NCBI GenBank assembly: GCA_026391845.1 | Contig: JAPLDG010000315.1 | Location: forward strand, 1 to 35,442 | Direction of reading: 5' to 3' | Length of the DNA: 35,442 nt | Source: Bacteroidota bacterium | Lineage (GTDB): Bacteria; Bacteroidota; Bacteroidia; Bacteroidales; FEN-979 | Shown: positions 1 through 35,442 of the stretch, piece by piece | Layout of the letters: each line of letters begins with the position of its first letter | How positions within the stretch are numbered: the first letter of the stretch is position 1 | Notes under the pieces: generated by a model | What the model saw: the letters and a program-made list of their open reading frames with translations, nothing else | Databases searched by the model: none | What the model was told of the DNA's origin: nothing | Translations under genes and position numbers: made by a program

Positions 1-182
1 GTCAGAATCCATTTGAAATGACCATTTCCCGGCAAGATCTGGCCGACCTCTCCGGTATGTCAAAAGAGAGCGCCATCCGGATTCTGAAAGAGTTCAAGGA
101 GGAGGGAATTCTCACCACTTCTGGCAATACCATGGAGGTCCTGAACACGAAGCAACTACGCCAGATCAGCGAAACCGGTTGA
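1..182 (+). CDS. Crp/Fnr-family transcriptional regulator, C-terminal end (partial)
   Basis: The reading frame enters from the left edge (first full codon at base 3) and stops with TGA at 180-182, giving about 60 residues. They form the winged helix-turn-helix end of a Crp/Fnr-type regulator: the run TISRQDLADLSGMSKESAIR followed by ILKEFKEEGIL is the usual recognition helix and wing. The recognition helix carries E-S-A-I-R, keeping the Glu and Arg that in CRP and FNR contact the TGA core of the operator. The sensory domain lies outside the window, so the signal (oxygen, NO, redox or a nucleotide) cannot be read. The gene lies immediately upstream of two FNR-like palindromes and a cytochrome operon, which suggests, without proving, that it controls them. 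Confidence 0.88.
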   Translation, partial: QNPFEMTISRQDLADLSGMSKESAIRILKEFKEEGILTTSGNTMEVLNTKQLRQISETG

Positions 183-274
183 TATAAGATTCACAAAGAA
201 GCCTTTTTTTTTCCCGGAAATCAATTCCTCCAAAGAGCCGCCTCCTTCGCACACCATATATATTTATGTATGTA

Positions 275-288
275 TTGATATATATCAA
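275..288. promoter_or_regulatory. FNR-type operator, perfect TTGAT-N4-ATCAA palindrome
   Basis: The bases TTGATATATATCAA match the FNR consensus exactly. The site lies in the leader between a Crp/Fnr regulator gene and the hexaheme cytochrome gene, about 75-90 bases upstream of the probable -7 box at 365-372. The function is inferred from the motif and position. The AT-rich surroundings make a chance palindrome possible, but the second box one fixed step away supports a real site. Confidence 0.6.
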
Positions 289-295
289 CGAAGAT

Positions 296-309
296 TTGAG
301 ATATATCAG
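296..309. promoter_or_regulatory. Second, imperfect FNR-like box
   Basis: TTGAGATATATCAG repeats the TTGA...TCA core of the box at 275-288 with one change in each arm. The two centres (281.5 and 302.5) are 21 bp apart, two turns of B-DNA, so two dimers would bind the same face of the helix. Confidence 0.5.
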
Positions 310-364
310 TTATAATATTAACAAATCTCACCGACTTATTAACAGCGCCTTTCATAATCTTCGA

Positions 365-372
365 TATTTTTG
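365..372 (+). promoter_or_regulatory. Probable promoter -7 box for the cytochrome operon
   Basis: TATTTTTG fits the Bacteroidota sigma consensus TAnnTTTG. It lies 67 bases before the chosen start codon at 439, giving a leader of roughly 60 bases. No clear -33 TTTG is seen at the expected distance, which would fit a promoter needing an activator at the upstream FNR-like boxes. Confidence 0.5.
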
Positions 373-438
373 TTCCCGAAACAATTTGCACAAGTTGTCT
401 GCTGCACAAACGTATTTATTAACAAAAACTGTAAGAGT

Positions 439-1740
439 ATGAAAAATTTACAAAAATTTCTTTTCACAGCCGGATTGATGATCGCGGCTGCAAGCTTATT
501 TTTAGCTTCCTGTACGAAGGAAGGTCCTCAGGGCACTGCCGGAAAGGACGGAGTGAACGGCATTAACGGAGTAAACGGTGTTGATGGTTTGAATGGCAAA
601 GATGCAAACGCTTCCTGCCTGGTTTGCCACACCATTGCTAATTTCGATGCCAAGATTGCTGAGTACCACTTATCAAAACATTATCTGGGCACTTCAAGTT
701 CCAGAAATACGAAGTTCTGTGCCAGATGCCACGTAAGTGAAGGATTTCAGCAGGTACAAGGCAGCGGACAAAACGTAGTTGCCAACGATATGCCGGCTGC
801 CAACAGGATTAACTGCACCACCTGCCACGCCCATACCGGGTTTGACTTTTCAGGCGATACGGTTTCTCAGGTCCTTTATACCACTGCACCGGTATCTTTG
901 CTTTACAACAAGGGTGCTTCAGCCACCGATTTTGGCGCATTGAATAATTTATGCGTGAATTGCCACCAGATTCGCGGCGCCACTGCCCTGGTCTATTCCG
1001 ACACAACCCTTACGCCTGATGTCATCAGCAAACCATTTGAGCAGCTTCCGTACTTCCCGTTTGCCAATGCAAGCGACAACGACACCGTTCAATACCTGGT
1101 TGGCAGAAGTTTTTCGGTTCATGATGGAAACCAGTCAAATCTTTTTGCCGGGATCAACGGATACGAATACAAAGGCAAAACCTACACAAGAACATGGACA
1201 CACTCTACCAATGCATGTACCGACTGCCACATGAATGAGTATGATGCCGCTACCAAAGAAGGTGGTCACACCCTGATCGTTAACAAAGCTGAATGTACTG
1301 CCTGTCATGGTGGAGATAAACTTACGCTCATTCAAACTGCTATCGATGCTAAAATAATCGAATTGCGCGACCTGCTCGTTACCAAAAAAATCTTCAAGAA
1401 AACCACTACCACCACAGGTTTTTCCTATGCTGCGTTGCCAACCCATGATTTCAATGGCAAGCTATTCCCAACGACTCAAACCCCTGGCGATCTTTTTGCA
1501 ACCAATTCAACCAATAATACGGTTAGCCCAACCACCGGCCTGGTCGTTTACGGTATCATGCTGAAATATGCAAAAGACAATGATTTTGCAATCAGATTAG
1601 GCCGCCCGATGAAGTATGGTGAATTAGGCGCTGCTTACAACTATGCATACATCAACAGTGAATTATCAAAAGGCGTGCACAATCCTGGTTACGCCATGCA
1701 GATCTTACAGAATTCCATTGATTGGCTGAATGCTAATTAA
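439..1740 (+). CDS. Hexaheme c-type cytochrome lipoprotein with collagen-like spacer
   Basis: The protein has 433 residues. The ATG at 439 is chosen because it begins a clean lipoprotein signal (hydrophobic stretch, LFLASC lipobox, lipidated Cys25); an upstream in-frame start at 370 would bury it and overlaps the promoter box. Residues 29-55 are nine Gly-X-Y triplets, like short collagen-type spacers. Six CXXCH heme sites follow: CLVCH (60-64), CARCH, CTTCH, CVNCH, CTDCH and CTACH. The heme-free C-terminal quarter ends in helices with GVHNPGYAMQIL, a pattern seen in multiheme cytochromes of the nitrite-reductase-like fold. The likely location is the outer membrane, held off the lipid anchor by the Gly-X-Y segment. 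It is the first gene of the locus and is followed by a terminator. A terminal surface electron carrier is the best guess; the substrate is unknown. Confidence 0.85.
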   Translation: MKNLQKFLFTAGLMIAAASLFLASCTKEGPQGTAGKDGVNGINGVNGVDGLNGKDANASCLVCHTIANFDAKIAEYHLSKHYLGTSSSRNTKFCARCHVSEGFQQVQGSGQNVVANDMPAANRINCTTCHAHTGFDFSGDTVSQVLYTTAPVSLLYNKGASATDFGALNNLCVNCHQIRGATALVYSDTTLTPDVISKPFEQLPYFPFANASDNDTVQYLVGRSFSVHDGNQSNLFAGINGYEYKGKTYTRTWTHSTNACTDCHMNEYDAATKEGGHTLIVNKAECTACHGGDKLTLIQTAIDAKIIELRDLLVTKKIFKKTTTTTGFSYAALPTHDFNGKLFPTTQTPGDLFATNSTNNTVSPTTGLVVYGIMLKYAKDNDFAIRLGRPMKYGELGAAYNYAYINSELSKGVHNPGYAMQILQNSIDWLNAN

Positions 1741-1760
1741 ATCTGTGATATTTATTACAG

Positions 1761-1809
1761 CAACACAAATTCCGGAAATGTGAATAGAGTGTTTTTGGAA
1801 TTTGTGTTG
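1761..1809. other. Perfect 13-bp inverted repeat downstream of the hexaheme gene
   Basis: CAACACAAATTCC (1761-1773) is the exact reverse complement of GGAATTTGTGTTG (1797-1809), with a 23-base loop. It lacks a following T-run, and a separate terminator lies 22 bases downstream. In mRNA it would form a long AU-rich stem just past the stop codon, possibly protecting the message end or pausing transcription. Confidence 0.6.
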
Positions 1810-1830
1810 TCTTTCAAGAATTGAAAAACA

Positions 1831-1861
1831 AAAGGCCTCAGCGAACCTGAAGCCTTTTTTA
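1831..1861 (+). terminator. Intrinsic terminator after the hexaheme gene
   Basis: GGCCTCAG and CTGAAGCC form an 8-bp stem (one mismatch) around a CGAAC loop, followed by a T-run. It would separate the hexaheme gene from the downstream genes at least in part, making expression of the first gene higher than the rest. Confidence 0.75.
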
Positions 1862-1941
1862 CAAATGAGACAAAACTCCTTTTATTGCATTAAAAATCCA
1901 TCAACAAAACATTTATCCTTCATCCAAAAAATAAATTGATT

Positions 1942-2346
1942 ATGCAAAGCAAAAAGTTGAAAAATCTGTTCACAATCTTTTTCGCGCTTATTATCTTTTC
2001 ATCCTGTACGCGCGATTATATTGTACCGGATCCCCCTGCTGCCCCTCCGGCTCCGCCGTCACCCACTGAAAATAAAATCAGTTATTCCGTGGAAATACAG
2101 CCCATTTTTACTGCAAAATGTGTCCGCTGCCATGGTGTAGGCCAGGTTGCTCCTGTTCTTGCCTCCGGTAGTTCCTACCAGTCGCTGATGAGTACTTCCG
2201 GAATGATCGATACCGTCACTCCTGCAAACAGCATTCTTTACAAGGAAATGCTGCCTCCCGATGGCGGCATGGTTCAATATGGAAGCACCAAAGCGAATTC
2301 CGATTCAGTTTATAAGTGGATCAGGCAGGGCGCAAAAAATAATTAA
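1942..2346 (+). CDS. Monoheme c-type cytochrome lipoprotein with proline-rich linker
   Basis: The product has 134 residues. The ATG at 1942 is preferred over an in-frame TTG six bases upstream. The lipobox IIFSSC gives a lipidated Cys22. A Pro/Ala-rich linker (about residues 29-41) leads into a small cytochrome domain with one heme site, CVRCH (60-64), and a later MLPPDGGM segment that could supply the distal Met. The arrangement (VEIQPIFTAKCVRCHG ... ILYKEMLPPDGG ... IRQGA) is that of the small planctomycete-type cytochrome c domains common in Bacteroidota. It sits 30 bases before the beta-barrel gene, so the two are probably co-expressed, and may pass electrons between a soluble periplasmic carrier and the barrel or the hexaheme lipoprotein. 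Confidence 0.82.
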   Translation: MQSKKLKNLFTIFFALIIFSSCTRDYIVPDPPAAPPAPPSPTENKISYSVEIQPIFTAKCVRCHGVGQVAPVLASGSSYQSLMSTSGMIDTVTPANSILYKEMLPPDGGMVQYGSTKANSDSVYKWIRQGAKNN

Positions 2347-2376
2347 TTGATTTATTTACACAAATAACTAAAGGAA

Positions 2377-3459
2377 ATGCATACATATAAGATGGGTAAA
2401 ATGAGACGATTATTGCTCGGTTTCATCTTCACAATTGGCGGTCTTGGAATGGTCGTTGCTCAGGATTCAGTTCAGGAACAACCGGCCACAAAATCATTTG
2501 CAAAAGCGGCATTTGAGAGCGGGTATTTTATTGCAGACCAAACCGTTGCAATGGCCCCTCCAAAAACGCTTGAACTCGTAATCCAGCATGATTTCGGCAC
2601 GATCCAGCAAAAATGGTCCGATCTTTACGGACTTTGGGGAGCCTCCAACGTTCGGATCGGGTTTGATTACACGATCAATAAAAATCTTCAGATTGGCTTT
2701 GGAACCACCAAATTTAAAATGCTCCAGGATTTCAATATAAAATATGTGGTTGCCCGTCAAAAAGAGGAAGGTTTTCCTGTTACCATCACCCTTTTTGGCA
2801 ACGTGGCCATCAATGCCATGAACAAATCAACCCTGGGAAATAATAAACTGGATTCAGATCTCGATTATGGATCCATTGTGAAAGATTCTGCATTCAGGTC
2901 AAACCTGATCAATCAGACCGTACAAAACGACACCATGTATGGGATGAATTATATCACCTATAATCAGGCAACCGGACTCAAAGGAGCCAATGAATCTGAC
3001 CTGAGCTCCCTTTTTGATCATACTTTTAAAGCCTCTTACAGGTTCTCCTATTTCGCCGAAGTCATGATCGCCCGCAGATTCTGTAAAGAATTTTCCGCAC
3101 AGTTGGGAATTTCCTGGGTTCATTACAACCTGGTTAACCAGACTGCTATGGAAAACAACCATGTAAACGGCACATACAACGATAACATCAATATCTCAGG
3201 GATCGGCAAAATCAAGGTCAGCCCGCAAACCTCCGTCATGTTAAGCTATTCACAACCTGTGTGGACTTACACGAATACCGCACCCTGGCCCAATTTTGGT
3301 TTAGGCGTTGAAATTTCCACAAGCACGCATGCGTTCCAGGTCTTTCTGACATCAGCAAACGGCATGGTACCGCAGGAAATCGTGATGTACAATCAAAATA
3401 ATCCATATAACGGGTACATACTTCTTGGATTCAATATAACCCGGTTGTGGACCTTTTAA
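2377..3459 (+). CDS. DUF5777-family outer-membrane beta-barrel protein
   Basis: The 360-residue protein has a signal peptide ending near VVAQD and then alternating amphipathic strands to the end, closing in the aromatic C-terminus ITRLWTF expected of an outer-membrane barrel. Family hallmarks are FESGYFIADQTV, LELVIQHDFGTI, LYGLWGASNVRIGFDYTI, FGTTKFKMLQDFNIKY and LGVEISTSTHAFQVF, which I recognise as DUF5777. The start is uncertain among Met codons at 2377, 2392 and 2401; the one at 2401 gives the most compact signal peptide. DUF5777 genes commonly accompany c-type cytochromes in Bacteroidota; no transport substrate is known. Between two heme lipoproteins and a soluble cytochrome, it could be the barrel of a porin-cytochrome conduit. 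That role is inference, because no heme sites are present in the barrel. Confidence 0.85.
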   Translation: MHTYKMGKMRRLLLGFIFTIGGLGMVVAQDSVQEQPATKSFAKAAFESGYFIADQTVAMAPPKTLELVIQHDFGTIQQKWSDLYGLWGASNVRIGFDYTINKNLQIGFGTTKFKMLQDFNIKYVVARQKEEGFPVTITLFGNVAINAMNKSTLGNNKLDSDLDYGSIVKDSAFRSNLINQTVQNDTMYGMNYITYNQATGLKGANESDLSSLFDHTFKASYRFSYFAEVMIARRFCKEFSAQLGISWVHYNLVNQTAMENNHVNGTYNDNINISGIGKIKVSPQTSVMLSYSQPVWTYTNTAPWPNFGLGVEISTSTHAFQVFLTSANGMVPQEIVMYNQNNPYNGYILLGFNITRLWTF

Positions 3460-3503
3460 ATTCACAGCTTTAACACAATTTCTAACCACTTAAAAGCAAC
3501 ACT

Positions 3504-3917
3504 ATGAAAACAACTCAAAAAATCGCAACAATTATGGTAGCTGCAGTCATTGCTGTAGTTTTCCTGTTCGGAAATGCTGTTCATGCGCAGGCAAAAGCAA
3601 AACCATGGCCTGTGCCAGATAAAGACAAAGCCATGAAAGCGCCTGCAAAAGCAGATCCGGCTACCGGCAAGGAGCTTTGGGCAAAACATTGCAAATCATG
3701 CCATGGAAGCAAAGGCCTGGGCGATGGTCCAAAAGCCGCTTCCCTGAAAGTTTTCCCTGGCGACTTCTCCTCTGCTGCATTCCAGGCATTTACTGATGGC
3801 GAATTATTCTATCGCACCGACAAAGGCCGCGATGAAATGCCCGCCTATGAAAAGAAAATTCCCGATGCAAAAGATCGCTGGGCCCTGGTTGCTTACATGC
3901 GTACCTTTAAGAAATAA
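3504..3917 (+). CDS. Periplasmic class I monoheme cytochrome c
   Basis: This 137-residue protein starts with a strong Sec signal ending near AVHAQA. After a Lys/Pro/Ala-rich linker (about 31-52) comes a single cytochrome domain: ATGKELWAKHCKSCHGSKGLGDG with the heme site CKSCH (63-67) and a later DEMPAYEKKI, where Met112 is the probable sixth heme ligand. The ending DRWALVAYMRTF is typical of class I cytochromes. It lacks a lipobox, so it should be a soluble shuttle in the periplasm, suited to carry electrons from the membrane cytochromes encoded downstream to the outer-membrane proteins encoded upstream. A terminator follows 30 bases after the stop. Confidence 0.88.
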   Translation: MKTTQKIATIMVAAVIAVVFLFGNAVHAQAKAKPWPVPDKDKAMKAPAKADPATGKELWAKHCKSCHGSKGLGDGPKAASLKVFPGDFSSAAFQAFTDGELFYRTDKGRDEMPAYEKKIPDAKDRWALVAYMRTFKK

Positions 3918-3947
3918 GTGCATGTTGATTCAACCATGATGAACACA

Positions 3948-3990
3948 ATGGGTGTTATCAGGGCTTTCCTGCTAACACCCATTTTTATTT
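3948..3990 (+). terminator. Intrinsic terminator after the monoheme cytochrome gene
   Basis: ATGGGTGTTA (3948-3957) pairs perfectly with TAACACCCAT (3973-3982), followed by a T-rich tract. It splits the cytochrome locus into outer-membrane/periplasmic genes upstream and inner-membrane complex genes downstream; the next start is only 31 bases away, so read-through is likely. Confidence 0.75.
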
Positions 3991-4021
3991 CCCAACCCGA
4001 TGAACAACTCCAACTAAAAAT

Positions 4022-5050
4022 ATGATTCGCAAAGCAAATATCCGGCCTGCCTGGGCTGTCCTCGTGCTGATGATGTTATGCCTGATTTTATTCACGCTGA
4101 TTAAAACATCAGACACCTCTACAGCAGTAAATAAAAAAATCCAATCCGAACTGGAAACCCCCAGCAAAACAGATCATTCGAAGTTTAAAAATGCTGTCGA
4201 AAATGAAAATTGTTTCAAGTGCCATGGCCAGTCGAAATATTCCTACGAAAATCCTGAATCAAAAAAAACTGTTACGAAGAAAATGTTCGCCGAATTAATC
4301 ATGAACCGCGATGTATTCTACGTTTCAAACCATCGCGAATTCAAATGCACCGATTGTCATTCCGAGGATTACAATACGTTTCCCCATGCAGGCAACCTGC
4401 GCATGGAAACAAAAGCCAATTGCATCGACTGCCATGGCGGAGATGAAAAATACGCAAAATTCAAATTCGAACAAATTGAAGCGGAATTCCAGGCCAGTGT
4501 CCATTCTGAAAAGCATAGCGCCGATTTTACCTGCTGGATGTGCCACAATGCACATACTTACAAAATAAATGCCCGCTCAAACGAAAATATTGAGGAAACC
4601 ATCACCTATGATAACATGATTTGCCTTAACTGTCATGGTGATCTGAAAAATTATCAATTGCTGACCGACAAGGTCAAACCCAATATCTTAAAAAAACATG
4701 AATGGCTGCCCAACCAGGCATCCCACTTTACCAACGTCCGTTGTATTGAATGTCATGCCAGAAATGAAGATACGCTGGTTGTGGCCCATCATGTCGTTTC
4801 GAAAAAAGATGCCGTTAGAAAATGTGAGTCATGCCATTCAAAAAACTCCATTCTTTATGCCTCTTTGTATAAATACCAGGTTAGTGAAAAAATACAGAAA
4901 GAGGGCGTTATCAAGGGGTTGCTGATGGGAGAAAACACCTCTATCGGGCCCGATAAAAGCAACACCCTGAATATTATCAGCCTGGTGATTTTTGGACTCA
5001 CTGTTCTGGTCATAATTATCCACGCGGCCCTGCGCATTAAAAACAATTAA
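4022..5050 (+). CDS. Membrane-anchored heptaheme c-type cytochrome
   Basis: The protein has 342 residues with an N-terminal membrane helix (about 11-28), a periplasmic domain and a C-terminal membrane helix (about 317-337, IISLVIFGLTVLVIIIHAAL). There are seven CXXCH heme sites: CFKCH (64-68), CTDCH, CIDCH, CWMCH, CLNCH, CIECH and CESCH. Spacing and the two anchors resemble NapC/NirT-like and octaheme-type multiheme proteins only in general terms; I cannot place it in a named subfamily. It lies five bases before a b-type cytochrome gene and in the same transcription unit as iron-sulfur and NrfD proteins, so it is the natural electron exit of an inner-membrane quinone-linked complex. A C-terminal helix as well as the N-terminal one suggests it is fixed in that complex. 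Confidence 0.87.
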   Translation: MIRKANIRPAWAVLVLMMLCLILFTLIKTSDTSTAVNKKIQSELETPSKTDHSKFKNAVENENCFKCHGQSKYSYENPESKKTVTKKMFAELIMNRDVFYVSNHREFKCTDCHSEDYNTFPHAGNLRMETKANCIDCHGGDEKYAKFKFEQIEAEFQASVHSEKHSADFTCWMCHNAHTYKINARSNENIEETITYDNMICLNCHGDLKNYQLLTDKVKPNILKKHEWLPNQASHFTNVRCIECHARNEDTLVVAHHVVSKKDAVRKCESCHSKNSILYASLYKYQVSEKIQKEGVIKGLLMGENTSIGPDKSNTLNIISLVIFGLTVLVIIIHAALRIKNN

Positions 5051-5055
5051 TACAG

Positions 5056-5662
5056 ATGAACCATCAAACTGAAAAACTCTATCTATATCCTGTCTGGATC
5101 AGGATCTGGCACATGACAAATGCCCTGCTCTGCCTTATTTTAATCGTAACCGGGTTAAGTATCCAGTTTTCAAATCCGAACACAATGGTTAAATTCAATG
5201 CCGCAGTTGCTGTGCACAACGTGGCAGGAATTATTTTGACAATCACCTATGCACTGTTTTTCATCGGGAATCTCTTTACGCCAAATGGCGCCTATTATGT
5301 AATTCCCGTTAAAGGATTCCTTGATCGCCTGATGAAACAGTTCAGGTATTATACGATCGGAATATTTAAAAAAGAAGATGCTCCGTTCCCGGTAAATGAA
5401 GAAGGCAAATTCAACCCGCTTCAGCAGGTTACCTACGTAATTCTGATGTACGGCTTTGTTCCTTTCGTCATCGTTTCAGGTTGGGGACTTCTGTATCCCG
5501 AGATGACACATCAGCGGACTTGACCTCACCGACCTGCTTCATATCGGATCAGGATTTTTAATCAGTATTGTCATGTGTGTACATGTCTATTTTTGCACCA
5601 TCGGAAAAAATCCGACAAGTAACTTTAAAAGCATGATTAATGGATATCATGAATCTCACTAA
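5056..5662 (+). pseudogene. b-type cytochrome, transmembrane; reading frame broken by a frameshift
   Basis: Frame one runs 5056-5523 (155 codons) and stops early after WGLLYPEMTH. The missing end is in the +1 frame: from about 5507 it reads SGLDLTDLLHIGSGF and continues through IVMCVHVYFCTIG to NGYHESH, stopping at 5660-5662. Joined, the protein would have about 200 residues and four membrane helices, with paired His residues (H19, AVHN near 53, LLH, and CVHVY) as expected for two b hemes of the FdnI/HyaC/thiosulfate-reductase cytochrome b type. The shift must lie between 5507 and 5523, because the +1 frame has a stop at 5504-5506. A one-base insertion or two-base deletion, real or from assembly, explains it. 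No slippery run is present, so programmed shifting is unlikely. Intact neighbours favour a recent mutation or sequence error. Confidence 0.85.
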
Positions 5663-5673
5663 AATTTATACCT

Positions 5674-6636
5674 GTGGAAGAAGCATTGAATAAAGACGAG
5701 AAAAACTCCCGTCGTCAGTTCCTTAAAAAAGGACTTATTGCCGGCGCAGGGGTTGCAATAGGAAGTGGCCTCATTGCTGCATATGTTGATGCAACAGCCA
5801 CTGAAACCGGCGAAAAGGTTAAAGTTCTGACCACCGATGGTGAAATCATGGAGGTGGACAGAGGTTTGCTCAAACTCCCTCGCGTTTCCCGGGAAGAATC
5901 GCACAAAGGAATTCCGGGTCGCAAATTTGTGATGGTCATTGACCTTGGAAAGTGCAAAAACGCCCGAAAATGCGTGGAAGCATGCCAAAAAGGCCACCAC
6001 CTTCCGAAGAGCCAGGAATTTATGAAGGTTTACCTGCTTCAGGACTCTGAGAAAACAGCCCCCTACTGGTTTCCAAAACCCTGCTTCCATTGCGATAATC
6101 CATTGTGCGTCAGCGTTTGCCCTGTAGGAGCTACCTACAAACGCAGCGATGGCATTGTGTTGATCGACAACGAACGCTGCATTGGCTGTAAATTCTGCAT
6201 GACGGGCTGCCCCTATTCAACCCGCGTTTTTGCATGGAAACATTACCCTGAATTTGATGAAGACAAGGAACCCTATTCACCTGAAGCCAGCAGCCCCGGA
6301 AGGGAAGGCACCGTTTCGAAGTGCGATTTTTGCCCTGATCTGATCCGGGTTGGTAAAATTCCCTATTGCGCTTCCGCCTGCCCGATGGGTGTCATCTATT
6401 TTGGTGATGTTGATGAGGATACGGTTACCAACGGAACTGAAACCTACCAATTCAGCAAGCTCATCCACGACCGTGCCGGGTACCGCTACCTCGAAACACT
6501 GGGAACCCGCCCATGCGTTTATTATCTGCCTCCTGTTGACCGGCAATTCGAAGTAGACCGCGGCTTCGGCGACCTTGCACCCGAGGTTAAAGAAAGGTAC
6601 AAAGACACACCATACAGTAAAAAAAATAAACCGTAA
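5674..6636 (+). CDS. Tat-exported 4Fe-4S ferredoxin-type subunit (NrfC/PsrB/DsrO-like), one cluster site altered
   Basis: The product has 320 residues. The start is GTG at 5674, the first start after an in-frame stop at 5650. SRRQFLKKG at 12-20 is a twin-arginine motif, followed by a hydrophobic stretch, so the protein is folded with its clusters before export. Cysteine groups are C137/C140/C145/C149, C169/C172/C175/C179 and C217/C220/C232/C236, three normal cluster motifs. The first group has C94, C100 and C104, but the second Cys of CX2CX2CX3C is Ala97, so only 15 of the 16 usual cysteines are present. Loss of that position often gives a [3Fe-4S] cluster in ferredoxins. It ends two bases before the NrfD gene, its expected membrane partner, and should carry electrons between NrfD and the cytochromes. 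Confidence 0.88.
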   Translation: MEEALNKDEKNSRRQFLKKGLIAGAGVAIGSGLIAAYVDATATETGEKVKVLTTDGEIMEVDRGLLKLPRVSREESHKGIPGRKFVMVIDLGKCKNARKCVEACQKGHHLPKSQEFMKVYLLQDSEKTAPYWFPKPCFHCDNPLCVSVCPVGATYKRSDGIVLIDNERCIGCKFCMTGCPYSTRVFAWKHYPEFDEDKEPYSPEASSPGREGTVSKCDFCPDLIRVGKIPYCASACPMGVIYFGDVDEDTVTNGTETYQFSKLIHDRAGYRYLETLGTRPCVYYLPPVDRQFEVDRGFGDLAPEVKERYKDTPYSKKNKP

Positions 6637-6638
6637 CC

Positions 6639-7955
6639 ATGGAACTGCAACCAAAAAATCCACTACGAGACTTTGCACCACAATTAGAGCGGACTTCTTT
6701 TCAGGGATACGCCTGGATCGTTTTCTTATTAGCCGTTATCGGATTGGGCGTTTATGCTTTCCTTCAGCAAGTGATTAAAGGGCATGAAGTTACCGGAATG
6801 CGCGACAACGTGGTCTGGGGAGTCTATATTGTTAATTTTATATTTTTCATGGGCGTCAGTTACGCAGGGGCGTTAATCTCCGGAACACTGCACCTTTTTA
6901 AAACAGCCTGGCGTAAACCGATCATCCGGATGGCCGAATTCATCACCATCATCGCCCTGTTGATCGGACCCTGCTTCATTCTGCTTTGCATCGGCCGGCT
7001 CGATCAATTGCACTATCTGGTGCTCTTCGGACGCATCCAGTCACCAATCACCTGGGACGTTATTGCCATCTCCACCGACATTTTCGGGTGTTTTATCTTC
7101 CTCTATCTCTCCCTATTACGCGATCTGGCCACCCTCCGGGATGATGAACTTCTCCGGCTCCCAAACTGGAGAAAGAAATTGTATAAAACCCTTGCCTTGG
7201 GATATACCGGAACTCCTGAACAGCAGCAGCGGTTAAACAGGGCAACCGATATCATGGCAGCCATGGTTATATCCATCGCCATTATCGTGTACTCGGTTCT
7301 GGCATGGATTTTCAGCGTTACCCTGCAACCTGGCTGGCATAGCACCATATTCGGACCCTATTTCGTCATTGCGGCGGTCTATTCCGGAAGCGCTGTGCTG
7401 ATCATCTGCATGTGGGTTTTCAGAAAAGTATATCACTTAGAGGATTATATCACAAAAAAGCATTTTGTAGCCGTGGGTGTGATCATGCTTGTTCTAGCAG
7501 CCGCCTTTTTCGGCTACTTTACTTTCAGTGATTATCTTACCAAGTGGTATGGTTCCGAAAAAAATGATGAATTGCTGATCCAGTTGCTTTTCAAAGAATT
7601 CTACTGGCCATTTATCATCTCAAACTACATCGGTGTTCTCCTGCCTCTTCTGGTCGTTGGCATTGCCAAATTCAGAACAATAACCAACATCACCCTTACC
7701 TCTGTTGTTGTCGTGATCGCCCTGTGGCTGAACCGTTACATCATCGTTGTTCCAACCCTTGAATCACCCTACCTTCCGATCCAGGATTCACGGCCCGAAT
7801 GGCTGAACTATTCGGCTACCTGGGTAGAATGGAGCCTCACAGCAGCCGGAGTTGCCATATTTTGTCTTCTGTTTACGCTGGCATCAAAATTCATCACCAT
7901 CGTACCTGTAACAGGATTGCAGAAGGAAGAGAAAAAAGAAGATATTTTAGTTTAA
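6639..7955 (+). CDS. nrfD: NrfD/PsrC-family quinone-interacting integral membrane subunit
   Basis: The 438-residue protein has about ten membrane helices (first near 21-43; last near 400-425) and lacks a signal peptide. It matches the long NrfD branch (HmcC, DsrP, ActC/ActF type) by sequence pattern: WGVYIVNFIFFMGVSYAGAL, FITIIALLIGPCFIL, a charged loop between helices four and five, and IIVVPTLESPYLP near the end. These proteins oxidise or reduce quinone within the membrane and pair with an iron-sulfur subunit like the one just upstream (two-base gap, so translational coupling is likely). No heme ligands are expected. The neighbouring cytochrome b could supply a second quinone site. The symbol denotes the family only; no NrfA nitrite reductase is encoded here. 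Confidence 0.88.
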   Translation: MELQPKNPLRDFAPQLERTSFQGYAWIVFLLAVIGLGVYAFLQQVIKGHEVTGMRDNVVWGVYIVNFIFFMGVSYAGALISGTLHLFKTAWRKPIIRMAEFITIIALLIGPCFILLCIGRLDQLHYLVLFGRIQSPITWDVIAISTDIFGCFIFLYLSLLRDLATLRDDELLRLPNWRKKLYKTLALGYTGTPEQQQRLNRATDIMAAMVISIAIIVYSVLAWIFSVTLQPGWHSTIFGPYFVIAAVYSGSAVLIICMWVFRKVYHLEDYITKKHFVAVGVIMLVLAAAFFGYFTFSDYLTKWYGSEKNDELLIQLLFKEFYWPFIISNYIGVLLPLLVVGIAKFRTITNITLTSVVVVIALWLNRYIIVVPTLESPYLPIQDSRPEWLNYSATWVEWSLTAAGVAIFCLLFTLASKFITIVPVTGLQKEEKKEDILV

Positions 7956-7985
7956 TTTTTCACCGGAATTACTCAATCTATACTT

Positions 7986-8885
7986 ATGAAAAGAGTTTTC
8001 GCGTTCGTACTGTTTTTTGGAACCCTCATCTCTGCAGCCTTTCAGCCAATGAACCTGTTTGCAGAAGAAAAGGCGGACTCCGCCAATATTCCGGTTGAAT
8101 CGCGCCTGGCGCTGAACTATTTATGTGCCAATGATTCGATCATTTTAACAGCAACCCTCAGTATTAAAAGAGGCGAAGCAACCCTGGCCCTGGAAAATGC
8201 CCTGGTTGAGTTAACGGCATCTGACGGAACAAACTCTACCCTTTTAGGCAAGGTAAAAACTGACCAGGAGGGTATCGCTGTGTTGAAAATTGCCGCTGCC
8301 GGATTGCCGGCAAATATGGATGGCACGGTCGCTTATTCTGCAACATTTACCGGCAACAGCAAATATCCCGGCGCCGATGCTTCCTTCAGCGCCAAACTGG
8401 CCAAGATCCGGCTGTTTTTCAGCATTGAAGACTCTCTCCGGATTTTAAAGGTTACCGCTACTCAGAAAAATGCGAAAAATGAAGAAGTTGCCATCCCAAA
8501 AGAAACCGTTCTCATTTATGTACCGCGCCTTTTCAGTTTTTTAAAAATCGGTGAAATTACCCTGGACGAAAATGGAACAGGAACCATGGAGTTTCCGAAA
8601 GAAATCGTCGGAGATACGCTGGGAAACCTGGTCGTAGTAGCCAACATCGAAGAAAACGACCAATTTGGATTCGTACAAGGACGGAATACAATCAACTGGG
8701 GTGTTCATAAGCAGTATTACAAGGCTGAAGTGCCCTCTCGTGAGCTCTGGACGCCGATCGCCCCCATGTGGATGATTATCACCCTGCTTGTCATGCTCGC
8801 AGGTGTATGGGCTCACTACATGTATGCCGTTTATGAACTGGTCATGATCAAAAAACTCAGCAAAAAAGATAAACCCCTCTTTTAA
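7986..8885 (+). CDS. Membrane-anchored periplasmic protein with Ig-like domain, unknown function
   Basis: The 299-residue protein has a signal peptide (about 1-25), a mostly beta-strand periplasmic region and a single C-terminal membrane helix (about 257-280, IAPMWMIITLLVMLAGVWAHY) with a lysine-rich cytoplasmic tail. The first half contains a Big_1/invasin-like pattern (ALENALVELTASDGTN, VKTDQEGIAVLKI, TVAYSATFTGNSKYPG), that is, a domain describing an immunoglobulin-like fold. It has no cofactor motif. It is the last gene of the block, 30 bases after NrfD, so it probably belongs to the complex as an assembly or docking subunit. I cannot name a family with certainty. Confidence 0.75.
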   Translation: MKRVFAFVLFFGTLISAAFQPMNLFAEEKADSANIPVESRLALNYLCANDSIILTATLSIKRGEATLALENALVELTASDGTNSTLLGKVKTDQEGIAVLKIAAAGLPANMDGTVAYSATFTGNSKYPGADASFSAKLAKIRLFFSIEDSLRILKVTATQKNAKNEEVAIPKETVLIYVPRLFSFLKIGEITLDENGTGTMEFPKEIVGDTLGNLVVVANIEENDQFGFVQGRNTINWGVHKQYYKAEVPSRELWTPIAPMWMIITLLVMLAGVWAHYMYAVYELVMIKKLSKKDKPLF

Positions 8886-8904
8886 TTCGGGTTTGTTAAA
8901 TCGG

Positions 8905-8912
8905 TAGCTTTG
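8905..8912 (+). promoter_or_regulatory. Probable -7 box directly in front of the riboflavin kinase gene
   Basis: TAGCTTTG fits TAnnTTTG and a TTTTAA element lies about 20 bases upstream. With the usual six-to-seven-base distance, transcription would begin at or next to the ATG at 8920, so the message would be almost leaderless. Confidence 0.45.
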
Positions 8913-8919
8913 CTGCATC

Positions 8920-9372
8920 ATGCAACAAGGTCATAACTCCCCCGATGTACTGGAAGCCCTTTCGAAGGGAGATATCCGGAAAGCAAATGAATTGATGGGA
9001 TCAGTTTATCTGGTTGAAGCACTGGTCGTTCATGGCAACCACCTGGGCAGAACCCTCGGATATCCCACCGCTAATCTTCAATTGCCTGACAGTAAACCGT
9101 TTTTATTGGCCAATGGCGTTTATGCCGTAAAAGTCGAAATTGATCAGGTGGTTTATAAAGGAATGGCGAATGCCGGTATCCGCCCCACTATTTCAGGAAA
9201 AGCCTTAACCGTGGAAGTCAATATATTTGAGTTTTCCGGCGACATTTACGGCAAAAAGCTCGTTGTCTGTTTTTTTGAGCGTATCCGTGATGAGAAAAAA
9301 TTCGACTCGCTTGACCTTCTGGTTCAGCAAATCCACCTTGATAAAGCGGAAGCGCTGAAACTACTTTCCTGA
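8920..9372 (+). CDS. Riboflavin kinase domain protein lacking the FAD synthetase half of RibF
   Basis: The 150-residue protein matches only the C-terminal half of bifunctional RibF: a short leader typical of the inter-domain linker (LEALSKGDIRKANELMG), then GRTLGYPTANL, the ATP/flavin loop, GMANAGIRPTISG, VEVNIFEFSGDIYGK with the probable catalytic Glu, and ERIRDEKKFDSLDLL. The reaction would be riboflavin + ATP to FMN. The N-terminal FMN adenylyltransferase domain (about 180 residues) is missing and cannot lie upstream, because an in-frame TAG occurs at 8905. It may be a genuine monofunctional kinase or a truncated duplicate that kept its kinase; the intact motifs favour function. It starts 35 bases after the cytochrome locus and its 3' end overlaps the convergent lipoprotein gene by 12 bases. 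Confidence 0.85.
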   Translation: MQQGHNSPDVLEALSKGDIRKANELMGSVYLVEALVVHGNHLGRTLGYPTANLQLPDSKPFLLANGVYAVKVEIDQVVYKGMANAGIRPTISGKALTVEVNIFEFSGDIYGKKLVVCFFERIRDEKKFDSLDLLVQQIHLDKAEALKLLS

Positions 9373-9861
9373 GGGAACAACCCTGATCCCAATCCCCAGA
9401 ACACCTGCTACAGTTGTCCGGGGAGCCAGGTTTTCAATTTCAATCTTCAGGATTCCTGGTTTCGTCAAATGAAGCTCTTTTTTCAGTAAGATTGTTCCTT
9501 CGCAGGAATCCTTGCTGCAGTCTATACAAAATTCTCCCGATTTCGATTTCACCGGCATCCTGTATTCCTTGATGCGTTCCTCGCCCGACGGGGTATTCAT
9601 TATCATATTAAAATCAAGGGTTTCGTATTGAAATTCGGGGGTGAACCTTGCAAAAAGATAGATGTTATAGGAGTCAGCTTTTGTTACCGGCATTTCAAAA
9701 CTCAGTAGATTAAACCGTGCCCATGATTTTTCAGGGAACCGGTGATATAGTTCTGAATTTCCGACTTTACCGCAGGCGGATGTCAGGAATACAATCAGGA
9801 CTGAAACCAGCAGGGTAACTGCCATGAAGGTATATCGTTTCTGATCAGGTTTGTTCGTCAT
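9361..9861 (-). CDS. GldH-like lipoprotein
   Basis: The 166-residue protein has a signal peptide with lipobox FLTSAC (Cys at about 30). The mature part follows the GldH layout: a YHRFPEKSWARFNLLSFEMP segment, SYNIYLFARFTPEF, then beta strands ending in PGILKIEIENLAPRTTVAGVLGIGIRV. GldH is an outer-membrane-associated lipoprotein tied to gliding and T9SS secretion in Bacteroidota, but GldH-like proteins also occur in non-gliders; family membership is likely rather than certain. The gene starts 17 bases inside the end of the large histidine kinase gene, so the two are translationally linked. A later Met (MAVTLL, residue 13) is an alternative start and would still overlap nothing essential. Confidence 0.65.
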   Translation of the reverse strand: MTNKPDQKRYTFMAVTLLVSVLIVFLTSACGKVGNSELYHRFPEKSWARFNLLSFEMPVTKADSYNIYLFARFTPEFQYETLDFNMIMNTPSGEERIKEYRMPVKSKSGEFCIDCSKDSCEGTILLKKELHLTKPGILKIEIENLAPRTTVAGVLGIGIRVVPSGK

Positions 9862-12800
9862 TTGCCGGAAATTTAATGATAAATGTGGTGCCTTTCCCTA
9901 CTTCAGTCGTACATGTTATTTCTCCGTTCATCCCCTCCACGATACCCTTCACAATGGCAAGACCTAACCCCATCCCACTTGTTTTTGTTGTAAAGTCCGG
10001 CAGGAAAATTCTCTCCATACGGTCAGGCAATATGCCGCAGCCATTATCTGATACTCTTACAACCAGTTGGTGTTGCTCCCTGGCAATGTGAATCGTGACG
10101 ATACCCTTCGAGTGATCATCAATCGCCTGAACTGCATTATTCAATAAGTTGGTAAAGAGCCGGATGAGTTGTGACCTGTCTCCAACAATCAATGGATCAG
10201 TTACTTCACATTTCAGCTCATATCGAATTCCGGTAGTGTCCTGGTATAATGAAAGGACAAATCCAACAGCCTCTTCCAGATCAACCTCTGTAAATCCGAC
10301 AGTCTTCATTTTAGCGAAATCGGAGAAATCTGATGCAATCACAGAAAGTGCATCTATTTGTTCCACCAGAGTCTTCGTGAATCGGGCAAGCCTCTGATCC
10401 CAATCCGGAGCCTTGTCGTTCCAGGCCTTTTCCAGGTATTGTGCACTTAGCTTGATGGGTGTCAGGGGATTCTTTATTTCATGGGCTACCTGCCGGGCCA
10501 TCTCTCTCCATGCACTTTCGCGCTCCGATCTGGCCAGCAATTCAGCGCTCTTCCCCAATTCATCAATCATCCGGTTGTATTCCGCAACCAATTGACCGAT
10601 CTCATCGGTTTGTTTCCAGATAATTTTTTCATTGACTTTGCCCAGGCGAAGAAGCGACATTTTATGTGCCAAAATAGCCAGTGGAGCCGTTATATAGTTT
10701 GAAATCAACACGGTAAAAAATATTCCGAATAAAATTAACAGGATATAAACATTGAGAAAAGTGACCAAAAACGAAGATATCTCCTTTTTCAACTCGTCTT
10801 GTTTTGCAAAATATGGAAGATTCACAAAACCAAGCAGTTGATCATGATCATTGTAAAATGGAAGATAGGCTGAATTGAATTGCATCTCCCCGATGGTCTC
10901 CTGGTGAATATATAGGGAATATTTTTCCAAAATCAGGTTCCGGTATGCGTCCGCATTCATTCTGTCAGACAAAAGACCCTCTTCGAAAATTTGCGGGCGG
11001 CTCGATGAAACCAACATGCCTGTACCGTTATAAACATTGATATCAGTAAAAAACACATTGGACAATTTGACCAGAAAATCTTCCAGCTCCTCTTTTGGAA
11101 CCGACTGTAATCCTGACAATTGACTGAATTTATGCTGTACTTCAACCACGATGGAATAGGCCCTTTCGCGCAAATTATCTATATTCTTTTTCGAGTTTAT
11201 TTCAATGATATTGATGATCTGGACGACACCGATTGCCAGCATGGTCAGCATCAGGATGCCGATTAAAAATACATGGAGTTTCGTTCTGAGCGTTGCGATG
11301 AAGGGATTGAGTCTGGCCGGGAAATTTACCATGATTGATACAACCAGGGCCATCATGGTAAAGAGAATAAAAAGATAGGAAAACGGCGTTGCGAAAGATA
11401 AAAATGAGTCATCTTTTTTACTGATGATCAAGGTGGTGGCATCATTGATGCGATAGCGAAAATGGATCATCTCATCCTCCGTGAAGCAGGTGTTTTCAGC
11501 AGAGTCCGACTGATAACGGCCTGATTCCATTTTATATCCATATGTCCCCACCGCCCTTATCAACCTGCCGTTTTGAAATAAGGCGTAGGAATAATCGGAA
11601 ATATTTGGAAGAACCACCCTCGCTTTATCCATAAGCAAACCAGGGTAACCCGGATCGGGGAAGGTGTTTTTTAAATTAAACTCAATGAATATCGCAGGCC
11701 GGATGTCAGACGCTGAAACGAGTCCCTTCCGCGTAAATACAGCAAGGTAGTACTCCTTACCAAATCCGTCATCTAAAAAATAGAGGTCAGGCACTTCTGT
11801 TACCTCTCCATAACTTTGAATGATTCCCCTGAAATAACGATCACAGTTTACCAAATAACCTTGTGGCTGGATCCTTAACTGCTTCGCCGAATCACACAAG
11901 GTAATCTGGATCTGATATTTCCTCCAGTAATCTTTAAAATAATGTGTTTTCAGATATTCGGCCAAACTGTCCTGGCCAATTATCGGGATGCCGGATGAAG
12001 GATTTATCCACCGATTCAACAATGAATCCGCCTGAAGTCTGCGCTCTGTCAACTCATAAAGCACCTCGGTGACCGGATTTCGCTGTGTCACCAATTTGCC
12101 TGCCAAAAGATTCAATTTTTCCGTTTCCTTGGTGCGGTTTGAACCGTTTAGTAAAATCGTCGCGAAGATCGCATAAAAACAGAGAAAGAACAGCAGGTTC
12201 TGTACAGAAAACAATGCCATTTTCTTTGCTTTAAAAAAGCAATGCCACGCTGTGTAAATCAAGAAAAACAGTGTCACCGTAAAATTAATGTTCCACCCTG
12301 CAAGCCAGCAGATCAGACTATAACCAAGGGCCACCGTGATGGCCGACACAGCGATCCGTTCCAGCTTTTGCGATGATAAAAAAATAAAATCAAACACCCT
12401 GCCGGCAAGTAGCCACAACGAAAACAGCAACGCAGAAATAATGTATAAACCGAACCCGCTTTCATATGTTAACCCGGAAATATTCTTTAAATTCAGTGAT
12501 AAAGATGAGTTGATCACCAGGTCAGACATCAGATACGCGACAGCCTGAAAGAGAAGAAGGAGTATGGCAAGGGCAAAAATCATCCGGGAATACCGGCGGA
12601 TTGACCCGATTGGTCGCCAATTGTTGTTAAGTGAGCACCTTTTATATGCCATGAGGGATATCACAAAAAGCAATAAGGCATTCAAGGTAAAATCACCCAG
12701 CGAAGGAAGGAAAACGGAAGAAGAATAATAAGCCGGACCAAAAAGTTCTGACCGGTAAAGCTCTCCTGGAAACTCTGAATAATGCTGAACAACCCTGAGT

Positions 12801-13570
12801 ATTACAACGGTTGTAACATAGACGATGACCAGCAGATTTTCCCGGGATTTAAACCAAACCAATCCAGAAAGAACCCGGAAGAGGAAATACAATAAACACA
12901 AAGACCCCAGGATAAACAAAAGAAATACCACTGCTGATGCGCCGCCATCTTCAAGCCTGAAACCACCAAAATCCAGGCTAAACAAAAAGGTTCCGTTCCT
13001 TGAATAAATCGGGAATTGACCCGCTTTTTCTATGATTGAGACGGATGCAGGAAAATCAAGTAGAGCTGAAAAATGATTTTTAATAAATTCATTTTGAAAA
13101 GAAAATTCACTTTTGATCAGATAACTTCCTACAAAATTATACGAACCTCGCTTTTTGCTTTGAAACCCATACCATCCGTTTTTTAAATGGCTGGCAAAAT
13201 TTTCATTTACATGCGACCTTATGATTTCTTCAGGCAATACGATTTTATTGTTACTCCAATAAATCAGGGAATCGTCTTTATAAACAAACTGGCAAATTTC
13301 ATTCCCCTTCCTCCCGGGGTTGGTCAGATCCCGTGCTGAAAAAGTTCCGGTTTTTTCGAAATGGCTAAAATCTGCTATTAAAAAATCAATCCTGCTTTCC
13401 GATTTCGTTTCGAGCGCTCTGTGCTTTTTCTGAAAATCCCTGGTCATGGTCTGCGGACCATTCTGGTGATCTAAATATAGTCGTAACCCAAGAATGGACA
13501 GGTACAGAAAAACTGCCAGAAAAAACCAGGGAAATCCCCTGAAAAACATCATTCGTTGACCCAATTTCAC
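9845..13570 (-). CDS. Very large NtrY-like sensor histidine kinase (1241 residues)
   Basis: The N-terminal half is membrane-rich: one helix near 13-30, a periplasmic segment, then a run of about eight or nine helices from 210 to 500. A second periplasmic domain follows (about 500-770), another helix pair, a third sensor region, and a helix leading into a HAMP linker (ITAPLAILAHKMSLLRLGKV). The kinase core is complete: HisKA with VAHEIKNPLTPIKLSAQYL (phospho-acceptor near His1030), N-box LFTNLLNNAVQAI, and ATPase boxes DNGCGI and GMGLGLAIV. NPLTPIKLSAQ is characteristic of NtrY-type kinases. No response regulator is adjacent, so the partner is encoded elsewhere or is an orphan. It heads a two-gene unit with the GldH-like lipoprotein, hinting at cell-envelope sensing; the signal is unknown. 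Confidence 0.88.
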   Translation of the reverse strand: MKLGQRMMFFRGFPWFFLAVFLYLSILGLRLYLDHQNGPQTMTRDFQKKHRALETKSESRIDFLIADFSHFEKTGTFSARDLTNPGRKGNEICQFVYKDDSLIYWSNNKIVLPEEIIRSHVNENFASHLKNGWYGFQSKKRGSYNFVGSYLIKSEFSFQNEFIKNHFSALLDFPASVSIIEKAGQFPIYSRNGTFLFSLDFGGFRLEDGGASAVVFLLFILGSLCLLYFLFRVLSGLVWFKSRENLLVIVYVTTVVILRVVQHYSEFPGELYRSELFGPAYYSSSVFLPSLGDFTLNALLLFVISLMAYKRCSLNNNWRPIGSIRRYSRMIFALAILLLLFQAVAYLMSDLVINSSLSLNLKNISGLTYESGFGLYIISALLFSLWLLAGRVFDFIFLSSQKLERIAVSAITVALGYSLICWLAGWNINFTVTLFFLIYTAWHCFFKAKKMALFSVQNLLFFLCFYAIFATILLNGSNRTKETEKLNLLAGKLVTQRNPVTEVLYELTERRLQADSLLNRWINPSSGIPIIGQDSLAEYLKTHYFKDYWRKYQIQITLCDSAKQLRIQPQGYLVNCDRYFRGIIQSYGEVTEVPDLYFLDDGFGKEYYLAVFTRKGLVSASDIRPAIFIEFNLKNTFPDPGYPGLLMDKARVVLPNISDYSYALFQNGRLIRAVGTYGYKMESGRYQSDSAENTCFTEDEMIHFRYRINDATTLIISKKDDSFLSFATPFSYLFILFTMMALVVSIMVNFPARLNPFIATLRTKLHVFLIGILMLTMLAIGVVQIINIIEINSKKNIDNLRERAYSIVVEVQHKFSQLSGLQSVPKEELEDFLVKLSNVFFTDINVYNGTGMLVSSSRPQIFEEGLLSDRMNADAYRNLILEKYSLYIHQETIGEMQFNSAYLPFYNDHDQLLGFVNLPYFAKQDELKKEISSFLVTFLNVYILLILFGIFFTVLISNYITAPLAILAHKMSLLRLGKVNEKIIWKQTDEIGQLVAEYNRMIDELGKSAELLARSERESAWREMARQVAHEIKNPLTPIKLSAQYLEKAWNDKAPDWDQRLARFTKTLVEQIDALSVIASDFSDFAKMKTVGFTEVDLEEAVGFVLSLYQDTTGIRYELKCEVTDPLIVGDRSQLIRLFTNLLNNAVQAIDDHSKGIVTIHIAREQHQLVVRVSDNGCGILPDRMERIFLPDFTTKTSGMGLGLAIVKGIVEGMNGEITCTTEVGKGTTFIIKFPANDEQT

Positions 13571-13688
13571 TAATTCACAGATTTACAACACAATGAACCG
13601 ACCTCACAGGATGGCCTATAAACGCGTTTCCGGGCCAAACTGAACCCATTCATCCAAAAGCGCCTTAAGTCCTCCAGAAGGCCTAAAA

Positions 13689-14576
13689 TTAACTCTTTTT
13701 CACCTGAAGTACGAAAATCTGGCTGGAATGACCTCTTCCCTCTCTTCCTGCCTGAACATTTGACCAAAACCCAAAAAACAGGGCTTTAAGATAGTTGATC
13801 TTTCCCGACCGATACTTTTCGCTTAACATGGAGACATAATATGAATCCAGTTTTTGTGGAACCAATTCCTGTAATATAAAACCATGATTTGTGACCAACC
13901 TTACAAGTGTTGTCCTGGTAAAATGGTAGAGGTGTCTCGGCACATCATAAGCTGCCCAGAAATTTTCATACTTCCGGGCATCCCATGAATCGGAATTTGG
14001 AACCGCTGCAATGAATACGCCGCCGGGCGACAAAAGACCTCTGACCAAATCCAGTGTTTCATCCAGATCGTGCACATGCTCCAACACATGCCACATGGTA
14101 ATACATTGAAATGAACCTGAATCGACATCCTTCAGGGTTTTAGCCACCGGAATTTTATTGACCTGTTGTGAATAGATCCCCGCTTTCTCGTTGGGCTCCA
14201 CCCCCTCTACATCATATCCTTTTGATTTACAATAATTGAGGAATTCACCTGTGCCGCAGCCAATGTCGAGAATCCGGCCGGATGGCGTGTATCTTTTTAC
14301 AATATTATGCTTGCCTTTTATTGAAAAAACTCTGGCCAGTTTGTATATACGGCTGATAAAGTTTTCTTTTTGGGCGTCATGTGAAATGTATTCATCCGAC
14401 TGGTAATACCTTCCTATTTCATTTTTATCCGGCCTTGGATTGACAAATTTAAATCCACAACCATCGCAGGATTGAATTAAAAAGTCTTCCATGGTGAGAA
14501 AATAATCCTTGACTTCGAGAAAAAGCGTAAAATCAGCCTTTTTGCAAACCGGACATTCGAGTAGTTTTTCTGCCAT
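13689..14576 (-). CDS. Class I SAM-dependent methyltransferase with N-terminal zinc-binding motif
   Basis: The 295-residue protein begins with two Cys pairs, CPVC (8-11) and CDGC (37-40), as in the zinc ribbon of the putative-zinc-binding methyltransferase families. The SAM-binding motif I is ILDIGCGTGEF (102-112), followed by VEGVEPNEKA (acidic loop), WHVLEHVHD and GLLSPGGVFIAAVPN. The end (YHFTRTTLVRLVTNHGF) is usual for type 11/12 methyltransferases that act on sugars, lipids or small molecules. The substrate is not readable. The gene starts eight bases from the parS-like site at 14585-14600 and follows a lipoprotein gene on the same strand. The 118-base gap before the histidine kinase gene holds no supported gene. 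Confidence 0.85.
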   Translation of the reverse strand: MAEKLLECPVCKKADFTLFLEVKDYFLTMEDFLIQSCDGCGFKFVNPRPDKNEIGRYYQSDEYISHDAQKENFISRIYKLARVFSIKGKHNIVKRYTPSGRILDIGCGTGEFLNYCKSKGYDVEGVEPNEKAGIYSQQVNKIPVAKTLKDVDSGSFQCITMWHVLEHVHDLDETLDLVRGLLSPGGVFIAAVPNSDSWDARKYENFWAAYDVPRHLYHFTRTTLVRLVTNHGFILQELVPQKLDSYYVSMLSEKYRSGKINYLKALFFGFWSNVQAGREGRGHSSQIFVLQVKKS

Positions 14577-14584
14577 TCTGTTTG

Positions 14585-14600
14585 AGTTTCACGTGGAACA
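14585..14600. other. Near-consensus parS site (ParB binding)
   Basis: Read on the minus strand the 16 bases are TGTTCCACGTGAAACT, matching TGTTNCACGTGAAACA at every fixed position except the last. It occupies the 26-base gap between the lipoprotein and methyltransferase genes. Together with the perfect copy at 17203-17218 it suggests a parS cluster near the origin. Confidence 0.65.
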
Positions 14601-14602
14601 TG

Positions 14603-15226
14603 TCATGGAAGAATCACCAGGGCAGCCATTGCGCTGTTGTACAACTCTCCATTAGTTTGTTTATAAACAACATTAAATTGCTGTTTTAATGAGCCATTTG
14701 GTTTTACTTTGAGAATCAATTGCATAAATTTAAGGGCTGGCGGATTCGACTGTAGAAACGAATTCAAATCAGTCCGGTTCAAATTTCGGCCATCGCTATA
14801 ATAACCCACAATATCGAAATATTTTGTCAGTGTATCGGTGGTCGACCCTGTGGAAGTAAATAAATAAGTACTAAAAATATTTATTTCGGATATCCTTTCA
14901 TTTGACCCGGCATATCCTGGTTCCAGGCACTCACAGGCAACAGCAGAATTGACAAAAAACGAGGAAATTTCAAAGTTGTATTTTCGGGAATTGTCTCCAT
15001 AAAAAGACATTGTTGGTTCCATCTGAAGGACAACCTTGTCAAAAGCAACTGCATTGTCACTGTCCAAAGGGACGCACAAATAATTACCATCCGGATATGT
15101 TTCAGTAATTTTCTGAATGGATGAACGGAATCCGGTAACATCAAAATATTCAGGGACTTTATTGCAGTCATAAGAGCAGCAACCCCCAATCATGAAAAAC
15201 GTCAGTAAAACAATAATCCTAATCAT
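14603..15226 (-). CDS. Lipoprotein of unknown function
   Basis: The 207-residue protein starts with a signal peptide whose lipobox is MIGGC (Cys16), followed at once by CSYDC. Four further cysteines (CV at about 52; CEC at about 98-100) could form disulfides. The rest is predicted beta/alpha mixture with no motif I recognise; the layout recalls uncharacterised Bacteroidota lipoproteins (possibly DUF5034), but that assignment is not secure. It lies between mnmG and the methyltransferase gene on the same strand with short gaps (94 and 26 bases). Confidence 0.7.
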   Translation of the reverse strand: MIRIIVLLTFFMIGGCCSYDCNKVPEYFDVTGFRSSIQKITETYPDGNYLCVPLDSDNAVAFDKVVLQMEPTMSFYGDNSRKYNFEISSFFVNSAVACECLEPGYAGSNERISEINIFSTYLFTSTGSTTDTLTKYFDIVGYYSDGRNLNRTDLNSFLQSNPPALKFMQLILKVKPNGSLKQQFNVVYKQTNGELYNSAMAALVILP

Positions 15227-15320
15227 CTGATTCTTTTAGAAAAAATAATGGACACTATATCATATTTGTCAATATTCCCGGCCTGGCTTGAGTGAATTCT
15301 TGTCTGTCCGGAACCGTCTT

Positions 15321-17189
15321 CTAACGTCCGAGGTGAACAATGAGCACCGAAAGATCGGCTGGTGATACCCCGCTGATGCGTGAAGCCTGTCCGATGGTAC
15401 GTGGCTTTACCCGATTCAGTTTTTCTCTTGCCTCATGAGACAGAGACTCCAGTTTAGCATAATCGAACTCGCCTGAAAGCTCATAATTTTCGAGGTTTGC
15501 CAGTTTGTCAACCAATTCCTGTTCCTTACCAATATAACTTTCATATTTAATGATCAATTCAACCTCTTCGATGATATCATCCTCCAACAGATCATTATCC
15601 CCGGCAAAAATCTGTATATCGCTTATATGTGCTATCAACTCCTTCAATGTCACCTGTGGTCGCAGCAAAAGCAGAGAAGCCTTTTGTTTTTGCTGCAACT
15701 GGTTTGTTTTATTCTCGCTTAACAGAGAACTTATCTGTGCAGGCTGAATGCTATACTCTTTGAGATATTTGAGAAATCCATCCACTTTCCGGTACTTCTT
15801 CTCCACGGTTTCTGATCTCTCTTTTGACGCAAGACCAATACTACGGGATAATTTGGTCAGCCGTTGATCTGCATTATCCTGTCTTAACAAGATCCTGTAC
15901 TCCGCCCGCGATGTAAACATCCGATAAGGCTCTTCAGTACCCTTATTAATGAGGTCATCAATCAGAACTCCGATGTAGGCATCAGAGCGTTTAAGAATAA
16001 ATTCCTTTTCATTGTGAAGCTTCAGATGGGCATTAATTCCTGCCATTAACCCCTGTGCAGCGGCCTCTTCATAACCTGTTGTTCCATTAATCTGACCTGC
16101 AAAATAAAGATTTTCCACAAGCCTTGTTTCCAGGGAGAAATTCAACTGGTCGGGTGGAAAATAATCATATTCGATGGCATAGCCCGGCCTGAAAAACTTA
16201 GCTTTCTCAAAACCTTTTACAAGCCTTAATGCTTTAAACTGAACTTCCTCCGGTAAAGAAGAAGAAAACCCGTTTACATAGTATTCAACCGTATCCCAAC
16301 CTTCAGGCTCAATGAACAATTGATGACGTTCCTTTGATGCAAACCGATCAATTTTATCTTCAATGGATGGGCAGTAACGAGGCCCCCTGCCTTTAATTCT
16401 TCCTGAAAACATCGGAGACCGATCAAATCCTGTCCTTAAAATATCATGAACCTGACCGCTGGTATACGTCAGCCAGCAACTCCTCTGTGTTCTTAGAAGT
16501 GGGGTATTTGTGTAAGAAAATTTTCCTGGTATGGTATCGCCGGGTTGCTCCTCCATTTTCTTAAAATTAAGCGAACGACCGTCAACCCGAACCGGAGTTC
16601 CGGTTTTCATTCTGCTTGCGAGAAATCCCAAATCAGTCAGATTCTCCGTCAGGTTCTTTGAGGACCCATCCCCCATTCTACCACCCGAAAATTGCTTTTC
16701 TCCGATATGAATCAAACCGTTTAAAAACGTCCCGTTGGCAAGCACCACCGCTTTGCATTTGAATTCAATACCCAATCCGGTTTTTACGCCAGCAATTCTA
16801 CCGTTTTTTACAACAATGCCTAACACAGAATCCTGCCAGAAATCAACATTTTTTGTTTGCTCCAGCATGCTCCTCCATTCTACGGAGAACAGAACCCTGT
16901 CGTTTTGCGCCCTCGGACTCCACATGGCAGGTCCTTTTGAACGGTTCAGCATGCGGAATTGGATCATCGTTTTGTCGGTTACAATACCGGAATAGCCCCC
17001 CAGGGCATCTATTTCCCGAACAATCTGACCCTTTGCAATGCCTCCCATAGAGGGGTTGCATGACATCTGGGCCATATTCAGCATATTCATGGTAATCAGC
17101 AGAACTCTCGAACCCAGATTCGCCCCTGCTGCCGCGGCTTCACAACCGGCATGCCCTGCTCCCACTACAATAATGTCATATTTCTGCAT
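15321..17189 (-). CDS. mnmG: tRNA uridine-5-carboxymethylaminomethyl(34) synthesis enzyme MnmG (GidA)
   Basis: The 622-residue length is normal for MnmG. The FAD-binding motif VVGAGHAGCEAA begins at residue 8, followed by the family signatures MSCNPSMGGIAKGQIVREID and GPAMWSPRAQNDR, then GTFLNGLIHIG, GRGPRYCPSIEDKI and RPGYAIEYDYF. The C-terminal MnmE-interacting helical domain is complete (IGQASRISGVSPADLSVLIVHL). With MnmE it installs the cmnm5 modification at wobble U34 of several tRNAs, using FAD, methylene-THF and glycine. The start 14 bases downstream of a perfect parS site is notable; gidA is origin-proximal in many bacteria. Upstream (17190-17358) a 169-base gap separates it from ybeY. 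Confidence 0.97.
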   Translation of the reverse strand: MQKYDIIVVGAGHAGCEAAAAGANLGSRVLLITMNMLNMAQMSCNPSMGGIAKGQIVREIDALGGYSGIVTDKTMIQFRMLNRSKGPAMWSPRAQNDRVLFSVEWRSMLEQTKNVDFWQDSVLGIVVKNGRIAGVKTGLGIEFKCKAVVLANGTFLNGLIHIGEKQFSGGRMGDGSSKNLTENLTDLGFLASRMKTGTPVRVDGRSLNFKKMEEQPGDTIPGKFSYTNTPLLRTQRSCWLTYTSGQVHDILRTGFDRSPMFSGRIKGRGPRYCPSIEDKIDRFASKERHQLFIEPEGWDTVEYYVNGFSSSLPEEVQFKALRLVKGFEKAKFFRPGYAIEYDYFPPDQLNFSLETRLVENLYFAGQINGTTGYEEAAAQGLMAGINAHLKLHNEKEFILKRSDAYIGVLIDDLINKGTEEPYRMFTSRAEYRILLRQDNADQRLTKLSRSIGLASKERSETVEKKYRKVDGFLKYLKEYSIQPAQISSLLSENKTNQLQQKQKASLLLLRPQVTLKELIAHISDIQIFAGDNDLLEDDIIEEVELIIKYESYIGKEQELVDKLANLENYELSGEFDYAKLESLSHEAREKLNRVKPRTIGQASRISGVSPADLSVLIVHLGR

Positions 17190-17202
17190 TCGTTGTAATT
17201 AA

Positions 17203-17218
17203 TGTTTCACGTGAAACA
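17203..17218. other. parS: Perfect parS centromere site
   Basis: TGTTTCACGTGAAACA is an exact 16-bp palindrome and an exact match to the bacterial parS consensus TGTTNCACGTGAAACA, bound by ParB for chromosome segregation. It lies 14 bases upstream of mnmG. Such sites cluster within a few percent of the genome around oriC, so it is a positional marker as well. Confidence 0.9.
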
Positions 17219-17358
17219 TACTTCATATTTTCTGATCGGCAGTTTTACTTATGCTGCTTTTCATGATATTTGCTGCAATAATCGAAGGCCAATTCAACAG
17301 GTAATACCGCACAACAACTAAAAGAAAAACACGAGTTATCTGGAAATGCGGAAGGATA

Positions 17359-17805
17359 TTATCGAGCGAACCCTGCACCGGGCTTCAATGTCTGAAGGTA
17401 AAAATTCTCTTTTTCTGTCATTTGTGACTTTTCTTGCTTTGTCGAATCGTTGTAACCAATCAAATGCAGAACTCCATGAATCATCACACGATGCAATTCA
17501 TTTTCAATTTTTTGTTTATAATGATGCGCATTCTCCCTGATACGGGGAAAACTGATATAAATATCACCCGATATATACTCGCTTTCGTTGTTATAGTTAA
17601 AAGTCAGGATATCAGTTAACGATTTATGCTTAAGATACTTATAATTCAATTCATACAGATAATCATCGGTACAGAGAATAAAATTCAGACTGCCGGCCGT
17701 TTGACCTTCACTTTTCACTACATCCTCTATCCACCGCCGAAGTTCACTCTTGTTTTTGATCACGTAAGCGATTTGTTCGCTAAAGAATCTGATTTCTACC
17801 TTCAT
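17359..17805 (-). CDS. ybeY: Endoribonuclease YbeY (rRNA maturation)
   Basis: The product has 148 residues from the ATG at 17805. That start forms an ATGA overlap (17802-17805) with the stop of the upstream gene and gives the normal YbeY N-terminus (MKVEIRFF); a start at 17838 would add 11 residues and overlap 37 bases. The metal motif is HGVLHLIGYND with MTEKE after it. The classical third ligand His (GYDH) is Asp here, a variant I associate with Bacteroidota YbeY. NFILCTDDYLYELNYKYLKHKSLTDILTFNY is the conserved region before it. YbeY trims the 3' end of 16S rRNA and takes part in ribosome quality control. Confidence 0.92.
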   Translation of the reverse strand: MKVEIRFFSEQIAYVIKNKSELRRWIEDVVKSEGQTAGSLNFILCTDDYLYELNYKYLKHKSLTDILTFNYNNESEYISGDIYISFPRIRENAHHYKQKIENELHRVMIHGVLHLIGYNDSTKQEKSQMTEKENFYLQTLKPGAGFAR

Positions 17806-18287
17806 TTTCCGTGAATCAGGATTTCTCTCTTCTTCCAATACTTTCGTAATTCTGTGATTCTTGTCAGTGATTTTTCGTAATTTATACTTGAAATATAAAA
17901 AACGATCCTGATGCTTTTACCATCACCCGAGATGGCAATCTCATCGATCAAAGCCTTGATGATGAAAATATCCCTGGATAATTTATGCTTCCTGATTTCC
18001 TGGTCGAGAAAATCCTCGCTTTCATTGAAACCAGGTTTGAGGCAATTAAGATTGATGGTAAATTCAAGGCCCTTTTGACTTCTGTTAAAACCTACCGTAA
18101 CCTCACAATTTTTATCCGAATCGTTCAATGAAAATAAAATACCGACAGCTTCATTCGTGGCCAGTAAAATATTGCCGAAATACTCATTGTTGATGTGGTA
18201 GCTATCGCAAATCTCTTCAATAAACCATTCTATCTTTGCAATGTCAGTCATGCCTGAAATGACCAACTCCCTGAAATCCCGTTTCAT
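17802..18287 (-). CDS. Anti-sigma-like ATP-binding protein (HATPase fold)
   Basis: The 161-residue protein has the compact layout of serine-kinase/HATPase_c_2 proteins related to RsbW: EWFIEEICDSYHINNEYFGNILLATNEAV contains an N-box-like ATNEAV, followed by strands and GDGKSIRIVFYI. Clear G1 (DxGxG) and G2 boxes are not visible, so ATP binding may be weak or lost. The gene starts one base from the DUF4175 gene and overlaps ybeY by four bases, so the three form one unit. The role is unknown; it could regulate a partner by binding rather than by phosphorylation. Confidence 0.7.
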   Translation of the reverse strand: MKRDFRELVISGMTDIAKIEWFIEEICDSYHINNEYFGNILLATNEAVGILFSLNDSDKNCEVTVGFNRSQKGLEFTINLNCLKPGFNESEDFLDQEIRKHKLSRDIFIIKALIDEIAISGDGKSIRIVFYISSINYEKSLTRITELRKYWKKREILIHGK

Positions 18288-18288
18288 G

Positions 18289-21200
18289 TTAATCTTCTAT
18301 TTTAACAATGTAATTGTTTACTTTGTTTTTATAGAACGAATTGATGCCAGGTAAAACCAATTGAATGTTATCCTGGCTCGCTCTCTTTTGCATGTTATAC
18401 TGATAATTCAATCCAGGGTTACTATTTTTCTGCGTTTTTGCTTCTGTTGATTCTCTTTTTTCTTCCTGATCCCTCATTTGCTCCGCTTTTTCAGATTCCA
18501 GCAGTCTGGTCATTATATTTTGCTGACGTTGAATTGTTTCCTGAGTAATCCGTTTGTTGACGAGATCCTTTTCAATCTGCTCCATCTCCTTCGCAGCCTC
18601 GCTCAACGATTCACTTCCTTTTATGCCCTTAGTCCCCATCTCATCCTGATACTTCTGCATTTCGTTTCTCAATGCCTCCTGCTGCGCTGCAAGCCTGGCC
18701 ACCTCTTTGCTCATGGAGCCCTGCCCCTGTTTACTTCCCTTTCCGTCCTTCTTTGCTCCCTCTGCTCCCTCTTTTAATTTCTTAAGCTCTTTTCCGATAT
18801 TTTCCTGAAGTTCCTTCATGTTTTTGGCTGACATTTTCCCCTTCCCTTTTCCTCCAGGTTTCTTACATGCTTTGTTGCCGGGTTTGGAATTCTTACAACT
18901 TTCCATCTGCTCATTCATATTCTGTAAAGCCTCGTTGAGTAACAATGCCAGATTGTTGATAGAGGTCATGGCTAATTGCTGTTTTGCAAGGGCCATGTTT
19001 ATATTCCTGGTATCCATCGACTCCAGAGCGAGATCTATATTGAGATTGATTGCCGCCAACTCCTTTGTTACAATCGGTTTGATCTCTATCTGCCGTTTGG
19101 CAATGGCCTTCAGAGAATCCTCGACTACCTTCATCTTGCCGCTGAACTCCTTCTGCCGGAAAACAAGTTCTGTAAATTTTGGATCGTTGCGCGCGATCTG
19201 TTGCGTAATGCCGATCATCTCCTCCTGATCAAACGACAGCCTTACCAGGTTTTCCAGGATCATACGGACATTGCCGGAGTCCTCTTCCAATTGCTCCTCC
19301 TCATTATCCGCCTGCGAATCTTCCATCTGACTGGCAAGCTCCTCCATCTCTTTTGCAGCTTTTTTTTGCCTGCCGGCAGCTTCTTTGCTTTTCTTCTCTT
19401 TCAGATTCTTTGCACTTTCTGACAAACTCTTTTTGATGCTCTCCTGCTTCTCTGTCGTATTTCCCAATTCAGCCGGCGTTTCCAATTCCTTTCCCTCCTT
19501 TTCCAGCTCCTTTATTTGTTGTGAAATACTATCAGCTTTCTGTGCAATTTCATTTTGTTTTTCGATCAGTTTTTCATTTTCCCGCGACCCTTTTTCTGTC
19601 TCTTCAGCCAATTTATCCTGATTTTCGGCATTTTTCCGTAGGTCATTGATGGTCGTTTCAAGTTTTCTTTCAAATTCAATCTGTTTCATCAGCGCGAGAT
19701 TCCGATCCAGCTGCGTTTCCAATTCCTTCGTGGATATCTTCATTTTCTCCAGCAGATTCCCAAGCTTATCTTTATCAATCTGATTCAATAAATCCTTCAT
19801 CTCCTGGATCATTTTCTTCATCTCCTCGGTAAGCATCTGATCCATCATTTCATTCAATTTCTTCTGCTTTTCAATAATTCGCTCGCTGGTTTCCAGATAT
19901 TTCTCTTCGGCGGCGATATTTTCACTGTTTTTCTTCTTTATTTGCTCCACTTTATCTTCAATGGACTGGTTTGCCTTGATCAAATCTTCTATTTTTTTCT
20001 TTTCCTGCCAGGAGATGGAGGTTTGATCCACCAGCTTTCTATTCAACTCCTCCATTGTTTTTTTCATCGCCTTCGCATCCAGAAGACTCTTTTCAATGTC
20101 CTGATTGACCAGCTGCTCATTCAGATCCGTCCGGTGAGCTATTTCCTCAATCGTCGGGGTTGAGATATTCTTTAACTCCGATCTGGTGGCCTTAGGCCCG
20201 TGAATGCCATCATTATCCCTGATCTCAAAATAGTATTGAATGTTTTCCCCGGAAGTGGGTAACAGTTTCACCAGATCCACGGCATAATAAAACACCTGAT
20301 TGTTAACAGACTTTTCAATCGGAATCAGTTCTGTTTTGACAATGCGCGCAGAGGTATCCCCTTTGGCGTAAACAGAATAATTAAATGTTAAATTTGAAAA
20401 ACCGTAATCATCCTTGATCGTCCCTTTGAAAAAGATATTGGTGGCCAGCATTGAATCAACCGATTCCGCGATAAAAATGGAAGGAAATCCATCATTTACC
20501 ACATTGATCCTGTATTTCAATGAATCAGCAAGATAGGTGTTCGCATTAACCGGGGTAACGCTGTAGGTTGAAGACTTAACGATCTTTCCAGAATGGGAAA
20601 AAGTATTTTTGTTCTCCCTGGATAAGGTGACCAACTCATTATCGAAGCGCAATTTGATGGCAGTGACATCCTTTGTATAAAAATTCCAGGTCAGGACAGA
20701 TCCTTCCGGGACCACAAAATCCCCCTGGTTTTCAACTTTCTCGACAGGTTTGTTGATGTAGGCCGGATATGTGACCGTCACATCAAAATTCAGAATGGTC
20801 GGTTTGGGAAATACTTTCAATTCAAATTCCTCGGATATAAATTCACCCGTAACAATTCTGAACGGGATACTTCCCTGCAGCGATTTGAAGAGGTAAGAAA
20901 AAACAAAACCCTTATTGCGGATCATTTTAAATGTCCCCTCCCTGGTTTTTACGTAAACATCCGCCGGAATTTCAGTTCCGGTAATTTTTACAAGCAATTC
21001 AAAATCTTCCTGCTGAATAGCTGTCAGGGCCTTATTTTGAATCGTGATTTTGAAAGGCAGCGGCTTGGTAAATACCTGATTAAACTGAATAATTCTCCGG
21101 GTAGGATCAGAAATCGAGTTGGGTGAGACAACGGCCATTAGTAAAATGATTGCCAGGGGAACCAGCGCATACCGGAGATAACGGAGGTTTTTACGAAAAT

Positions 21201-21645
21201 CAATGACCACATTGAACCTGAAAACTTTCAATGCATTGGTTTTCTGCTCGATACTTGCCGATAACAGTTCTGAACTATCCTGAGAGGATTGCCGCTGTTT
21301 GATCAGCTGCAGGGTATTCAGCAGTTTATCCTGAATTTCCGAAAAATGCGTCCCGATGATCTGTGCAGCCTGGTCATGCGAAATAATTTTCCCTATTTTG
21401 ATCAATTGCAATATGGGAATAATGATCAGCCTGGTAAAAAGAAAGAGGGCAATTGCCACGAATGATATGAATAAACCCATTCGTACTGCCTGGCTAAAAT
21501 GAAAAAGATATTCCAGGGAAACAAACACCAGATAGAAAACCGTCAGAAGGGTCAACGACCACAACACGCCTCTCATCAACCGGTTTTTGTAATATTTCCG
21601 GATGAAGAGGTCAAGCTTATTAATGAGATCCCCGTTGTCTGTCAT
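18289..21645 (-). CDS. DUF4175-family large membrane-anchored coiled-coil protein
   Basis: The 1118-residue protein has two N-terminal helices (about 24-46 and 54-78), a third near 156-172, and a large region of beta structure (about 180-480) resembling Ig-like domains. A long charged region (about 500-760) rich in Glu, Lys and Gln with heptad spacing then forms coiled coil. The C-terminal part has NMNEQMESCKNSKPGNKACKKPGGKGKGK, low complexity linkers, and IQLVLPGINSFYKNKVNNYI. This order is that of DUF4175 proteins of Bacteroidota. Its gene heads the unit that continues into the ATPase-like protein and ybeY. Function is unknown; envelope tethering is a guess. The upstream 450 bases contain a REP-like element. 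Confidence 0.82.
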   Translation of the reverse strand: MTDNGDLINKLDLFIRKYYKNRLMRGVLWSLTLLTVFYLVFVSLEYLFHFSQAVRMGLFISFVAIALFLFTRLIIIPILQLIKIGKIISHDQAAQIIGTHFSEIQDKLLNTLQLIKQRQSSQDSSELLSASIEQKTNALKVFRFNVVIDFRKNLRYLRYALVPLAIILLMAVVSPNSISDPTRRIIQFNQVFTKPLPFKITIQNKALTAIQQEDFELLVKITGTEIPADVYVKTREGTFKMIRNKGFVFSYLFKSLQGSIPFRIVTGEFISEEFELKVFPKPTILNFDVTVTYPAYINKPVEKVENQGDFVVPEGSVLTWNFYTKDVTAIKLRFDNELVTLSRENKNTFSHSGKIVKSSTYSVTPVNANTYLADSLKYRINVVNDGFPSIFIAESVDSMLATNIFFKGTIKDDYGFSNLTFNYSVYAKGDTSARIVKTELIPIEKSVNNQVFYYAVDLVKLLPTSGENIQYYFEIRDNDGIHGPKATRSELKNISTPTIEEIAHRTDLNEQLVNQDIEKSLLDAKAMKKTMEELNRKLVDQTSISWQEKKKIEDLIKANQSIEDKVEQIKKKNSENIAAEEKYLETSERIIEKQKKLNEMMDQMLTEEMKKMIQEMKDLLNQIDKDKLGNLLEKMKISTKELETQLDRNLALMKQIEFERKLETTINDLRKNAENQDKLAEETEKGSRENEKLIEKQNEIAQKADSISQQIKELEKEGKELETPAELGNTTEKQESIKKSLSESAKNLKEKKSKEAAGRQKKAAKEMEELASQMEDSQADNEEEQLEEDSGNVRMILENLVRLSFDQEEMIGITQQIARNDPKFTELVFRQKEFSGKMKVVEDSLKAIAKRQIEIKPIVTKELAAINLNIDLALESMDTRNINMALAKQQLAMTSINNLALLLNEALQNMNEQMESCKNSKPGNKACKKPGGKGKGKMSAKNMKELQENIGKELKKLKEGAEGAKKDGKGSKQGQGSMSKEVARLAAQQEALRNEMQKYQDEMGTKGIKGSESLSEAAKEMEQIEKDLVNKRITQETIQRQQNIMTRLLESEKAEQMRDQEEKRESTEAKTQKNSNPGLNYQYNMQKRASQDNIQLVLPGINSFYKNKVNNYIVKIED

Positions 21646-21753
21646 TTTTAATTTTTATCGTTTAAATAACGTTTCACATTAAAAAATAGTTTGTTTGATC
21701 ACAATCATACCAGAAAAAGGTGAAAAAACTAATAACCAATTAAAATAGAACCC

Positions 21754-21947
21754 AGCGCTGAAAGCGCGAAATATTATTAACCGTGGGTGAAGCCCACGGA
21801 AACTATGCTACAAAACATCCCTGAGCCCTGAAAGGGCGATATATTTCACAGTCAATAATATGTCGCCCTTTCAGGGCTTATGTTGGTCATGATTTCCAAT
21901 AACCGTGGGCTCCACCCACGGTTAATTATATTACGCCACTTCGTGGC
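21754..21947. repeat. Composite palindromic REP/BIME-like element
   Basis: The segment is built of short hairpins in mirrored order: AGCGCTGAAAGCGC (near 21754), CCGTGGGTGAAGCCCACGG (21781-21799), GCCCTGAAAGGGC (21825-21837), then GCCCTTTCAGGGC (21865-21877, inverted copy), CCGTGGGCTCCACCCACGG (21903-21921) and GCCACTTCGTGGC (21935-21947). TTAACCGTGGG on the left is answered by CCCACGGTTAA on the right. The two halves are thus inverted copies of one unit, like enterobacterial BIMEs. Such units are normally dispersed and moved by RAYT transposases; none is encoded in this window. Confidence 0.75.
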
Positions 21948-22064
21948 TGATCGTTGATCAAATCCATCACTGGTATGATTCTGCTTCTCAATCTAAGAAA
22001 TAGTATCCTTTTGCAAAAGTACGAATATAAGCAGTGAATGATTTTCATAATGGTCAGAATAGCT

Positions 22065-22072
22065 TATTTTTG
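22065..22072 (+). promoter_or_regulatory. Probable -7 box of gltX
   Basis: TATTTTTG matches TAnnTTTG and lies 23 bases before the gltX start, in the expected place for a short leader. Confidence 0.5.
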
Positions 22073-22095
22073 TGACATCATAACTAAAAATCCAG

Positions 22096-23628
22096 ATGAT
22101 GTCAGCTCCTGTTCGCGTACGATTTGCTCCCAGTCCCACCGGCCCATTGCACATTGGCGGTGTGCGGACTGCTTTGTATAACTATCTGTTTGCCCGTAAG
22201 CACGGGGGCACGATGATTCTCCGAATTGAGGATACCGATCAGAACAGATTTGTTCCCGGCGCTGAAAGTTATATTGTCAATTCCCTGGCCTGGTGCGGCC
22301 TTGAATTTGATGAAAGCCCTGAAAAAGGCGGCCCCCACGCCCCATACCGGCAATCGGAACGCTCGGATATTTACCGTGACTATATTCAAAAGCTCATCAC
22401 AGCCGGGCATGCATATTACGCGTTTGATACTGAAGATGAATTAAATGCGATGCGTGAGGCGGGAAAAGAAAAGGGAGGGCAGACCTTTCAGTACGATCAG
22501 CAGACAAGGAAGACCCTGCAAAATTCGATCGCGCTGCCGGAAGCAGAGTGGAAACAACTGATGGACTCCGGGAAACCCTATGTTGTGAGGATAAAAATTC
22601 CGGAAAACGAACAGGTGGTGGTACATGACCTGATCAGAGGTGAAGTTTCGGTGAACACGGCAAACCTCGACGACAAGGTATTATTTAAATCCGACGGGCT
22701 TCCCACCTATCACCTGGCCAATGTTGTGGATGATTACCTGATGAAAATCACCCATGTAATCAGAGGGGAAGAGTGGCTGCCCTCTGCGCCTTTGCATGTG
22801 CTGCTCTATCGTTTTTTCGGATGGGAAGGGATCATGCCGAAGTTTGCCCATCTGCCGCTGATTCTGAAGCCCGACGGAAATGGAAAATTGAGCAAGCGGG
22901 ATGGAGACCGGCTCGGATTCCCGGTATTTCCCACGGAGTGGAAAGACCCCAAATCCGGGGAGATTTATTCCGGGTACCGTGAGTCGGGTTATCTGCCCGA
23001 GGCGGTTATCAACATTCTGGCTCATCTGGGATGGAATCCAGGCACCGAGCAGGAGTTGTTCACCACTGCGGAATTAATTCAGCAGTTCTCGCTCGAAAGA
23101 GTTGGAAAACACGGTTCAAAATTCGATCCGGAGAAGGCTAAATGGTTCAATCACCAATACATGCAGCGAAAATCGGATGCTGAACTATCGCAGTTGCTTC
23201 AACCGTATCTGGATCAGCATGGCGTTTCACCTTCTGCTTATTATCTGGGCAAGGTGATACACATCATCCGGGAGCGGGTATTTCTTGTTCCAGATCTATG
23301 GAGCACCTCCTGGTTCTTCTTTATCCGGCCCGGGCAATATGATACTCAGGTGTACCAGAAAATATGGCAGCCCGGAACGACCGGTTGGATCACGGATTTT
23401 GCCAGGGAAGTTGAAAAACTGGAGGAATTCAACAAAGACACGTTGCATGCTGTTGCGCAGGAATATACGACCAGAACCGGCGTAAAAACGGGCCAGTTGA
23501 TGAACCCCCTGCGCCTGCTGATGGTCGGTTCAAACCAGGGGCCCGGGATGATGGATTTGGCGGATGTACTGGGGAAGGAGGAGTTTCTGGAAAGGATCAC
23601 AACCGGCCTCGAAGCATTGAGCAGGTAA
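22096..23628 (+). CDS. gltX: Glutamyl-tRNA synthetase
   Basis: The 510-residue protein carries the class I signatures: RFAPSPTGPLHIGGVRTALYNYL with the HIGH-like HIGG (19-22), ILRIEDTDQNR, a zinc-free GluRS insert, VIRGEEWLPSAPLHVLLY, and KLSKR (264-268) as the KMSKS loop. The C-terminal anticodon-binding helical cage is intact. It charges tRNA-Glu with glutamate. A separate glnS is present, so this one is probably discriminating. Either Met at 22096 or 22099 may be the start. Confidence 0.97.
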   Translation: MMSAPVRVRFAPSPTGPLHIGGVRTALYNYLFARKHGGTMILRIEDTDQNRFVPGAESYIVNSLAWCGLEFDESPEKGGPHAPYRQSERSDIYRDYIQKLITAGHAYYAFDTEDELNAMREAGKEKGGQTFQYDQQTRKTLQNSIALPEAEWKQLMDSGKPYVVRIKIPENEQVVVHDLIRGEVSVNTANLDDKVLFKSDGLPTYHLANVVDDYLMKITHVIRGEEWLPSAPLHVLLYRFFGWEGIMPKFAHLPLILKPDGNGKLSKRDGDRLGFPVFPTEWKDPKSGEIYSGYRESGYLPEAVINILAHLGWNPGTEQELFTTAELIQQFSLERVGKHGSKFDPEKAKWFNHQYMQRKSDAELSQLLQPYLDQHGVSPSAYYLGKVIHIIRERVFLVPDLWSTSWFFFIRPGQYDTQVYQKIWQPGTTGWITDFAREVEKLEEFNKDTLHAVAQEYTTRTGVKTGQLMNPLRLLMVGSNQGPGMMDLADVLGKEEFLERITTGLEALSR

Positions 23629-23644
23629 TAGCAAAGAAACCCTT

Positions 23645-24121
23645 TCACGGGGTTAACGCCACCGGCCGGCATGACGATACGGGCGAGAGACTCTCTCCCA
23701 AGGTCAGGGAGTCTGTGGAAATCCCGACCACCGCCTTGCAGCCTCCGGGAAAGGGGTTGGGATGAAAGGTTCCGTCGTCTTTTACAAAAACGAAGTACCT
23801 TTTTCCAACGACAAGGTCAGGAATATCGGGTGTCATGATGATTTTGCAGTTGAGCGTTCCTCCGGCATGGATGATCCGGATCTCCGGATCGTTCACTGAT
23901 CTTGAAGGATTCACAGATTTCACAATCCCGATGTCGTTGAAAACCGTTTCGGTGACCAGCATGGAATCGCTCCGGAGGAAACAATTCCGTCGGATGACCG
24001 TTCCACTGAAGATGAGATCTGACTGACTGCCTATTTTATCATACGTCTGGGTTTCAGACTGGGTCATGCCTGCCATTGACAGGCACAGGAGCAGTAAGAA
24101 TATTGAACTGAACTTTTTCAT
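23645..24121 (-). CDS. Small secreted protein of unknown function
   Basis: The 158-residue product has a signal peptide (about 1-19, MKKFSSIFLLLLCLSMAGMT). The mature part is predicted beta-rich: SDLIFSGTVIRRNCF, a repeat of IVKSVNPSR, and GKRYFVFVKDDGTFHPNPFPGGCKAVV. Three cysteines could pair. The overall pattern of a short beta protein carrying an envelope-stress-like G-x-V-x-F strand resembles TIMP-like/netrin-like OB domains, but I cannot assign it. It lies tail-to-tail with gltX, 16 bases apart. Confidence 0.65.
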   Translation of the reverse strand: MKKFSSIFLLLLCLSMAGMTQSETQTYDKIGSQSDLIFSGTVIRRNCFLRSDSMLVTETVFNDIGIVKSVNPSRSVNDPEIRIIHAGGTLNCKIIMTPDIPDLVVGKRYFVFVKDDGTFHPNPFPGGCKAVVGISTDSLTLGESLSPVSSCRPVALTP

Positions 24122-24316
24122 GGTTTTTTTGTGTTTCTTTTACAATCAGGTTTCAGATACAAATTGATGGGGCTAAATTACAACCGCCACGCAAGGGCAG
24201 TCAAGCGTTAAAATGCCTGATCCGCATGCGTATTTTTACGCTCTTATACCCCATCCCCCCGACTTCAAGCTGAATTATATCGCAATCAGATTAAAATTCG
24301 GCCGGATTTTATATAT

Positions 24317-24854
24317 TTGTACGTAAATTTAGGCCAAATTTTACGATTATGTACTCTCGAGACAGGCAACCCGGTCTCCATGCATGAATTATCCATCAAA
24401 CTCGGTATTTCGATCTCCGTAGTGGAGAAATTTATCGATCTTCTTGAAAAAACATTTGTAATTTTCAGCCTCAGCGCCTTCAATTCAAACTCAAGAAATG
24501 AAATCAGGAAGAGCCGGAAGTTTTACTTTTATGATAACGGCATCAGAAATGCTGTGATCAGCAACTTCAGTGCACCGGAAAACTGGAATGATATGGGGTC
24601 TCTGTGGGAGAATTTCTGTATTACAGAGCGGATGACGATGAATTGTCTGAAGCCAGGAAACATCAACATGTCATTCTGGCGCACTTATGACGGAGCGGAG
24701 ATTGATCTGGCTGAAGAAGCTGACGGGCAACTGACCGCAACGGCATCGATCTTGCAAGGATGAACGCGATGCTCCGGCAGGACTAAAGTATAAACAGGAA
24801 TTCGCACGGGAGTTTCAGGCGAAGATATTTCCTGTACAATCGTGTTTTATATAA
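24317..24854 (+). pseudogene. Decayed AAA-ATPase (DUF4143 C-terminal part only)
   Basis: An open stretch of 148 codons encodes only the second half of a DUF4143 ATPase: VSMHELSIKLGISISVVEKF (a winged-helix-like segment), LLEKTFVIFSLSAFNSNSRNEIRKSRKFYFYDNGIRNAV, LWENFCITERM and SFWRTYDGAEIDLAEE. The N-terminal P-loop AAA domain is absent, with no room upstream, and the apparent start is a TTG inside a TATATTTG box. The C-terminus is also broken: after DGQLTATASILQG the expected EFKW core is lost, while a different frame (24786-24854) holds KYKQEFAREFQAKIFPVQ, a plausible family ending. It is a remnant, not a working gene. Confidence 0.8.
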
Positions 24855-24897
24855 AATTTTACTATAAATTTATCACACCAATTTAACCATCTTTCCC

Positions 24898-26334
24898 ATG
24901 AAAAAGCTGTACAAATTTTTTATCGTGCTGGGATTGTTTTTATTTGTCCCTTCTTTTTACCTGTTTGCCCAGGTAGGTATCAATGCCGACAACAACGCCC
25001 CGGATCCCTCAGCCGGGCTGGATGTAAATTTTAACAATAAAGGGTTTCTTCCGCCCCGGATGACCTTTGAACAACGCAATGCCATTCCTAATCCTGTTGA
25101 AGGACTTATGGTATATTGCACCAACTGCAATCAGGATGGCACCGGAACGATTACGATATTTCAGGGCGGTAATTGGATGAACATTTCAGGGTCTTGTGTT
25201 GTACCAGCATCACCTCCTGCCGGTTCTCACCTACCATCCGTTACAGAAATAATCTGGAAATGGAATAAAGCGCCAATTGCAACCGGGTATAAGTGGAATA
25301 ACACCAATAATTATGCGAGCGCGATCGACGTAGGCCCTGATACAGCAAAAACAGAAACAGGACTGACATGCTGGACAACTTATATCAGGTATGTATGGGC
25401 CTACAATGCATGTGGAAATTCCGAGGCTCAAATCCTGACACAAAAAACTTCACCGATACTATTTTCTCCGGCACCAGCAGCGGGCGTAAATGTTGCAGGG
25501 CCTGTCTCAATTATTTGGAATTGGAATTCTGTTTCGGGGGCTACCGGTTATAAATGGGGTCTCACCGATGACTTCGATGCTGCAACTGATATGGCCACGG
25601 TAACAACAAAAACAGAAACAGGATTGACCTGTGGCACCAGCTATACCCGATTTGTATGGACATATAATGGCTGTGGCTATTCCAACCCGGTATCATTAAC
25701 TCAGGCCACAGTTGAGTGTCTGATTTGCGGAACCTCCATCGCAAAAAACCATGTTGCAGGAACGGTTGCTCCAGTTGCAAAAACGACAACGTATGGTACA
25801 GTAACCAATATTTCAGGGGAACTTACAAAGTGCTGGATAACCAGCAATCTTGGCTCCGACCACCAGGCAACCGGCATGAACGATGCCACCGAAGCGTCTG
25901 CCGGCTGGTACTGGCAGTTTAACCGCAAACAGGGTTACAAACATGATGGGTCAACCCGAACACCCAATTCAGCCTGGATCAATAATATCAGCGAAACTTC
26001 AAATTGGATGGCCGCCAACGATCCTTGTACGATTGAACTTGGCGCCGACTGGCGTATTCCAACCATAACCGAATGGACCAATGTGGATGCAGGCGGAAAC
26101 TGGGTCGATTTAAATGGCCCATGGAATTCTGCTTTGAAAATGCATGTTGCCGGTGACCTGGACTCCGGTAATGGTTCGCTGCTCTTTCGCGGCGTAACCG
26201 GCTATTACTGGAGCAGTACATCGGTCGATGCCACCAACGGCTGGCTCCTGAAGTTCGGCAGTGCGGCCAGCAACGTTTACAACAACGGCAGTAAGACGAA
26301 CGGCTTCTCCGCCCGTTGCATTCGAAACTATTAA
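24898..26334 (+). CDS. Secreted modular protein: N-terminal cassette, two internal repeats, FISUMP-type C-terminal domain
   Basis: The 478-residue protein starts with a signal peptide (1-25, ending LFAQ). The N-terminal cassette (about 26-97: VGINADNNAPDPSAGLDV, GFLPPRMTFEQRNAI) recurs in the gene at 28109. Two tandem repeats of about 85 residues follow (101-184 and 185-271). Both share GYKW...KTETGLTC...Y.R.VW.YN.CG and look like fibronectin-III-type folds. The C-terminal region (about 274-478) is the Fibrobacter-succinogenes-type paralogous domain: CWITSNLGS, ADWRIPTITEW, YYWSSTS and GFSARCIRNY. It has no T9SS sorting tail, so its route to the surface is unclear. A surface or secreted binding protein is likely. 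Confidence 0.82.
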   Translation: MKKLYKFFIVLGLFLFVPSFYLFAQVGINADNNAPDPSAGLDVNFNNKGFLPPRMTFEQRNAIPNPVEGLMVYCTNCNQDGTGTITIFQGGNWMNISGSCVVPASPPAGSHLPSVTEIIWKWNKAPIATGYKWNNTNNYASAIDVGPDTAKTETGLTCWTTYIRYVWAYNACGNSEAQILTQKTSPILFSPAPAAGVNVAGPVSIIWNWNSVSGATGYKWGLTDDFDAATDMATVTTKTETGLTCGTSYTRFVWTYNGCGYSNPVSLTQATVECLICGTSIAKNHVAGTVAPVAKTTTYGTVTNISGELTKCWITSNLGSDHQATGMNDATEASAGWYWQFNRKQGYKHDGSTRTPNSAWINNISETSNWMAANDPCTIELGADWRIPTITEWTNVDAGGNWVDLNGPWNSALKMHVAGDLDSGNGSLLFRGVTGYYWSSTSVDATNGWLLKFGSAASNVYNNGSKTNGFSARCIRNY

Positions 26335-26336
26335 AT

Positions 26337-26500
26337 TTACAATCCTGCTCTTTTCCCCTTCTTCTCCACCGCAAATATCCCCGCCGAGTACCGGTCATAC
26401 AACTCAAAAAGGTACTCAATGCGCTTGTCTCATTGATAAAGGGCTGTGGCCGGTAGCATAGATCTACCGCTTTATCAAGCTCCTGGTGAGCCTTCCTCAA
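26337..26500 (-). pseudogene. Relic of the C-terminus of an MmeI/type IIL-like DNA methyltransferase
   Basis: On the minus strand, from 26500, the frame reads LRKAHQELDKAVDLCYRPQPFINE, the conserved last segment of large type IIL/MmeI-like restriction-methyltransferases. One frameshift later a second frame continues DKRIEYLFELYDRYSAGIFA and ends at TAA (26337-26339). Together they make a plausible last 55 residues of such a protein, broken by a one-base shift. A stop (TAG) immediately precedes the first Leu codon, so nothing further of the gene remains. It lies two bases past the stop of the surface-protein gene. Confidence 0.75.
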
Positions 26501-26616
26501 CTACTTTTACTTGCTTGTTGAAAAAAAGAAAGCGTGAAGAGTCTAATCAGGGAATTTATTGACTAAACTCGTACTGTGTTTCAAGCGTAAAAAACCTAAC
26601 CTAAAATCTATGAATT

Positions 26617-27738
26617 ATGAGATCATTATCTTTATTTATTGCAGTAGCGGTAATTTGTCTTTCATTTACCAGATGTAATGAAAAGAAGGAATCCACAGCC
26701 ATTGTTCCGGGGTATAACAAAGTTGAACTTACTTCATTGATTCCTGTAATGGAGCGTGCCTATGACTCCGCCGACATAGGCGGTTTTAAAACTCCCGAAC
26801 CAGAAGAAATCAAAAAAGTTTTCCGCTCAAAGATTTCTCCTCTTATGAACCGATTTGATGTATGGAATACCAGTGATAACATAGCAGTGATTGCAATCAG
26901 GGGTTCTATCGTTGACCCGGGAGGCCTGAGTTTTACGGCTGCATTTTACAGTCCGATGGTCCCTGCAATTGGTAAGATTAAAATATCTGAGACTAAAACC
27001 TTTGAGTATAAATTAGCCGAACTGCCTGGTGCAGCAGTACATCTTGGCATGTGGCTTGGTCTGGCGCACATCTCTGATGAACTCGTGAGCCAGATCAAGG
27101 AACAGTATGGTAAAGGCGTCCGTGATTTTATTCTTCTCGGGCATAGTCAGGGAAGTGGTATCGGATTTCTTGCCACATCGTATATCCGTTATTTGCAAAA
27201 AGATGGCAAACTGCCAACCGACTTTCGTTTAAAGACTTATTTAATTGCGGCGCCTAAGACCGGTAATCTCCAGTATGCTTACGATTATCATCAAATTAAT
27301 TTTGGCGGATGGGCGATGGCGGTAAATAATGTCCTGGACTGGGTTCCCTGTATTGGTATTACACTTCAGACCGCTGTTGATTTTCCCAGGATTAGCCCAT
27401 TTTATGATATGAAAGGCTTTATGGCCAGTATTAATTACCCGGCCGGACCGAAATTTGATGCAACCTATAACCAGTTTTTAGCTGCAGGACCAGTCATAAT
27501 CAAACAAATATTGACGATTATCCATGAAAATGTTTATCCCAGGGTAATTAAGGCCATGCCCGGATATGTTGAGCCTGTCTTATTGGGAACCTTTGATTTC
27601 GAGCGTTCCGGTGATCAGGTTCCCCTGTTCCCGGATATTGAATATTACAAAGTCTTCCCTCAGGATACGGTACATTTCCAGGCATGGGAAAACCATTCGG
27701 TATATCCGTATTATCTCCTTGTGAAGAGCAACTATTAG
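26617..27738 (+). CDS. Lipase class 3-like alpha/beta hydrolase lipoprotein
   Basis: The 373-residue protein has a signal peptide with lipobox SFTRC (Cys20), so it is anchored in the outer or inner membrane on the periplasmic or surface side. The nucleophile elbow GHSQGS (175-180, Ser177) sits after IKEQYGKGVRDFILL, as in class 3 lipases; IAVIAIRGSIVDPGGLSF (about 89-106) matches the oxyanion-side strand. Asp and His candidates are in VLDWVPC and near the end (VHFQAWENHSVYPY). No gene-specific substrate can be read. The class 3 fold covers triacylglycerol lipases and phospholipases. The upstream 282-base gap holds the methyltransferase relic. Confidence 0.8.
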   Translation: MRSLSLFIAVAVICLSFTRCNEKKESTAIVPGYNKVELTSLIPVMERAYDSADIGGFKTPEPEEIKKVFRSKISPLMNRFDVWNTSDNIAVIAIRGSIVDPGGLSFTAAFYSPMVPAIGKIKISETKTFEYKLAELPGAAVHLGMWLGLAHISDELVSQIKEQYGKGVRDFILLGHSQGSGIGFLATSYIRYLQKDGKLPTDFRLKTYLIAAPKTGNLQYAYDYHQINFGGWAMAVNNVLDWVPCIGITLQTAVDFPRISPFYDMKGFMASINYPAGPKFDATYNQFLAAGPVIIKQILTIIHENVYPRVIKAMPGYVEPVLLGTFDFERSGDQVPLFPDIEYYKVFPQDTVHFQAWENHSVYPYYLLVKSNY

Positions 27739-28108
27739 CCGGGGTAATCCACACATTTGTAACAACGAACAACAAACCAGGGGTATCTCAAAAATAAATT
27801 ATTAATATATACCTAACTATCAATATATTATATAAATACTAACTGCGTACATGTGAAAAAAACGACAAGATACGCGAAGAATGGAAAGAGAATTCGAATG
27901 CTCAACCGAACCTATACGGGTCCTTAATGGGAACTAAAGCGTGACGCGTGACGAGGGCTGAAAAACTATACAGGTAAGAACTGGCTTTTAATCTCGTATT
28001 ATCAAATGAAAAGTGTGGTGTAGTAAGAAAAAAGAAATATTTTTGTAAGGCCTGTTTTTGCTACTGTATTCAGGCTTTTGTTTATCCGTATCATTTAAAA
28101 CCCCTTTT
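27739..28108. other. 370-base intergenic region
   Basis: This AT-rich gap holds a -7 box (28038-28045) and a tandem GCGTGAC direct repeat near 27951. No open frame, RNA gene or strong terminator was found. Confidence 0.6.
28038..28045 (+). promoter_or_regulatory. Probable -7 box of the surface-protein gene at 28109
   Basis: TATTTTTG matches TAnnTTTG and leaves a leader of about 57 bases, which contains a weak GCCTG/CAGGC stem. Confidence 0.45.
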
Positions 28109-28831
28109 ATGAAAAACCTTTACAAATTTCTAATTGTTCTGGGATTACTTTTCACTGTCCCGTCTCTTTACCTATTTGCGCAGGTTGGCATCAATGCTGA
28201 GAACACCGCACCAGCTAATTCGGCAATGCTCGATGTTCAATCTACAACAAAGGGAATCCTAATACCGCGAATGACTCTTTCACAGCGGAATGCAATCAGC
28301 ACCCCTGCTACGGGATTAATGATTTACCAGACAGACAGTACCACAGGATTTCGGTATTATAATGGTTCTACTTGGATTTTTTTATCACCCGGGGGTAATT
28401 CTTCGTGGGATAATGGCTCAACAATAATTGAACAAGTTGCTGAACAACAAGGTAGTAATGGAACTGTTATTTTTTCTGTTTCAAGACGCCCAGTAAAAAT
28501 TGTTTTTTCAATTAACTATGATTTTGCAGCTAACAATGGATGCACCGGGTTTAATAATTCGGCTTTTATTGGGGGTACATGGTATGACGCTGATAAAGAT
28601 GGTCTCGGAATTGTGGTAGCAGGATCAGGATTGATGTTCGCCAACACCAATTATCTGGGGAAGATAACCCTTTGGGAACCTATGGATCCCCCGCCTTTTT
28701 GTGGTTGGGGTCCAAATTTGTATCAGTATTTTAACATTGAAGTGACCGATACTGAAATAATAATTTCAAGAAGTAATCTTATTACGCAAACGATAACGAT
28801 ATCATCAAGGTTTTTCATTCACGCGGAATAA
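28109..28831 (+). CDS. Secreted protein sharing the N-terminal cassette of the 24898 gene, unknown C-terminal domain
   Basis: The ATG at 28109 begins a signal peptide; an upstream in-frame Met at 28058 would precede it with non-signal sequence. The 240-residue product shares about 90 N-terminal residues with the protein at 24898: MKNLYKFLIVLGLLFTVPSLY, AQVGINAENTAP, KGILIPRMTLSQRNAI and a GLMIY segment. The rest (SWDNGSTIIEQVAEQQGSNG, then a beta-rich body ending RFFIHAE) bears no resemblance to the other gene's C-terminus, so the two are modular paralogues with exchanged ends. No sorting tail is visible. Confidence 0.75.
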   Translation: MKNLYKFLIVLGLLFTVPSLYLFAQVGINAENTAPANSAMLDVQSTTKGILIPRMTLSQRNAISTPATGLMIYQTDSTTGFRYYNGSTWIFLSPGGNSSWDNGSTIIEQVAEQQGSNGTVIFSVSRRPVKIVFSINYDFAANNGCTGFNNSAFIGGTWYDADKDGLGIVVAGSGLMFANTNYLGKITLWEPMDPPPFCGWGPNLYQYFNIEVTDTEIIISRSNLITQTITISSRFFIHAE

Positions 28832-28960
28832 TTGGCTTAGGCTAATGAATAAAAGATCAATATTTCTCAGCGTTATAAGAGTCGGCATTACCGAGGAGAG
28901 GGGAAATATTCTGAATTTCTTTTATACCAAAGTGTGTGTAATTCAGTATGTAAGAGACAC

Positions 28961-28992
28961 AAAAAAGGCCGTAAATCATTGATTCACAGCCT
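28961..28992 (-). terminator. Intrinsic terminator for the glnS-tRNA-Gln unit
   Basis: Read on the minus strand, AGGCTGTGAATCA pairs with TGATTTACGGCCT (13 bp with two G-U pairs; the outer part is GC-rich), directly followed by a T-run. It lies just downstream of the tRNA, so glnS and the tRNA may share one transcript. Confidence 0.75.
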
Positions 28993-29009
28993 GATTTGAT
29001 TATGAAAAG

Positions 29010-29082
29010 TTGTCCGACTAGGGGTCGAACCTAGACTCTAATGATCCAGAATCATTTGTGTTGCCAGTTACACCATCGGACA
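29010..29082 (-). tRNA. tRNA-Gln (anticodon CTG)
   Basis: On the minus strand the 73-base cloverleaf has acceptor stem TGTCCGA/TCGGACA, the anticodon arm AATGA-TTCTGGA-TCATT with anticodon CTG (reads CAG, Gln), and a T arm with GGTTCGACCCC. The discriminator base is A, and CCA is not encoded. It lies 37 bases downstream of the glnS stop codon on the same strand. Confidence 0.92.
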
Positions 29083-29119
29083 ATCTGCGTGCAAAATTAA
29101 TACATTTTTTGCAAAACTG

Positions 29120-30859
29120 TCATGTTTTATTAACTTTTTCAACTTTGGACCATGAATCTTTCAAAGGTACGACCCGGTTAAAGACAAGGTTCTGGCGGGT
29201 TGATTCCTTATCGACAGAAAAATAGCCGGTTCGTTCAAACTGGTATTTGTCGAAAATTCCTTCGGGGGAAGATCCGGTGGCTAAAGAAGCCGGGGAGAGA
29301 ACCGCCGGCTCGATCATGGCCGTTATGACCCGGAGTGAATCGGGATTCAGATAATCCTTGTAGGTTTTTCCTTCTTCGCCGTCGTCGGGGTTTTCTTTGG
29401 TAAAAAGCCTGTCGTACAGCCTGATTTCCGCCTTAACTGCATGTTTTTCTGACACCCAGTGAAGGGTTCCTTTCACTTTACGGTTGCTTTCGGGCATGCC
29501 GCTTTTGGTCAGCGGATCATAGGTGCAGTGAATTTCGGTGATTTCGCCCGTTTCGGAGCTCTTTACGACACTTTCACACCGGATGATGTAAGCAGCCTTC
29601 AATCGCACCTCGCGGCCCGGAGCGAGGCGGAAAAACTTGTTTGGCGGATCTTCCATAAAATCCTCCCGTTCGATGAGCAGGGTTTTGGAAAAGGGTATTT
29701 TCCGCCTGCCCTTCGATTCATCCTCGGGATTGTTGACCGATTCCATCTCCTCCACCAGATCGCCGGGATAGTTATCGATGATTACCCTCACCGGGTTGAG
29801 CACAGCCATCAGCCGGTTGGCGCGTTTGTTGAGGTCTTCGCGGACACAGAACTCGAGCAGGCTCACGTCGATGACATTGTCGCGCTTGGCGACTCCGATG
29901 GTCTCGGCAAAATTGCGGATGGATTCAGGGGTAAAACCTCGGCGCCGCAAACCGCAGATCGTCGGCATACGGGGGTCGTCCCAGCCGGTTACATTGCCGT
30001 CGCGGACCAGTTCCAGCAGTTTTCGCTTGCTCATCACGGTGTAGGTTACATTGAGCCGCGCAAATTCAATTTGCCGGGGGACATAGATGCCGATTTCCCG
30101 GATGAACCAGTCATATAAAGGCCGGTGAACCTCAAATTCAAGGGTGCAGATGGAGTGGGTGATCCGCTCGATGGAATCGGACTGGCCGTGGGCGAAATCG
30201 TACATCGGGTAAATGCACCACTGGTCGCCGGTGCGATGGTGCGATGTGTGCAAAATACGGTAGAGAATCGGGTCGCGCATGTGCATGTTGGGCGAGGCTA
30301 TGTCGATTTTTGCCCTGAGAACCCTCGAACCATCGGGAAACTCTCCTGCACGCATGCGGGAAAAAAGATCGATGTTCTCCTCCACTGACCGGTTCCGGTA
30401 AATGCTCTCCTTCCCTGGCCGGGTAGGGGTTCCGCGGGTTTCGCTGATCTCTTCGGCAGTCATGTCGCAAACGTATGCCTTCTCTTTCCTGATCAGGATC
30501 ACGGCATAATCATACAACTGCTCAAAATAATCAGAGGCATAGTACAGCCGGTCTTCCCAGTCAAAACCAAGCCATTTAACATCTTCCATGATGGAATCAA
30601 CATATTCCACATCCTCCTTCACCGGATTGGTATCATCAAAGCGAAGATTTGTTTTTCCATGGTATTTTTTTCCCAGGCCGAAATTCAGGCAGATCGATTT
30701 GGCATGGCCGATGTGAAGGTAACCATTGGGCTCAGGCGGAAAGCGCGTATGAACACGGCCTTCGTTGACCCCGTTCCGGATATCTTCTTCAATGATCTCC
30801 TCAATAAAATTGAGTGACCGGACACTTTTTCCCTCTTCCGGGAACTTTGCTTCTTCCAT
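29120..30859 (-). CDS. glnS: Glutaminyl-tRNA synthetase
   Basis: The 579-residue protein has the GlnRS class I layout: [19 protein letters not shown] with HIGH (49-52), [31 protein letters not shown], and the KMSKS loop TVMSKRKL (276-279). The two C-terminal beta barrels for anticodon recognition are complete ([26 protein letters not shown]). It charges tRNA-Gln directly, so this organism need not use the amidotransferase route. GlnRS in Bacteroidota is generally thought to have come from eukaryotes by ancient transfer. Its cognate tRNA follows immediately. Confidence 0.96.
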
Positions 30860-30910
30860 AGGGTTAATATATAGCCATCCTCAGGGATGGTTGATGAGTT
30901 AAAAATTTCA

Positions 30911-31011
30911 CGCAGATTTTTGCAGATTTATTCGCAGATTTTTGCAGAATTGTCCTGCAATAATGATATTTATCCGAGGGAATCTGCGCTCTTTTTCTGC
31001 TAATATCTGCG
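30911..31011. repeat. Dispersed-type CGCAGATTTTTGCAGA repeats
   Basis: CGCAGATTTTTGCAGA occurs twice directly (30911-30926 and 30933-30948), and an inverted relative, TCTGCTAATATCTGCG (30996-31011), follows. Arranged around a small spacer, they can form a stem. Similar 'cgcagattttcgcagatt' strings are familiar as dispersed elements in Bacteroidales intergenic DNA. They fill the 242-base gap between the divergent glnS and folB genes. Confidence 0.55.
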
Positions 31012-31101
31012 AGAAACAGACTGCAAACTTACTACAATTTAAAAAACGTTATGTTTTGTTCACCGGAAATTGATAATTTCACCGTTCAAAAACAATAAAA
31101 C

Positions 31102-31458
31102 ATGGGTACGATACTGCTGGAAGGAATGGAGTTCTTTGCATTTCATGGTTGTTTTAAAGAAGAACAGATCATCGGTACAAAATTTATCGTTGATCTTCAC
31201 ATTGATACGGATACGTCAGTTTCCGAGGTATCAGATCATCTCAGGGATACAACCGATTACGTTGGTCTTTATCTGTGCGTTAAAAAAGAGATGGAGCAGA
31301 AGTCCCATTTGCTGGAACACCTTGCCAGGCGTATTCTGGATGCGGTGCAATCGGAATTTCCGGCCATAGAGGCCATGGAGTTAAAGATTGCCAAGATCAA
31401 CCCTCCGATGGGAGGTAAGATGCAGCAGGTTAGCTTTAAAACACAATGGAAGAAATGA
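31102..31458 (+). CDS. folB: Dihydroneopterin aldolase
   Basis: The 118-residue protein is full-length FolB: LEGMEFFAFHGCFKEEQIIG (substrate-binding region with the catalytic Glu), FIVDLHIDTDTSVSEVSDHLRDTTDY, and the end KIAKINPPMGGKMQQVSFKTQW with a conserved Lys. It converts 7,8-dihydroneopterin to 6-hydroxymethyl-7,8-dihydropterin and glycolaldehyde in folate synthesis. It is an isolated folate gene here; tRNA-Cys follows 50 bases downstream. Confidence 0.93.
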   Translation: MGTILLEGMEFFAFHGCFKEEQIIGTKFIVDLHIDTDTSVSEVSDHLRDTTDYVGLYLCVKKEMEQKSHLLEHLARRILDAVQSEFPAIEAMELKIAKINPPMGGKMQQVSFKTQWKK

Positions 31459-31484
31459 AATAGTAGGAATTATAAAACTTTTTG

Positions 31485-31492
31485 TAATTTTG
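31485..31492 (+). promoter_or_regulatory. -7 box of tRNA-Cys
   Basis: TAATTTTG matches TAnnTTTG, 16 bases before the tRNA 5' end. Confidence 0.55.
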
Positions 31493-31508
31493 CACTCCCA
31501 TTTACCAT

Positions 31509-31579
31509 GGTTTCGTGGCCGAGTGGCTAGGCAGCGGTCTGCAAAACCGTCCACAGCGGTTCGACTCCGCTCGAAACCT
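31509..31579 (+). tRNA. tRNA-Cys (anticodon GCA)
   Basis: The 71-base cloverleaf has acceptor stem GGTTTCG/CGAAACC, anticodon loop CTGCAAA with anticodon GCA, T arm GGTTCGACTCC, and T at the discriminator position as in tRNA-Cys. CCA is not encoded. A terminator follows at once. Confidence 0.93.
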
Positions 31580-31583
31580 CACT

Positions 31584-31616
31584 AACCCGTTTTATCATGA
31601 AACGGGTTTTTTATTT
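31584..31616 (+). terminator. Intrinsic terminator after tRNA-Cys
   Basis: AACCCGTTT (31584-31592) pairs perfectly with AAACGGGTT (31600-31608), followed by a T-run. Confidence 0.85.
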
Positions 31617-31657
31617 TCCCCGGGGATAGAGCAGATACTCATTATCATTGCTAATCC

Positions 31658-31675
31658 TACCGCTTTAGCAGTAAT
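31658..31675. promoter_or_regulatory. Probable HipB operator O1
   Basis: TACCGC-TTTA-GCAGTAAT, read on the minus strand as ATTACTGC-N4-GCGGTA, has the same sequence as the operator at 31715-31738, in the opposite orientation. The centres (31665.5 and 31726.5) are 61 bp apart, upstream of the hipB promoter. Confidence 0.6.
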
Positions 31676-31714
31676 TTACAGTATTTTCACTAAAGAAAAG
31701 GGGAAGTAGCTAAT

Positions 31715-31738
31715 ATATTACTGCTTGGGCGGTAATAT
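31715..31738. promoter_or_regulatory. Probable HipB operator O2
   Basis: ATATTACTGC-TTGG-GCGGTAATAT is a 10-bp inverted repeat (one mismatch) with a 4-bp spacer, the geometry used by dimeric HipB-type repressors. It overlaps the upstream side of the promoter and suggests autorepression. Confidence 0.65.
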
Positions 31739-31749
31739 AGTGCCAATAG

Positions 31750-31781
31750 TTTGTTTGTTTAATAGAAAATACATATATTTG
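31750..31781 (+). promoter_or_regulatory. Promoter of the hipBST operon
   Basis: A TTTG (31750-31753) precedes TATATTTG (31774-31781) by 20 bases, fitting the Bacteroidota -33/-7 consensus spacing. The start codon is 19 bases past the -7 box. Confidence 0.65.
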
Positions 31782-31799
31782 CCGCTATAAGGGTAAAAT

Positions 31800-32042
31800 A
31801 TGGAACAGGCTCAGGAATTGGCTCAAATAATAAAAATGCATAGAAAAGCCGCCAAATTAAGTCGTGTGCAATTGGCAGAACTTGCAGGGGTTGGAAAGAC
31901 AGTGATCTTTGATATTGAGATGGGGAAGGAATCTGTACAATTGGATACCCTGCGAAAGATTTTGAAAGTGCTGAACATAAAGATAATATTGAAGAGTCCG
32001 CATATGGACAATTTACAAAACTTTGAAAATGAGAAGAGCTAA
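31800..32042 (+). CDS. hipB: HipB-type antitoxin/repressor (XRE helix-turn-helix)
   Basis: The 80-residue protein is an XRE-family domain: LSRVQLAELAGVGKTVIFDIEMGKESVQLDTLRKIL is the five-helix DNA-binding core, with the recognition helix at GVGKTVIFDIE. Its length and position before a HipA-N gene match HipB. It should dimerise, bind the operators upstream and repress the operon. It overlaps the next gene by 14 bases (32029-32042). Confidence 0.88.
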   Translation: MEQAQELAQIIKMHRKAAKLSRVQLAELAGVGKTVIFDIEMGKESVQLDTLRKILKVLNIKIILKSPHMDNLQNFENEKS

Positions 32043-32343
32043 AGTCTATGTAAAAGGAATTGAGGCTGGAATCCTCATCGAAGTAACGAAAAGTGAGGAA
32101 TACCAATTTGAATATCTGGATCAATACAATGGTCTTGAAGTTTCACGCACAATGCCGATAAAGGGAAAGTCCTTCAAATACAACAGATTTCCACCATTCT
32201 TTGACGGGTTATTACCAGAAGGAATTCAGTTGGAAGGGTTACTGAAGATTAAAAAAATTGATAAAAATGATTACTTCTCACAATTGATGGCTGTTGGAGA
32301 AGATATGGTTGGTGCGGTTACCGTTAAGGAAATTACTGAATGA
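32029..32343 (+). CDS. hipS: HipS: stand-alone HipA N-subdomain (antitoxin)
   Basis: The product is about 104 residues from the ATG at 32029; a TTG start at 32023 is less likely. It contains only the HipA N-terminal subdomain (KVYVKGIEAGILIEV, FPPFFDGLLPEGIQLEGLL, DYFSQLMAVGEDMVGAVTV). In normal HipA this is fused to the kinase; here it is a separate gene. In the E. coli O127 HipBST system this small protein, not HipB, neutralises the kinase. An ATGA overlap (32340-32343) couples it to hipT. Confidence 0.85.
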   Translation: MRRAKVYVKGIEAGILIEVTKSEEYQFEYLDQYNGLEVSRTMPIKGKSFKYNRFPPFFDGLLPEGIQLEGLLKIKKIDKNDYFSQLMAVGEDMVGAVTVKEITE

Positions 32344-33272
32344 ACTTCTGTCCGATTACATATGCTCCCTGTGGAGATAATTTATACAGCAAGGCCGGGC
32401 TTAGACTTTTATCGCCCGACTTGATGATGCTGAAAGAACTTGCCTATACAGCCGAAGAGCAGAGAAGAGAAGCATATAACCGGGCAACAAAGATGTCTGT
32501 TCAGGGAGTACAACCCAAGTTAAGTGCAAAATTGAGCATCAAAGACGGGGGATTTGAAATTGTTGATACTGGCGGAAAATATATCCTCAAACCTCAGCAT
32601 CATATTTATCCTGAAATGCCAGAGAATGAGGACCTGACCATGAGGCTTGCAAATGAGATTGGCCTGGATGTTCCATTACACGGTTTGATCTGGTCAAAAG
32701 ACCACACACTAACATACTTCATCAAACGGTTTGACAGAAGAGGACAGTGCGATAAAGTGCCAATCGAAGATTTTGCGCAGTTGGCTGGCATGAGTCGGGA
32801 CACAAAGTATGACTATAGCATGGAAAAGGTTGTTACTGTAATCGATGATTTCTGTACGTTCCCTTCGGTTGAAAAAGTGACTCTGTTCAAACTTACTATC
32901 TTCAATTATCTGGTTGGTAATGAAGACATGCACCTGAAAAACTTCTCTGTTATAACCGAAGATGGCAAAGTAACACTATCGCCATGTTACGACCTTGTCA
33001 ATTCGACCATAGAATATAAGAAACAGGATGAAGAAATTGCTTTGCCTCTTAAAGGGAAAAAGAAACACCTGACCCGCAACATTCTGGTTAACTATTTTGG
33101 CATGGAACGATGCGAGCTGACTACAAAGAGTGTTGACAAAGTACTTGAAGCAATCTCCTTAAGTGTTCCAACATGGAAGGAATTGATAGATCGTAGCTTC
33201 TTGTCAAATGAAATGAAAGTAAAATACCATGGTTTGTTGGAAACAAGGCTCGAAATTTTGAGGATACTTTAA
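32340..33272 (+). CDS. hipT: HipT: HipA-type serine/threonine kinase toxin lacking the N-subdomain
   Basis: The 310-residue protein holds the HipA core: a Gly-rich-loop analogue KMSVQGVQPKLS with Ser53 (the autophosphorylation position), ATP Lys84 in KYILKPQ, LTMRLANEIGLDVP, the catalytic segment NEDMHLKNF (Asp196, Asn201), and SPCYDLVN with the metal-binding Asp218. The first HipA subdomain is absent, being supplied by the adjacent hipS. All key residues are present, so it is likely active. Described relatives phosphorylate aminoacyl-tRNA synthetases (GltX for HipA, TrpS for HipT); the target here is unknown, though gltX and glnS both lie in this window. E. coli HipT has a second Ser two residues after the first; here that position is Gln. 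Confidence 0.9.
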   Translation: MNFCPITYAPCGDNLYSKAGLRLLSPDLMMLKELAYTAEEQRREAYNRATKMSVQGVQPKLSAKLSIKDGGFEIVDTGGKYILKPQHHIYPEMPENEDLTMRLANEIGLDVPLHGLIWSKDHTLTYFIKRFDRRGQCDKVPIEDFAQLAGMSRDTKYDYSMEKVVTVIDDFCTFPSVEKVTLFKLTIFNYLVGNEDMHLKNFSVITEDGKVTLSPCYDLVNSTIEYKKQDEEIALPLKGKKKHLTRNILVNYFGMERCELTTKSVDKVLEAISLSVPTWKELIDRSFLSNEMKVKYHGLLETRLEILRIL

Positions 33273-33338
33273 TCATTTGATTGGGCGGAATCGCACCAGT
33301 AGCCAATAGCTGATGGACCTTTAATACTAAAAGACCCT

Positions 33339-33369
33339 TCCCCGGCCCCTTGAAGGAGAGGGCCGGGGA
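33339..33369. terminator. Strong GC-rich hairpin after hipBST
   Basis: TCCCCGGCCC (33339-33348) pairs with GGGCCGGGGA (33360-33369), a perfect 10-bp stem with an 11-base loop. No T-run follows, so it may be a dispersed hairpin rather than a classical terminator; similar 'ccccggccct' hairpins recur in Bacteroidota intergenic DNA. Confidence 0.5.
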
Positions 33370-33490
33370 GAAGTCATTGTAACAAAGGAATTTGTAAAAT
33401 TTAATTCTTTTAATACCCAAATAATTTGCCCATTACTTCGACTTCGCTCAGCACAAGCAGCGTGTATTTGTTAAATAGCTAAATGGATAA

Positions 33491-34083
33491 TTAAAAAGCC
33501 CGCACAGGTCGTACTAAAAACCCGCCGTACTTAGCGGCATAGTTCTGGTCGGTGCCGCAGAAGTACATGTACAACGCGTTGCCTGCATCGTACTCGGTGG
33601 AACTCCAATAAGGATTACAGTCAAAGCCGCCAAATCCAAGATTATTCATCGCCCAAAGTTTAGCCAACTCATCCTTGCTCGGCAAATACCAGTCGGTATA
33701 GCTTCCGCCGCTGTAGGCTCGTGCCAGGCCTGCAGCAGTATAACTGCCAGTCTGGGCGATGATGTTGTTGGTGTTTGCTAAGCCTGTCCCGATGGCAGTG
33801 CTTGTCCCCCCTGGTACGGAGGTGCCTTGGTAGGCAGTATAAACCCAGTTTCTGTCACCTTGGTCGGCAGTAGCGGTTATTAAACCATGGGTCTCTCCTG
33901 ATATGTAACCCGGGTCGCCTGGTTGCAAAATGTAAGCTAATATTCCTCCCCCGTAACTTTGGCCGATAGCCAATGCCACAGGCGTTACTGAATTGGAAGC
34001 AGTGCTTGCCGCACCTGTACCGGCTGCATTGGTAGCTTTAACGGTAAAAGTATAAGCTGTGCCATTGGTCAGCCCGGTTACGA
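33491..34083 (-). pseudogene. C-terminal half of a chimeric surface protein: fibronectin-III end plus DUF1566/Lcl domain
   Basis: On the minus strand the frame is open upstream of the first Met-like codon (a GTG at 33979), back to about 34083. It encodes the end of a fibronectin-III domain, IIVTGLTNGTAYTFTVKATN, then SNSVTPVALAIGQSYGGGILAYIL, and a complete DUF1566-type domain (GSYTDWYLPSKDELAKLW, PYWSSTEYDAG, GGFLVRPVRAF). No start, signal peptide or promoter of its own exists. It follows the gene fragment at 34084-34956 one frame off, so as sequenced it cannot be made as a fusion. Confidence 0.82.
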
Positions 34084-34956
34084 TTATGGTCCGCTTCCGC
34101 TGAGCAATGCACTGTTGAATTCACCATAATTGCCAGTGCTTAAAGCATCGTTCCAGATGCTCATCACGTAGCCGCCGCCACTTTCAATCAATTTACTCCT
34201 GTCCCATCCGCTTGCAGCTTTCCAGTCGATGGCCGAAGGATACGGGTTTCCGACAAGATTATAGTATTTGTAAACCCCTGTGCCGCTTTTTGTAATCGCG
34301 GGCGAAACCGTTCCGGCGTTCAGGTTTCCCTGAAACTGTTTTGTTGGATTGAGTGCCAGATATTCAATGAGATATCCTTTCCCTCCTGAAAAATTGGTAC
34401 TCCCGTTTGCCGTATTCCAGGAAGTGCCTGAAGTGCTTTTAAAATTGACCCATTCGCCGGTTGTTTCGTACCAGGCATAGAAGTCGTACGACGTAGCCGG
34501 GGCAGGGGTAAAACCACCGCTGATGGCCTGACCAGCAACCGGCGATGAAAGTAAATGCCATGCCTGGGATATGCCGGTGATGTACCGGTTTACGGTAGCA
34601 GGCACGGTTACCGTACCGTTTATCAGCGATCCGGTGCCGGTGGCATCGGAATTTAGAACCAACCCGCCAACCCCGGCGTTGTTGGTAAGCGAGCCTGATA
34701 CCGTCAGGTAATTAAGCGCCGGAATGGTGAGCGAAGCGTCTGCTTCAATTTTAAGGTTGGCCATGGCAACCGGGGTGGTAGCGGCCGGGCTGGTAAGGGT
34801 GAAAGCGCCGTTATCAACCACCCAATAACTGCCTGTTTCGCATACAATCCTGGCGCCGGATTCAGCTTTTATTACCCCTTGAGCGAAAGAGGAAAATTGA
34901 ATTAATGCCGGGAGGATTAATACCAGAAGTCTGATCATTGGTTTATTCTTTTTCAT
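34084..34956 (-). pseudogene. N-terminal half of a chimeric secreted protein
   Basis: The start is set at 34956 (MKKNKPMIRLLVL, then a signal peptide ending SSFAQG); an upstream Met at 35025 only adds non-signal residues. Following are LKIEADASLTIPALNYLTVSG, a beta-helix-like start, and a region ending ISVWND-type motifs, here VMSIWNDALSTGNYGEFNSA, that in related T9SS-exported proteins continues into a conserved GFMVKA segment. Instead it ends abruptly in LLSGSGP and a stop. In the next frame the DNA continues into the fibronectin-III sequence of 33491-34083, so the original C-terminus is missing. Confidence 0.8.
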
Positions 34957-35095
34957 TTTTTTGATTTTAGGTACTGAGTGGATAAATGAGTAAATCCGAA
35001 TTCTGCTTTGATTACCGGGCTTCATTGATTAATCTATCATCTGTTAAGATAAGTTGCACTAGTATAATAAAAAAGCAAAAAACAACCAACCAAAA

Positions 35096-35147
35096 GGTTA
35101 GCAAATGGTTAACAAGGCGCGGAAAAAGGTTAGCAAAAGGTTAACAA
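35096..35147. repeat. Four GGTTARCAA repeats on a 11/21/11-bp spacing
   Basis: GGTTAGCAA starts at 35096 and 35128; GGTTAACAA starts at 35107 and 35139. The starts are 11, 21 and 11 bases apart, or one, two and one helical turns, so all four face the same side of DNA. The site lies upstream of the minus-strand surface gene (start 34956) and downstream of the LuxR gene, where an operator array would sit. Confidence 0.6.
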
Positions 35148-35162
35148 GGGTTTCGTAAACCC
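35148..35162 (-). terminator. Small hairpin after the LuxR gene
   Basis: GGGTTTCGTAAACCC is a 6-bp stem with a 3-base loop, downstream of the LuxR stop codon on the minus strand. The following sequence is not a run of T, so termination is weak at best. Confidence 0.4.
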
Positions 35163-35176
35163 TCGCTCAGCACAGT

Positions 35177-35442
35177 TTAAAATGCCATCAGATAACTATG
35201 AAGATTATCCGTCAGGGAAAGGCCAAGTTTTTTACGGAGCCTTGAACGGGCAACTTTAACGCTTTCAGGGGTGAGAAATAATAAGTTGGCAATATCCTTG
35301 GTGTTCATTCCAAGTTTCAGGAAAATACTGAGTTTAACCTCACCCGGGCTAAGTTCGGGATGGGTTTCAGCAAGTACCTGAACATAACCGCTGTGAACGG
35401 TCTCAAAGGAAAGCTGGAACCGTTGCCAGTTGTCGTGAATTA
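35177..35442 (-). CDS. LuxR-type helix-turn-helix regulator, C-terminal part (partial)
   Basis: The frame runs off the right edge; the 88 residues present end at TAA (35177-35179). LSPGEVKLSIFLKLGMNTKD, IANLLFLTPESVKVARSRLR and KKLGL form a GerE/LuxR DNA-binding domain. In Bacteroidota such tails usually end TPR- or two-component-type regulators, but the N-terminal part is outside the window. It is on the same strand as, and upstream of, the chimeric surface gene. Confidence 0.85.
   Translation of the reverse strand, partial: IHDNWQRFQLSFETVHSGYVQVLAETHPELSPGEVKLSIFLKLGMNTKDIANLLFLTPESVKVARSRLRKKLGLSLTDNLHSYLMAF

Follow-up and report, generated by a model that had tools for sequence, protein, structure and literature searches.

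A candidate Fnr-controlled operon for electron exchange with the cell surface in an uncultured Bacteroidales family

Uncultured members of the Bacteroidales are generally taken to be fermenters. Conduits of the MtrCAB kind combine lipidated cytochromes with a large outer-membrane barrel, MtrB, which has 26 strands and surrounds a decaheme cytochrome. OmbB-like porin-cytochrome genes are described for Ignavibacteria (PMC7399161), and the anode-enriched Bacteroidetes_1 cluster, with its best matches in Bacteroidetes and Ignavibacteriae, holds six multiheme cytochromes and one barrel (PMC8258643). In SirCD of Shewanella and Cbc4 (CbcSTU) of Geobacter, an FeS and an NrfD protein pass quinol electrons to export pathways, and SirCD is able to replace CymA for ferric citrate (PMC11434368). 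In CbcL a multiheme c domain is fused to a b-type membrane domain (PMC6295460); as the mark of the CbcL/MtrH/MtoC type we took 3-23 c-heme motifs and a b-type membrane domain in one chain. OcwA is a cell-surface terminal reductase that also reduces nitrite and hydroxylamine, the nitrite slowly (PMC6703420).

The window analysed here is a stretch of 35,442 nucleotides (contig JAPLDG010000315.1, assembly GCA_026391845.1) from a Bacteroidota bacterium of the Bacteroidales lineage FEN-979. Nine consecutive genes lie at 439-8885, all on the plus strand. We read them, with a probability of about 60%, as an operon for anaerobic respiration, controlled by Fnr, with electron exchange at the cell surface and most likely electron export. 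A sequence-only reading of the window had listed the same genes in the same order; its left limit has to be corrected, as an unlisted plus-strand reading frame at 3-182 encodes the C-terminus of a Crp/Fnr-type regulator that the contig end truncates. The parts are of known kinds, and their combination was not found described in the literature searched. The gene set was not named in the titles and abstract openings covered, a search combining NrfD, Bacteroidetes, extracellular electron transfer and multiheme gave only a review on methanotrophic archaea, and no mention of DUF5777 was found in that literature.

The first gene (439-1740, +) encodes c6lip, a lipoprotein with six CXXCH motifs and a collagen-like linker. 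A profile built from 46 sequences matched OcwA of Thermincola potens best among solved structures (6i5b, 1.3e-12), followed by 6qvm (1.1e-11), which is probably OmhA of Carboxydothermus ferrireducens since it has the same length of 681 aa, and then by NrfA (1.4e-10) and ONR (3.7e-10). With profile E-values from 1.3e-12 to 2.2e-9 for OcwA, 6qvm, NrfA and ONR, c6lip belongs, by sequence and by model, to the NrfA/OcwA superfamily; these values are flattering because CXXCH-rich profiles also catch unrelated cytochromes, and a photosynthetic reaction centre subunit was picked up at 1.1e-6. OcwA was also the top Foldseek match of the c6lip model (6i5b_A, E 2.3e-3; 6i5b_B, E 3.1e-3; probability 1.00), with a model pLDDT of only 64 and no match below 1e-3. 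The similarity was greatest in the last ~140 profile positions, and the C-terminal helices and an S-x-G-x-H-N stretch are common to both proteins. OcwA and OmhA carry 9 or 11 hemes, whereas c6lip has six and, unlike them, is a lipoprotein on a collagen-like tether in a diderm.

In NrfA, the CXXCK heme and the CHVEYY motif are catalytic. In the alignment they were replaced in c6lip by CXXCH and CHQPR, so that c6lip was rejected as a working NrfA, and canonical NrfA (PF02335) had no match in the genome at E 0.001. A candidate distal histidine was found for each of the six hemes, five of them in 100% and one in 98% of the 46 sequences. No open heme site was apparent in c6lip, whereas OcwA has two (PMC6703420).

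The next gene (1942-2346, +; the ORF listing begins at TTG 1936) encodes c1lip, a lipoprotein with one CXXCH and a Pro-rich linker. It adjoins the gene of the DUF5777 outer-membrane barrel (2377-3459, +; 1.8e-64), for which the AlphaFold2 model had 12 strands and resembled the small-solute channels NanC, OmpG and FadL. With 12 strands, the predicted barrel is too small and narrow to form an MtrB-type sheath around an MtrA-type heme wire, and it was rejected as MtrB-like. The genome had no match to MtrB/PioB (PF11854) and no decaheme gene lies beside the barrel. The locus thus shares with MtrCAB and other porin-cytochrome conduits an outer-membrane barrel with lipidated cytochromes, but not the large barrel around a decaheme, and a classical porin-cytochrome sheath is not supported. 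The Bacteroidetes_1 cluster, with six multihemes and a barrel (PMC8258643), seems from its description to resemble the gene clusters that surround c6lip in the regions L167-L172; the window has NrfD and FeS genes instead.

A soluble class I monoheme cytochrome c (3504-3917, +) is followed by c7anch (4022-5050, +), a membrane-anchored cytochrome with seven CXXCH and seven candidate distal histidines that were invariant in 33 of 33 sequences. The adjoining cytochrome b gene (b561/PhsC type, 5056-5523, +) was the one member of the gene list that did not stand as an intact frame. Its ORF has 155 aa, compared with 202-231 aa in 66 of the 67 complete ORFs of the loci L006-L085 and 180 in the other; the last ~50 residues, which carry two of the four conserved histidines, are encoded in another frame up to 5662. 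The heptaheme and the cytochrome b are two genes in the window, whereas in CbcL, MtrH and MtoC the two parts form one chain, as they also do in three relatives (L045, L060 and L116). The likeness to these proteins is one of architecture: a multiheme c part, here with seven hemes, and a b-type membrane domain. Beside 10 of the 80 loci, an ORF of ~500 aa with one CX3CH and six CXXCH was present (11 ORFs, inspected in six loci). The one copy that was scanned was of the NapC/NirT type, as in ImcH, and the assignment as a nitrite reductase was rejected; in L120 a NapC/NirT-type domain is fused to cytochrome b.

The FeS protein (5674-6636, +; 320 aa) has a twin-arginine motif (RRQF), is of the DsrO/PsrB kind and matches the C-terminal part of ActB, whose chains have 933-1039 aa. 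The following NrfD-type membrane protein (6639-7955, +; family match 1.4e-29) is ActC-like, its closest solved relative being ActC of alternative complex III (6f0k_C, 2.4e-73). In contrast to that complex, the locus has no fused ActB, no second NrfD (ActF) and no adjoining oxidase. The last gene (7986-8885, +) encodes a membrane-anchored protein whose similarity to Ig-like domains is weak (0.0016; 19.4 bits at a curated cut-off of 35.5) and for which no convincing solved relative was found (best E 0.034). The genome also encodes a paralogue of 738 aa (L002) in which NrfD and a homologous domain form one chain (1.9e-73, residues 463-738). The proposal that the locus does not correspond to Hmc, Tmc, Qrc or Dsr sets was borne out, as its proteins stayed below the NCBIfam cut-offs among the matches listed: DsrO with 168.9 of 200 bits, DsrP 88.7 of 350, QrcC 119.3 of 400, QrcD 38.6 of 570, HmcB 72.7 of 420 and TmcA 13.6 of 114. 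Compared by gene content with SirCD and Cbc4, the window adds the Ig-like subunit and the heptaheme/cytochrome b pair, and its NrfD is ActC-like.

The conservation of the gene set was counted in 45 of 80 loci selected by NrfD, those that extend 8 kb or more before this gene and 3 kb or more beyond it; the remaining 35 were too short. The barrel, the heptaheme, the FeS protein and NrfD were each present in 45 of 45, and c1lip, cytochrome c, cytochrome b and the Ig-like protein each in 44, the sole locus without a separate cytochrome b being L060 with its fusion to the heptaheme. An fnr gene was found in 43 and c6lip in 38 of the 45; one of the seven loci without c6lip nearby, L057, carries an ORF with six hemes that looks similar. 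The expectation that barrel and cytochromes occur together elsewhere was therefore confirmed. By their titles, all 80 relatives are metagenome-assembled genomes. The heptaheme gene was found in 37 of the 43 genomes of the family, and across 395 genomes of the phylum in 9, compared with 66 for c6lip homologues. Outside the class, c6lip homologues elsewhere in the phylum adjoin ORFs with 12-14 hemes and a barrel-like ORF, judged by eye, in 6 of 13 fetched regions, and 3 of the 13 have no cytochrome partner. Within the class, a genome assembled as one contig holds c6lip, c1lip, the barrel, cytochrome c, the FeS protein, NrfD and the Ig-like protein (L165). The pairwise distances of NrfD correlated with those of the heptaheme (r 0.85, 70 loci) and the barrel (r 0.76, 69 loci), and with those of c6lip at an r of only 0.37 (48 loci). 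They were set aside as an indication of matching gene trees because shared ancestry and adjacency could suffice.

A perfect Fnr-type box, TTGATNNNNATCAA, lies at 275-288, 150 bp before the c6lip gene. Perfect boxes were found in 23 of 115 regions upstream of c6lip and c1lip, compared with a mean of 0.27 and a maximum of 2 in Markov shuffles; ten more distant c6lip loci had one near-match and no perfect box. The genome has 18 perfect sites, and since 14 of the 17 outside the locus fall within ORFs, the box was rejected as the mark of a wide regulon. The regulator in the window is represented by its C-terminal end only. In 59 of 60 Fnr-type ORFs of the loci L006-L085, a CXXC near the N-terminus and a Cys ~98 residues further on were present, and 46 of the 60 have an additional Cys. 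In our reading, the operon would be under Fnr control and used in anoxia.

The locus had been described as lacking a catalytic subunit. With the Psr-type molybdoenzyme of the same genome as the only query and its own locus (L089) as the positive control, no homologue was detected in the 80 loci (1.3 Mb, E 1e-3), so that a molybdoenzyme hidden at the borders was rejected and a dedicated terminal reductase always beside the locus was not found by this search. The ORF upstream of fnr in L008 and L014 looks, by eye, like an aspartate-semialdehyde dehydrogenase. The description holds for molybdoenzymes but not for c6lip, which is a candidate terminal reductase of the NrfA/OcwA superfamily.

In the pathway that we propose, the oxidation of menaquinol at the inner membrane would fall to the FeS-NrfD pair, to the heptaheme with cytochrome b acting as a split CbcL-like unit, or to both, as their families and architecture suggest. 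The bis-His heptaheme wire would carry the electrons on to the soluble monoheme cytochrome, which would deliver them to c1lip at the outer membrane; there c1lip may be in contact with the small DUF5777 barrel, with which it co-occurs. The kinship with OcwA suggests that c6lip would then reduce, at the surface, an acceptor outside the cell, for example Fe(III), Mn(IV) or humics. Weighing against this pathway are the broken cytochrome b of the window, the loci and regions in which c6lip or its cytochrome partners are missing, the unequal spread of c6lip homologues and the heptaheme across the phylum, the near-absence of Fnr boxes at the more distant c6lip loci and the limits of the OcwA match. 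Exchange with the outside, which the sequence-only reading had placed between menaquinol and a surface acceptor, became more likely because of the OcwA kinship of c6lip, the CbcL-like pair and the Fnr boxes.

The Fnr boxes also fit a respiratory chain whose acceptor is soluble (nitrite, hydroxylamine, NO or a sulfur oxyanion). This acceptor would enter through the barrel, and c6lip, as a reductase of the NrfA/ONR/MccA superfamily, would reduce it in the periplasm or at the surface. The NrfA and ONR matches, the channel-like barrel model and the slow nitrite reduction by OcwA (PMC6703420) speak for such a chain. We consider it unlikely, as c6lip lacks the Lys-heme and CHVEYY motifs, offers no obvious vacant site among six hemes with six conserved extra histidines and, with PF02335 unmatched, has no backing from a known nitrite reductase in the genome. 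Electrons might also run inward, from Fe(II), a partner cell or a surface through c6lip to menaquinone. The direction is not fixed by gene content alone, and CbcL, MtrH and MtoC are tied to both directions, but the ImcH-type proteins found beside the 10 loci are so far tied only to quinol oxidation (PMC6295460), and inward flow appears quite improbable to us.

It is very improbable that the inner-membrane genes act as an alternative-complex-III-like quinol:cytochrome c reductase feeding an oxygen reductase, with the outer-membrane genes as unrelated passengers. The affinity of NrfD to ActC would suit this, as would a similar FeS-NrfD-cytochrome c set in the same genome that adjoins ORFs named by eye as oxidase-like (L090). 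That set, however, is a separate locus with an NrfD only 37% identical, the barrel, c1lip and mostly c6lip stay with the window-type locus, and the Fnr boxes also speak against this reading.

Returning to electron export to the surface, a further-reaching proposal is that the 12-strand DUF5777 barrel and c1lip together constitute an outer-membrane conduit of a new type, unlike MtrCAB and other porin-cytochrome complexes, which feeds an OcwA-like family of surface hexahemes, and that anaerobic surface respiration is a core trait of the whole uncultured Bacteroidales family. We put this forward as a speculative possibility. The operon as proposed raises the structural question of how electrons could cross the outer membrane when the barrel is small and the proteins beside it carry one heme each. 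In conclusion, if the operon works as proposed, most members of the family, judged from the heptaheme in 37 of 43 genomes, could respire acceptors outside the cell, iron or humics for example, OcwA-like terminal cytochromes would function beyond the Gram-positive thermophiles in which they have been studied, and the trait would matter for how carbon and iron are turned over in anoxic waters and sediments.

The genome to which the window (contig C157) belongs spans 4.6 Mb in 343 contigs and has an estimated completeness of 93%. The nine consecutive plus-strand genes that the sequence-only reading had placed at 439-8885 were present as stated. They encode a hexaheme lipoprotein (c6lip), a monoheme lipoprotein (c1lip), a DUF5777 outer-membrane barrel, a soluble monoheme cytochrome c (cytc), an anchored cytochrome with seven CXXCH motifs (heptaheme), a cytochrome b (cytb), a twin-arginine iron-sulfur protein (FeS), NrfD and an Ig-like membrane protein (Ig). 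The cytb frame is 155 residues long, and the homologous remainder of the protein continues in another frame; 66 of the 67 complete cytb frames in the related loci L006-L085 have 202-231 residues. The first 182 bases of the window hold the terminal piece of a Crp/Fnr-type gene, as seen from the reading frame. A riboflavin kinase domain of 150 residues, lacking the FAD synthetase half, follows at 8920-9372, and the opposite strand carries a small frame and a large frame, the latter histidine-kinase-like as judged by eye. These three are not part of the system.

The conservation of the gene set was analysed with an NrfD search, which gave 89 relatives, and the best 80 of these were retained. Judged by their record titles, all 80 are metagenome-assembled genomes, mostly named Bacteroidales, Bacteroidetes or Bacteroidia, with one Cyclobacteriaceae and one Alphaproteobacteria; about 11 of these best 80 mention Lac Pavin. 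The genes were counted in the 45 loci that had at least 8 kb before and at least 3 kb after NrfD. There the set is almost invariant: the barrel, heptaheme, FeS and NrfD were each found in 45/45, c1lip, cytc, cytb and Ig each in 44/45, the fnr gene in 43/45 and c6lip in 38/45. The riboflavin kinase frame accompanied the operon in 23/45. The family was represented by 43 genomes, some of which are probably among the sources of the 80 loci; in it, heptaheme occurred in 37, c6lip in 39 and a close NrfD (E <= 1e-230) in 32; heptaheme and c6lip were found together in 36 genomes and shared one contig in 34 of them. Elsewhere heptaheme was rare: it was detected in 3 of the 295 genomes of the class, including our own, and in 9 of the 395 of the phylum, seven of these nine being from one family. 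The c6lip homologues were commoner (66/395), accompanying heptaheme in all nine genomes and occurring without it in 57. In both phylum searches, scoring was limited to the top four or five candidates of each genome, which makes the absences soft.

Control by an Fnr-type regulator was examined in the upstream regions. A perfect Fnr box, TTGATATATATCAA, lies at 275-288; counting sites with one mismatch or none, the window contains three, which is what chance would give, so the evidence rests on the relatives. Perfect boxes and boxes with at most one mismatch were present before c6lip in 18/54 and 42/54 loci (leaving out the window, which has a short flank), before fnr in 14/59 and 48/59, before c1lip in 5/61 and 16/61, before the barrel in 2/70 and 4/70, and before the riboflavin kinase gene in 3/29 and 8/29. 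No perfect box was found in the 467 regions upstream of cytc, heptaheme, cytb, FeS, NrfD and Ig. For c6lip and c1lip pooled, 23/115 perfect boxes compare with a Markov-shuffle mean of 0.27 and a maximum of 2, uncorrected for the kinship of the loci. Ten more distant c6lip loci had one near-box and no perfect box, and therefore the Fnr control belongs to the Bacteroidales version. At L079:15771-18854 and L069:14968-18066, a frame of about 1030 residues, CcsBA-like (cytochrome c maturation) by eye, adjoins fnr and c6lip, which there stands apart on the other strand.

Kinship was found for most parts of the system. The proposed terminal protein, c6lip, has one copy in the genome. A profile of 46 c6lip proteins searched against the PDB ranked OcwA (6i5b) first, most strongly in the last ~140 positions, followed by 6qvm and then by NrfA and octaheme nitrite reductases; the E-values flatter, because a profile with many CXXCH motifs picks up reaction-centre cytochromes as well (1.1e-6). 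6qvm has 681 residues, the length that the coordinates give for OmhA of Carboxydothermus ferrireducens in PMC7829351, and by this equality is probably OmhA. With a modest AlphaFold2 model (pLDDT 64), Foldseek also returned OcwA at the top (E 2.3e-3, probability 1.00) and NrfA next. Exactly six histidines beyond those of the six CXXCH motifs are kept in 98-100% of the 46 proteins, and therefore every heme could be bis-His, which would suit electron transfer more than catalysis. OcwA, according to PMC6703420, is a surface terminal reductase akin to NrfA and MccA that has two open hemes and reduces nitrite slowly.

The barrel was modelled with 12 strands (pLDDT 79) and resembles OmpG, NanC, FapF and FadL; a barrel of this size cannot enclose a heme wire in the manner of MtrB. 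Its counterpart in L119 and L120, a frame of ~400-430 residues, starts with a CXXCH and gave no match in a Pfam search; by eye it looks like a barrel. Among 13 further c6lip regions, six (L167-L172) had 12-14-heme, other multiheme and barrel-looking frames beside c6lip, two (L165, L166) the NrfD module and two (L173, L174) the set with the frame that starts with CXXCH; three (L175-L177) showed no cytochrome partner. The L168 cytb matched ExtP of the Geobacter ext operon at 5.5e-61, with 206 of 290 bits and thus below the cut-off. A cluster of similar-sounding content is reported for a metagenome-assembled, anode-enriched Bacteroidetes genome (PMC8258643). An EB_dh-domain lipoprotein (PF09459, 1.5e-30) lies between c6lip and c1lip at L165:10553-11785, in a genome of the same class. 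The candidate heme site of 64 c1lip frames was CXXCH in 44, CX4CH in 14, CXCH in 5 (L014, L016, L017, L019, L020) and neither in 1.

In the inner-membrane module, NrfD is closest to ActC of alternative complex III, and FeS scored best with DsrO, yet under its cut-off; the tests made placed the system in no named complex. Heptaheme has seven invariant additional histidines and one further histidine in its C-terminal membrane helix. Its fusions to cytb in L045, L060 and L116 share the layout of CbcL, as described in PMC6295460, whereas in L120, from another class of the phylum, cytb is fused to a NapC/NirT-type multiheme domain, the layout of ImcH. A NapC/NirT-like multiheme protein of ~500 residues is encoded elsewhere in the genome (L127). 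An FeS-NrfD pair can serve electron export, since SirCD substitutes for CymA with ferric citrate (PMC11434368). In G415 and G593, two genomes of the class, c6lip, c1lip, the barrel, FeS, NrfD, Ig and cytc co-occur and neither heptaheme nor cytb was recognised within the fetched 19 kb, so the NrfD module may suffice without them. A fused protein elsewhere in the window's genome (L002; 1.9e-73) ties Ig to NrfD.

Further gene sets were seen on other contigs of the window's genome. L002:1-2952 (C45) carries a second FeS-NrfD set, whose NrfD is 58% identical to that of the window and fused to the Ig-like domain (738 residues); comparable long frames exist in many family genomes. At L090:7878-15503 (C328), FeS, NrfD, monoheme cytochrome and SCO-like frames immediately precede haem-copper-oxidase-like frames, named by eye, and resemble a small alternative complex III. 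A Psr-like operon at L089:6065-9661 (C268) has its molybdoenzyme split into two overlapping frames (233 and 498 residues), and L128:7187-17071 (C106) holds a separate cluster of 9-, 4-, 5- and 8-heme frames near a histidine-kinase-like frame.

The analysis thus shows the gene set and its conservation, the kinship of most parts, the pattern of heme ligands and the Fnr boxes; the location of the parts, the contact between them, the direction of electron flow and the acceptor are inferred. In its working, the system would come closest to a quinol oxidase of the CbcL/Sir type coupled to a surface reductase of the OcwA type.
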